DNA of 64,000 bases from Powellomyces hirtus (taxonomy: Eukaryota > Chytridiomycota > Chytridiomycetes > Spizellomycetales > Powellomycetaceae), in contig JAHLKG010000014.1 of NCBI GenBank assembly GCA_025526995.1, positions 731,018-795,017 of the forward strand, in the 5' to 3' direction. Below, piece by piece: positions 1-64,000 of this stretch (its first letter is position 1; each line of letters starts with the position of its first letter). A program made the position numbers and the translations under genes. The notes beneath the pieces are model-generated. The model saw only the letters and a program-made list of their open reading frames with translations. It had not been told where the DNA came from and ran no database searches.

Positions 1-4
1 ACTC

Positions 5-1036
5 TTGGCGGAAGTTTTGGGACCTCAACCGGATTACAAATCTCGACCGGTCCCTCTCCATGTCGATAATCAGAGCGCCGGGGCCTTGATTCAGTCTAAG
101 GCTATCAACCAACGCACCAAACACATCGACGTTCGGTACCACGCTATACGCAATTCGTTCGCGAAGCAAATTATCGAAATCATCGACACCAATACGGACG
201 ATCAACTGGCGGACATCTTTACGAAGCCTTTTCCCACTGTGAAACATAAGGACACTGTCCTGAGGATTACGAACGGGACTCCTATATTTGATGAACGCAT
301 ACGCAATGAGGGCGCGCCTACGGAAGCACACCAAGCTCAAGTGTTACTTGCTGAATGTCAGGAGAATTACTCACAACACTGGCTTACCTCGGCATCTACA
401 CCACAATTGCGGAACCCGAAGCAATGCCCCCCAAGGAAGATGGGCCTGCCCCTCCTCCATCATCCTCATCGCTTGAGGGTGAGCATCGGCTTGGAGAACC
501 CGATGGTCCCTCCAACTCCTCGGCTGCCCCCTCCTCCTCCTCTTCCTCATCATTATATGGAGCCTCCCGCTCCAGGATGTCCCACATCCTCTTCACCTCT
601 GCTGCAGACTTCTTGTCCGCAGTCTTCTTCTTCGCCTGGGCTGTACCCTTGCCCTTCCCAACCGCCAGCTTCCGGCTCCGCCGGTCCTCTAGTATGGACC
701 TCAGTCCATCAAGGGTCCCGGTCGCCCGTGCGCGACCAAGAGGCGTACCAGACCTCGCCCGGTCCTTTACCCGGTCTTTTGCCTGCTCGATGTGACGTTC
801 AAGGACCCCTTGACGGTCCTTGCGGTGGAACTGTCGGGCATGCGCTGCCGACATCGTTCGAATCTCTGCTCGGGACAACCCCGCAGCGGGTGCGCCTCCC
901 TGTGGCGCAGAGGGCACCACTGACGACGGCACAGCAGGAGCTGTGGTCGTCGCAGGAGCAGTTACCGGCGGTCCCGTCTTTCTCGCCGTCTGCTTCGCTT
1001 TGCCCGAACCTGACAACTACACCGGCACATAGTTAG
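5..1036 (+). CDS. copia Pol C-terminus (RNase H end) plus P/S-rich read-through
   Basis: Only about the first 115 codons are recognisable as copia RNase H. They include the segment that reads DNQSAGALIQSK and the downstream DQLADIFTKPF motif that closes copia RNase H domains. The remaining ~230 codons are low-complexity Pro/Ser/Leu-rich sequence with no family resemblance. They probably stay open by chance, because the opposite strand there carries a charged ORF with more natural composition (396-1016). Translation may really extend to the stop at 1034-1036, but I see no domain there. The 5' part of the gene lies outside the window. Confidence 0.7.
   Translation: MAEVLGPQPDYKSRPVPLHVDNQSAGALIQSKAINQRTKHIDVRYHAIRNSFAKQIIEIIDTNTDDQLADIFTKPFPTVKHKDTVLRITNGTPIFDERIRNEGAPTEAHQAQVLLAECQENYSQHWLTSASTPQLRNPKQCPPRKMGLPLLHHPHRLRVSIGLENPMVPPTPRLPPPPPLPHHYMEPPAPGCPTSSSPLLQTSCPQSSSSPGLYPCPSQPPASGSAGPLVWTSVHQGSRSPVRDQEAYQTSPGPLPGLLPARCDVQGPLDGPCGGTVGHALPTSFESLLGTTPQRVRLPVAQRAPLTTAQQELWSSQEQLPAVPSFSPSASLCPNLTTTPAHS
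396..1016 (-). CDS. antisense ORF in copia copy 1 (206 aa, charged)
   Basis: An uninterrupted 206-codon ORF runs opposite to the element, between RNase H and the 3' LTR. It starts with MSGSGKAKQTARKTG, then an Ala/Pro/Thr-rich stretch, a Lys/Arg-rich middle (GKGKGTAQAKKKTADKK) and an acidic tail with a run of Glu and Asp. The composition looks like a nuclear or nucleic-acid-associated low-complexity protein. No domain is recognised. The same ORF can be followed on the minus strand of copy 2 (8383 to 7763), but with a stop there. Antisense ORFs after pol are known in some plant LTR retrotransposons. That this one is expressed is inference. Confidence 0.5.
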   Translation of the reverse strand: MSGSGKAKQTARKTGPPVTAPATTTAPAVPSSVVPSAPQGGAPAAGLSRAEIRTMSAAHARQFHRKDRQGVLERHIEQAKDRVKDRARSGTPLGRARATGTLDGLRSILEDRRSRKLAVGKGKGTAQAKKKTADKKSAAEVKRMWDILEREAPYNDEEEEEEGAAEELEGPSGSPSRCSPSSDEDDGGGAGPSSLGGIASGSAIVV

Positions 1037-1198
1037 AGCTTACGCCTCATTTGCGCGGATCTCATAGACGTACCCTAGCCATTCCTCGTATTCTTAAAAA
1101 TGTAATAAATGGGGGTGTTTGGGGGCGTGCGCGGGGCTGTGTAGTAAAAGTAGATAGAGCAACTCTCTCACTGCCAGACTGACAGGTCTGAGTGGGGG

Positions 1199-1437
1199 TG
1201 TTAGCACGTACAGACTCTGTCATTGAGTCACAACTGCGCCATCGCAAGGCGTATTACGCGATCACGTGAACCCACGTGATCAACTCCGATATAAGTAGTT
1301 TTCCTTCCATACTTAATATATCGGTGGGACTTTTCTCTTTTTCTCCAATAGAGCGGGATTAAGTTACTTCGTTGTTCTGCTCAGTCAACTACCCTAAAGC
1401 TTCCTCAACTATCTACCCAGATACTCTCAGACCAACA
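1199..1437 (+). repeat. copia 3' LTR of copy 1 (239 bp)
   Basis: The LTR begins TGTTAGCACG and ends ACCAACA, the TG...CA borders of LTR elements. It aligns over its full length with the two LTRs of copy 2. Inside it is a perfect 9-bp inverted repeat, GATCACGTG-AACC-CACGTGATC (1260-1281), that makes two CACGTG E-boxes. An AT-rich TATA-like stretch (GATATAAGTAG, then CTTAATATATCGG) lies about 25-50 bp downstream and may be the LTR promoter. Confidence 0.93.
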
Positions 1438-1784
1438 GTTCCTGATGCCCGGATCGACTCCATCTGTTCAGCATGGAACTTGGCGAGCAACAGAGTCATG
1501 CAGTCACGAGCTCTACGCACATCTACCACAGGCGGTCCTGGGAAGCAGCGGTTAGTGTTTGCAACAATGGTCGTCCAGGCAGCGTTGCGTTTGTTGCGTG
1601 GTAGACTGTCTGGGTGGATGTTGACGGTCTCGCACAGTAAAACTACATCGTGCGCTGGACGTAGATGTGCTAGCTTCTCTTTGGTTTTGTTTGGGGGTGT
1701 GGGTGCAGGGACAGGAGATTCCATGGCTGCAATGCGTGATGGGACAGTGCGCAGGATGTGGTGAAGATGCAGTTGCAATGGCAA
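1438..1784 (-). pseudogene. SANT/Myb-like (MADF-type) DNA-binding ORF, cut by copia LTR
   Basis: The minus-strand ORF starts at 1784 and reads about 115 codons before it runs into the LTR at 1437. The pattern is a block with LL, W, I and a spaced Arg/Leu helix ending RASG (examples: VVLLCETVNIHPDSL, AAWTTIVANTN, LLLAKFHAEQMESIRASG). It resembles the SANT/Myb-like domain of proteins that accompany PIF/Harbinger transposases and of related fungal genes. The last codons shown by a naive translation are LTR sequence, so the C-terminus was displaced by the insertion. It lies on the same strand as the Harbinger transposase remnant further right, and may have been that transposon's second gene. The function is inferred from pattern only. 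Confidence 0.5.
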
Positions 1785-1845
1785 TGACTGAATGCAGATT
1801 GCTCAGTTTCTCAGCGGATGCGCATTGAAACCAAGAGACTGAGAC

Positions 1846-1963
1846 TCTGAATGTGTAGCGGAAGCGCTTGCACAAAGCCAGATGGAAGAGAGAGAGAGCG
1901 ACGGTCTGAATGTGTAGCAGAAGCGCTTGCACAAAGTCAGATGGAAGAGAGCGAGAGCGACGG
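1846..1963. repeat. 59-bp direct repeat, two copies
   Basis: Two tandem copies of 59 bp start at 1846 and 1905. Each begins TCTGAATGTGTAGC, contains GAAGCGCTTGCACAAAG and ends GAGAGCGACGG. They differ at only a few positions. A third TCTG start is seen at 1964 but the match stops there. They lie between the SANT-like fragment and copy 2 of copia and may be part of the Harbinger transposon end. Confidence 0.85.
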
Positions 1964-2641
1964 TCTGTTGCTATGGTGACTGGTAGAACGGTGGGCACAA
2001 ACACTTTCTAGTATGAGCTCAGTGTTGGAACCATCTCATATGTCGCCACCACGAATCGTTCTCTGAGCTCGTTGAACGGTTTGCACAAACTCTCTGATAT
2101 CTTACGGAAAGCAGTCTGCACTGGAACAACCGCCACCCTGGAAGGAGGACGGAAAACTATGAGACTTGCCATTGATATAGGGGTAGGTGTGGTCTGGTGA
2201 TCCCTTTACAAGAGAGATGGATGTTTACGACCAGTCCTCCGTGCAGTACAACACTACCTTGTACAAGCATCCTCTACCTCTGAGATTGTAACCCCGTTTT
2301 CCTGGACCCCATGTGATCTGACTTAGCAGTCTGATGCTCGTTTTCTTCTTACCCTCAAGGACCCTACCCCCACAACTGCCAAACACTACTAAGACGCCCT
2401 TGGAAAAAACACGCCAAGGCAGTCACAAGCCAAGCAATCATTCTATGAAATCGATTAAGAAACAGACGGCTACTCAGAAAATTTATTGTTAAAACATTTT
2501 CATATTTATTACCATTACATATACAGAGCCGTGCTGTCGAAGCTCAGAGTCGGGATGGTGGGTAGTAATGATCGGTCATGGTCGGGATACTGAATGGGAT
2601 GGAAGTCGAAAAGAGAAAGGGAAGTCAGGAATGAAAGAACT
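1964..2641. other. non-coding remnant between the two copia copies
   Basis: No gene is seen. Near 2057-2095 lies a 39-bp sequence (CGTTCTCTGAGCTCGTT, then GAACGGTTTGCACAAACTCTCT) that recurs at 10293-10332, on the far side of copia copy 2 and the Harbinger remnant. On the minus strand, 2480-2520 contains two AATAAA-type signals (GTAATAAATATG and CAATAAATTT). They would suit the 3' end of the interrupted Harbinger transposase gene. Confidence 0.5.
2057..2095. repeat. 39-bp dispersed repeat, left copy
   Basis: This matches 10293-10332 in the same orientation, with one extra G in the right copy. The core GTTTG-CA-CAAAC is itself an imperfect palindrome. Because the two copies bracket the Harbinger remnant, they may mark its ends. 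Same orientation is not what terminal inverted repeats should show, so this remains a guess. Confidence 0.6.
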
Positions 2642-2885
2642 TGTTAGCACGTACAGACTCTGTCATCGAGTCACAACGGCGCCATCGCAGGGCGTATCAT
2701 GCGATCACGTGAACCCACGTGATCAACTCCAATATAAGTAGTTTTCCTTCCATACTTAATATATCGGTGGGGGGACTTTTCTCTTTTTCTCCAACAAGAG
2801 CGGGATTAAGTTACTTCGTTGTTCTGCTCAGTCAACTACCCTGAAAGCTTCCTCAACTATCTACCCAGATACTCTCAGACCAACA
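2642..2885 (+). repeat. copia 5' LTR (244 bp)
   Basis: It runs from TGTTAGCACG to CCAACA and matches the 3' LTR with small differences, including GGGGGG in place of GGG near 2770. The CACGTG inverted repeat is intact at 2703-2724. The TATA-like ATATAAGTAG follows at about 2731. The differences between the two LTRs of this copy indicate that the insertion is not recent. Confidence 0.95.
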
Positions 2886-2900
2886 GGTTGTGAGCCCTGA
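2886..2900 (+). other. putative primer-binding site (tRNA anticodon-arm type)
   Basis: The bases directly after the 5' LTR, GGTTGTGAGCCCTGA, lack the usual TGG that pairs with a tRNA 3' CCA end. They resemble instead the complement of the anticodon stem-loop of eukaryotic initiator tRNA-Met (GGTTATGAGCCCAG), with two differences. This is the half-tRNA priming used by Drosophila copia. The match is short, so this is inference. Confidence 0.45.
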
Positions 2901-5811
2901 AATGGTAGGCAACGAAACGAGCCCCGGTACACTCGTAGTATGTTAAGACGCCTAACGGGTCGACAGACCCCAGGGTCCAATATGCTACAACGAGCCGTAG
3001 AACGTGCTGCAAAGAAAAGCGCACGAGTGCCTGGTGAATGGACATCACCAAGCAATGGAGGGAACTCTGCCGGTAAAGATACACTGGCAGAGCCAACGCC
3101 TTTAAGTGTTGACGCCAACGAGGGCGATGACGCATTGGAAGGGCGTACCGGAAACATCGACCGACGCAATGGCAAGGTCGATACCCGTCCCCTATCAAGC
3201 AGTACGGATGATCACCGAACGATCAATTACAGTACTCCAGCGGCATTCCCAAGTGGGGAATCAGAGAACACCGTGCATGTCCGCCCGCGTGAGGCGGACG
3301 TGGATAGGATAGATCGGCTTGAGAATTCTCTAGCCCAACTAACGGAAATGCTCCAAATGAAATGGCGCATGGATCAGGATATGAACATCCCGGTCAACCC
3401 TCAGGTACGTACGGCGCAACGGCGCGTACGCACACCATCACCCACTCGCAACGACGGGTTCGCTGCACCGTGGACAGAGTACAATCAGGAGATTGGAGCT
3501 CAACAGGAATACCAACGTTCTCCATTCGAACGCCGCCCTACATCACCGACATCGAGCATACACAGCGTGACGACCAAAATCGTTGACAGTCGAGGTGCGA
3601 AGGCTTTCGTGGATGGAACGCTGAAAGATATTGGATCTTACAACGGGGAAGCCAATATGGTCAAACTTCAAACGTTCATTGACAAGATTGAGACAGTTGT
3701 GAAGTACGAAATGGTTCCGCCCGAGTTTCTCGTGGATTTTGTGGCTACGAAACTCACAGGATGGGCATACACTTGGTGGCAGTCGCTCTCACCAAGTAAA
3801 AGGAACGAAATTACGACGTGGCATGACTTTGAAGACGTTGATTCAGGAAGAACCCAGACCGGTCTTAGGTCCGCCCTTCTGGCGCGGTTTGCGCCACGAA
3901 ACCACACTAGGGATTCGCTGCAGAAATTACGGGAATTGCGTCCCAAAGGCCGCATGGATGAGTACATCACTCAGTTCAACATGCTGGCATTTTCTCTGCC
4001 AAAGACACCGGATTACGTCCTTCAGGATTACTTCATCAACTCGCTAACACCAGACCTTGCAGCCTTGGTTCAGGCTAATGAAGAAAACATAACTGATTTG
4101 AGCAGTTTACAGGCCGCTGCATCCAGGATCACTGCCAACATGGCTAAGAAACCTAGCGGGACCTCAACGGATACGCGACCAGGTGCCGCACACACTGACG
4201 CCTCTAAGAAACAAAAGGGTGGCAAGACCCATGGGGAGAAGTCAACGAACGGCAAGAAGGACAAGGAATCCACTCCATCAAACAAAGGCCAACAACACAA
4301 GTCGGGTTGTTGGGCCTGTGGAGACCCTAAACACCAGACACAGGAGTGCGAAGTGTTAAAGAAGTTCAAATCCGAGATGGAGAAGAACAAGACGAAGCAG
4401 TCGTCTGATGGTGCCGTTAGCACAAATGCTGTGGAAGCATTACACATCTGGGTCCGCCAAGAACAACCGTATGGAGCCCTCATTGACTCTGGCGCTACGG
4501 ACCACATGACACCTCACAAAGCGACCTTGGATCACTCAACCGTGTACAGTGATGTCAGAGCTGTTATGCTTGCTGACAAAACATCACTACCCTCTACAGT
4601 TCGAGGTACGGTACGAGTAGAAGTTAACGACTATCCGAATCTGCTTGAGTTGGGCGGAGTCCTGCATGTGCCAGGATTACGACAAGATCTCGTATCGGTA
4701 GCAAAATGCAACGATCAAGGCGTTGACGTGCTCTTCAAGTCGAATGGAGACGTCATTTTCACACGAGACAGCAAAGATATCGCCAAAGGCGTACGCCGCA
4801 ACAACGCGTATTACCTGCAAGGTACGCTGCTGTCTGAAAGTCTGTGGTCAGATTCAGAAGCATGCACTGTTGAAGTCTCTCCTACACTCGCTCATGCTCG
4901 TCTTGGACACGTTGGCAAAGACGTCCTGGAGAAGATGGCATTGGTTACGGACAATTGGTCCGTAGTGGGAGATCTAAGTGACTTCGAAGATTGTGAAGCC
5001 TGCGTGCTAGAAAAATCCGCTCGTCTTCCATTCTCCCTTGGTAATGTTGAAGCCAGGGAGATCTGTGAGCTGATTCATTCAGACCTACAGGGACCATTTT
5101 GTATCCCTTCACGCTATTCGCTGGAGTTCATTGAACACACATCCAGATACGTGACTGTTTTCCCTATTCCTTCAAAGGACTCAGCAGTCATACTCGAAAA
5201 GTTTCTCATCTACAAGGCTTGGATTGAGAAACAGACTTACCAACACATCAAGATTCTACGTACGGATCGAGGCACCGAATACTTTGGTGAGGTTCTAGAG
5301 TACCTATTGAAAAATGGTATCACTCATCAAAAGTCCGCGGCCTATTCGAGTCAGCAAAACTGGATTGCCGAACGATGGCATCGCACGATGCTGGACAGGG
5401 TCCGCGCCACCTTTGCGGATACAAAACTACCCCGAAGATTCTGGCCTGCTCTACTGGTAGCGGCTGGATACATCTATCCCTTACGTACAACCGCATCAAC
5501 AAGAAGACGCCGCATGAAATACTGTTTGCCGGCGTCGTGATGTCGCCCATCTTTGGCGTATCAGTTGCGTGGCGTATTCCGTTCTAACAAGCAAAGGACG
5601 CGATAAAATGGGGAATCGAGCGAAGAAGGCTTACTTGGTAGGCTATGCTCAACCCACAGGTACCAAGGGGTATCTGGTATGGGATCCTGTCACTGACAAG
5701 GTCGAAGTGTCACGAGACGTGATCTTCAAAGAAGACTTGGGACTTGAACCCAAATATCAGCAGGATCCAGCACATCTTGACCTTCTAGATGAGGAGAGTC
5801 AGGAGGATGAT

Positions 5812-5985
5812 GTCAAATATGCCGTGGAGGCGATCATTGACGAGCGCCGCAGTAAGGCGCACACAAAAGAGTACTTGGTTAGGTGGGAGGGATAACAAGA
5901 ACCTACGTGGGAGTCTCGACTTTCACTACTCGATACGACAGCATTGGATGACTGGGAGAATCGAGTAGCCGCGTACGATGTCGGC
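5812..5985 (+). other. chromodomain-like segment between integrase and RT
   Basis: The translation reads YAVEAIIDERRSKAHTKEYL, then VRWEG, a stop where Tyr is expected, then EPTWE, a run of Leu, and DDWENR. This is the chromodomain pattern: E.I...R......YLVKW.GY....TWEP..L......... . Chromodomains are a hallmark of Ty3/gypsy chromoviruses, where they follow integrase. Here one follows integrase too, but integrase comes before RT as in copia. In family terms it would steer integration to modified histones. The single stop means the segment is dead in this copy. Confidence 0.75.
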
Positions 5986-7762
5986 ACACGACGAAATGAC
6001 CCCATCGCTGCATACGCCGCCCGCACGCGGACTCAAGCAACGATCAACGAAGACGCCATGACATGGAAGCAAGCGATGAAAACCCCTCAGAAGGAGGAAT
6101 TTCTCAAAGCTGCACGCATTGAGTACCAATCCCTGGTAGACAACGGTACATGGGAGCTCACCAAGCGTCCACATAACAAGCGCGTGATCGGAACAACATG
6201 GGTCTTTTGAACGAAGGTCAATCCCGATGGCACCTTTAACAAGTTCAAAGCCAGAACAGTGGCTCAAGGCTTCTCTCAACAACCTGGTCGCGACTTTGGT
6301 GATACATACTCACCTACGCTACCATTCACAGCGCTACGCCTCTTCTTGGCGTATTGTGTCCAGCACGGGCTGGACATCCACAGTATGGACGCTGTCACCG
6401 CCTTCCTTAACAGCAATATTGATAAGGATATCTATATCGAGCAGTTTGAGGGATTCGAAGATCCGGATCACCCCAAAGGCGATTGGGTCCTGAAGCTACT
6501 GAAAGCTCTCTACGGCCTGAAGCAATCACCTCTTCTTTGGTATGAGACCTTGAAGACTGCACTGTTAAAGCTCGGCTACGAAGCGGTTTCTGTATGCCCG
6601 TGTATCTTTTTCAAGTACGCGACAGACGACCGTACACCTCCGTCGAACAACAACTTGGTCCTTATTCTGGTCTTCGTCAACGACCTGCTTATTGCAGCGA
6701 AGGATCCGAAGATTCTGGCGAACAGCAAAATGGAGCTACATTCGAAGTTCAAGTTTACGGAACAAGGTCGCGTCACTAGTCACCTTGGTCTCGTCTACAA
6801 ATATGACTTCGATTCTCCTGTTCGTACCCTCGAAATCTCAAATGTCAAGTACATCGACGACGCTCTCGAACAATTCGGCATGAGCGATTGCCATCCTGTC
6901 TCCACTCCGTACGCCGTGTCAGTGCGTAACCAACAACCGGAGGATTCGACACCATTCACGAATTTAAAAACGTATCAGGAAGCAGTGGGGGTCCTCACTT
7001 GGGCCTCCATCACATGGCGATGGGATATGGCCACTGCAGTTGGTCACGTTGCGCGCTGCGTCGCCGCACCTACCAACTCCGACTGGAACAATGTTAAGCG
7101 CATTTTCCGCTATTTGAAGGGTACCCTCGATTATGCCCTCAAGTTTACATCCGAACGAAATGATCCGCGTGGCTTATGCGTATTCACGGATGCGGATTAT
7201 GCAGGAGAACTCACCGACCGGACGTCCACTACAGGCATTTTGGCCCTTTACAATGGGTTTCCTGTTCTGTGGAAAAGCAGCAAGCAGAAGTGCACCGCCC
7301 AAAGTACGACCGAAGCGCAGTATATAGCTGCCAGTACCGGCCACAACGAAGCCAAATGGCTACGCCAACTCTTGGCGGAAGTTTTGGGACCTCAACCGGA
7401 TTACAAATCTCGACCGGTCCCTTTACATGTCAATAATCAGAGCACAGGAGCCTTGATTCAGTCTAAGGCTATCAACCAACGCACCAAACACATTGACGTT
7501 CGGTACCACGCTATACGCGATTTGTTTGCAAAGCAAATTATCAAAATCATCGACACCAATACGGACGATCAACTGGCGGACATCTTCACGAAGCCTTTCC
7601 CAGCTATCAAACATAAGGACACTGTCCTGAAGATTACGAATGGGACTCATATATTTGATGAACGCATACGCAATGAGGGCGCGCCTACGGAAGCACATCG
7701 AGCTCAAGTGTTACTCGCTGAATATCAGGAGAATTACTCACAACACTGGCTTACCTCGACAC

Positions 7763-8383
7763 CTACACCGCAATTGTGGAACCCGAAGCCATGCCCCCCA
7801 AGGAGGATGGGCCTGCCCCTCCTCCATCATCCTCATCGCTTGAGGGTGAGCGTCGGCTTGGAGAACTCGGTGGTCCCTCCAACTCCTCGGCTTCCCCCTC
7901 CTCCTCCTCTTCCTCATCATTATATGGAGCTTCCCGCTGCAGAATGTCCCACATCCTCTTCACCTCCGCTGCAGACTTCTTGTCCGCAGTCTTCTTCTTC
8001 GCCTGGGCTGTACCCTTGCCCTTCCCAACCGCCAGCTTCCGGCTCCGCTGGTCCTCTAGTATGGACCTCAGTCCATCAAGCATCCCAGTTGCCCGTGCAC
8101 GACCAAGAGGCGTACCAGACCTCACCCGGTCCTTCACCCGGTCTTTGGCCTGCTCAATGTGACGTTCAAGGACCCCTTGACGGTCCTTGCGGTGGAACTG
8201 TCAGGCATACGCCACCGACATTGTTTGAATCTCCGCTCGGGACAACCCCGCAGTGGGTGCGCCTTCCACTGGCGCAGAGGGCACCACTGCCGACGGCACA
8301 GCCGGAGCTGTGGTCGTCGCAGGAGCAGCTGCCGGCGGTCCCGTCTTTCTCGCCGTTTGCTTCGCCTTGCCCGAACCTGACAA
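7763..8383 (-). pseudogene. antisense ORF of copia copy 2, interrupted
   Basis: This is the counterpart of the 206-codon antisense ORF in copy 1. From 8383 it starts with the same MSGSGKAKQTARKTG. It meets an in-frame stop after 60 codons (8201-8203), just before the QFHRKDRQG segment. It then reopens through the RSILED, GKGKGTAQAKKKTADKK and poly-Glu parts to 7763. A few residues are also missing near the KDRVRSG junction. The conserved start, basic middle and acidic tail across both copies support a real element gene that has decayed here. Confidence 0.5.
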
Positions 8384-8565
8384 CTACACCGGCCTATAGT
8401 TAGAGCTTACGCCTCATTTGCACGGATCTCCTAGACGTACTCTAGCCATTCCTCGTATTCTTAAAATGTAATAAATGGGGGTGTTTGGGGGTGTGCGCGG
8501 GGATGTGTAGTTAAAAGTAGATAGAGCAACTCTCGCACTGCCAGACTGACAGGTCTGAGTGGGGG

Positions 8566-8805
8566 TGTTAGCGTGTACAGACTCTGTGATCGAGTCACGA
8601 CTGCGCCATCGCAGGGCGTATCACGCGATCATGTGAACCCACGTGATCATCTCTGATATAAGTAGTTTTCCTTACATACTTAATATATCGGTGGGACTTT
8701 TCTCTTTTTCTTTAATAGAGCGGGATTAAGTTACTTCGTTGTTTTGCTCAGTCAACTACCCTAAAAGCTTCCTCAACCATCTACCCAGATACTCTCAGAC
8801 CAACA
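8566..8805 (+). repeat. copia 3' LTR (240 bp)
   Basis: TGTTAGCGTG to CCAACA, aligned with the other two LTRs. The purine-rich GAGTGGGGG before it (8557-8565) is the likely polypurine tract. The CACGTG palindrome has lost symmetry here through one change (GATCATGTG in the left arm). Confidence 0.95.
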
Positions 8806-10081
8806 CGTATGAAAGTTTATCAACAAGACTGCTAAAGCATAGTAGCACCCTACCGGCGAGAGCCAGAGCTTCAGATTTTTCGCAAAGTCTACAAATGCCC
8901 ATAGCTGCATGATCTTGCCAAAGCCCCATTCCACCAAGACACGCATGGCACTCATCCGACGGTTGTATTCTGCTTCTGGTGGCGTCAGTTGCGCGCCTTT
9001 AAAACCAGATTTTTCTATTTTGATGATCTTGCACTTAATGCGCAACCACGGTTTGAGCGGATATGCAGGATCACCATAGACCACGAATTGTTGATCAGAA
9101 AAGGTTGCGCAGCTTTGCATGAACCTCTTGATTCCACTTTCGCAAAGGATTCAAGAGTCGTGATGACGGCCAGGAAACGGACCAGCCAAATGCATAATCA
9201 GGCCGTCAGGCGCAATAACAGACTGAAACTTGAGGGCATGCTTCCGCTTGTTGCCATTGTATGCTTGACATTGATGGTGGAAAGGCCTTTGTAATATGGT
9301 TGACTGAAATACCGGCGGACTTCAAACAGAATACACGGTTGGGAGTCTAGTGTCTTATCATTGAAGGGAGCGGGAAGTACTCTACTATTTATACTTTGCG
9401 CCTATTCTACTTATTGCAACAACTATCGAGCCGCTTTTCTTTTCATTGCGGATACAGCGGCTGGGCCGGCTGGGTACAAAGACACACCTTATCCTAATTG
9501 TAGGAGGCAGATAGATTAAGGCTTCTTCAGCCCTTATCGCTTACGAAAGCGGTTACTGGACGTGGGGCGTATGACAGCCTCGCACGGTTCCGTCAATGAA
9601 TCCGCACTTTTCAAAAATTGCATTGGCGTAGGTTGTAAAGCGTTGTTCTGAGAGCCAGCTGCTGGCCCCATCCAGTATGCGTTTGTGGCGCTCATAAAGC
9701 AGTAGTGTTGTAGCGCTTGTGATGGCACACAGCTGATGGATCGGGCGGTGAAACGTGTCAACTTGATCCTCAAAGCGGTTTGGATACGACAGTCGACGCA
9801 GCGGCCTCATCGGCCGGCCATGCCCAGCGCTGGGTGGTGATCACTATGGCTGACATGCGCAACTCTTCCTGCACTAGCTGCAGCTCTGCGTATGTCTCAA
9901 AGCGGAACAAGCTGCGAAAGGTAGCGTCGGGAATGGCTCTGAGATCGACGCGGCGGTCAGGTGTTGCTGGTTGTCGAAAAAACCGTGGGTTTTTGCACTC
10001 ATGCAAGGCAAGCAGAAGCAGGTCGTCATCACTGGATGATTCAGAGTCCTCGCTTTCGTCTGTGGTGTTGTCCGCAAGCAT
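8806..10081 (-). pseudogene. PIF/Harbinger transposase remnant (DDE superfamily 4, HARBI1-like)
   Basis: In order from 10081: an acidic N-terminus, a helix-turn-helix-like block with PLRRLSYPNRFEDQ and YERHKRIL (9810 to about 9640), the first catalytic Asp in GFIDGT (about 9590), then [20 protein letters not shown] with PGRHHDS (9270-9160). The second Asp is in GDPAYPL (about 9065) and the Glu in VEWGFGKI (about 8935). The order and spacing fit HARBI1-type transposases. It is broken: a frameshift near 9800, about 240 bp of non-matching sequence after the first Asp (perhaps an intron, GTAAGC donor near 9540), and TGA in place of the conserved Trp after HHDS (about 9162). Copia copy 2 enters after the codon run LLINFHT. 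Confidence 0.9.
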
Positions 10082-10504
10082 GGGAATGATCTAGAGATTT
10101 GCGACACAAGGAGACCTACTGGTGACCGTGTCCGACACTTTGTCCAGAAGCCTGAAATCGTTCGTTCTGAGAGCTACGGTTTCAGAGGCTTGAAAGCGTT
10201 GCAACAGAGGCTGCGAGAGCGTTGCAACATGCAGCCCAAGGCAATACATTGGTTCACCAGGTGTCTTTTTGCGCGCAAACTTTTTTTGAAAGCGTTCTCT
10301 GAGCTCGTTGGAACGGTTTGCACAAACTCTCTATCGTCTGTTGTGAAGGCCGTAAAGCCCGGCACGAAGTAGACATATATAGAACAAGCGACGTAGAAAA
10401 TGTATATTTATATTACGAGGTTCTATCTCCCGCCCGCGACAGACTCGAGGGCACGAAACTGGCACAATAAATATGACTGTAACATCCAAGACCTTCACTG
10501 TCCG
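10082..10504. other. intergenic, repeat-bearing edge of the transposon nest
   Basis: No gene is seen. GCGTTGCAAC-type motifs recur at about 10196 and 10219. The right copy of the 39-bp repeat is at 10293-10332. From about 10375 the sequence becomes AT-rich and would hold the 3' end signals of the GDA1 gene, which ends at 10505. Confidence 0.5.
10293..10332. repeat. 39-40-bp dispersed repeat, right copy
   Basis: CGTTCTCTGAGCTCGTTGG followed by AACGGTTTGCACAAACTCTCT. It is the same as 2057-2095 apart from one extra G. It marks the outer edge of the transposon nest. Confidence 0.6.
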
Positions 10505-12229
10505 CTAAGTCGTTGGGGGAACTTCCTTCAAGCACATTCCCTTGCCCTCCTGGCCCCATCCGTCAACGACATTGAGTGCAGCGCCCAAACTCCATCCCGT
10601 CTCCATGCCAGCAATCTTCTTGGCGGTCTTTAGAATCCGATCATCGGGAATGTCGTAGCCGATGCTCAACAGACCGTACATGAAGCCTAGATCTGTACAC
10701 CACTCTGGGTCCTTGAACAGTCCCGCCGCTTCGGCGCCCGCCGTAGTGGCAAGTTCTTTTTCTGTGATTTTTCCAGAGCACACTTTTTCCGCAGCGCCTC
10801 GCAGCTCGCCCACCGTAAATCCCTTCTCAGAAGCGACGAGTCCGAACGGCTCAGCGAATTTGTCGTAAAAGTACGAGAACGCGTAAATATCGTTGTCGGC
10901 AAAGCTGGCGGACAGGGATGGCTGATATTGTCCATCGAACGAGCACGATTTACTCTTGCCCGCCGTGGGAGCCAGACACATGGCCTTGTCAAAGAGATTC
11001 TTCTGAATGAACGCGTGGCACTCTTCGTGCCCGCTGCCAGTGCCTTCCATGTGGTAAACCTGGTCGTCGTCATCGGTATAGGTATCGGTGTGCCCCACCG
11101 CGTAACATGGAAACTTGTTATCAGCAACCCCAGCCTTTTTGATGCGCTTTCGGCCCTGCATGAGGCCATAGCCGTCATACGAGTGTTGATAAAGAACGTA
11201 TTTGTGTTTCCCAAACCTGAGCTCGTACTTGTGGTCTCCTGGTTCCATGGGTTCGGACGAGTGTGGCTCGAATACAATCTGAGTGGATCCTCCACCGAGA
11301 TCCATGATTGCGGCTGTTGGCAAGCGCGGCTCCTGTCCAATCCGCTTCAGCAGGTAGTTGACGGTGATCCACGCGTACACACCTGAAGAAAGGAACGTTA
11401 ACATCACCTACTGAGCAAAGCGGCTGTGGTGCGGGATGCATTGCGCGCTCACCCTCGTCTTTTCCTGGCATGATCTCCACACCGTTCGGCTCCACCATTG
11501 CGAACGGATATTGGGTTTGCAGTTTGCGACGGACCGCCTCGAGGATCTTGTCGCCCTTTCCGTCCTTCAGCATCCGCAATCCCGCGGTTGCTTTGACGGA
11601 GACCGGCGTACACTTCCTCGAGTCCTCTGGGACGTGCTTCAAAGCAATCCGCAGCAAAGGGTCCAGAGAGTCTGCAGCTTCTTCTGGCGTAATGTAGGTG
11701 GGCGAACTGAGTCCCGGTTTCAGCTGCTCGAACACTTCATCTTCCAGACTCGGCGACGGTCCATGACAATGGTTGAAACGGTAAATGTGGATACGCGACC
11801 CCGTCGATCCGGCGTCGATCATCAACCCATACTGGAGCGCCGGCCTGTCTGGATGCGGATTCGGGCATGAATTGCCCCCCAGTGCACTATTCACACTATT
11901 CAGAGCTGATTCAACAACGCGACCAGGTGTCTTCAATCGTTCTGGTTCTGAGTCACCGACCCAGTAAAACAATGCCAAACCGGAACCAACCCGTTCAGCG
12001 TGATAGACTAGAGTCACCGGGAAGGGTTACCTTACCTACCTTGCAGCATCCAGTATGCGCCGACCAGTAGTATTAGCAGGCCAATGAGAAGCTTTCCCAA
12101 CAAGCCAAAGCCCCTCGGCATGCGCAATCCTTTCCTAGGGTGTAACGTGTGGTGAGGGAGAGAGACATGCTTTCCGTAAGACATGTCGTTTGAATCCCGA
12201 CGCTTTGACATCCGGAGCCGATCAGACAT
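10505..12229 (-). CDS. GDA1: Golgi guanosine-diphosphatase / NTPDase (GDA1_CD39 family)
   Basis: It hydrolyses GDP (and probably UDP) to the monophosphate in the Golgi lumen, so that nucleotide-sugar antiporters can keep supplying glycosylation. Three exons (12229-12040, 11947-11453, 11382-10505) join in frame to 520 aa, close to yeast Gda1 (518). Residues about 45-63 form one membrane anchor (LLGKLLIGLLILLVGAYWML) after a basic cytosolic tail, making a type II protein. Apyrase-conserved regions are present: DAGSTGSRIHIY, ATAGLR, GVYAWITVN across an intron, and DLGGGSTQI. Both introns have GT/AG borders (12039-11948 and 11452-11383). It is divergent from ATG5, with starts 198 bp apart. Family assignment is firm; GDPase rather than a broader NTPDase rests on length and topology. 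Confidence 0.93.
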
Positions 12230-12427
12230 ATATTGGTGAAGAACGGAGACGTCGAATAACTGGTACTATCTGTCTCTAGCATATATGGGACGCTTGGAGA
12301 ACGTACGGCTCGAGCAGCGACGGCAGTGTCAAAACTACAAAAAGCGACAGGCGCGATGACTGCGCCCGAACAGTCATCCGTTGCAACGTTCCCATTCCCT
12401 TTGGCTCGACAAAGAAGATCCCTATAT
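12230..12427. promoter_or_regulatory. shared divergent promoter of GDA1 and ATG5
   Basis: Only 198 bp separate the two start codons, so the 5' UTRs and promoters of both genes must lie here. A TATATATG-like stretch is at 12279-12285 and another (CCTATATATG) at 12420-12429, directly at the ATG5 start. No further element is assigned. Confidence 0.5.
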
Positions 12428-13699
12428 ATGCAGCACATAGACTCGCCCGTCGCCCAAAAGCTGTGGGACGGCCAGGTGCCGCTGCGCATATCTCTACATC
12501 CGCAAGACGCTTCCGCCTTGAACGCAAGCAATTATTCCTGCTTCTCCCAATACGTGAGTGCACGCTTCCCCCCCCCCCCCCCCCCTCCCATCTTCTCGCT
12601 TGGTTGACAGGCGAAAGCTGGCAAAGAGTCGCAGGATTGAGTTGGATGCGAGTGCTGCTCAACTGGCCTGACATATGCCACTTCTCTGAAGCTCTCCGTG
12701 CATCGTTTCAGCTATCTGCCTCTCATCGCAAGTGAAGTCCGCCGCTTCTTTGTCGAAAACACCAACTTGGGTTTCAGTGGAAGCGATGCGGAAGTATGGT
12801 TCGAATGCCAGGGAATTCCGTTGAAATGGTAACGATGCAAAAGGTTTTGCTGCATTCGCTGCGTCCGGTTGCTCAAGCAAGGGGCTCGTACAGGCACTAT
12901 CCTGTCGGGTTATTGTGCGACTATCAGATGGCAGATATCGATCATTCTGCTGGCCCGCTGCCGTGGCACATCACCGTGCATTTTCTCAACTTCCCCGCTG
13001 ATAAGCTTATTCGCGTCAGTCCGGATTCGTCCATTCCGTCAATACGCGACGCTTTCATGTCTATGGTCAAAGAGGTACAGAACTCCCAAGCGACAAACCG
13101 AACTGACTACGAAAAGCAGACTTATTCACCATCAGTTTTACAACATGTTTGGATTAGGCTGACTTTATGAGGAACGGAACCATTAAAAAGGTCATGGGTC
13201 TGTCAAAACAAGATCAGACCCAACTTTGGGATTCGCTCGTCAGCCACAGCTTCGAAGAGTTCTGGCACGTCAACTCACAGCTGATCGTAAGCGAGAACAC
13301 CTGGCCGAGATATGTTCCATTGAGGATATATGTCCCTGGGCTACCGGTAATACAAGAACCCATCCCATCGATTGATGAAGAAACGGGTATGTGCTATTTC
13401 CATGACATAGCGTTGTATCAAAGCGCAACAGAAACCGGATATCTCATGCATATGCCAATGACATTTCAGATCAGCCATACACTCTCAGACATGTTCTGGC
13501 TAGCGTTCTTCCACAGTACTTCAAACCGCGGGCAGACGGGGACGCATCACGAAGAGGTTCGGCAGACAGCATGAAACGAGCGCCGGACGCGGTTGCTTTG
13601 CTCCATGGCATAGAGGCTCCTCTTGGGGTTCCTCTTGTCTGGCTAAGTCAGAACTGTTCCTACCCAGACAACTTTCTTCACATTGTAATACGCATATGA
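12428..13699 (+). CDS. ATG5: autophagy protein 5
   Basis: Atg5 is conjugated to Atg12 and, with Atg16, acts as the E3-like enzyme for Atg8 lipidation on the phagophore. Five exons (12428-12553, 12692-12828, 12894-13074, 13158-13386, 13470-13699) give exactly 300 aa; human ATG5 has 275. Diagnostic pieces are an N-terminal VAQKLWDGQVPLRI, then RFSYLPLIASEVRRFF, GIPLKWHYPVGLL across intron 2, and LPWHITVHF. SMVKEADFMRNG spans intron 3, and its Lys corresponds to the Atg12 acceptor site. The end reads VPLVWLSQNCSYPDNFLHI. A C-rich run of about 18 C lies in intron 1 (about 12570-12588). The last intron must be spliced 13387-13469; otherwise the gene seems to be frameshifted. Confidence 0.95.
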
Positions 13700-13874
13700 T
13701 TTCGTTTTTTCCTCTTGATCACTACAACAAAGTGTTACATGACATGCCCAGAGATGAAATAATGCGGGAGTTCGCCGTTACTGCCAAGGGGCAGGAACGG
13801 AACGTGCCCGGTATCGTACCTATGCAGGCACAAATTGATATAGATATATATGGATATATACTTTCACATCCGCT

Positions 13875-14471
13875 TCAAGCCGAGATGGCTTTAGGGTTGG
13901 AGTTGGATGTGGCTGTGGCGGCTGGGTCGGGGGTGGGACCACTCCCTGTGAAGGCCTTTCGCATGAGAGCCTTCAGGTCTTTCATGCTGGAAGCCTTTTC
14001 CAAGAGTACTTGGATGGACTTGCGTCTGCGGGCGGGTGCTTTGCGTTCAGGACGATCCATTGGGACCTCGCCGTCATCAGCGGCCAATGCCACGGTGGGA
14101 ATGGCGTTCGTGGAGGTAGCGGCCGAGTTTGCGGTGGAAGCAGACAAGCCGAATGTCGAGAGCGACTCCATCTTGATGGGCTGTGGGAGGTTGGCGCCAG
14201 CACACTTGAGGGTATCGTAGGCGCGCTGCACCCACTCTTTGTCACCGATCCACCAAGCCGGTTCGACGTCAGCGGCCGCGTCCACGCCGCCAGGGTCCTC
14301 ATCGGTGGCGGCCAAACGCTCGTTCAGGATATCATGGACCAACGGGTGGTGCAATGCATGTGAGAATTGAGTCTTCTTGTAGTAGTCAAACAGCCGTGGT
14401 TCGGCGAGGAGCGGGTGTTGGGGAATGACGCCTGGGTGATGATCGTCGACACTAGCTATGACGTCCAACAT
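13875..14471 (-). CDS. uncharacterised 198-aa protein
   Basis: A single-exon ORF, not recognised. The N-terminal third (VIPQHPLLAEPRLFDYYKKT, then HPLVHDILNERL) looks folded and helical. The middle is Ala/Thr/Ser-rich and probably disordered. The C-terminus has a basic patch (PERKAPARRRKSIQVLL) followed by an amphipathic segment (KDLKALMRKAF). There is no signal peptide or membrane span. It faces ATG5 tail-to-tail (175 bp) and is divergent from the gene starting at 14932. A GT-rich microsatellite (about 14507-14530) lies in its upstream region. It is more likely real than a shadow, as no gene is seen in the other frames. Confidence 0.6.
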   Translation of the reverse strand: MLDVIASVDDHHPGVIPQHPLLAEPRLFDYYKKTQFSHALHHPLVHDILNERLAATDEDPGGVDAAADVEPAWWIGDKEWVQRAYDTLKCAGANLPQPIKMESLSTFGLSASTANSAATSTNAIPTVALAADDGEVPMDRPERKAPARRRKSIQVLLEKASSMKDLKALMRKAFTGSGPTPDPAATATSNSNPKAISA

Positions 14472-14931
14472 TGTTGGTTGGGTAGTTGCTAAACTATGTG
14501 CTGTGTATCGTGTGTGTGCGTGTGTGTGTGCAGATCCAGTTGTGATATGTTTGGGGGTGTTTGTATCAAAATTGTGACTTCCAAAACTGAGTATGCTATG
14601 CTACCGATCGGTAGGAGGTGGGTGGGTGAGCAAGGGGAGAAGAGAGGCCAGTCAGATGTGGATCGCGTGGTGTGGGCGGAGGGCGGAGGGATATGTAGTT
14701 AAGTGGTCTGCGTTTTGAGATCAGTTTGTTCTATGGCCTTGAATTGAGTGACTGTTTGTACAGCCAGATAAGCAGGGCAAAACAAACAAAAGGAATGGGC
14801 GGGGTTTGTGTCTTACGCAAGCAACGCGATCGCTTACGAGAGCAATTCCATCCCATTCTAGCGCATGTGCCATCTCTCTCTCTCTCTCCATCTTCTTCTT
14901 TTCCTACTAGCCTTTCTCCATTAGCGCCGCC

Positions 14932-16326
14932 ATGCTTTCACTCCCTCCTTCTTCTTCGGCGTCTTCTGATGTTCACATCGCCCTGCCCAAGAACGCTCAG
15001 TATCTATCTGCTGTCAGAGACTCTTGCAGCCAACTCTCCGCCTTGTCTACTCCCGACATCCAGGTTTGTTGATGCACGTTGAAGTAGCAAAGGGGAATAA
15101 CTACCCTCCATTTCTCCCCTTCTGCCTACAATCCAGATTGATCAGGAAGCTATAAACACCTTTGTGGAAGCCATCGATCCTCAGACATGGACTGCCGCGA
15201 AAACAGCATCACCCGTGCGCATGCCACTCAAATTCGACACGCTCGAGCAGGAACTCAACCTGATGGCCTTGATCGCCTTTTTGAGCTTTGGGAGTGGCTA
15301 TCGTGAAGAGTTGCGGACTGAACTCGACCGCGACCACGCTGACACCGTCCGGTTTGGTAAACTTGGTGCAAATAATTGATTCTCCGAGAAAATTATTACT
15401 GTGCTGACGCGTTGATCTCCCATAGGCATCATGTCGATGCACATCTCTTCCGTAGAGATCAACGCGACATTTTTGAGCGCTCTGACACTAGCAGAGGTGA
15501 GGCCTTGCAATCCACCCGAATGTGTGCACTAGGCGCGCGGCCAATACGATTGCTCCCCTTCCTAGGTGTCAGCATTCTTTGACATCCCGATAACCAAAGA
15601 AGTCGCTCATGCGACGCTCCCCATGACAATGACGGAACCACACCCTCTCCGCCAACTGGTGCAAATGCTGACAGACGTGCTGAACGAGATTGGAAAGGCC
15701 TTGAAGGTGAAAGGATTCCGGAATCTGGGACACTTTCTGTTGGATGCGACGAATAGCGGACCCACGACAGGGCCAACAGTTGAGCGATTATTGGACGCGG
15801 TTCTCAACACCTTCCCGTCCGCGCGAGATATGGACAGATGGGGTGGAATAGGTAAGCTCTGAACGCTGTCATCTTAATCGATCATCCTCAATCTGTGGGA
15901 GCTCACAGTCATCGTGTAGATACCTACATCTTCCGTCGCGCTCAGATGATGGTTGCAAGCCTCCATCAGCAATTCAGAGATGCGGATCCGCAACGCTTCA
16001 ACTTTGTGGATGTAGACGGACTCACCGCCTTTAGCGATGAGGTGCTAATAGTGGTCTTGTTGCACTTGAACATTTTGAAAGTGTCTCCTACAGTCGATCG
16101 ATGGCTGTCAGCTGGAAAGGATCTGACAAAGGTGGCGGGAAAATGGGATTTGCGTTTGCGAGCGGCGGCCCTGGAAGCAGTTGAGAACATCGTCGCCAGT
16201 GGGAGGAGAGTGGGATCGTTCAGCGACATGACTCCTGTAGAAGTGGACACCTACTTGCGTTCATTGTCTCTGCCCGACCAATCTCCATTGACTAGTTTAC
16301 GCAGCCGTAGTAGTTCCTTCTATTAA
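14932..16326 (+). CDS. queuosine salvage protein (DUF2419 / Qng1-like)
   Basis: Members of this family (C9orf64/QNG1 in human) release the queuine base from queuosine-5'-phosphate so it can be reused for tRNA modification. Five exons (14932-15063, 15137-15356, 15426-15496, 15566-15851, 15920-16326) join in frame to 371 aa. Family-like blocks are EQELNLMALIAFLSFGSGYREEL, MSMHISSVEI, LVQMLTDVLNEIGKAL with FRNLGHFLLDA, and YIFRRAQMMVASLHQQF. The last is FVDVDGLTAFSDEVLIVVLLHLNILK. The blocks match the divergent fungal branch, with FGSGYR where animal proteins have a Trp-rich motif. Enzymatic function in this branch is therefore inferred. All introns have GT/AG ends. Confidence 0.75.
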
Positions 16327-16576
16327 ATCATAGTCCTCTTAGCCGATTTCGCAAACAACTGTAAAGAGCTTGAAGTTACACATATCACTGTCTCTGCCTG
16401 TATTTGCACGATTAGCATGCAATTGGGCACTATCTAGGGATTTAAATGAAAGGAGTATGTATGAGTATCGTAACCATAGCCACTGCAGGTGCAATGCATC
16501 GCTTACGGTAGTGTAAATACTAGCTGATGAAGATCATATGCAACAGACAACCTAAAATGGATTTCACGTAGCTAGC

Positions 16577-17950
16577 CTACAGTTTGGTGGTACTATTGCT
16601 ATCCGCCCGGATGACTCCGGGTTTCCCTGTGGTATCTTTCTTACTAGATGGATTAGCGGAATCCGCTGGAGCGCTGCTGGTCGTTCCCCCGGCCAATGCG
16701 TTGAATGCGGAACTCAACACGGAAGTGGTAGTGGATGGTGCAGATGAGGATTCTTTCCGCCTATCCAGCGCAAAGCTGAGAAGCTGTGATTGCACAGCCT
16801 GGCATAGGGCACGGACAGAGTACATTTCTTCGCGAAGCCGGGCGGTCTCGCTGAGCAGGGCCATGTCTTGCCTCATCTCGAGGGCGAGGAAGCCGGCATT
16901 GATGTGCGTGAGCTCACTGCGTAAATGATCAGTGTCCACCAGCAGCTGGCCAATGCGGTCCGCTGTTTCCTCGACGATGGGCGGCACGAACACCGGTTCG
17001 AGCGGAAGGGGCGGGCATTCACGGAGGGCGGCGATCTCGGCACTGAGTACGGCTAGCTGATTCCGCAGTTCTCTGTTCTCTTGCGCAACAGCCTCCATGC
17101 GCTGATCATTGAGCACGAAGAAGCCTTTGATCGCTTCAAATGGACAGACCGCTGTGTGCTTGGCTTGATAGTCACGCCTCTTGCCCTCCCATGGACACCC
17201 GTACCGCAGGTGTGTACATGAGACGGCAGTTTCGGGACACGTGGTCGAGTGTTCTGAGACGGTGACTCGCAAGATCGCATCATGGCAGTCTGGGCAAAGC
17301 GTTGTGCTCCCTGGGCATTCCGAGGCGTGGGCCTGTCAAACCATATATGTTATAAAACGCCTTCAACCGCAGTTGTTGTTGGACCATGGTTTCAATCATA
17401 CCTCAATATCCTTATTTTTGACAGAGGTTTCACAAACTTCGCATGCTGACAGCCCGTGGCCGCATTCGCGCACGTGGCATTCGAGGCGTCCGCGGGGCAC
17501 GGTTTCCACACATCCGGGTAGAGAGCAGACCACAGGTTCGTACAGACAGTGGCAGTCAACGTGAGCTCCTAGAGTATGCCGCAGCCCAGTCCAAGTGCAC
17601 CCTTCCGCCTTGTGGGCACAAGCCACTGTCAGCTCGTCAACCATGCTCAGGATGACTTTAGCGGCGGGGTGCAGTTGCGACAGGGAAAGGGGAGTACGGT
17701 CCACTGGGCAGGATGCCGATGATGAAAGTGCGGTGGTTACGCAGGAGCGGCAAAAGGTGTGTCCACATGGGGAGGACACTGTTTCCGGAGAAATGCGGAA
17801 CAAGTCGGTAAGTGAGTTGGGAACTTGGCGCCAGAGACAAGCTTGGGAGCCCCCCGTACCTGGGTCAACAAATGGACAATAACAGATACAACAGAGTAGA
17901 TTCTGATTGACAGTCTCTACATATTCAAAGTGGTTGGCTTTGTGCGGCAT
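16577..17950 (-). CDS. RING / TRAF-type zinc-finger protein, probable E3 ubiquitin ligase
   Basis: Three exons (17950-17860, 17778-17402, 17332-16577) give 407 aa. A RING finger is near residues 19-70 (CCICYCPFVDP, then PCGHTFCRSCV after intron 1, and CPVDRTPL). At least two to three TRAF-type zinc fingers follow, with spaced Cys and His (CAHKAEGCTWTG, VDCHCLYEP, CHVRECGHGLSACEVC, CTHLRYGCPW). A coiled coil comes next (EAVAQENRELRNQLAVLSAEI), then a Ser/Thr-rich tail. This is the layout of TRAF and of amoebal/fungal TRAF-like ligases, but no MATH domain is visible. Substrates are unknown. The start at 17950 puts RING at the extreme N-terminus, as is usual. It is divergent from EXO70, 227 bp away. 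Confidence 0.82.
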
Positions 17951-18177
17951 TTAGATGAATGCAGCAAGTCTGAGTAATTCTGAGGCGAGTTTATTATTGA
18001 CAGGTTGTGACGCGCCTCATAAGCCATCAAGCCGTCGTTCCGCTCACATGCGCGATCCCTATCATAGAAAGTTCAAAAAGAACATAGTGGGAATTCCCAG
18101 TCAAAAGACCAGACAAACGATATAACGGCTCAAAGTCACTGTGACACATTCAGCATTCACCATAGGCTCGCTTCACC
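17951..18177. promoter_or_regulatory. shared divergent promoter of the RING/TRAF gene and EXO70
   Basis: A 227-bp gap between two outward-facing start codons must supply both promoters. I see no unmistakable TATA box or repeated motif. Confidence 0.4.
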
Positions 18178-21007
18178 ATGATCAGTCCACATTACGTCGA
18201 TGCGCAGCTCGACAGGAGACGTGAGCTTGAGCGCAAACTGCGTCAGGTGAGATATAGTCTTTCTCCTCAAGTGTATCAGATTTGCCCTTACTGATCTCCC
18301 GTGGCTTGCATTAGGACACGGAAGATCTTGAAATGCTTGAGGACAGTCTCGCCAAAACCAACGTGTTGACACAAAAAATTGTAAGCTGACACAAGCATGG
18401 GATGTGCTGCTCGTTTACGATGCGCCGCACACAGTGACATCGGGACTTCTGGACAGGAATCAATGCTCAGTTCATTCGATTTCCGCTTGGGCAAGCTCGA
18501 AACATCCATTTTGCCAATTCATCGGTCGACGCAGAAGCTGACCAAGCTGTACGATCGTATGTATGTCTGCATCGCACATGCCAGAACACCGACTCTTGTC
18601 TCTTCCGTATCCCTGACGCTACACCTTCTCGTGGAACAGACATCGATGGCTCGCTGGAACAAGTGCAAACTGTTATTGACTACTTTGACATTGCCATGAA
18701 AGAGGAAGCGTTTCTTGCCAAAGGGTGAGTGAAGCGGGTGTCGGCGACCGTCTGGTGTCGCGATTGCTGATACATCTCATGTTTCATGTTGCTTCACCCG
18801 ACAGACCTCAAGAACCAGATCTGACGCCTTTCCTCAAATCCGTGGAGTCTCTCAAAGAGGCGCTGGTGTACTTGCAGCGAACCAAGTACAAAGCATCTGA
18901 GCGGGCCATCAACACGTTGGTAATTTAGTGAACGACGCTCCAGGCGGCCTCAGCCTAACCATGTCTGACTATTGGTACACACTGCCGCTCCACAGAAATA
19001 CACTCTCACCAAGGCTCTAGGCCAGCTCAACAACCTCTTCCGGAAGTGGCTCACTGCTGCCAGCGTGCCGATAGATACGTCCTCGGGCAACACTGGTGTG
19101 TATGCAACACAAGTGCCTGGCGCTCCCGTCCTCTCAGGTAGCGGTCTCATCATCTACTCGGCAGACATCCCTCACATTACGGACAAACCATTTTCCAACT
19201 TGCAAAGACTGTCACTGGAGCTCCAAACATCTAGCATTGGTGACCTTAGTTTCCCGCCCGTGTATCTGAAGGTGTACGAGGAAGTTCGGTCGACCTACCT
19301 GGTCAAGTCGCTGGCTGCTTTGGCAGCCGCTACGCGTGACCAGGAGCAGAAGGGGCTGCAGGGCAGGACCGCGTACGTCAAAGACTCGAGTCCGATGGTT
19401 GCGTATGCGCAATGGCTCCTTCGACTTCTCAAGGTTTGGCTTGCTGCAAGTTTGTTGAATGGTTCAATGTGCTGTAGCTTCTCACATCATGGCTTGAATG
19501 CATCGGGTTGCAGGCAGAACGCGGGCTGACTGGCAAACTCCTCCCGAAAGCCAATGGCCTGACCTCGTTTCAAGCAACCATCACTCCGGCAGTGGATGTG
19601 TTTGTGCAGCTGGGTGAATTCATGTGCACGCGTGTAAAGAAGAATGTGTCCAAACGGGAATACGGTGATGTATTCATGCTTATCGACGTAGTTGAGAGTC
19701 TCACGGACGGCATCAAGGAGTATGATGGCACGATTGCGGTATGTGAGGCTGGACGCTGTGACGAGCACCTCGCCCTTTGGATCGCAGACAGGAACTTACT
19801 TTTTCTCGCTTTCTGGGCTGACACTTGCAGTTCGCTGGCTCGAAAGGGGCCGAGATCAATGAAATTGCTTCAAATTGCAAGGCCGTCGTCGTTCAGGCTT
19901 TTGGACAGTTCTACGAGGATATCAAGGTGGGAAATATTGCCGCTTCCTTCCGGCCATGTAAACGCTAACCGAATCTCAATCCCCAGAACGATATTGGAAA
20001 GAGTGGCGCACTGTCCATGGATGGCACAGTACACGAGCTTACCAGCACAGTAAGTAAGACGGGCTTGGTCTCGCTTCCCACTGAATAGTGGCGATTTTCT
20101 GAACACTTCGCATCTATATAGACCTTAAACACCCTCCGTCGGCTAGTGGAATATCGATCAGCGATCGACCGGATCATTTCCGACGGCGCGGTATGTATCC
20201 ACACACACATGCGTATACCAAAAGTACGAGGAATACTGCCCACAGGTGTATTTGACTGATGCTATCCTGATCTCAGAACCCCATGGGCGCGACGGCCTTC
20301 GCCACGGTCGCAACCGACATTCTGACGTCGCTGTCGCTCTCGCTCGAAGCCAAGGCCAAGACGTACAAAAAGTCGACACTGAGTGCGATCTTTACGCTCA
20401 ACAACTTCTCGTACATTCTCAAACACGTGCGCGCAAGCGGGCTCGCGGAGATTGTCGGACAGTCCGAGGTCGCTCGGTTGGAGAGGGCTGCTGCAAAAGG
20501 GCGACAGGGTTACAGAGACAGGTAAGCGCAGACGTTCGCGAAAAATTCAGACAAATACGAGTCTCCTGTGTGCGCTTAACAGAGCATAAACAGCTGGACA
20601 CCCGTCATCGAATCTGTAGGCGACAAGGGCGCCGCGATTCCGCCTGGGACAAAGAACCTTACCAACTCGCAACGGGCATCCATCAAGGATCAGTTCAAAG
20701 TAAGGCCGCGCATGCCATGAATGACCCGTTCCACATCATTCGAACCTCACCTTTGATTCCCCATCAGAAATTCAATGACGAGCTTGACGAAACCACACGG
20801 ACACAGAAAACGTACAGCGTGCCGGACCCGGACCTCCGCGCGACGCTCATAAAGGACATCAAAGCAATTGTTTGTCCTTTTTACAAGATGTTTTACGACA
20901 GGCACATCGAGTTGGAGTTCACGAAACATCCCGAAAAATATGTCAGATACACGCCCAGAACACTTGAAGCGCACATAGATAACTTTTTCGATTCTTCTTC
21001 TTTGTAA
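18178..21007 (+). CDS. EXO70: exocyst complex subunit Exo70
   Basis: Exo70 binds PI(4,5)P2 and Rho GTPases and tethers secretory vesicles at growth sites. The gene has many short introns; about a dozen exons can be followed with GT/AG borders. The N-terminal coiled coil includes DAQLDRRRELERKLRQ and then DTEDLEMLEDSLAKTN. Next come FDFRLGKLETSILPIHRSTQKL, SLEQVQTVIDYFDIAMKEEAF and ALVYLQRTKYKASERAI. The C-terminal Exo70 domain contains FLLNNFSYIL-type text (AIFTLNNFSYILKHVR) and FNDELDETTRTQKTYSVPDPDLR. It ends in a basic/aromatic block (YKMFYDRHIEL, KHPEKYVRYTP) just before the stop, the membrane-binding region in the family. The ~620-aa size fits. I did not fix every exon border in the middle. 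Confidence 0.92.
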
Positions 21008-21060
21008 AGTTCATATTAAATATACTTGTGCATATACTTGTGCATAACTTAACCCTAACC

Positions 21061-21383
21061 CTACATTCTCCTCCTCTTCGACGAGTCGGACTCGGCGTCC
21101 GACGCGTGCGACTCGTCGTCGGCCTTCCGCTTGTTGGGGATGGGGAGGGGGACGGGGAGGCTGGGCGGGCAGGTGGGGGTTGGGAGGGGGACGGGGAGGC
21201 TGGGCGGGCAGGTGGGGGTGGGCTGTTGTTGCTGCTGCTGCACAACGGTTTCTCTCGCTTCCGTGATGAAATCCCCTCCCCCACGAATTGTCGAGTGAAA
21301 GGAGATGGCCAGTGCCGGTAGGCTGGAAAGGTAGAGGTGCCAAGAACCGAAACTCCAAAGTCCCGCAATACCAGACAGGAGCG

Positions 21384-21421
<38 letters not shown>

Positions 21422-21754
21422 AACTGCAACTGCTGCTGCTGCTGCTGCTGCTGCAACTGCAACTGCTGCTGCTGCTGCTGCCGCTGTTGCTGTTGCTGCT
21501 GCTGCTGCCGGCGGCGCTGCCGCTGTTGGAAAACAAAAGAAGATGAGAACCAAGAATAAGCAACAACACACATGCCAGAATAAGCAACAACACACATGCT
21601 GCCTTACCGATTCCTCTTTGCACACCATGCAAACTCGCTTAGCCACCTTTCGGCGCTCTCTCTCATCGAAGCGCAAAAGTGAGAGGGCCACTTTGCACCG
21701 AACACAAGTGTCCAAATGGACACTTGCAGGCCCGGACATCATTGAGGCGACCAT
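21061..21754 (-). CDS. polyglutamine protein with CXXC...CXXC motif
   Basis: Two exons (21754-21608, 21522-21061) with a clean GT/AG intron give 202 aa. The N-terminus has paired cysteines, CVRC and CMVC 26 residues apart, in a Lys/Arg-rich context that may bind one zinc ion. Exon 2 begins with an Arg/Gln block, then about 50 residues almost entirely Gln with a few Leu and Arg (imperfect CAG repeat, 21380-21520). A second short Gln run follows, then two copies of a Pro-rich 14-residue repeat (PTPTCPPSLPVPLP), and a basic/acidic tail with KRKADDES and KRRRM, a plausible nuclear signal. The family is unknown. The composition suggests a nuclear regulatory protein. CAG length is likely to vary between strains. 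Confidence 0.65.
21380..21520. repeat. imperfect CTG/CAG trinucleotide repeat
   Basis: About 140 bp of (CTG)n interrupted by CAA-type units (CAACTGCAACTG) and CCG. On the minus strand it encodes the polyglutamine tract of the gene at 21061-21754. On the plus strand it reads as Ala, Leu or Cys runs that are shadows. Confidence 0.9.
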
Positions 21755-21833
21755 TGTGTGTATGTATGTATGTGCGTATGTGTGTGAGTGTAAGTGTGTG
21801 TATGTGTGTGTGTCGGGGGGAGGTGTGTGTGGG

Positions 21834-21938
21834 TGGGTTTGTAGGAATCAGCGGGGGAGGCGACCGGGCACGAGTTTATATAGAGTTTCAGTTTGGACTC
21901 GTCCCCGGTCGCCTCCCCCGCTGATTCCTACAAACCCA
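21834..21938. repeat. 42-bp near-perfect inverted repeat with 21-bp loop
   Basis: The left arm 21834-21875 (starts TGGGTTTGTAGGAATCAGCG) and the right arm 21897-21938 (starts ACTCGTCCCCGGTCGCCTCC) are reverse complements with a single mismatch. The 21-bp loop is AT-rich (TTATATAGAGTTTCAGTTTGG). The arms are GC-rich, so RNA or single-stranded DNA would fold into a very stable hairpin. It sits just upstream of the polyQ gene, after a GT-rich microsatellite (21758-21834), and is not part of any ORF I trust. It could be a hairpin RNA, a foldback/MITE remnant or an aborted duplication. Confidence 0.9.
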
Positions 21939-22465
21939 TCAAGCAACGTGCAGCAGAGTGAAACCTTCTACACCGTTCACGTATGGTCATTCTGGCGCGC
22001 GACGCGTAGAAGGAAGCTTCCGCTCTGCTGTGTCAGCAAACTCTGGGTCCAAAGAAAGAACGAAACGCGTGTCGAGTCATCGCGCGCGCTCCAAGACCCT
22101 TCTGTCGATTCCTTCTTTTTTCCCATGTGTACTCTTTCAAACTCCGCCGTCGACGTCGACGTTCGTTGGCCCCTCATATTTCCCACGCGTGGTCGGATTA
22201 TGACTCGTCGAGGAGATGAAGAGATGCCCCTGTACGCCGCCTTCGTCTCTCTGCACGCGGGTCACAAGGCTCGAACTCGTTGCGACCTGACAGGCCTGGC
22301 CCCATTTCGATGCCAGGAGACAGCAACAGTGACATCACGTCTCATTTGCCGTGTTGCAATATTCCCCCGTCCCAGAGTGCAACATCAGCACCGGTCTTTT
22401 CCACAACGTAATCAAGTCATCACTCAGACCTGCGTGTCTTTCTCGAACTCGGTCTCCCAGGCGCC

Positions 22466-23569
22466 TCAGGCCTCCACGCGTTCTGCAAGACCGGGATCCT
22501 TCTTCTCGCCCAGATTTCCCTGCTTCGGCACCTGCTGGATCCATGCCAGATGCGAGAACTCTGTGTTCACTTCCTGGAAGACAGGTAGACAACAACGTTA
22601 GTACGCCAGCCCACACAAATGAACCTTAAACACCTCATACTTGTAGTCCGACAGAAGGATCCCCATAGCATCGGGATGCAGCTCGAGCTTAACGGAGAAA
22701 GTGCCCAGCTGCACGTTTGCAGTTGGGGCTGATCCCTGCAAAGACAGAGCCCGTACTCTACCTGTAAGATTCGTCGGTCTTCACTCTGTGTCTGCATTAC
22801 TGACGGCGAAACGCTCTTTCGACGCAGTGAACAAAAATAATACCATGTTCCAATGTGGTCTCGATGCTTCACATCTATCAGATCATCCCCCCCATCGGCT
22901 CCCGTCCATCTACCAGCTCTACCCCGCTCCCCACCTCCATCGGCTCCCGTCCATCTACCAGCTCTACCCCGCTCCCCACCTCCATCGGCTCCCGTCCATT
23001 TACCAGTTCTACCCCGGCCACATCTCCATCGGCTCCCGTCCATCTATCAGATCATGCCCCCATCGGCTCCCGTCCATTTACCAGCTCTACCCCGCTCCCC
23101 ACCTCCATCGGCTCCCGTCCATCTACCAGTTCTACCCCGGCCACCATCTCCACCGGCTCCCGTCCATCTATCAGAACATGCCCCCATCGGCTCCCGTCCA
23201 TCTACCAGCTCTACCCCGCTCCCCACCTCCATCGGCTCCCGTCCATCTATCGGATCATCCCCCCATCGGCTCCCGTTCATCTACCAGCTCTAAAGCTCTA
23301 CCCCGCTCCCCACCTCCATCAGCTCGGTCCATCTCCCAGATCTACCCCGGTCATTACCTCCATCGGATCGCCCGCGCCACCTCTCATCATGATATCAGCG
23401 TTGAGGAACGGGAGACCTCCGTCAGTCAGGAAGTAAGTTGAATGTCCACTCGACCAAAGAGAAAATCTGCCATGATATTCGTACAACCTTCCAGTAACCC
23501 ACGAATACCTCATTACAGTACATCCCCACCAGCTTCCACTTCTACGCGAAATTTTGAAATGGTTGCCAT
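22466..23569 (-). CDS. possible small intron-rich gene containing a minisatellite
   Basis: Several minus-strand segments look like exons. They are: a start with MATISKFRVEVEAG (23569); a segment LPFLNADIMMRGG with DPME before a GTAATG donor (about 23420-23355); an exon GSAPTANVQLGTFSVKLELH through GILLSDYKYE (22740-22634) after a TTTGCAG acceptor; and a final exon EVNTEFSHLAWIQQVPKQGN to a TGA at 22466-22468 after TTCCAG. The last two join in frame. The link across the minisatellite is uncertain. The family is not recognised. If real, the minisatellite is intronic. Confidence 0.35.
22880..23350. repeat. minisatellite, ~45-bp units
   Basis: About ten units built from the same words: CATCGGCTCCCGTCCATCTA, CCAGCTCTACCCCGC and TCCCCACCTC, with shorter units ending ATCAGATCATGCCCC mixed in. 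Units differ by small substitutions and by length class. Every frame on both strands stays open across much of it, which explains the long but meaningless ORFs here. Confidence 0.9.
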
Positions 23570-25800
23570 ACCACGCTCCCCATGGATTCAAGCTTGTGAC
23601 GTTTGAGCTATAAGCCGCCGGAACATTCGTCGGCGGTTGGGGAATAGCCGCGGCGGTGACCGCCGCATGCCAATTTGTTACTATATTTAACGCCAACTAA
23701 ACTCCGAAAAGCTCGCATGGCTGAGGATCTGACGACACTAAGGCCTTGTCAACATAATGAATTCGTTAATGGCTTGGAATATACAGTCCTTTGATTACTT
23801 TATACAGAATAGTCATGTTTGCAAGCTCTGAAGAATGTTGTAACAGAGCATACATCGTCGAAATGCATCTCAATAGAAGGCATGTTATCTGACATCTCAT
23901 TATTGACAACAAGTAAACCAATATTGAGGGAGTTTGAAAGCCTTTCGCAAGACCACTCTCCCAGGCTCCGAATTGTCGATTATGTAGTTGTTGAAACCGT
24001 TTCTACTAGCCCATGTAACGATTTCCGTGTACTGTTCAGACCAAATTCCGCGCAACTTCAGCCTGAAATTTGTCCACACTACGTGGAACTTCACCAGGAT
24101 GACGATGAATCCTAGGATCAGTAAGTTTCAGCAGAACTTCCCAGACCTCTGTCCTGCCAGCTTGCTTCTGAGTTGCGTCATGCGCATTTTGAAATCACAC
24201 ACTTGTTAAGCTCGTTCTTAGGCACTGCAAACAGACGCTAAGAACCTTGTACATGCACCGTATGCCATGCGGAGCAGGAACCGGCCAACGCTATGATTGA
24301 AAGGAAATACTCTTCGTCAGTAGTCTAGGACCATATAGCTCCCTAAACCCTATAGTTGGAATATGCACCTTGTCTGGCCACCGGTACTATGCCCAAACTT
24401 TTTGTCTGGCCCTACCTTTGTTTTACGCTCCCTCAACAATCACGTACTTCCTCCCAGAAGGAACGAAAGAATGAGAGATGGATATAACAGCCTCATCCGT
24501 GCTTCACCGTTTCTATATACTTTGAGTCTCCAAAATGCATGCCGAAATCGCTGTGGAAGCGGCTCGGCCTTGGCCCAGCTTCGGTGGCGCCGAGAGGGAA
24601 GCTACCCTATGGATTCTGATCCGATATCGCCAGCTCTCTGTGGTTCGGGTTCGTTGGTCCGTCAAATCCGTACATTCGATTCCTGCAGGCCATATACAAC
24701 CGACCGACGGGGAGAGCGGTTGTGAAAGCTGAATATAAGCACCTTGGAAAGGACCAAGAGCCCGTCCCACATTACTCCGTCTACACGGAGGCTGCCCCAA
24801 GGTTAGTTACGCCATTGCTTTGAAGTTTCGCAGGACTCCCTTTGCCTTTCTCATTGGATCGTCCAGATTCACCTGTTTGCTACTCTTTACCGCCATGGCT
24901 CAATTGCGAATCCGTCTTCCATTGCCATCGACGCAAAGTGGGTCAAAGATCCCAGCGTTTGGAGCCTCACTATGACAAGATCGAGTTGACAGAGCACATT
25001 ACAGAAATCCGCGCCGCGCAAGCTTCTGTCGATGTCCGCAGGGACATATTGCTCACAGGAAAATCTGAGGCTCTCCAGTTTCACGGGTTACCTTCAAGGA
25101 GTCAAGAGAGTGTTGAGTCTTAACCAAGTTGTCAACATTCGGATCAATGTGGTATCATGCATTCGGAGATTGGGCGCAATCACAATCATCAAGTAACCCG
25201 CATTCTCCGCAGGCCCGGGAACTCATTCGGAGAGAAACAAATTGAGCTTTGGTAACTATTCCAGTTGAAATTATTGCCCATGCTGCTACTTCTACTATTG
25301 GTACACTTAGTGCGCTCGTCTTCGGTACAACTATTATTGCCGTTCAAAAGCTGTCATTCTGATATCAGTGCTGCTCTGATATCTCAGTTATGGCGCAGAT
25401 TGAGTCCAAAATACGCAGAAGATGTGACTTCCTTCTTTTGTGGGACACGGAAAACCTGACGATGACCACAAAAAACGTTGTTTCTAATATTCTTTTATGC
25501 GTTTGTTTTTTCAAAATACTCTGTACAATTGAAATTTTCACAAAAAGATGTACACTTTAGGATACATATCTGTTATTTTTTCATGTTTCGTTTTTCCTTT
25601 ATCAGATTTACAAAAATTGAACTCTGGAGATCCGAACTGTAGATTTAACTATAGTTGAGTTACTGTAGGATGATGATAAACATGTGACTCCATTTATCTG
25701 CTTTGTAATCGTTACCTATATCCAGGCCACCACGTGTTAGGCCGATGAGTGGCGCAGTAAGCCATGACTAATCGGCGATGTGACACACACGGCCCCACCG
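23570..25800. other. about 2.2 kb without an assignable gene
   Basis: The region is AT-richer than its neighbours. Short open segments exist (for example 24530-24800 plus, with a stretch GPSNPYIRFLQAIYNRP and then YSVYTEAAP interrupted by one TGA; and 24840-25120 plus) but I could not link them by convincing splice sites or assign a family. They may be a decayed gene or a gene with more introns than I could place. 25450-25700 is AT-rich and looks intergenic. Confidence 0.4.
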
Positions 25801-25841
25801 TCGTTCGTTCGTTCGTTCGTCGTCGTCGTCGTCGTCGTCGT
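25801..25841. repeat. CGTT/CGT microsatellite
   Basis: A run of CGTT (about 4.5 units) passes directly into (CGT)n (about 8 units). It lies about 290 bp upstream of the VMA5 start. On the plus strand it makes a false poly-Val/Arg ORF. Confidence 0.9.
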
Positions 25842-26129
25842 TTTACGCCGTCAGCTTCATTATTCCCACCTCCTTCGCAGACTGCCACACGTTTCAAAAG
25901 GACATTCGTTCCCAAGGAGGATTCCCGAGAAGGTATTATATATCTCGGACTTGTCTGTCTCTTAGCTGGTGCTGGATGCGTGGTCGTGTCGCCCATCACC
26001 ACGATGACCTCACATGCTCCTCTTCGAACGACTCTGCTCACCCCCACAGTTGTTTTATCGCATCAATCGACGAAACGTGCCAACAGAATCAATTAACTTG
26101 CCGCAAGCAGCAAACCTGTCCTCACCACC

Positions 26130-28005
26130 ATGTCCGCCCCAACTCCCTACATGTTCATATCGGCGCCCGCGGATCCCACAAAGCAGGACACGGTGAACAA
26201 GCTCAAAGACAAACTGGCATCAAAGAGCAACGACTACGCCGAAGTGTTCCCGTTTACTTTGCCCGAATTCAAAGTATGTCTTGTCTTGTTGTCGGGACGG
26301 AGCTGGCCTGTATACCACGAGAAGAGCCATCCGAGTTTTGAACGCAAGTGTTCCCATTTCTTTTGCAGGTTGGAACCCTTGACCAGCTGGTGGTGCTGTC
26401 GGACGACTTGTCAAAGACGGACGTGACTACGGAGGCAATTGCGACCAAGATTGCGGATAACATGCGTACGCTGCTCAACAACGACCTGGACCAGTGGAAA
26501 ACCAACCTGTCCGTCAACGAAAGTGGGTTCTTAGGCTCCGTCATCTGAAGCTATCGTCGGCTACGCAGTTCGCTTACGTCTTCTTTGTCACTTGTCGCTT
26601 CCTTTCAGAGAGCATTGATGCCTATCTGCGCGGTTTCCAGTGGAACAGTATGAAATACCGCACGGACAAGGGTCTGAGGGAGTTGTCTGACCTTATCGTG
26701 CAGGTACGAAGGCTATGCATCGTTGCTCGCACTAGGCATCATATTGATGAGACCTCTGACGTATAGGAAGTAAACCAAATTGATTCTCTCATGAAACAAA
26801 AGATGACTGCATACACCACCGTCAAGTCTGCGTTACAGGGAATACAAAGAAAGCAAACGTACGAGTTCCCAAATGACCAATGACTGTGTGTCGTATCTCT
26901 CTATCTCGTACCAGTCCCTGATTGTTGCAACTATAAATCGTTTTTCAGTGGCAACCTCGCGGTCCGGAGTTTGAACGACATTGTGAAGAAGGATCACATC
27001 ATCCATGACTCGGAATACATGACGACGCTGATTGTCGCGGTGCCCAAGTGCGTTCTCTGAATCATTGATCACCTACGATACCGCTATTCTTGCTCATAGC
27101 AGGACGTTTTTCAGGAGTGCGTCTAACGACTGGATCAACAAATACGAAACATTAACACAAATGGTCGTCCCACGATCCTCACAGTAGGTGCTATCTACTC
27201 AGCGATCAAGGTTGCCATGAACCTAACCGTCCTCTGCAGGAAAATAGCAGAGGATGATGAGTACGCGCTGTTCACAGTCACCCTGTTCCAAAGAGTTGTG
27301 GACGAGTTCACGCACAAAGCACGGGAAAACAAGTATGTCTCTCCCCGTTGAAGGACTCAGTCTCTGAATTACGCAACTCATTCCCTACATTGCAGATTCC
27401 AAGTGCGTGAGTTCAAATGGGACGTGCAAGCGATGCAAGCCGAAAGGAAGCAACTGGCAGAGATGGGTGCCACTGAGCGAGAACAATGGGTAAGGAATCA
27501 GCAAACACCATTGGGACTGCTTGATTGAGAACGTCCGAGTTGCTTCTGATTCAACAATTTATCCGGCCAAATGACCACAGACAACACTTTTGCGTCTATG
27601 CAAAGCGAATTTCGGAGAGGCGTATGCTTGCCACGTCCACATCAAATCGCTACGCGTATTTGTAGAATCCATTCTACGATATGGTCTGCCACCCAACTTC
27701 CAACCAATGGTCATCAAGGTATGGCTTGCCGCTGCAGCTCCATTTCCAAAATACTCGGATGATATGGGCCGCCTTCCTCAACCTGGCTCCTTTTACTTCC
27801 TCTCGCGATATATCAGGCCAAGCCAAAACAAGAACGCAAGGTGCGCGACGTCCTCAACCGCCACTACGCCCGCCTTGCTGGAGTCGCGGGAGGCTCGTCG
27901 TCAGTGTCTGCTGAGGACGCGCAGATGGAGGAAAACCTCGCCATGCTGATTGGCGACAAGGACTATTCTCCGGTGGTCATGTTCTATATTAATCCTATCT
28001 TGTGA
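26130..28005 (+). CDS. VMA5: V-type H+-ATPase subunit C
   Basis: Subunit C joins the V1 and V0 sectors of the vacuolar proton pump and is the part released on glucose loss. Ten exons join in frame to 388 aa (yeast Vma5 has 392): 26130-26273, 26369-26522, 26609-26703, 26767-26858, 26949-27047, 27115-27183, 27240-27332, 27396-27489, 27581-27718, 27817-28005. Typical blocks are [67 protein letters not shown] and [16 protein letters not shown]. Further on are [30 protein letters not shown] and [18 protein letters not shown]. The last is ending at [13 protein letters not shown]. All nine introns are 62-98 bp with GT/AG ends. It is convergent with the SPEN-like gene, 311 bp between stops. Confidence 0.96.
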
Positions 28006-28316
28006 AATAGCGGGCGCGAAATTTGAACCCGTGGGCAAATATATACCATACACAATGTGAGAAAAAAGATTAGGAGAAGGTTAAAAAAAAGATGGAATGG
28101 CGACGCGTCCGCCATTCTATGGCTTATACTACATCGGTAAGGCTGACATTATGGCTCAACTAAAGGTCTCGCAGCTGCAGTAGTTTGTCCTTGTCTACTC
28201 CACCACGGTGTTGCGGGAGCATGGTGTGCTATAGGATTCCACGATTGATGGCAATTTATTCACATAAAAAAGAGGAGCAAACCAGGGAGTGCATACATAA
28301 AACAGATAACGCGCGA

Positions 28317-31300
28317 TCATGCGTGTGGCGACATTGGGGAAATGACGACCATCAACAAGCCTTGGGCATCAACGTCCACAAACTGGGCAAAGGGCGCCCG
28401 AGTGGCGTCACTGAGGGGCACGATGCTGACACTGGCCGGAGAAGCGTCAGTGGTTTCGCCTCGCAGGAAAGCGCGAGACTGGATGACTGCCATGCCGGCG
28501 GCGGCACGGTCACGGAAGTAGCGGTCGATGGCCATAAACTGCTCGATGCTCTTTGGGGCCGCCTTGGCGACTGTTGGATGGTCGGGAGACGCAGGGTCGA
28601 TGGGTGTGCAGAGCGCAAGGACCCAGTTGGTGGTGGAAGGTTGACACTTTTGCGCCAGCTCCCGCAGAGAGTCAGGCGTCGTCTGGAACCTTTGCGAGAG
28701 TTTGAGCGGCTGCGACAGCGATTCTGGGAAATAGGCGTCAAAGAGGCTGGTTGTTCCAGCTAGCGGCTGGATCGAGATCTGCGTGAGCTTGCTTTTTAGA
28801 GCCATCAGCGTCGTAAAGGTGACCGACTTGTCGCAAACTGGATAGTCAATCTGCATTGCTTCCTCCTGTTTGGGACTAGGATGACGGTACGGATGGTCCG
28901 GCCAACGATCATCTTTCTCCTCCACGTGTTCCTCCACACCATAGGTTTCGACACCTTCCATGTCAGTTCCCTCCGATTGCTGCGGTGGGTCAACCTTCAG
29001 ATCCGTGTCCACCTTCATGGGTTCGCCGACCTTAACTACCTCTTCAAACGTGACAGGTTTCTCGACCTCGGGTTCGTTAAGAGTAACATGTTCTTCAACC
29101 TTCGGCTCATTGAAGGTAACAGGTTCCTCAATCTTGGACGGCTCCACGGGCTTGACTGCCGCAGCCGCATCAGGAGCTTTTTGGGCGGGATCTTGTCGAG
29201 CAGCTGTTGACTGCGGCACAACAAACTCTTCCAGAATCTCCATCTCGTCCTCGTCCTCCTCACTTTCGTCCTCATGATGACCGTTGCGCTGAACAGGTTT
29301 GAGGACACGAGGGTCAAAGAAGGTCACTTGGAGCTCGTCCCGGAATCCACCAACAACTTCGCCGTTCATGGCGCCCACTGCACGGACGGCATGGTCAAGA
29401 GTATCATAGCGAATGTAGGCAATGTCGACCATGTCTCTGTAACCGTTCCGGTCTCCGTTCTGGATGTTCTGGATGTCCTGGACGCTGCTTGATTGTTCCT
29501 GTGTGTGCAATTGATCGGCAATGCTTCCATATCGGGAAAACACGCGTGTCAGTTCATTAGGAGGGATGCGATCGGTTGATTGTGAGGTGGCAGTGGCAAT
29601 GCGGATGAGCGTTGAAGTGAAAGTGGCTGGCATAGTAGGTACCGGTTTAGAACCACCAAAGGCGATGGCGCCATTCATAAATGCTTTGCGAGCATCTACT
29701 TTGGTCGGATAGAGCAGGAATGCGGATGTCGAGGACGATTCGTCAGTAGTGATCGTCGCGGCCACTGCAGGGCCTCCTGGGAGGTCGGAAACTTCAGCGA
29801 CCACATCTTGCTCCTTGATATTTGACTGTAGATTCTGCACTGCAATCACTGGGTACGGTTCGGCATCCCATGCAGCAACGTCAGGAAGTGTCTTGTAGGC
29901 AATTTCGGGAATGACATCAAGCAAAGCGTCGGTGGACACGTTTCGCGGGGTCACCGCATTGGGTAATTCGGGAGCCTTTGTGACTGCCTGCTCATATGTG
30001 GATACAGCAACGGTAAGCGGCGATCCAAAAAACTCCAAATTCTCCAAGTCGCGGACAATGGCATCAGCTTCCCACCCCGCCAGGCCCGTCACCGCAGCAA
30101 AGCAGTCTTCCAGAGATTGTACGTTGAACAGGTTAATCTCGCTCTTGCTAAACTTGGGAGCGAGCAGCTTGTGAAGATTTTCCGCAATCTCACGACCACT
30201 GAGCCTGTGACTGAAATTCTTAATCACTACAGCTGGGGAGCCTGGAGCAGGTGTCGGTTGTTTGGTGGTGGCAGGGGCGCCGTCGCTGCTCTGTCGAGAG
30301 TTGTTCAGCACCAGAGTCCTGTGTGAGAATGTGCCACCCGAGGTAGAAACGCCCATGGTGGGTGGCGCTGATAGCGGAGTCTCCCTGCGGCGGGTTCCGC
30401 TGCTCTGCGCAAACTCCACTTTGAGAGGCTCCGGCGAGCCAAAAAGGTATTTGCCGCTGAGTTCCGAATATGCGCGCTTGGCGGCGTCTACTTCGCGATA
30501 ATTGACAAACGCCATGGAATGTTGAGAATATTTCCCGGGGATGATGCGAACGGTTTCGATCGCGCCAAATGGAGCACATACGCGCTCCAATTCGTCCTGA
30601 TTAAGAGTGGAAGGGACCATCGGCAGATACAACGATGCTGTCTCGTTTTGTCCGCGGCGGGGGAACGGTGGACCGCGAGATACAGGAGCTCGGGAGTCGT
30701 GCGGGGGGCCACCGCGTGATGGTTGCCCATACGTTGTGGGCACAGGGCTAGAGCGCTCAACAATCTGCACGGTACTCCTACTAGATGAATCACCTCCTGC
30801 GAAATTGGAAACTTGAATAGTGACTCCTGGGCCCCATATGTCTGTGCCCTACAATTACCAATGTTGGATGAATATCAAGGTAAGAGTGATCTCAAGACGG
30901 TACGCTCAGACAGTGCTTTTGTCCGCTTAAAAAGCAAAGCACTTCAACGGAGAACTTGCATGAGTATGGCGGAACATCACCATTAGACGCATGCCAATTG
31001 ATCCATTGGAAATTCACGCCAATCCAGGACACCAGATGTTTGCCCGACACCTACCCTTATGGTGTTTGCGGCCTTGCCAGCATCAATAGACGATTCAAAC
31101 TCAACGACGGCCTGGTCAGAATCCACTTTCTTGCGCACATCCAAGACACGACCAAACTTTTGAAATTCATGCACGAGGTCGTCTCGGGATACGCCATACC
31201 GCAGACCCTTTACTTGCACAAATCCGCGGGACCCATGGTGCTCGCGGTGATATCCGCCTATTGTGAATCAAGTCGGTGGATGGAAATCAAGGCAAAGGCA

Positions 31301-33003
31301 AATTCAAATAAGCAAATTCGTCGGCATAGTTGGTCAGGGCGGCAAGTCAATTGATTGGACGCAGATGGAGCACAACGGTTCATGGAAGAAAAGAGAACAA
31401 GATGGTGAGTTGCTTGCGTTTCCTGGGAAGTATGATGCCTCGTGATTTCAATGAAAAGCCCTTCGATGTGCAGTTCTGCTTCTTGAGCAGCTGCACTGAC
31501 AAGTGACACGTGGAACGAAACCATCATCTTGCTCATGTATCTTGTCAAACAGTTTAACCAAGGCTCTGCCACGACAAAGGGCCCATCATCGAACACATTT
31601 GGCCACGCATTCAAAATAAAGAGAGATAGTGCAAACAAACCTTGACTGCCGTATCTTCCGTCTGGCCTTCCCTCTGGCTCATCAGGGTCCGGCACACCGA
31701 TGTATCTACTATTCAAACGAATGACAGCGTTCACGCCACAGACAATGTTCTCAGAGTTTTTGCACTTTGTTGCGTTGGCCTTTGTGCTATACGCCAAGAA
31801 GGCTGACGTCTTTCCCTTCTTGAGGGGCAGCATCTTGATCTCTGAAATGGGACCATGTCGACTGAAAACGTGTCTGATGTCATGTTCTGTAGCATCAGGA
31901 GGCATATCACCGATCCACAGGTGACGCGTCTTGAGAGGTCCGTCTGGAATGGTTTCCGCAGACTGATACTGCCCACCGGCTGATCGCCTGTACTGGGGAG
32001 AAGCTTCGCGCCCACCCCTATCTCGACTGCCGCGACGGCCGCTACCACTACCATTGCGCCGATAATCATCCTCGGAATCACTGTCACTGCGGTAACTTCT
32101 TCGACGATCAGATCGCCTGCTTCCATGACGGTCTGGACTACGACTCCTGTCCCGTCGTCCCTTACGATCCCGACTGTCAGTGCTATAGTCTCTTCTGCGG
32201 TCACGATAATCGTCAATTCTTGAATCGCCACGACCAGATCTTGTGTCTTGAGCCGCAGAACTTTCGCGTGCATTGGCACGAGGGTCCGATGGCACGGGTC
32301 CGGAAGGCACATGCAACTGGGAGGGGGTGGGGAGACCTACCCCCAACAGTCCTCCAGCTGGAGTGGCCAAAGGATTCAAAGCGGTAACCCCTGTCATGGC
32401 ATTGGGCATCAAAGCAGCAAGAATACGAGCAAGCTGCTGCTGTTGCTGCTGTTGCTGAAGCTGTTGAAGCTGCTGCAGCTGTGCTTGCTGGAGAGGAGTC
32501 AGACTTTGCATATTGAAAGCAGGCGCGACAGCAGCGCCTTGTGCGGGCTGGAGACCGGGCATGGCAGTGGGAATAGAGCTTCCTCCAAAAGGCAATGCTT
32601 GATTCAAGAGCGGATTGGGCTGCTGCAAGTTTTGTGCAAACGGAAGAGAATTGACGCCTGTGCCGAGGGGCGTCTGGCTTTGCTGAGCAAAAGCACTTTG
32701 CTGGGCGGGACCGCCTCCTAGAGGCGTCTGTCGCTGTGAGAGCTGTTGTTGCTGTTGTTGCTGCTGCAACTGTTGCAGCATGGCTTGCAAAGAGTTTACA
32801 GCTGGAGGAAACTGCTGCTGCAGATGCGGTTGCTGTTGCTGTTGCATGTGGGGCTGCTGGTGCTGCTGTTGCTGCTGAGTATGCATATGGCTAGTCTGCT
32901 GGCGGTCGCCGCCAGGATTCGGGTTCATATTCTGATTGCTGTTGTAGGATTGGTTGTTTGACCAGCGATCTTGGTGTTCCTGGTGGGAATTGTTGGCGGG
33001 CAT
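28317..33003 (-). CDS. SPEN-family RNA-binding protein (RRMs plus SPOC)
   Basis: Three exons (33003-31641, 31257-31055, 30848-28317) join in frame to 1365 aa, so the two long ORFs and the short one between them are one gene. The order is a Gln-rich N-terminus with several Q runs (residues ~40-200), an Arg/Ser/Asp-rich RS-like segment (~250-330), RRM1 (RHLWIGDMPPDATEHDIRHV) and RRM2 spanning exon 2 (QVKGLRYGVSRDDLVHEF). RRM3 follows (SLYLPMVPSTLNQDELERV ... MAFVNYREVDAAKRAY), then two or three weaker RRM-like blocks, an acidic segment, and a C-terminal SPOC-like domain (QPLKLSQRFQTTPDSLRELA, WVLALCTPID, DRYFRDRAAAGMAVI). SPOC binds phosphorylated Pol II CTD and co-repressors in animals. Intron 1 is unusually long (383 bp). 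Confidence 0.85.
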
Positions 33004-33816
33004 GGTGGCAGGGCCTTGGAAAACACCACCGTCGGGCGTTGGAATGTTCTACGCCTTAGATCTGAGGACAAGGGGTGTTCACTCTCGCTGTTTCTTATGG
33101 AGGATCCCAAGCGGTTCGAGGTCTGTCTACTTATATCTGCGCCTGGCTATATCTCTCTTTTCGCTGTCGATCTCTTTTTGCGTTGGTTCTCCCGAGTCTT
33201 TTTTCAACAGATCAGATGCGATGATGGAAAAAAAAGCAGAATATTTGCAGCTTTGTTCGTCGTTATCAAAGCAACGCAAAGCGGAAACAAAGTCACCAAC
33301 CCAAAAGGTGATGCTGATCACGTGATGGACGCGCATTGGCTTGCGCTTCGTAAGCCACACATCCGTTAGCTCCGCTCCTCCCCTTCCCAGAATATAGACA
33401 CTGACAGTAGACAATCAAAAGAAAGAAAAGGAAGAAGGAAAGAACAAAGTAGAAATGGGACAGGAAGAAGCGTCAATGCCACATCTACACCATATTCGCG
33501 CTCTCATGAATACCCAGGGTAGGCTGGGCGCTGGTTATAAATACTTTTTGAGGGTGATTGTGTGCGAGACCCTCAAATTGCCAAGACTCTGTCCTCCGGT
33601 TCACCCGCAAATTCTGCTGACGTGAGAAACACTCCTTAATTCTCCAGCTTTGAGACTGGTACCGGTATAAGTATCTTCTATGTGCTCAGTCTTCCACCCA
33701 ACGTAGTGTAGATCGAGTCAAAATAGCGTAGATAGGTCGGCGAGTTCGTTTTTGACCCACTCAGATTGAAGCATACTACCAGAGGCTGTTATTCATCGCT
33801 GTTGAAAAGAAAAACT
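33004..33816. other. intergenic between SPEN-like and CCDC81-like genes
   Basis: It must contain both divergent promoters. A 50-codon ORF starts at 33455 (MGQEEASMPHLHHIRALMN) and ends at about 33620. It has no recognised domain and could be an upstream exon of the CCDC81-like gene, a small protein, or chance. No repeats are seen. Confidence 0.4.
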
Positions 33817-36815
33817 ATGGACAGGTTTGGTCTCGAGAGCGTCGTTCGAGTTGCCTGCGAGGTCATTCCAAAGGCCCGACGGTTCACAACTCTGTCGGAT
33901 CTGGGTGAGCCTTAGCGCTGCGATGTTGGGCTGCCCCGAGATGCGAGCTCTCATGTGTGTTTGCGAAACATTAATGCCGACACTGTTTTCTACATCTCAT
34001 TGATGATTCAGAGCTGACGTGTCTATGGAAGGACGTCGTCGGCTATCTGGAGACTTCGCTGGTCGGCAAGGGAAATCGGCATCAGGTTAGGAAAGCTTCC
34101 CCTTGCACGTTCTCCAAGATTTCTTGATTCTGATCAATCTGCATGGCACATGCCATATTGTTTCTGCTCAGTCTTTATTGCTTCCTGGATTCGGAACGTT
34201 CTATGTCCGCAAAACATCGAAACGCGACGACTCACCACCGTATACACCCTACTTTGTGCCATCCCGTGGGTGGGGCAAAGTCCCCGGATACGCCAACAAG
34301 CCGGTTCCGTGCGTCCTGGATGGTACGCCCCCTGTCATCCACTTTTCTCTATCTTGATGACATGCCCTCACACATTGCTCAAATAGGGGCAATGCCATCC
34401 GATCCGTTCAACTTTTCCGCCGTTGCGTGTCAGAGCGGATGCAGTAGAGAGACGGTGGAGCTGGGCCTGAAGGATCTGACACATGCAGTGCTGAGAGTGG
34501 TGAAGAGAGGCGCGACGGTGGTTCTGCCGTTACATGGGGTCGGACGGCTGAAGTTTGCTAATGGGAGCATTGCGTTTGCGTGAGTTCCTGATTCTCTGCG
34601 GCATGTGGCACATTGAGGCGAGCCTGGCGAGTTAACTTTTGGTAATTCAGGTTTTCGGCCGAGTTCCTGGGAAAGCTCAATGCCAAGAACGACGCGCATT
34701 CCTCAGCACATATGGTGGACAAGGAGAAGCCAGGAACGGAAAAGAACGCCCAGTCGTCAGTAACTGGAGGGAGCATCAGGTGATTGTTTTACATCTGATG
34801 CAGGGTTTCCCTTTGCGCTTTCGTACATGATTTGATGTTTCAAACTCCCTTTTTTCTTTTCTGAAATGCAGTAAACCGTTCACGCCCGAGACACCGCTAA
34901 CAATCGAACCGCCACATGCCGAAAAAGCAGTTCCGCAGCAGCAGCAGCCTAAAGCGGATCCGACAAAAGCCGACGCCGCGAAATCCGACGACAAACCAAC
35001 TGCAACCGACGGAACACCACTCCAACCCGCCGCAAACGCAGAACCGAAGGGATGTCAAGATCAGACTCCTGCCGAGACTAAAGAAGATTCTGCTGCTGCA
35101 GTTTCGGGTCCCAACGGCACCTCGCAGGAACCCGCCGCCGCTCCTCCGACACAGGAAAGGCCACAGCAGCGACCCTTATCGGCACCCTCTCCTGGCGCGT
35201 CCCGCGTGCCGACCGCGCTTAACAGCAACGACACATTCCCGCTGGGGCCGGGCAGCAAGTTGCTGTATATCGGCAAACAGGACCCGTACTCGCTCGAGTT
35301 CACCATCGGTACAGGTATGAAAAAGCAAACAAATGACGCCACACCCAGTTTTCGTAGTTTCCATCATCTTCTTCATTTGATGATTTTTTTATTTTTATTT
35401 ATTTTTATTTATTTTTTTTTTTTTTTTGACCTTTCCCTTCATGACCAGTGGGAACACACTCGCATACCCACTCTGGCGACCGACAATGGAACGACCTTCA
35501 ATGTCCCATCTGCCGGAACGCCAAGATGCCGGCCCTCGAGCTACGACATCACCGCGCTCGGAAAGAAAAGGAGCAGGATCGCTTGCTGCTGCAACTGTCG
35601 CTAGACCTCGATCAGGAGTACCTCCTGCGCGCAAAGGTAGATAGATACACACGCATGCACGGCTGTTTCGCACGGCATTTGAAACGCGCGCTGATATTTC
35701 TTTTCTTGGATGCCAAGACAAAGGAGAGACAAAAAATGGCCATTGCGATGAACGACGCGGAATACAACCGCGCGAAAGCGGCCGATAATGTACGCATCCG
35801 CTAGGGAGCGTCGTTGTGTTCGATTACCCGCTGACGACTGTCTATTCTCATCGGTTCCCCAGGAAGTGCTACGTCGGAAACCAGCCGTCGCTCCCGTCGG
35901 CAACATGTTTGACGACCGCGAACCAGGTCCTGATCCCGTGATAGCGGGCCAGGAATTGGCGCGGGGACTGCAGGAACAGGTAAAACCATCTATGCCAAAA
36001 GTAAAAAACCAAGAAGACGAAAAAAAAACAACAACCGGGGTTTGATTCTCATCGCATATCGCAAATACTTGATTGTTCCCAGATTGCTGCACGGCAGATC
36101 CGCAAAGCACAAGAACGCCTGCAGACAAAATACGAGAACAGTGTCATGAGCCAGCGGCTGACTGAAGAGTTCGTTTCGGCAGAGAATTCGCCCTACATTT
36201 TGTTGTTTTTCTGACAACTGATTCCTCGAATTTCACTCTACATAGTCTAAAGAAAGCCGAACTCGAATCCCACATCGAAAAACTCCGCAAACGGACTCTC
36301 CAGACCACGATGCTTTCCGAACAAATCCGGCTGCACAAAGCCGCCGCCGCCGCCGCACCCGAGGACCCGCACAACATCAACAACCATCCCAACAACAACA
36401 CCAACGGCAGCAACCCAAATCCACCGCTCCAGCCCAATCCGTTTACGCGCTCCGAGAATCTCATGCTGCTGTATCAGAAACAGAAAGCCAAGCAATTGTA
36501 TGCCGAGCAGTTGGCGATTGTGAGGCAGAAACAGGAACATCAGCAAAAGTTGGCCGAGATGGAAAGGGTCGCCGCTGTGAGGAATTTGGAAGTGTCGGCG
36601 CAAGAGTATGTATTGCCACAATCAATTCCCTCATTTTGGCCAACCTCATCATTCTTATCGTCCCTCTCATCTCCATCTCCGCCAGATTGTCATACGATCT
36701 CCGCACGATGGCCCGCCAAAAACATGAAACCCGCCGCGCGCTCGAGCACCAATGGGACCAGCAGATTGCTCTCAAGAAGCGTCTGCGCGGTGGCCAGCAG
36801 GCTGCCATATGCTAG
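33817..36815 (+). CDS. CCDC81-like protein (HU-like domains plus coiled coil), ciliary
   Basis: CCDC81 proteins have two N-terminal HU-like domains and a coiled-coil tail and are basal body/cilium components in animals. The first exons are 33817-33904, 34012-34085, 34172-34322 and from 34387. HU-like unit 1 has LTCLWKDVVGYLETSLVGKG and LLLPGFGTFYVRK. Unit 2 has VACQSGCSRETVELGLKDLT and ATVVLPLHGVGRLKF. A Pro/Ala/Gln-rich linker (34880-35200) follows, then a conserved-looking patch WNDLQCPICRNAKMP and Lys/Glu/Gln-rich helices (NRAKAADN, EQIAARQIRKAQERLQTKYE, SLKKAELESHIEKLRKRTLQ). The end is MARQKHETRRALEHQWDQQI. One intron (35313-35448) is very AT-rich with a T tract. The gene argues for a flagellated life stage. 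Confidence 0.8.
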
Positions 36816-37147
36816 AAAACCCACCCTCCCTGCATGTAGGAGACGGAGAGAAACAAACCAGAGAGATATGCAGCGACACAGAGAGAAAGTGTGATTTTTT
36901 TTAGATATAGCCTTTCTTCGCAACTCTGGACGCAGCCTTTCGATCTTGTGCTTCATGCTGGTAGGACACAATCAGATAGTGATAGTGGTTCATTGACGGG
37001 ATGTGTCTGTTCAAATGCCAGATATGCAGACGACACGCTCTTGGTCATAGAAAACGCCCTATGCATTCAAGGTGGTATGGACATCAAAGAGAAAACAAGA
37101 ATGCACACGAGACACGAATGTATTGGAAATGTGCCAAGCGAATTGTC

Positions 37148-38994
37148 TCAAGTTCCACTGGGCGTATTCGCACCTCCGACGGCCCTGCAAGCGTCGCAGA
37201 ACCAATCCTGTCCAGGTATCTGTGCGTGCTCTGAAGGCACGCCGACGCATTTGCCATGAAACCAGAAGCCGCAACGATCACACGCGATCATGAACGCTCC
37301 GTAGTCGGCATGTGGGTTCGAGCAGATGCAGTTGACCGATTCGTCGTGGGTGTAGGGTGGATGGTGTAAGGTTTGGGAAGTGGAAGGACGAGGGCTACCC
37401 CCGAGTGACACTGTGGTGGCGCTGGCTGATAATGATGGGGTGCTAGACGTTTGAGATGGATCAGAAGGCTGTTGCGGACTCCCATGTAAATTGAATTTTA
37501 GCTTGATCTTTGGCTGATCGGGAACCGATGTTGACATTGGGCCACTTCGCGGAATAGACTGCTGTTTGCTGCCCACCACTGTCTCTCCACCTGGTGGCGC
37601 ATGGAGGGCCTTCTTGCGCTTCCCGCTGGCTGCGACGACAGTTTCCCTCACGGGGTTTTGTCCCTCCAGAAGGCCCGGCAAGAAGGGTAAAGCAATGCCT
37701 AGAATATCGTCCAAGATTCCCTTATCCGTCCGACACAAGCCATCTGGGGTCGCCTGTAGCAGTTTGTCCCGTTGTTGCAGCAAAGGTAATAGGGCCTTCG
37801 AGAGAGTGCGGGATGTCTGGTCCGCGGCCTTCTTGTTTCCTGTTTGATGCTGAGATTTTTGAGCGTTGACAGCCGCTATCGCAGATTTGATGCTTTGTGT
37901 GCTGTTCCGCGGTTCGAGCTCCGGTATTATCGGTTTGCGTGTTGTCGTCGATGTCGTGGTTGGTTGTGTGGAAGTTGATGACCGAGATTCGGATGTCCCC
38001 GTCGGTTTCGCAATTGGCCAATCATTTTTGTCAATGGTTTGAGCCACCGCAGACTGCTCGAATGGGATCAGATGACCGTATTCTGGCCGCTTTCTCTTTC
38101 TGGACGGCACAGCCGGTTGGGAATGGGAATTCCCTGCATGTATAGAGGCTGAGGTTGATCTATGTGGTGACTTTGGGTAGGGTGGCTGGGACAAGAATCG
38201 GACTGTGGCAGGCTCGTTTGTATTGCGGGAAGATGACGGGGACGGTGGATTTGGGTTTGAATCGGCCGCCCTGGCTCCGGAAGTCTGATCGGAGGTGAGG
38301 TGATTGTAAGAACTGTCTTGTGATTGTGACGGGGGAGCACTGTGACGTATCAGTTCGTCGACGTCTGTTATTTGAATAGAAAAGAAAAAAACCCAAAATA
38401 GAGAGATTATCAATTAGCATCTCGCGCCCACGTGCGGAGGGCTGGCCTTCCTCCAAACAGCTACTGGCGGACTGGGACCGGGATCACGGCGCGAAACTCA
38501 CTGATGGGGAAAGCGGCAGGCTCCCACTCCAGTTCCTCCGCCTTTTGCGAATGGTGGTGGAGGTGGTGATGGTGGTGGTGGTGGTGGTGGTGGTGATGAC
38601 GGTCATTAACGGTTCCTCCTCCTCCACCACCTCCACCGACCGTCCAAAAGGAGCCCCGCCCCGCCCCAGCGCCAGCAGCAGCACCACCACCATCACCACC
38701 ACCCACCGAAAGTTCTCTCGGTCGCGGGGCCATCCAGGTTCGGCAAAAGTCTGCCAGTGCATCCGGCTCAACCCCGACTTCCTCTAGCGCGCGCGCCACA
38801 TCCTCCAGATTGGAGATGCGCCTGCCCTGAAGTTCCGCCGAGCCGGCCGCCCGCGTGGCACACGTCGTCAAAAGTCGTATAAACAGCTCCGTCAGCACAC
38901 TGGAAGCGCTCGACTGCGACCGATCGAATCCGGCTTGCAGTAGCGTCCGGGACACTTGTTGAGCGACAAAGTTTTGAGCAAAGGAGCCTGACAT
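37148..38994 (-). CDS. TAF3: TFIID subunit TAF3-like (histone fold plus PHD finger)
   Basis: Two exons (38994-38502, 38364-37148) give 569 aa. The N-terminal histone fold (residues ~5-85; FVAQQVSRTLLQAGFDRS, LTELFIRLLTTCATRAA, ISNLEDVARALEEVGVEPD) is of the TAF3/bromo-TP type that pairs with TAF10. The C-terminal PHD finger (about 515-560) has the C4HC3 order: CICSNPHADYGAFMIACDRC, FWFHGKCVGVP, WFCDAC. In animal TAF3 the PHD reads H3K4me3. Between them are a Gly-rich run, a His tract of about 16 and long Ser/Pro-rich disorder. Intron 38501-38365 has GTGAGT and CAG. Histone fold and PHD in one protein is a TAF3 signature. Many fungi split or lose the PHD part, so keeping it is notable. Confidence 0.87.
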
Positions 38995-39457
38995 GACGCC
39001 ACGAGCACCAGCAAGAAAACGAGAATGAATTGAGCGTCAAGATGCAAGGGCTACTGTGGAAGGAAGTCTGATAGTAGAGCAAGGCATCGGCAGGATCTTG
39101 GTTTGCGATTTCAAAAAAGTTCAGAATTTCCAAAGCAAAGCGCGAGGCGAGGAGGGCTCTAAACACGTGACCTTTCCCTTAGCATATCCGTCCGACAGGG
39201 AAAAAGTCCTGAACAATGCACCATCATCGCACGGCACGGGTTTATTAGAGCACTCCCAACCTCAGATGGGAGCAAAAGCATGTATTTTTTGCATATGAAA
39301 AAACCTCGTGAAAGCTCTAACAAAGAAGAGGTCTAATGGAGAGGTATATTTTACGAATGATGACTCATTGAGAGACGGGGCGGAGTGGAAAGCGTATACA
39401 ATAACGTTATCGGATTGTGTGCCGCTCTAATGGTTGCGTGCAATACACCACCCATGC

Positions 39458-41647
39458 TTAGAAGTCCTTGGCGAAGGCACCGAGAACTTCCTTGATCTTG
39501 GCGTCCGTGGCGGGGGTGATAGCGTTCTCCTTCTTGATGCTCTCAAAGATTTCGGGAGCGTTGGCCTGCACGTAAGGAATGACGGCAGCCTCAAACTGAG
39601 TGACCTTGTTCACTGGGATCTTGTCCAGGAAACCGTTGACACCTAACAAGTAGCATCTATATCAGCAAACTGCAAGCCATTTAAAGGATGGGAAAGTTTT
39701 GCTCAAAATCTTACCAGCGTAGATAATGACAACCATGTGCTCAACGGACAGGGGAGTGTACTGCTTCTGCTTGAGCAGCTCAGTGAGACGGGCACCACGG
39801 TTCAACAAGAACTGGGTAGAGGCGTCGAGATCGGAACCGAACTGGGCGAAAGCAGCGACTTCACGGTACTGGGCCAAGAACAACTTGAGGGATCCAGCAA
39901 CCTGCTTCATGGCCTTGACCTGAGCGGCGGAACCGACTCGAGACACGGAGAGACCGACGTTGATAGCGGGACGGACACCCTTGAAGAACAGCTCAGCCTC
40001 CAAGAAGATCTGTCCGTCAGTGATGGAAATGACGTTGGTGGGAATGTAGGCAGACACATCTCCACCCTGGGTCTCGATGACGGGGAGAGCCGTCATGGAA
40101 CCTCCACCCTGGGTCTTGTTCATCTTGGCGGCACGCTCGAGGAGACGAGAGTGCAAGTAGAAAACGTCACCGCTGCAAGATGGCAAAAGTGGTCAGGCGG
40201 TGAGATTACTGGCAAAATTACCAAGCACACCAAACTTACGGGTAGGCCTCACGACCGGGAGGACGACGCAGCAGCAGAGACATTTGACGGTAAGCGACGG
40301 CCTGCTTGGACAAATCGTCGTAGATGATCAAAGAGTGCATGCCGTTGTCACGGAAGTACTCTCCCATGGCGGCACCAGAGTAAGGAGCCAAGAACTGCAG
40401 GGGAGCGGCGTCGGAGGCAGTGGCGGCAACGACGATAGAGTACTTGAGGGCGTCTTGTTCGACAAAAACCATGACACATGAGAATTTGGGAAGTGGATTT
40501 TGGACACAAACATGACATTGAACTCACCGTTCTCCTCAAGGGTCTGGACAAACTGGGCGACGGTAGAACGCTTCTGACCGACGGCAACGTAAACGCAGTA
40601 GAGCTTCTTGGACTCGTCAGAGCCAGAGTTCCATCGCTTCTGGTTGAGGATGGTGTCGAGAGCGACAGCAGTCTTTCCGGTTTGACGATCGCCGATAATC
40701 AGCTCACGCTGACCACGACCGATGGGTACCATAGAGTCGATACACTTGATACCGGTCTGCATGGGCTGCTTGACGGACTCACGGGGGATAATACCGGGAG
40801 CCTTGACCTGGACACGCTGACGCTTCACGTCGGTAAGGGGACCCTTTCCGTCAATGGGATTACCGAGGGCATCCACGACACGTCCCAACAATCCACGACC
40901 GACGGCGACGTCGACAATGGCACCGGTACGCTTGACAATGTCACCCTCCTTGATGAGACGATCGTTACCGAAAACGACAACACCGACATTGTCGGCTTCC
41001 AAGTTAAGCGCTTGGCCCTGTTGGAAAAAAGTTTTTTTTTGGGTCAGCATGGATTGCAGGATTCGAAAGGTCGCCTTATCGTTATCGAGGTAGTGGCAAA
41101 AGGGCGGAGGGATTGGTTGCTGCGACATACTTTGAGACCGGAAGAGAATTCCACCATCTCCTCGGCCTGGACGTTCCTCAGACCGTAGACACGGGCAATA
41201 CCGTCTCCGATAGAGAGGACGCGACCAGTCTCCTGGACATCGATGGAGGAGCTGGCTCCGAGGATACGGTCCTCAAGGATGCTGGAGACTTCGGAAGTTC
41301 CTGAAAAAACAGACGAGAGAAATGTTGGTGGCCGGTTGGAAATCACACGAGCGCAAGGGACGGACGTACCAGGCTTGGCGGCCAGGACACGGGTGCTGGT
41401 GGCAAAAGACCGAGCCTATAGCGGCGGAGAGAGGATTCATGTGAGTACGGGGTGGTGGTGGCGGCGGGATCTTGGGCCCGGCGTGGGGAGAAGAGATTCT
41501 CCACGACGATTCATCGTGGACCCGACGGGGATGGGCGGTGGGAGATTGCGCGCAGGGGGGAAGGCGGCGGGTATTGATGCGGGAGTTGATACGTACCAGG
41601 CCGAGACGGGCAATGGGAGCCACGAAGAGGGAGCCGTTTTTCATCAT
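39458..41647 (-). CDS. ATP1: mitochondrial F1Fo ATP synthase subunit alpha
   Basis: The non-catalytic nucleotide-binding subunit of the F1 hexamer in the mitochondrial matrix. Seven exons (41647-41597, 41415-41370, 41300-41131, 41017-40528, 40453-40240, 40172-39715, 39642-39458) join in frame to 537 aa (yeast Atp1 has 545). The N-terminal ~30 residues are a basic, Ser-rich mitochondrial presequence ([23 protein letters not shown]). Then follow [19 protein letters not shown], the Walker [60 protein letters not shown] and [16 protein letters not shown]. The C-terminal helix bundle ends GAFAKDF. It is head-to-tail with the TAF3-like gene and divergent from INTS4. It has more introns near the 5' end, which is common for fungal ATP1. 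Confidence 0.97.
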
Positions 41648-42284
41648 GATGGCTGGTGTGTGAGTGAGGGATGGAGGGGGGGGGGGAGAAACCTGCAGGA
41701 AAGGAATGTGGTTGGAGCGACGGCACGGCCGATGCAGACAAGCGGGGGGCGGGGCAGACAGACGGGAAGGCACGGGGGAGAGAGAGAGAGAGAGCGACTA
41801 ATTGGATGGACGATGGCAACGGCGTGTTGCTATGCGAAGAGAGAGAGAGAGAAAGGCGCCCCAATCCAATTCCATTCCAATCCAATGCATCCAATCTCTC
41901 ACTCGAGCCAACACACCAGCCAACCAGCCAACCAGCCAACCCACCAAACAAGCAAACAAGCAAGCAAACAAGGCAAGCGAGTGTCGCCCCCGTCATGTCG
42001 ATATTTCATTCCAATGCATCTCTTCTCTCTCAGTCAGTTCGTCACTCGTACTAGATATGGGCATGGCTGATGCTGAATGTAGGCAGGGCGTGCGCGCATG
42101 CTGTATCTAGGGAGGAAGGGGCATGCTGAGTCTGGAATAGCCCCTTGATATAGTATGTCCTAGAAATAGTGTGAATTGAGAAGTGACTGACGCGCGCATT
42201 CTCTCTCTCTCTCTTTCTCTCCTTGCCCTTTCCCTGTTCTGTTGACTCTGTTCTGTTGACTCTGCGGCGGCGTCTGTTTTGGGA
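41648..42284. promoter_or_regulatory. divergent region between ATP1 and INTS4
   Basis: Contains a G run (41674-41685), a GA-microsatellite (about 41777-41794), another GAGA tract (41838-41852), CCAATCCAATT repeats (about 41862-41893) and CCAACCAGCCAACC repeats (about 41918-41945), then a TCTC tract (42200-42220). CCAAT-type words are binding sites for the HAP complex that drives respiratory genes in fungi, so the CCAAT cluster 215-245 bp upstream of ATP1 is a credible element. The long plus-strand ORFs here are low-complexity artefacts. Confidence 0.45.
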
Positions 42285-45200
42285 ATGGCCAACCCTCTCG
42301 TTACTGCAGAGTCGCTGGCCGCCTTGTCCGTCTGCGCTCTGCGCTCCTCCTCCCTAAACCCTCTCGTCCACGCCGCCTTCCTGGCTCAGCTCGCTGTATG
42401 TTGCTCACGTCCCCTTGCATTGAAAACCTCCCTGCCAGCCCCACCTCTCACCCTGGCCTCTGAACAAACCATTGAAAACAAAAGGAAAATGGACCGACGA
42501 TTATGCTACTCCCACACTCTCTCTTGACGCTGCTAGAGGTCTGGGCACCCTTTTACGAAAGACTGTTGTACATGCACCACAGTCTCACCATGCGCTTATC
42601 CACCCTGTTGCATTTCACAGCATCATCTAGTAAAAGGCCTGCATGATGAACAGTCTCCAGTGTCCTCGGAAAAGCTTTCCGCCAAAATACTGCGCTCGGA
42701 TAGCAGGACTCGCTGTGCCAGTGCTGCGTTGGCTACTGCCGAATCCATGCAATCACTCGTTCATCCAGGCAAACCACCGCCTGCTGCGGCCAGTGGGAAA
42801 CAGCCAAACACATGGCCCTCCTCGAGCATGTTTTCTACACTGCGATGGCTTGCAAAGAACGGCACACCGGCTGCTCGGATGGTATTGTGCCCATCGTTGC
42901 GTAACAGCTCTCCTCCAACTTGAAACCCTGACTGATTCGTTGGTCGTGTCCAGATGGCTTTACATCATTTCCAGGCGCACATCACAACCTTGGCGCCGCA
43001 TCAACAATTCCAAGAGCTGCTGCTCGATCTAATGAAAGATGACTCGGAAGGCGTCCGTATGCTTGCAATGCACTCCTTCTGGTACGCATTAATGTCACAT
43101 ATCTGGTCGAATGCTCATCAGTCTAACGGCCTCACATTCTGCCAGGCAGTTGTACATGTTGCTTAACAAAACCATGGACATGACCATCAGGTCTCACACC
43201 CAGAAGATCGACTCGATGTTCATTGCAATATGCGGGATGCTGGGCGATCCCGCGTATGCTATCCGCGCCAAGGTCCGTGGCATGTTGAGTAAATGCCGTA
43301 ACCTCGTAGGGTTGGGGCTCATTTGTCGCTTGATAGGCATGCGTCTACCTCGGGACATTTGATCGAGTGACGAGTCGCCCTCTAGCACAGTCCTTGCAAA
43401 AGAACGCCATATCCAGCAGTCAGGTAGCTTATAAACTCCATTCCCAGAGCCGCAATGGATCAATGCCATAACGTCTCGACTCAGAAACAGAAATCCAAGC
43501 AAAATACTCAGCAGTCATCTACAGTCGATCCCCAAGTGTTTGGTGCTTTCGTACATGGAGTCGAGGATGAGTTCGAAATCGTCCGCAATGCTGCCGTAGG
43601 TGGGTCCATTGCGCTTCAAAAATGAACTTGATTTTCTCTACCTTGTTCCTTGCAACTGACAAAGGACGACGCAGATTCGTTGACCAGTTTGAGCATGAAC
43701 AGCAGCTCTTTCACTACAGCAGCGCTGTCGTTTTTTGTCGGTATGACTTCACATTGATCCAAAGTTCGCATGCCAGATGCTTCTGAAATTGTCGCTGGTG
43801 GCTAAATCCATTCGTGGACTTTATCCAGACATGTTCAATGACGAAGCAGAGAGCGTCCGGCTGAACTCTATCGTTAGCTTTCACCAACTCGCTCATGTGC
43901 AAGTTGTCACCTTGAATGAGGAGCAGATTAAAATGATGAGCATGGTCCTGCAAGATTCGTCTCAAGAAGTCCGTTTGGCAGCCCATCGGTTCCTGGGGTA
44001 CGCTTCCAGCTTTCCAACATCGCGAGGGGATTTGCAGGCTGACCTTTCGCTTTCTTGCCTCCTTCAGAGTGGTCAGAGCATTGAATGCCGCCGGTCTCAT
44101 GCAGATGCTGGACATTCTGTTGCAAGGTATCCGACGATTTCCGACCGACAATGCCTCGGCATACGAATGTTTGCGAAACATAGGAAAGACAAATGCCGAT
44201 ATCATTGGTAAGCAGTTCGCCATTTAAGATACCCGCAACTCCAAAGACACACTAAGCTTGCTGTCCTGGTAGACCCACTGCTACCAAAAGTATTTCATCT
44301 GGATAAGAGGTATCTACCGAGAGAACAAGATCTCGGAGATCTGGATTGTAAGTTGCAGCCGACGTGCCAGCGGATCGTTCTCCACGTTCTGATGACGCCT
44401 CTAGATATACATAGACTTGTTTGTCTATTGAGTGCAAGCACAAAAAGGAAGTTGACGTTTCCACGTTTTGTGGAGCAGCATGCGCTCTATGTGCAGGCAA
44501 AGTTCCCATCTCTCATTCGTGAGGAATCGGTGAGCCGCGTGGCAAGCTAGTGGACCACTCGATGGTTCAACGTCATTGGCTAACCAGACTGCTTAGAATC
44601 TGGATTCCGATATCCCTGACTGTCGCTCTGAAGCTGCTTCCCAATGTGAGTCAAAATCATCATGGTATGCGCTCATACCCAATTGATGAGAGACTGACGA
44701 GACATAAGGGACGACAACTGCCAACGACCTGTCCACATCCTTCAGCAGCAATCGCTCTTTGAAAGATTTATCAACAGCTCCCAATGTCAGAAGGTATTTC
44801 CTGCCATTTATTGCTTATGACGTGTACACGAGACATTCACATACATTCTTCAAATGCGACCAGAGATCTACGACGAATGGAATACCTCAAATCAGATCAC
44901 AATGCTCGTCCCCAGTTCCTTTCCGACTATCTACAATGTAGCGAACTCTTCCATAACATCGAACACCACATTCGCTACCCGCATCACCGCGTTAAAACCA
45001 GGTTGAATGCGGCCATGCTTGCGCGAACAGCATACCGCATGGCGTCCTTGTATGTCGGCCTCACAAAGGGGATGCGGTACCGTTTGGCGCTAGTGAGGTT
45101 CTTTGCGAATCTTGTGTGGGTTATCACTCAGGACACGATGTATGTTCTGTTCCATCTGTTCTTTGGGAAACCAACGTCGATTGACCCTGCTCGTACAGAA

Positions 45201-46142
45201 ACGATGGCATGATTCGGAATCTGATTTCCCGAATCGAGGTTCTAGGAAGGTACAGTCCTATCATGTGTATGTTTATTCATTACGACATGCGTAACACAAC
45301 TGCTATTCAGATTAAAAGTTCGAGAACCGGCTGATGGAATAGATTTGACGGACATTGCACAGTCCCTGGCTTCTACTGTGTCATCGACCAGCTCGGTTTC
45401 CGCCGTTGGATACCTGATGATGCTTATTCAGGTTTGTCTTTGTAGTGTTACATGTTACCAGTCAAGTTGACTGCTCACTAAAAGTCTCAACCCCAACCCA
45501 TCGCCCTTTGTCATCACAGTCATTCACATTCCCGACCTTGTCAGCTCCTCCAATCCTCCTCTCTACAACAGCTGTTCTGCACTACACCACCCCAGACGGC
45601 ACACCCTTGCCGCCGAACAAAGCGTCTCCGCTCTTTGTTGCCGGTCGAATCTGCAATCCACTAGTATTGTCCAACGTTGCTATTCAGGTATAGCTTGCCA
45701 AAAAAAGGCGTTCGTGCGGGATCCGACTTCTCACTGACCCTGTTCGAACATCTGCTACCAGTTGACCTCGAATGTATACCCACCACGTCTGTTCTGGCCC
45801 GCGCCGGCAAACTTGATGCCAAAGTCCGGGGCGCCTTCTTCTTATGATCTTTTGCCAATACGCACTGAACAAGGATTGCCTCGAGGTGGGTGGTTATTGC
45901 TTTTGTCGAGCACATTGCGGTCAGCAAACCGTCTAGTTGGAGCCCTAACCAAGTGTTTCCGTCTGTTTGTTGCGTCCACAGCGCGTGCGACCACTGCGAA
46001 CCTCGTCTATGTAATCCGGCCAGAGGCCCCTGAGGACGTAGCAATGTTCGCTGCTGCGGCAAGCGGGCGCGCCACCACCGAAGATACCGTGTTGGTAGAC
46101 GACCAGGGCCAGTCTGTCCTCGTATTCCACATGCACGTTTAA
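42285..46142 (+). CDS. INTS4: Integrator complex subunit 4 (HEAT-repeat protein)
   Basis: INTS4 is the scaffold of the Integrator cleavage module with INTS9/INTS11, which cuts snRNA and other Pol II transcripts. Recognised blocks in order: LVKGLHDEQSPVSSEKL, TIRSHTQKIDSMFIAICGML with DPAYAIRAK, FGAFVHGVEDEFEIVRNAA and FFVDMFNDEAESVRLNS joined across the intron near 43740. Next are LQDSSQEVRLAAHRFLG, RRFPTDNASAYECLRNIGKT and REQDLGDLDYIHRLVCLL. A C-terminal beta-rich part ends ATTANLVYVIRPEAPEDV. The VHGVEDE, VDMFNDE and FPTD blocks are typical of INTS4. Introns are many and short. I could not settle the borders between 42540 and 43000 and between 44550 and 44850, so the exact protein is not fixed. 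Confidence 0.85.
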
Positions 46143-46460
46143 TAGACCACTTTATTCAACCTGCACTGTTCTGATATATACATTTGCCGCAAGCTTTCTA
46201 CTTAATTTGGAAGCGGGGGTGAATTTGGGGAACACCATGTCTGGAATGCCGCATCTCTGCACCCCCCGTACTTGGCGCGGTGATTGTCTGCGGCACTTGT
46301 TATGTGTGGAACCTCATGCACATAGGGTCGCAGGTGGATTGGGGATTACTGTACCTTGAGATGAGCGCGTGGAAGCGCGTTGGAACACTTGTTCCGAAAT
46401 TGCCAAGAATACTGTAACTCTTTGATCTAATTCCAAGACAACAGAAGCAAAACACCGAGC

Positions 46461-47249
46461 ATGTCAAGACCAACCGATTCGCCCAGTGCAACGCTGACAA
46501 CTCTCCCAACCGAGCTGCTTGTCCAAATCGCACTCCGGGTGCATTCTGTCGACGACCTGCTGTCACTCGTCCACACGACCCACACATTCCGTGCTGTTCT
46601 GTGGACGCCCTTGTTCAGACATGCGTGGTACACTGCCCACTTTCCCGCAACTGGCGAATGGGAAGATGCAACGGCTTCGTCGTCAGCACCCGACAAATCC
46701 TTCCTACGGAGTACGGCTTCATGCTACCGCGCCGCAGCAACTCTGGGTCAAGTTCCGCTGGATCTGGCAACGTACTTTAAGCGGGACCCCAGCATCGCAA
46801 AAGCCATACCAAACTCGACATCTTCCATATCGGAAACCATGTGGGATGTCGCCCTCCCTTGGTCCCTCCGCGCGCACATTATCACCACCGCCCCCACCCG
46901 TCTCGCTTCAGTCAGGCACTACTTCCATGCTGTGACCAACCAGGAACTCGGGGACGCGCGCTTTGCGCACCAAGCGGACATTCGGCTGGTGGGCTATGCG
47001 TGGCTCAACTACCGCTTCGACGAGCCCTGGGCCGAGCGCTTTTGCAGAATTGCATTCAGAGGCGCCCTGCAGCAACGCAGAGCGCTCCGCACCACCCACG
47101 CTCTGCACGGTGCCGCCGCCGTTGACCCCGATGCGGAATCCAATGACTTTATGGCGCTGCAGAGAGATGTCCAGGCGGCTATCATTACGACTTCCGATAT
47201 GGTCAATGGCGAGCTCGTAAAGGACACGGTCACGTTCTATGGTTCTTGA
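46461..47249 (+). CDS. F-box protein
   Basis: A single-exon gene of 262 aa. An F-box covers about residues 12-55 (LTTLPTELLVQIALRVHSVDDLLSL, then THTFRAVLWTPLFRHAWY). The F-box would bind Skp1 and make this a substrate receptor of an SCF ubiquitin ligase. The rest (helical segments such as MWDVALPWSLRAHIIT, VRHYFHAVTNQELGDARF, AWLNYRFDEPWAERF) shows no LRR, WD40 or Kelch repeats, so the substrate-binding part is unknown. The start is the first ATG after an AT-rich leader. It lies 319 bp after the INTS4 stop on the same strand. Confidence 0.8.
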   Translation: MSRPTDSPSATLTTLPTELLVQIALRVHSVDDLLSLVHTTHTFRAVLWTPLFRHAWYTAHFPATGEWEDATASSSAPDKSFLRSTASCYRAAATLGQVPLDLATYFKRDPSIAKAIPNSTSSISETMWDVALPWSLRAHIITTAPTRLASVRHYFHAVTNQELGDARFAHQADIRLVGYAWLNYRFDEPWAERFCRIAFRGALQQRRALRTTHALHGAAAVDPDAESNDFMALQRDVQAAIITTSDMVNGELVKDTVTFYGS

Positions 47250-47853
47250 ATGTGTGTGGCATCACGCCCCACCGATGCGTGCGCACTAGAGCACCGGCCA
47301 GATACAGAATCGGCTCAACGATCAGAGTAACCGTTGGCAGCTTGCACACGGTCTGGCTCCCCGCCCTCACACGCCTGTACGCAGAATCCCGCTCTCCCCG
47401 AAATGAAAATTGGGGATCTCGTCGTATCGCGAGGCCCCATGCGGGGTTCAGGCCCATACAGCGCCTTGCGTCTTATCTCGCAATCTCGACAACCTGTCGC
47501 CCCCCGGACAACATCAACAAAGAGAGTGCAAATGCGATGCCTAGCAGAATGAAAATGAGAACCGCGCGTTTGATATGGACCCACGCAGAGTGACGCTGAC
47601 GGCCACCCATAGTTTTGAAAAAAAAAGGCCTTACCCATGCGTTGACAACGTGGTTCGCGGATCACTTGAGCGATCTCTGTCGGCAAACAGACAGATTGCC
47701 TGCCTGTGGAGAGCCGGCGACGAAAAAGGAGTTGTGTTTTGCATCTTTCACAAGTGTAAACAGAATATCGAATACTATATTATATGAAATGAATTTCTGC
47801 GACTATTGCCAACCTACGCACTGCAGGAAGTTTCATGACCGTAATAGGAACTT
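47250..47853. other. intergenic between convergent genes
   Basis: About 600 bp between the F-box stop and the stop of the minus-strand gene. No ORF with domain or splice support. An A-rich tract is at 47619-47628 and the sequence near 47770-47790 is AT-rich, suited to 3' end formation. Confidence 0.5.
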
Positions 47854-50711
47854 TTAATGAAGGCGATGCTTTGGGTACATAAAACCCTTGTCGCAATATC
47901 CCTCGGCGCCTGACAGCAAGCCCGTCTGCTGCTCAGGAAAGAGTTCACAGCTACCAATATAGAACCCATCGGCGTCCTCCTCATTGCTTTGTGGTTCGAA
48001 CGAATCGTGCGGTAGAGAAGACGCCCAGCATGTCCTGGAGTCCTCTGCATTGGGTGGAGCGGAAAAACCGGTCATCATAGGATTCAGATCCGTGTACTGA
48101 TCTTCGATAGGTGAAGTAGGTCGAATGAAAGGTTGAGCGGTGCGCATCGATTCGTCCAAATGCTGGAAGGGGATCCACGGGTCCGTGAGCTGGTTTTGGA
48201 AGTCTGCCATGTCAACCGTATTGCCGCATTCGCCGTGTGCCATGAAATCACTGTCGTGATACGGTTGCGGACGTTTTAGCATTTGATATGCGGTGGAAGC
48301 ATGCGAGTAATTTGCACGAGTATCCATTTCGACCTGTCCAAGACACAGGGGAGATTCGTCCATTGTTGCATGGCCAACTGCTACCGGGAAGGAATGTCGC
48401 CACAGATTAGCTCATGTGTGAGTGCTTGTAGTTAATTTTGGATAGGCAACGACCGGCAACATTCAGGGTAGCATTGCTAGTGTCTACTCACTTCCGGGCC
48501 CAGTCCAGAGGGCTTCCATCACAGTAGGGCGGAGACTTTCTTGCGATATCGCAGTGCGTCGTCTGTGTGCAAACAACGACGACGACGCCCTGGACACCGT
48601 CCGGTCAACACCGCTTTGACTGGGAAGTTTGGCAATTGCACATAGGACCTGGTCTGACATGCAACTTTTCTGGTCTCCAGCCTTGTCAACAACGGAAGGT
48701 TCAAGAAGGAGCAGCTCTGTGGGATCGGTATTATCTTGCTCCTGATTCTCTACAACAAAGGTTTTAGGCGGACACAAACATTGCAAGTCAAATGCTGGAA
48801 AGATATCAAGCCCAGTACCCAGTGGAGGAACTTCATCGGAGAAGCAAAGTTGACCCACATGGGGAATCGGGTGTTCAGGCGAGACCGAATTTGTTATGGC
48901 GCTACTGTTGTCGATGCCGCGCGTGTTGCAGAGTTCTTTTGCTGTTTGCTGTATGGCATTGGAGTAAGATCTCTGAATGTTTAGTGACACTTTTGCCGGT
49001 TCCGGCGCACATACCCTCGTCTTCTCGGTACTCCGAATCACAACCTCCACTCGGTTCCCTAATGGATTGAGCAAAGAGTTTGTAAAGTGATTCAAAAGTA
49101 GGTGCTCGTCTGGAACCCACCTGTGTTCTTCCGGCGCTGTTTCCCACGGATTAGCAAGAGGGCAGAGAAGAATCACGCGAAAGACCATACCACAGGCGAG
49201 CCGAAGCCCTTTGAGATACAATCCCTATTTAAGGTGCACTTGATGCGCGGAGATTGCCGCCGGCGTTGGTCGTCCACGTCTTCTAAACTTGAACGATCTT
49301 CGTTAGTGAAATCGTCATGGGACATCTCAGCTTCTTCTTCTAGCGAAAAAGCAGCGGAAGTTTTGGCTTGGAAGTAGCTCGATATGTCCGCGTTTCGGGT
49401 GAGTTGCTCTCGGGTATGATTCTTCGTGTTCGAAAGGGGGACTCTTTGACGAGAACGCTCCTCATGTCCACTTTCTTCACCTGTTCAAAGACGTTTAGAG
49501 ATGTCCCACACCGTTGGACGGTCGCAGTCGAACCTTTCTTGACAATCATTGTCTTGGACTCCATGCCCTTGCTGAAGAGACCTAACCTATGATTTCCGTT
49601 CATCTGCACCGAAAGCAGGTGTTAGCCGTCATCACCAGCTGTGTAATGTAAAGGCGGGATGGCTCGCACCGTTATGCGCCCAGAAGCGACGTTTTTCGAC
49701 TTGAACGACTTGATAGTGAAGTTGAGCAGTGGCGTGACCACAGTTCTTGCATATGTGTCGTACAAACCTCCATGACTTTTGATGCCAGCTTTCCTTTCCG
49801 TCCCTTTCGAAGAATCTCACTTTTTGCAACCTTCTTTGCCTCACTGGCGGGTATATCACGAACTTTGCCACATTTCTGCTTCTTTAGAGCTTTCTCTGAG
49901 CAATGTTTTCGACTCCTCGTGTGTTGTTTGCGCATCGAAGATGAGCTTGCGGTATCGGAGTCTATTGGGTCCACTTCTTGACGCGACGCTTCTTCGAGTG
50001 GGCTGCGATCGCTTCTCGCTTCGCGTCCTTTCGTCTGATGCTCTCTTCGTTCTGGCAGAGGATCATGTACCTCTAGCTTTGATGAGGATTCCACGGCCGT
50101 GTGAGAAGGCGCAGCGAGCTCCTAAAAAGAGCCAAGGACGCAGCTTTAGTATATCCCATCAGGTGGGTCCCGGTGATGTCACACTTACGGACGATGGTAT
50201 CTTTGGTCTCTTCCTCAATCGCACCGGGGAGATGCGTAAGGAATGCGCCGACGCAGGTGAAACGAGAAGTTTGCGCTTGCCGCTTCGAGAAGCACATGGA
50301 GCGTTACAGTAAGCCTACCGCAAAGTATCGCTGAGAAGTTTTTGGCGATGCCAAACCTTTTCTCGAGCAATTTGGAAAGAACCGAGCCGTCTTTAGACTT
50401 CATGTTGAGCACTTTCTTGGATTTTGTTCGGGCTGCACTTTTCTCACTGCTGGCGCTCGAGGCAACGCAAGGCTTCGGCGGAGGAGTCTTCTCGACGCGA
50501 ATGCACTCTCTTTGTTGCCTCACATATTCCTGTATGAAGATCTCTTTCTCTTCTTTGCTAGGCACAATTAAGGCGAGGTTTTCAACGGTCAAAGGTGCTA
50601 TCTAAGAATGGGAGGTTCTGACACTGGTCAGGCGGAGTTTGGGCAACGCGGTACAATACGAAGAACAGGCCATACCTCATGCGTATCGTTTTTTCTACCA
50701 CCGCTTGTCAT
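47854..50711 (-). CDS. large uncharacterised multi-exon gene
   Basis: I do not recognise the family. Supported exons are: a start MTSGGRKNDTHE (50711-50676) with GTATGG donor; 50602 to about 50315 beginning IAPLTVENLALIVPSKEEKE; a Lys/Ser-rich exon 50120-49770 (MRKQHTRSRKHCSEKALKKQ); a segment near 49600-49480 (NGNHRLGLFSKGMESKTMIV); a segment 49150-49010 with RWVPDEHLLLNHFTNSLLNP; and 49000-48485 joined by a good intron to 48383-47854, which ends at TAA. Introns are GT/AG, but several borders are not settled. The protein would be about 700 aa, basic in the middle and Ser-rich, with no membrane span. It could be more than one gene. Confidence 0.5.
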
Positions 50712-51051
50712 AGTGATCCTGCTGTAGTTGCTCGCCTGCAGAGTGAATGCACCCTGCTTCTTCTCCTGGTCACAGGTCAAATGCTGAACCCAGGAATGCG
50801 GACGTGGGAAACCCAACGAGCAGATCGGAGGTCCGTCAAGCCCCGAACGCGTCGCGAGACTAGCGCCTTTCCTGCTAAACTGTATGACTCTGGCATTCCA
50901 TTCCCTGTTGGGCCCTGGACATCTTGACAATCTCTTATTTCAGCGCCTTCTTGCTGGCAAACCAACCCGTTCGCTGATTCCTGGTATCAGGCCGCGATGC
51001 TCGGCTCTGGCTGAATCGACGTGCTCTAGAAGTAGTCTAAACTTGCGCGTT

Positions 51052-54000
51052 ATGGAAGGAATACAAGAAAAGGCAACTCTCAAAGCCTCTTATAAGGAGG
51101 CCTTCCGATTGGCCGATCAAGCGGTTAAAGAAGACGAGAAAGACAATTGGATTGAGGCAAAACGGCTTTACGAAAGAGCTGCTGAGGTTTTCTTGGTCGA
51201 ACAATATAACGCTTCATGAATCGTCGGGTTGCTGACTTACGCTCTTGACCCAGTCTGTGATGCATGTGCTGCACTGTATGTCCTTCGCAGTCTTGCATTT
51301 CAGTTAGCGGCCTGACTTTGACCAAAGAGTTTTCGTAGTGGAAACAGACGATCGGAAACTGAACGTGCTGCTCCAAAAGCGGCAGGAATATCTGGACAGA
51401 GCTGCAGAGCTGGCGTTGCTTGTATGTGTAAGAATTTTTCGCAGTTTGCAAGCAGTTGACTGATCAAGGATGATCCAGAATCATCAAGATGACGTCGAAA
51501 GCGAAGATACAGCTAGCGCCACGGCCCAAGGTACTGAGCTTTGGGATTGTTGAACGTAAATTTTGTCGCTGACGGCGCATAAAAAGGGATGCGGAGGGAG
51601 CAGAACACACCCCCAGGTACGTTCTGCAAGCTAGAATGTAGCGCTGATTGGTACCTCATGCTCTCTCGATATTTAGATAGTTCCAGTCCCAGCTCTCATC
51701 ACTCATCGACACTGAGCGCTAGCGAGGTTCAAGTCTTGAAACAGTCATCATATATCAATGGCAAGATATATCTGCCCTGGTCCGAACGCGATGGAAAAGA
51801 AGCTCTCATGTGCAGAGGTATATACACGTAAGAAATCGCGGAGCAAGTTCCTTGTCTGGTCGTATCTCATACGCTGAAATGGCACAGAGATGACGACGGA
51901 AGGCTCGCTCTGTCCCCCCAACAGAGGCTTCAGTTTAGTCAATGGATGAGAGCTGGAGATATCCTTGGGACTGTCATGATGTTGCCGGAACACTCGACTA
52001 GCATTGTCCAGGTACACATATAGGAAGGTAGAAGACTCTTGGACGTAATATACTGAAAATTCTCAGGATGTTGTGACAGACTGCTCTGTGGTCGCATCCT
52101 TAAGCGTGAGCGCTGCGTACGAGAGGAATTTCGCGAAGCAGGTGCATTTTCTTTGCCATGTCAGGCATCGCATCGCCTGCTAACATCGTCTTTGCCACTC
52201 AGCTCGTCACGAGTTGCATCTTTCCCCAGAACGCGGCTGCCGTTCCAACCTACAATCCGGACGGGAAATATGTTGTGAAACTCATTCTCAATGGAGTTGC
52301 GAGACAGGTATGCGCGTTGTAAGAGCGCGTTCTTGAGATCCGGGATTGGTGCGCCTTACGCATAGAATTTTGATAGGTCGTCGTGGATGACTTTCTACCC
52401 GTTGACAAAAAGTCCAATCCGCTGTGCGCCTTCTCCGAAGACGGATCTCTGTGGCCTAGTATTCTAGAGAAGGCTTACCTGAAAGTGTGGGGTGGCTACG
52501 GCTTCCCTGGATCGAACTCCGGGATCGACTTGCATGCAATGACCGGATGGATTCCGGAAAATATATTCTTCAAAGATCCGAAACTGAATCAAGCGCACTG
52601 CTTCCGGCGGCTCCAGAATGGGCTTCACGCGGGCAATGCGTTGATTACCTTGGGTACCCCGAGTGTTTTGGACGACAGCGTCGCACAGTTAGGCTTGGTG
52701 GGCGGTCATGCATACTCGGTGTTGGACGCATGCGAAGTAGTCGGGCTAGGACGGAAGCTAGTGCCAACTGTTATAGTTCGCAATCCGTGGCGACAAGCCG
52801 GCACCCCAAATGCGCAGCTCGTTTCGAATGCGCAGATGACTCGATCCCATTCGCAACTTCTCAAAGGCAAATCCAATGGTGAGAAGGTAGTACCTTATCT
52901 TGTAGTTCGTTGGACCTGACATCTTACTGTTTGTAGGCGTATTTTCCGTCCCTTTTGCGGATGTTTGCCAAAATTTCGAGACTGCACACGTGAACTGGGA
53001 TCCCCGCATGTGGACGCACCGATACACATTGCACGCGTGCGTTGCGTACCTGTCCCCATTCTGGATCTGCTCTCAGTCCGCTGACTTTCCATCAAATCCC
53101 AGTTCATGGCCTCCTCTAGGTCCCACAAAAGATGTATTCAACCTCGGAAATAATCCTCAGTATTCACTTGAAGTAGACGTTGATCATGAACGCCTTGCAG
53201 CTGTTTGGATTTTGCTCACCAAGCACGTAACCATGACGGTACGTGATCAATTGAGCGCCTTGCGACCCACCGTAGACCAAATTCTCACCTTTGCGGTCTC
53301 AGGAAGAAAACACGGATTACATTACACTGCACGTTTACAGCGGCACAAATGGGGAGAAGGTGTACTATCCTGACACACCATTCGTACGAGGAGTTTACAT
53401 CAACAATCCTCATATCTTGGTGAGTTCCGCCTTTTTTATGAACTATCAACTAAATACCGTTCTCAGTGCGTCGCATCTGTCGCAGATCAAGTTCAGCTCT
53501 CCTGTGGGTTGCAACAAGTACACCATTGTGGTAAGCCCATGGTCTAATCTGCCCATTTCGCACCCTATATTGCATTCTTACTAGTATGACATTAAGCTTT
53601 CTCAACATGAGAAGTCAGTTCGAGCACTCCAGTACACGTTCACGGTGTACGCCATGTCGCCATTCCACGTTCAGAAAGTCCCGGAACTTTGTCCACACAT
53701 ACAACAGGTTAGTAGCAGAACAGTCATCTAGGTAAAATGCTCACTCCATCCCAAAGTTCTCAGGGCGGTGGACAGAATTTACCAGCGGCGGATCAATGAA
53801 TTACCCCTCTTTCGGTCAGAACCCGCAGTATATCATGGACATGTCCGAACCGGGGAGCATTGTGGTACTGCTCGAAGCGCCCAAGCAGTTCGCTGTGAAC
53901 GTTAAATTGCTTGGAGGCAGTGATGATACTGTAATGCATAGCAGCGGAGATTATAGAAAAGGATTCTGTTATCTGAAGTGCGACGTCTTGGAAGGTGGGT

Positions 54001-54196
54001 GTCGAGGATCAACAAAAGTTGCAGAAATCAGCTGTTGTAATGTACCTTATTGATGTGTATCATGTTCTATCCAGCAGGACGCTACACTATCGTACCATCT
54101 ACATATGCACCAAACTGCATCGGAAGCTTTCTGCTATCTGTGCAATCATCTGGTGCAGCGCGCACATACATAGATACAAGTAGAGGCTCTGGCTAA
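51052..54196 (+). CDS. calpain-7 / PalB (Rim13)-like cysteine protease
   Basis: In fungi PalB/Rim13 cleaves the PacC/Rim101 regulator in the alkaline-pH pathway. Human CAPN7 shares the architecture and binds ESCRT-III. An N-terminal MIT-type helix pair (ASYKEAFRLADQAVKEDEKD, EAKRLYERAAEVFL) is followed by a second (LQKRQEYLDRAAELALL). The calpain catalytic core has Cys in VVTDCSVVASLSVSAAYERN, His in GLVGGHAYSVLDA and Asn in VIVRNPWR, so the triad is intact. Two C-terminal beta-sandwich (C2-like) domains follow (YITLHVYSGTNGEKVYYP; WTEFTSGGSMNYPSFGQNPQ), ending RYTIVPSTYAPNCIGSFLLS and TAA at 54194-54196. About a dozen short introns are present. PalB versus CAPN7 naming is open, because this layout is common to both. 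Confidence 0.88.
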
Positions 54197-54303
54197 ATAT
54201 AGTTCGTAGCGAGCCCTCCCCTTTCACGCTAAAACCTTATATGAATATTTGCAACAACGTGGGATTCATCCGATGCATCTGGTTTTTCGAGAAGCCTCCT
54301 TGC

Positions 54304-57300
54304 TTAGTTGACGGAGAGCATCCGCTTAAATGTTTCACTGAGCACAGTCTCGTCCAGCAAAATGCCCTCGTGCTTGATTTGATTCACGAGAGCGCCATCT
54401 TCCGAGTGATCTTGCTCTTCTGATACGTCCTCCACGTCCATGGCAACGTCAGCTTCACTTTGACGCAACGTGAGCAGCGGTGCCATGGTGGCCATGAAGA
54501 ACCGCGTCGGAGGAGGGTGCAAGTGGGATGGGACTTGCAAGGTGGTGGGCTTTTGCGCCAATCGCTTAGACTCCACGGTGGGTTTTGTGCGTGCAAGCGT
54601 GCTGCTATACAAGGAAGACCAAGCGCTTTGAACAGCTTCCGTTTCAACCTGCTATGCACAGTAAAGCATTAGTACACGTGATCCAGCAGCAATGGCCAAG
54701 GACGTGCAAGCAAACATACCTGAGCTACGACAAGGGATTGCCGGGTCTGCTGGGAGAACACTTCGAGTTCTCCGTCTTGGTTCAGCACAACCAGCTCACA
54801 GCCTGAAGATTTGGTAAGAAAGGTGACAGAGGTGCATCGCCCCGGTCTGGCGAAGGCTGCGACGGGCGTTGGGGAGTCCGCCTCGAACACGTAGATTTTG
54901 GATGTCCAGCGCTCTGAGGACAATTCGGACATGTCCATTTGGGCTGGACGTGCTTCACATGATATGACTGCGAAGTGGGAACTGTTGGAATCGATGGCTA
55001 GGTCTTGCACATCCATGCGGAGACTCCACCATACTGCGCAGAAGGATCAATGGCCCGATTAGCACAAGCTCAGGTTTACTAGCATGTAATGTACGTGAGA
55101 CCGCCAACTTACAAGCACCGCTGAGGAGATTCCACACGTGTATGTGTTGCTCAGAATACGATATGATGTAACCAGAACCTCCCAAGAAACCCACGTTGCG
55201 GATGACGGACGGGGCAGTCATGACCGATTGCAGCAAGCTTCCGGCGCTGTCCCACAAGGTTACAACCTGTTGATAGGACACCGCAACAAGAGAGTCATCG
55301 GAAGCAAAAGACGTGTCCTGAGGGATCATGTTGCGGTATGAGCCGGAGAACTGACAATGCCACGCTGCTGTGATGAATGGTATGATCAGCTTTTGCAGCC
55401 AGCCATCAAAAGATAGGCGGCTAGGAAAAGTCATACCTTCGGTGGTAGATGAGTCAGAGGGCAGCTGCCACACTCTGAACACGCGATCGGCTCCTGTTGT
55501 GGCTGCGCGCAATGGCGTCAACAGTTTGGCGCTCATAGCAGCCCCGGTGATTTGCCCATCGTGTGGCCTATCTATGCGAGTGCTCACAACATATTTTGAG
55601 GTATCCGGGTTGTATTTCCAGAACTTGACGCGACTCTCCTGCGAACTGTTGTCCGATTCACGGCGATCATCTACCGTCATCATCCAAGAATTGTCGGCGG
55701 TGAAGACAACGTGGGTCACAACCGCCATGTTGAGGACGTTGGCGCCCCTGATGTTACTTGAGTTGGTGGCGCCAGTTACTTCAAGCTGAGTGACCATTGA
55801 CAATTAGCGGATATTGCGGTGAAGACCACCGCGTTGGACGAACCTGCTGAAGCCGTACATCTGCTGAAACATCATAGAACTGAATGTCTCCACAAACGCC
55901 AAATAGGACAACATTGTTGTTGCGAGGCTCTCTGAGCATCTTCCACGATCGGTCGCTTACTAAGTCATCTAAGCAGGGCCGTAAGCATGCGTTCAATACT
56001 ACAAACAATGAATTGACTATCTTACTTGGAGGGGGGCCCGCAAACAGATATTTGGTGACCATTGTTGCGGCCACAACCATGCGCACCGCGTTGTCTTGAT
56101 GTGTTATTGCATACAGAGCTTGATCAGGACTGACAGTTATGTTGCGGATTGGCGCGTTCAGTCTCGGCAAGAACTGCTTCCGTCGTGTTGTGAGTTGCCA
56201 AACCACCAGAACGGTTTCATCTCCTCCGGAAAGAAGATATTCTCCTGGGATACTAATTAGTTTCTCGACCACAGCGATGGGTAACTGTTCGGAATTATGA
56301 CTTACCATCAGCTGAAAACGCCAATCCGTTGACTTGATGAGGGTGCCAATGCAGAACCGAAGTAGTAGGATTCTCATTCGCAAACAAACTTCCACAGTGC
56401 CTGAATTCCGAGAATATATATGTCAACAGAGAGAGATAGTGATCGTCAAGTCATCGTGATTTGCGAACTGACCACAACGTGATTCTTCCTCGAAGGTCTC
56501 CAATTGCGACATACAGGCCAGTGGGATGGAGAGCAAGAGACGTGATGCGGTGTTCCGGGTAGCATCTTTCAGAAAGGCATGTCAGAAAAATCGCTGAGGG
56601 TGAGGTGTGTGTGAGGTAGTACCTTCGCATGTCCTCCACAGACTCCATTTTGATCAATGCGCACATGCTGTCACTGTTGACGGCAATAAAACTGCCGTCG
56701 GCAGCAATCTCCAAGTTGTGCAAGGGTTCGTTGCTCCTCAAAAGTGTTTTTTTGGTGGCAGCTTTTCCCAAGTCGAAACGACATAGCTTGTGCTTGAGCG
56801 CCCTTTGAGTAGCGTTTGTGGATGTGATGCAACGTGTTACCAAGAAGGCAGAGTTTGGTTCGTGCGGACTGATGCGCAGATGTGTGATGGATTCTCCAAT
56901 GTCCCATGTCTGTATCGATCGTCAAATCAGTTCCCTGCGATTGATGATTGCAATGATGACGCTGTCTTCACCTTCACGAGCTTCCCACTTTCGTGATTCC
57001 ATAATCGCAAAGCTCCGTCCGTCGATGAAGAGTAAACCTTATCAGAACAATTTGAGTCAAAGACCGAGGATGTTGAGAGCACGGCGACACCGCGTACCAA
57101 TTGTGCATCTTCCGGATGCACCTGCACAGTCGTAAACGAAGCAGAGCCCTCCCCGACGACCAGAGTGCGGACTACGAGACCGGTTGTGGCGCTTTGGACT
57201 TTGATTCGAGAGCCGGCCAAGCAGAAAAAAAGTCTGTTGGATATAATCAAAAGGCCAAATGTGAGTCACTTTCGTTGCCGGTCACTTCTTTATTTTTTGC

Positions 57301-57610
57301 AGGAGTGCATGACGCACGTGGAATCCTTTGAGAAAACGACTGCGCTCGTTCCGATTGAGCCTCCGACGACAGAGGTAGGCTTCCAGGAGGTATTTGGCTG
57401 ATTTGAAGCGGTAGTAGAGTGGTGTTCATCGGCAGCCGTTTGACGCCTGTATGTGCGCAAACCTCGTGTCTTGCGTGGTTTCTTTTTTTCCATTGCAGCG
57501 AGACGAGCGGTTGGAGCGGGAGCGGGAGAGGGCGCAGGAGCAGGAGCAACGGTAGCCTTTTTGGATTTTGCCTTCCTGGGCAACTTGGGAGTGTTCTTTG
57601 CAGTGGACAT
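54304..57610 (-). CDS. UTP17: U3 snoRNP WD-repeat protein WDR75 / Utp17 (Nan1)
   Basis: A t-UTP/UTP-A subcomplex protein of the small-subunit processome, needed for 18S rRNA processing and Pol I transcription in the nucleolus. An Ala/Pro/Lys-rich N-terminal tail (57610-57400, KLPRKAKSKK) is followed by two WD40 propellers. Typical text: KVYSSSTDGALRLWNHESGK; HRITSLALHPTGLYVAIGDL then GRITLW; HWHPHQVNGLAFSADGEYLL with SGGDETVLVVW; and FLPRLNAPIRNITVSPDQAL. A second propeller includes RESDNSSQESRVKFWKYNPD, and the C-terminal segment contains MATMAPLLTLRQ. The LLSGG.E.VLV.W...FLPRL block is characteristic of WDR75. Introns are short with GT/AG. The C-terminus converges on the calpain-like gene with only 107 bp between stops. 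Confidence 0.9.
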
Positions 57611-57792
57611 TGTCGTTGTGTAATTTTCTAGCAAAAGGCCAGTATGGGTTACAGACAGGTTGACAGTGCAAAACGCAAAAGTATCAACTTGACCTCCTCT
57701 GCGCCACGCAAAAAAGTTCGACTCTTGCCTAAGCAAACCAAGAGCCAGCTGTCAAATTCGTAGTTCTCCGCTTGAACCAGGTCATCGAGACG
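57611..57792. promoter_or_regulatory. shared divergent promoter of WDR75 and the gene at 57793
   Basis: A 182-bp gap between opposed start codons. There is no clear TATA box. The pairing with a ribosome-biogenesis gene means the plus-strand gene may share its regulation. Confidence 0.35.
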
Positions 57793-58296
57793 ATGGCGTC
57801 TGCCGACTACGGTGATCCTTTGCAGTATCTGAAAGGTTTTCTCACGCAGCTCGGACCTGAAGATGAAGCGATTGATCCAGCCCTGTGGGAGGCCTTTACG
57901 GCCTCACTTCAGAAGACTACTACCGCAAGTCCTGCCCCAGCGATCTCCTTGGACGACTTCGACCACTCTCAGTTCAATTTTCAAGTCAATCCAGCGTGGC
58001 CACAAGACGTCAAAGATGCTATAATCAAGTCCGTTGAAGCCTATGAACAACAGCGGAAAAAGATTCTAACGCATCTTTTGCGTGCTGCTCAAGAGCGCAA
58101 AGCCATCTTTGCCCGTCATGAGCTCGAAATGCCAGGGCTGCAGCCAACGGATACTGAAGTCGAACTCAAGAAGCGGTTTCTTCAAGAAATGACTATGCTG
58201 CAATATTCAGTATTGTGGCGCTTGAAGCTATTTCTCGAACAATGTTCCTGTCACATGCCGGATTCCGCCAGCCATGATGTGGCCCTGCAAGAGTGA
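57793..58296 (+). CDS. uncharacterised 167-aa helical protein
   Basis: The first in-frame ATG at 57793 gives ASADYGDPLQYLKGFLTQLG, an acidic/hydrophobic N-terminus. Then come FDHSQFNFQVNPAWPQDVKD and a long Lys/Glu/Gln-rich helix (VEAYEQQRKKILTHLLRAAQ, KKRFLQEMTMLQYSVLWRLK). The stop is TGA at 58294-58296. No family is recognised. The ORF may continue by splicing: a frame-shifted segment with CKSELFRDSMG lies at the end, a GTGAGG donor is at about 58317 and a TTCAG acceptor at about 58406, so the annotated stop could be intronic. No membrane span. Confidence 0.55.
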   Translation: MASADYGDPLQYLKGFLTQLGPEDEAIDPALWEAFTASLQKTTTASPAPAISLDDFDHSQFNFQVNPAWPQDVKDAIIKSVEAYEQQRKKILTHLLRAAQERKAIFARHELEMPGLQPTDTEVELKKRFLQEMTMLQYSVLWRLKLFLEQCSCHMPDSASHDVALQE

Positions 58297-59166
58297 ATTG
58301 TTTCGCGATTCCATGGGTGAGGCCTGGTTAGTAGATGCACTTTACAAACGCGGCATTGACAATTTATTCCATTGAAGTTCATTGAACCGAGCGGTGTTCT
58401 GTTCAGGAACGAGACGGGAGGAACCTACTACACCCATCAACGGGGATCTGCTGGCGGATTTGGAGTTGATGACAACGTTTGTAACTCAATTTTGAATTCT
58501 GGCTCCAAATTGGCAGCATTCGTTCAGTGATACCGTGGAGACATCTCCATGGAGTCGAACCTAGAGGTCCCTCTTCCCCGTATGATGAGATTTATGAAGC
58601 ACTGGCAGCTCTTCTCGAAAATTTGTCTATAGTGTCAGTTTAGGTCGAATGTTGATAATGATAATGAATTTGTTCGTGTCGCCATTTGTCGCACCGCTTT
58701 TCATCCTTGCAGGCACATTCACATGAGCAGATCGGGACAGGTCCGCCGAGACTGCCGTTACGGAAAAAATGCTTGACGTCGGAGGATGAATTCGCATGGC
58801 TGCATGGAATGAAACTGCATCTGAACACCCAATACTGCATTCGAGAAGATCTATCATTGCTACCGAGGCGGCAATCCAAGTGCATATTCGATGGAAATAG
58901 TGTCTCTTCAGATGCTACATACTACCCCTTCTCTGCACGCACATCTGTCGTAGCGACAGATCATCAACCGCCTTTGTTGCGGCAAAGTACGACAAGAACC
59001 AGCTTGTTGTTTCTCTCAAATAAAATCGCTTGATCAAATTACGTCCCTGAAGTCGGAAGAATTGGCGGTTGTGCACAAAACACGGGTTTTATTGTTACAG
59101 GTGTTACACAAATAGCTGCTTGTAATAGTCCTGATACAATCCCGCTACTTTCAGATATCTGAGGAG
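58297..59166. other. intergenic or unresolved 3' exons
   Basis: Possible exons of the gene at 57793 lie here (58407-58530 plus; 58686-59033 plus with a start MSHRFSSLQAHSHEQIG), but neither has domain support. 59060-59160 is AT-rich and probably includes the 3' end of the minus-strand RRM gene. Confidence 0.35.
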
Positions 59167-61482
59167 CTAATAGATGCGACTGCCAGGGGCTCCTTGCCGG
59201 GATCCTTTGTCCCATTTTCCCATTGACTCATCATATGTTTCTTCATAGACAATAGGCTGATTGCTCCGACCTTCCAAAGGGCCACCTTGCATCAAATTGG
59301 GGTTCGCATTCCAGCCGGTCGTGGTGGATGGATGAAGTTGACCAGGATAAAATTTGACGGGCAATGCGTTACCCCGCTGATTCAAATTAGACGCCAAGAA
59401 TAGTGTGTTCGCAGCAGGTGCATTGAACCGATCCAGTCGTGGAGTAGCAGCATAGTGGAGGTACTGACCCGGCTGTACATCATATCCCAACGGATATATC
59501 GGGTACGGCATTTGGCATATCACCGATTCATGGCCGGCCGCCTGCAGCCAGGAAACTTAGTAGTAGCTTTGGAGACTGTACTTCAAGTGATACTCACCAC
59601 GTTCGGTATGTTACTTCTCGCGTCGTACTTCCGAGTTCGGACTGAAGTCAGGTCTGCACTCTGCGAACCGCGAGGCGAGGGCATGATGTATTGTACTGCC
59701 GGGTTGTATTCATGTCCATATGGAGCGCGTTGAAGTCTGAAATCTCCTGTCTCCCGGTACTGGACACGTATGGTTCTATTGAGCCATGACTGTGCGTTCT
59801 ACCGAAGATATCATGAACGAAAGCCATGATACATCAATATGGAGAAATGGTGTCACCTCTTCTTGGACTGCACTCGTCGTGGATGTCTCATCACTGAACT
59901 TGATAAAAGCAAAGGCAGGACGGGTGTCTTATAGAAATGATGTAAGCGACGGCTACGACATGCGCATGTACATTCTTCAACATACTTGGTCCGCTGGGAT
60001 ATCGGTTGATCAATTGCATCGACTGTATAGTGCCGTATTTGGCGAACTTTTCCTCCAGGAGCTCTCGTGTCACCTCAGCTTGATTGAGCTGACCCACGAA
60101 AATGCTGGAGTGATCAATATCAATGTTGCCCCGGTCGAGGTTTGCAGCCCTAGAGTAGATTTCGTGAATTGACAAGCCGTAAGCCTCCGATGGCAAGCTA
60201 CGCTCACCATTCCGCGACCCATTTCAGATTGGAACGAAGTGACTGGAATTCAACGGTGAGCTCACAAGGTTGCCGTTATGAGCGATAGGGAGTTACCAGG
60301 TATGCTTTAATGGCGTCTTCGCGAAAGCAGAACTTTACAAAGCCGCACCCTTTACTTCGTCCAGTTTGATAATTCTGCAAAATCGTGAAGTCTTCCACGG
60401 GTCCGTATCGCTCTAGAATTTCCATTAGATTCTGCGCAAAGGGGAACGTAAGTTTACATCTTTTTGTGATGTTTAAGCGATAGGTGGTACCCGTTTGACA
60501 TCATTTGCGTCTCGCACATGCTCTCCAATGGTTTTGCCGAACTTTGCGATGAAAAGAGTTCGATTGACCCTTGCTTGCTCAACTCGAATGTACCTCCCGT
60601 GGATGAGCGTATTGTGAGCCTCCGTCAGAGCACGTTTGGCGTCTCTTATATCCTGGGGAACAAGTCACTTGGCATTGCATCCCAATGCGATAAATGGCAC
60701 TTGCGCAACATACCCTAAATTGTACAAATGCATACGGGCGCGACAACCAATCTTTCAAAACTTTCACATGCAAGAGCTTTCCCCACTGTTGGAAATGTAG
60801 AGTTACGCTCCGCTGCAAATCCAAGTCCGACCGTGCGGACGAGAGACTAATGAATATATAGCGGACCAGTCCACTGGATGAGCATGCTTACGCAGGCAAT
60901 TCCTCGTTGTATGGCTTACCTGGCGACAAACAAGCACGCCTGGGGGTGTCCCTTTTCCAGCGCTTCAGCCGGTTGTCTGTCGTCAGTCCGCGCACGCGAG
61001 GTGTGATACTTGGTTTCACTGTCAAGACCAAATCCTGTATCGATCTCTGTGGCTATGGTAAGGTGCGTCCGCTTGAGACGTTAAGCTTGGCCAAGTAACA
61101 TGTGCAGCTCTGTCTTACCGTTCGAGGCGATATGTGTTGATTCTTCAGCGGCGACCGGAAGTTGCCATTCCAAGCCAGACTGTTGGTCTCTGATCTCTAC
61201 CGGGATGCGGGAAAGAGCGTCCTGGCTCTGTTTCCTCGTCCCGTTCTCAAATATTGTGGTACGTTTTGGTGACAGCTCTGCTACGCTGTGCGAGCGGGTC
61301 ATTTGAGCAGCAGCACAACGGCGTCGCAAGACTTCTCCCGGTGACGGAAAGTTAGGCGACTTTGACTGATCAGAGGTGCGTTGACTTGTGCCATCAAGCA
61401 GACCACATCCAAGATCGGGTGTGAGGGATCTGCTGCGAGAAACGGCTCCATTCGCATTGGTTTTTGGCACACCTGCAGCCAT
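59167..61482 (-). CDS. multi-RRM RNA-binding protein, Rim4/Mug28-like
   Basis: Rim4 and Mug28 are meiosis/sporulation RNA-binding proteins. After a Ser/Arg-rich N-terminus (61482-61115, RSRSLTPDLG, RSHSVAELSP), RRM1 is split by an intron. Its first strand is ACLFVAS, then LSSARSDLDLQRSVTLHFQQ, WGKLLHVKVL and RPYAFVQF. It is followed by the linker-motif ALTEAHNTLIHGRYIRVEQA with RVNRTLFIAKFG, the Rim4-type order in which RRM1 leads straight into RRM2. RRM2 continues with ERYGPVEDFTILQNYQTGRS and KGCGFVKFCFREDAIKAYL. RRM3 has SSIFVGQLNQAEVTRELLEE and KYGTIQSMQLI. The C-terminal 120 residues are Pro/Tyr/Asn-rich (59523-59167). At least six introns are present. It is the last complete gene before the telomere on this strand. 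Confidence 0.8.
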
Positions 61483-62265
61483 GATTGCTTATGCCACACA
61501 GATGGGAGAGAAACCAAACCTCCTTTTCTTTCTCGAATATCTTACTTGTAGGGTCTTCAGTCCAAGTCAGTGCAGTCTATGCAACCGCTCCCTGCTCCCC
61601 GGCCCATTCCTTCACAAAAGAAAAACTCGCCCTGGTGGTGACTGCCACTGACTGGCAATGACTGATCAGGATACCTGATGAGCTTTGACTTATCGTAATA
61701 TCCCAGCCACAGTGGCGCAGCGTCAGTGCCACACAAAATTTATATACATCATGAAAGAGGGTTGTAGAGAGGGAACACTCAGTTTACGGAGGCATGACTG
61801 ATATGAGGTGCACAGCCACCTATTTGTGGAGAATCCTTCCTTTTTTCCTGGCATTAACATATGATTCATGGAGGTAAGGGTTGCGCCTAAAATGTAAATT
61901 ATCAGAACGTGCGCCTGGCTGAGAGCTTCCTCCTAGGCGGCGTCGCTCGCTTGTCTCAACAAACTTTGGCACTTGACCAACGATTGCTGGAGCTACAGGG
62001 TTTGCGCCTAAGATCTAAAACAATCAGACTGTGCGTTTGGATGAGGGTTTTGCACCGGCGCTGCCTGCTTGTCTCAACAAGTTATTCAAGTGTGTCAAGA
62101 TTGCATGGGCAAGACGAGGTGTTGACCGGCCGAGGTTTTCGTTTGGAGGTGGCTGTGCACCTCATTATCAGTCTTGCCTCCGTAAGCGAGTCTCAAGGTT
62201 TCGCATAATTTCACGCATTCTCATCGTCGTCCACCCTCTCCAGCGCAGAGAGCGCGCGTTCTGCG
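61483..62265. other. subtelomeric spacer with a diverged ~121-bp duplication
   Basis: Two related units start near 61882 (TTGCGCCTAAAATGTAAATT) and 62002 (TTGCGCCTAAGATCTAAAAC). Both contain CAGA(A/C)YGTGCG, GAG.GYTT and GCTTGTCTCAACAA. They are clearly homologous but differ at many sites. The 99-codon plus ORF over them (61909-62208) comes from the repeat and has no domain. 61640-61880 has nothing I can assign. Confidence 0.55.
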
Positions 62266-63705
62266 ATGTTCACGGAAGTATGGGATGTGGATCACTTTGA
62301 ATCCCTGCGCATGGGAATCAGAAAGGACTGCTGGATTGTTCTACAAGGCGACGACTCTCAAGCAAAGCGCAATCTTTCCCAGGCGCTGAGGGAGCAGGCT
62401 ATACTTCGCGGATCATACCGGTTCTTCTCCGTTGACGCAGACTCCAAGGCTGCAGAGAAACTGGGGGAAGTCGTTAAGCAATTTGGCATAACGCCGCTAT
62501 CGGCGCCGTTCATGGTTGTGGAGATCGGCGACGTTTCTCAAGGGTATGCTGGTAGTGAAGGGGTCGTTCCTTACCCGTAAAATTGACCACATCATCCACA
62601 GCTATGCTATCCGAAACGCCCAGCAAGTCGTCACAAACCTCTACATTTGTTTGGCTCATCGCAGTGCGCTTCTGGTCTTAGGCTACACACCGGAGACGGA
62701 GGAGCAGTCCATTTTCTTAGGCGACATCTCCTACTACCTCACTAACCTAGGTGTCCCTATCATTTGTCGCAACTCCGACATTTTCGCTTATGATGCGGAA
62801 AACACCTTACGTCATAATTTTCTACTGCCCCACCCGGCTAATGGCTACATTTATGTGACGGTGTTGATCAACCCTTCGTGCCCAGAAGTCGATAAGGAGA
62901 TCCGGCGTGTCTTCAGCGTCTGCATGACGGGAAATCCTTATCTGGCTTACGCTGGACACGGGGATGATGAAGGAGACTGGATCCTGCGTGATGATCACTT
63001 CGCGCTCAACGATCTTTGCGACTCTATGGTTGCCGGAAACGCACAAATCACACAGATGACCAGAGACTCGCAATCTGGCGACATCGAACTGAATTGTTGC
63101 TACGGCGCAAGATGGTTGGAAGAATCCCTCTCGTCTCAAACGAATCTGTACCAGAAGGAAGGACACAACTTATTGACTCGGATTCGTTTGCCAGCGGGAC
63201 CCGTACAGCCAATCGAGATAAGTGGTCTCTGGCAAGCCGCAGTGGACAATGGCAACATTCGCGGTGCGCGCGGTTGTCTGCTCCCGCCTCACCCGCTCGG
63301 TACAAAGAATGTAAAAGAGTACGCCGACCCGCAAATCCTGGTATTCCCAGCAAACAGCGGAGACTGTTCGCTGCTCTCCGTCGGGAAGTTCAACCTCTTG
63401 ATTGACGGCGGTCTCTTGTCGCAACTCTGTTGTTGGCCGTACCTGAGACGTTTGCCGACGGCGCTTACGGGGATTCTTGTCTCCCACGTGGATCAGGATC
63501 ACGTCACTGGGATTTTATCGCTTTCGAGGACTATGGCGGAGACTTCGGACACGATTGGATGCGCCCCCTCTATTTCAATTGCCCGGAAGATCTCCGCAGG
63601 GATGGGCAAACCGTTCTGCGGAGCGATCGGAGCATTGGCGAAGGTATAACGCTTGCGCGCAATCATTTGTCAAAACCGCTGCCGGCGCTTGCGTCCGACG
63701 GAGAA
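62266..63705 (+). pseudogene. thioredoxin-like / caspase-like / MBL-fold protein, 3' end lost at telomere
   Basis: Exons 62266-62543 and from 62602 join in frame across a GTATGC/CACAG intron. Residues ~1-90 have a thioredoxin-fold pattern without CXXC (WIVLQGDDSQ ... YRFFSVDADSKAAEKLG ... ITPLSAPFMVVE). Residues ~105-300 look like a caspase-type peptidase: LLVLGY with a His in YAGHGDDEGD (H212) and Cys-Cys in ELNCCYGARW (C258/C259), the His/Cys dyad order. From ~325 begins a metallo-beta-lactamase fold (FPANSGDCSLLSVGKFNLLI then DGG; TGILVSHVDQDHVTG, residues 388-393 metal ligands). Frame 1 stops at 63649, but from 63523 the neighbouring frame reads naturally (FEDYGGDFGHDWMRPLYFNC) and runs without a stop into the telomere. 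So one base is missing near 63521-63525, and the rest of the MBL domain is absent. Confidence 0.72.
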
Positions 63706-64000
63706 GGGTTAGGGTTAGGGTTAGGGTTAGGGTTAGGGTTAGGGTTAGGGTTAGGGTTAGGGTTAGGGTTAGGGTTAGGGTTAGGGTTAGGGTTAGGGTT
63801 AGGGTTAGGGTTAGGGTTAGGGTTAGGGTTAGGGTTAGGGTTAGGGTTAGGGTTAGGGTTAGGGTTAGGGTTAGGGTTAGGGTTAGGGTTAGGGTTAGGG
63901 TTAGGGTTAGGGTTAGGGTTAGGGTTAGGGTTAGGGTTAGGGTTAGGGTTAGGGTTAGGGTTAGGGTTAGGGTTAGGGTTAGGGTTAGGGTTAGGGTTAG
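63706..64000 (+). repeat. telomere, (TTAGGG)n to the window edge
   Basis: About 49 perfect hexamers with no variant, on the G-rich strand pointing to the chromosome end. The junction is abrupt: GACGGAGAA then GGGTTAGGG. There is no intervening telomere-associated satellite, so the telomere abuts a protein-coding gene directly. Confidence 0.99.

Follow-up and report, generated by a model that had tools for sequence, protein, structure and literature searches.

A telomere-truncated gene of Powellomyces hirtus carries the two domains of the MAP1 head, and a Geranomyces relative retains a full set of putative metal motifs

Results

A two-exon gene adjoining a telomere

The window, by which we mean the whole stretch of 64,000 nucleotides analysed here, covers the terminal 64 kb of contig C14 (JAHLKG010000014.1; 795,017 bases) in the Powellomyces hirtus assembly of 29.3 Mb and 60 contigs, and its base 64000 is the last base of the contig. 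Its final feature is a telomere (63709..64000, + strand) made of 48 exact TTAGGG units at 63709-63996 followed by TTAG, in agreement with an earlier note, made from the sequence alone, that placed the gene described below at a chromosome tip. Five-unit TTAGGG arrays gave 839 forward and 71 reverse matches genome-wide; among the matches listed, they sit on C1, C2 and the start of C3. Elsewhere in the window we observed a Copia-type retrotransposon in two open frames (2901-8403, +), with gag, pre-integrase and integrase pieces followed by an RVT_2 reverse transcriptase, and exons of two ordinary housekeeping genes of the arm, a GDA1/CD39 nucleoside phosphatase (10508-11407, -) and an ATP synthase alpha/beta protein (40331-41272, -).

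The gene adjoining the telomere is NCBI DFJ77DRAFT_90092, encoding a protein of 441 aa (P0001) in two exons. Exon 1 (62266..62543, +), which supplies residues 1-92 plus two bases of codon 93, forms a thioredoxin-like N-terminal part and is followed by a 58-nt GT..AG intron (62544..62601, +) and by exon 2, which as annotated (62602..63649, +) extends to the stop codon met past a frame change. The spliced two-exon model is identical letter for letter to the annotated protein, so that the pair of open reading frames noticed earlier is indeed one gene. The thioredoxin-like character of the first 92 residues was put forward too strongly, as it is seen only in sub-threshold matches (Thioredoxin_6, E 0.055; thioredoxin-like, E 0.067).

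Downstream of this part lies a caspase-like or MAPB1_N region (62639..63319, +; residues 106-332), which includes the YAGHGDD block with the candidate catalytic His212 (62948..62968, +), spelled with the same letters in a relative from Geranomyces (P0002), and the NCCYGA block with the candidate catalytic Cys259 (63092..63109, +), which reads NSCYGA in the relative. The first third of a metallo-beta-lactamase (MBL) domain follows (63329..63568, +), with the motifs VFPANSGDC, LLIDGG and SHVDQDH and with matches to PF25281 and to the PADLOC model LmuA (2.2e-8). Its HVDQDH metal-binding motif (63485..63502, +) has H, D, D and H in columns that do not vary among the 29 bacterial rows. The three motifs thus stand in the order that had been reported for them. 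Homology to the MBL domain is resumed in another frame (PLYFNCPE...; 63565..63690, +), as detected by tblastn of P0002, outside the annotated reading.

Just upstream of the gene (61784-62185), an inverted repeat with arms of 38-39 bases, 95% alike and about 325 bases apart, resembles a small hairpin element, for which no other genomic copy was matched. A segment of 305 bases (59335-59639) is 81% identical to a site on C4 and may be a dispersed repeat or an old duplication. Comparison of the 3.3 kb upstream of the gene with the rest of the genome gave short partial matches only.

Two domains in common with the MAP1 head

P0001 matches two Pfam families above their cut-offs: MAPB1_N (PF23415; residues 176-273, 33.3 bits, cut-off 27) and MBL_MAP1B (PF25281; residues 333-431, 45.2 bits, cut-off 37.6). 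Both are also found in P0002 of Geranomyces variabilis (34.2 and 68.9 bits against the same cut-offs), a protein of 638 aa that is 50% identical to P0001 and is named Microtubule-associated protein 1A in its source. MAPB1_N followed by MBL_MAP1B is the head of the animal proteins MAP1A, MAP1B and MAP1S, and this order is the same in both chytrid proteins. The domain order was earlier thought to be undescribed; an orphan fungal architecture is ruled out by the assignment of both domains to the MAP1 head. On these profile matches the P. hirtus protein shares its two domains with the MAP1A/B/S head, and its predicted metal motifs are intact as far as the copy runs. The MAP1 family is a textbook example of neuronal microtubule proteins.

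As annotated, P0002 begins close to where the thioredoxin-like part of P. hirtus ends, and it stops soon after its MBL domain, beyond which Pfam recognises nothing else. The C-terminal heavy- and light-chain parts of MAP1 with the microtubule-binding region are absent from P0002 by Pfam, and the P. hirtus copy is cut. Protein searches, two of which scored only the best 8000 candidates by shared words, returned as relatives P0001, P0002 and a bacterial MBL protein (P0003) only, which leaves two proteins of this kind, P0001 and P0002. No animal MAP1 was matched in a search with MAP1 words of a protein database that may lack animals, and no match was obtained with P0002 in the first scan of genome contigs or with the query A2 in one scan of viral contigs. 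An MBL domain in MAP1A/B/S is already in print (PMC11377751). Among open-access papers we found none that links MAP1 to a caspase fold or gives it an enzymatic ancestry, and a term look-up in the main text of two conflict-system surveys (PMC7159879, PMC8195603) returned no MAP1, lactamase or MBL.

Decay of the P. hirtus copy

When P0002 is compared with the locus by tblastn, a long match in the first frame stops at 63568, and a second match in another frame covers 63565-63690 (44 columns, 43% identity, E 1.6e-5). The jump in the frame of homology is therefore placed between 63565 and 63568, and the telomere stops the homology in the second frame at 63690. As a result of the frame change and the telomere cut, the P0001 locus has the first MBL metal motif and not the later ones, and the P. 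hirtus copy is without the approximately 240 residues that carry these later motifs in P0002. No stretch coding for the missing third of the MBL domain was found elsewhere in the 29.3 Mb assembly. The gene is broken and cannot work as it stands in this assembly, contrary to the working protein supposed at first. DNA, protein and both Pfam model searches of the assembly detected a single copy and no paralogues at other chromosome ends, which speaks against the fast-evolving subtelomeric family suggested before.

The MBL domain and its bacterial kin

The MBL domain of P0002 was scored by the PADLOC models LmuA (98.5 bits, 1e-28; residues 272-599), Avs1a (68 bits) and RTasMBL (55 bits). It reached 93 bits with the NCBIfam model for Avs1a (NF041809), far below the equivalog cut-off of 420, and is thus not an Avs1a equivalog. 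A provisional MAP1B sequence gave 6.1e-7 with RTasMBL and 0.0036 with LmuA. For calibration we ran the LmuA model over 274 gammaproteobacterial genomes and obtained matches in 195 of them. Scores above 60 bits were reached by seven matches, whose open frames span 371-546 aa; among frames of ComEC size the top score was 44.7 bits, in one of 762 aa.

A chytrid-based alignment run against bacteria retrieved 30 loci (L005-L034). In nineteen columns all 29 bacterial rows have the same residue, and P0002 agrees with them in 18, the exception being K389. Among the shared columns are G280-D281, D295, H322-x-D324-x-D326-H327, D504 and H534-H535-G536, which we take from knowledge of the fold to be metal motifs. 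Where at least 85% of the bacterial rows agree (30 columns), P0002 departs from them at four (Y, K, A and H for W, N, D and K). At the positions of D295, D324 and H327, N, G and S/N are found in MAP1S and MAP1B (for MAP1B, again in the provisional sequence). The full metal motif set, as judged from aligned residues, is present in Geranomyces P0002; P. hirtus has the first motifs only, with the metal-motif residues conserved in the part that it retains. Between H-x-D-x-D-H and HHGS, P0002 has a spacing of 213. The corresponding values are 198-215 for the six caspase-paired rows, 212-283 for the subtilase-paired rows (15 of 16; in the remaining one the pattern was not detected) and 109-132 for the seven ComEC-like rows. 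The inter-motif length of P0002 (213 vs 109-132) would suit a candidate gating insertion, which may lie near the active site.

The tree comprised 37 MBL rows: 16 of the 30 bacterial loci, plasmid loci, L083, P0003, P0002 and seven ComEC-like rows that were assigned to ComEC by the length of their open frames. Sixteen rows in all were labelled as subtilase-paired (S8), 14 of them on Pfam or record annotation and two, L019 and L034, on how large the gene upstream is and where it lies. The seven ComEC-like rows are split from the 30 others with support of 100/100, and P0002 is found among the others, where it adjoins the subtilase-paired group (91/83) on a long branch of 3.15. This closeness to S8-paired rows may be partly the effect of selection, since the 30 loci were retrieved through their similarity to A4, of which P0003 is a part. 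When MAP1S, MAP1B and the P. hirtus piece were added, the four MAP1-like rows grouped together (92/97) and were set off from the remaining 36; this tree carries a warning for long branches, and the column fill is 35-40% for the MAP1 rows and 18% for the P. hirtus row, so that the subtilase-paired group is no more than a candidate for the nearest bacterial kin. By tree position, the MBL domain of P0002 falls on the protease-paired (Avs1a/LmuA/CanC) side. These results strengthen the earlier identification of an MBL domain and, as its Geranomyces version is close to the type of protease-paired antiviral nucleases, also provide better support for a link to conflict systems than the letters alone had shown.

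The bacterial neighbourhoods were inspected for partner genes. A subtilase is encoded upstream of the MBL gene in all 13 loci whose upstream neighbour had a Pfam scan (10 + 3), and in the two other loci, scanned downstream instead, the neighbour is a trypsin-like protein (L032) or a STAND protein (L017). In two plasmid matches the annotation has a subtilase adjacent to the MBL gene, and a further one is Avs1a beside Avs1b. In six canu-like loci a caspase precedes the MBL gene, in three-gene arrangements (L083, L091, L093, L095, L097) or in a two-gene one (L096). Six of the seven LmuA loci above 60 bits were read with their flanks. They include L083, a trio of caspase, unknown gene and MBL gene, as well as L084, whose neighbour is of unclear type, and L085-L088, where inspection for motifs gave no sign of a protease. 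On the non-ComEC side of the tree, L098, L099 and L100 have no annotated protease adjoining the MBL gene, and none was recognised in L017. When compared with 369 genomes, the L083 caspase matched its own gene and one weak place.

The subtilase (S8) genes seen directly upstream of an MBL nuclease-like gene among L005-L034, L035 and L037 (13 by Pfam scan, two by annotation) come from alpha-proteobacteria, Acidobacteriota, Bacteroidota and others, and represent a protease-nuclease pair in which the protease is a subtilase. A Bosea plasmid (L096:3755-7383) carries an 838-aa caspase gene directly before the MBL gene, resembling a fusion of canA and canB, and a Bradyrhizobium plasmid (L092:3011-8900) has an M12 metallopeptidase, a CanA-like caspase and a trypsin-like gene in a row.

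The caspase-like region

The His and Cys blocks, YAGHGDD and N(C/S)CYGA, stand in caspase order. Between the two chytrids the His block is identical at 20 of 27 positions, compared with 108 of 227 across the region, and the Cys block at 8 of 15, which is near the regional average. No match to Pfam C14 was found in P0001 or P0002 at E up to 10, in searches where HMMER filters drop most matches above 0.1.

We tried profiles of 14, 7, 21 and 44 bacterial caspases, none of which was decisive. The set of 14 represents 14 of the 15 loci from one search (L052 was left out), and the set of 44 adds to it seven CanA-type caspases, whose long rows were trimmed to 300 residues, and 23 of 27 further loci (the partial L124, L126, L131 and L132 were left out). 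A four-sequence profile aligned to the 44 caspases over 81 columns with His and Cys in register (score 30.15, P 0.001, probability 21%); the best of 224 decoys scored 30.12, nearly the same, and above the 29.07 of the chytrid pair. With the 14 caspases, HHalign gave 25.84 for the chytrid pair and 25.45 for the best of 224 decoys, whereas among single proteins two decoys beat P0002 (25.13) and five beat P0001 (21.24); hmmsearch placed P0002 behind seven decoys (E 1.4) and gave E 12 for P0001. Column shuffles reached the score of the chytrid pair in none of 149 trials with the 14 caspases and none of 150 with the 44. MAP1S and MAP1B alone scored 16.0 against the 44 caspases, and the chytrid region had virtually no match to the seven CanA-type caspases alone (17.5, P 0.17).

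Two AlphaFold models, each from an alignment of two sequences, had pLDDT values of 29.8 and 31.4. In a Foldseek search with the latter, the best 50 of 617 matches were mostly GTPases with no caspase among them, and nothing was found at E <= 0.001. The order of strands and helices in this second model would fit a caspase, which means little at pLDDT 31. The caspase proposed in the earlier note is thus backed by the motifs, their order and the 81-column register, and is weakened by the lack of a C14 match, the decoy-level scores and the low model confidence. Taken together, we consider it plausible, and on balance rather probable, that the region is a caspase-like protease.

Discussion

Proposed mechanism and evolutionary scenario

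We tentatively interpret the chytrid protein as an intact cousin of the MAP1 head, predicted to combine a protease and a gated nuclease in one chain, that is dead in P. hirtus; to this reading we assign a little less than an even chance. The C-terminal MBL domain of the Geranomyces protein would be a metal-dependent nuclease of the Avs1a/LmuA/CanC type, with DNA as its candidate target, and would be kept inactive by the long insertion between its metal motifs. A signal, possibly received by the thioredoxin-like part or by a partner, would set off the N-terminal caspase-like domain, which would then cut or move the MBL gate within the same chain, and the freed nuclease would degrade DNA in a defence or cell-death response. 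In such a scheme the animal MAP1 proteins would have kept the fold as a dead head, and P. hirtus would have lost the module through the frame change and the telomere cut. The protease nature of the front domain, the opening of the gate within one chain, the DNA target and the setting in defence or cell death are the parts of the mechanism that we infer.

A broader scenario, which we regard as rather unlikely, is that MAP1 descends from a single-chain caspase and gated MBL nuclease of immune type that came from bacterial defence via an early eukaryote. The two chytrids would keep, or have kept, the catalytic form, and the loss in P. hirtus would reflect a dispensability like that of conflict genes.

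Alternative explanations

The enzymatic interpretation has to be weighed against two other views of the protein, both of which we judge unlikely. The chief rival is a flagellar role, because MAP1S has been located in the C2b projection of the central apparatus in mouse sperm, and the Chlamydomonas protein FAP312 is called its homologue (PMC12297659). The chytrid protein would then be a scaffold of the MAP1S/FAP312 type in the central apparatus of the zoospore, non-catalytic or vestigially so, with its motifs as ancestral leftovers. Such a role would agree with the membership of both chytrid domains in MAP1-head families and with the grouping of the chytrid MBL rows with MAP1S and MAP1B. Zoospores of chytrids are flagellated, yet the sole copy found in the flagellate P. 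hirtus is broken in this assembly; P0002 moreover retains metal motifs lost in MAP1 and ends soon after its MBL domain, whereas MAP1S has 973 residues in 9ijj. Marginally less probable still is an MBL hydrolase behind a dead or non-caspase alpha/beta domain in which the HG and C motifs arose by chance. The caspase scores near or behind those of decoys, the missing C14 match, the Cys block hardly more conserved than its surroundings, and the low-confidence models with their chance GTPase-like structure matches are all as this explanation predicts, but it leaves unexplained the excess conservation of the His block, the failure of any of 150 column shuffles to attain the profile score, and the His and Cys falling in register with the catalytic sites of caspases in the four-sequence alignment. 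Protease partners are also common among the bacterial MBL kin.

The decay of the P. hirtus copy can itself be questioned. Read support is often poor near telomeric repeats, and the frame change falls about 145 bases or less from the telomeric repeat, as would be expected if the gene were whole in the organism and both the frame change and the telomere junction were errors at the contig end. We consider such an assembly fault improbable, given that the telomere tract consists of 48 exact units, that the same repeat arrays occur on other contigs and that the missing third of the MBL domain was not found elsewhere in the assembly. For the frame change at 63565-63568 taken by itself, an assembly fault fits as well as a real mutation.

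Comparison with known systems

A chytrid relative with intact metal motifs, belonging to the MBL class that bacteria use together with proteases against phages, gives the MAP1 head a likely ancestry and offers an enzyme that can be tested. The chytrid and MAP1 proteins have the VL.NPS, FP..GD and H...D blocks in common; the chytrid proteins keep the YAGHG His and the H-x-D-x-D-H motif, both of which are lost in MAP1B and MAP1S, and the P0002 chain ends soon after the MBL domain without a further Pfam domain, unlike MAP1. With the MBL domain of ComEC/Rec2 the P0002 domain shares the core motifs, but the ComEC-like rows, which have some 80-100 residues fewer between motifs, fall in a clade of their own (100/100). 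It resembles Avs1a, LmuA and RTasMBL in its LmuA score and in 18 of the 19 invariant columns; the partner of these nucleases is trypsin-like (PMC12799240), and P0002 lies far under the NCBIfam cut-off for Avs1a.

A further comparison is with canu (CanABC), an antiphage system of caspase and nuclease. According to Tuck et al. 2025 (PMC12799240), MBL nucleases are held by insertions and become activated when a partner trypsin or caspase cuts them, and canu loci are described there. In canu, as in P0002, a caspase-like part precedes an MBL domain of the non-ComEC side, with similar motif spacing (198-215 vs 213). Canu is composed of two or three bacterial genes, whereas the chytrid protein is one fungal chain without a CanB part and so falls outside the canu gene set; its nearest MBL group in the tree is subtilase-paired rather than caspase-paired, and its caspase region has no CanA profile match. 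With these differences, the chytrid protein would be the eukaryotic equivalent, in one chain, of the caspase and nuclease that are paired in canu.
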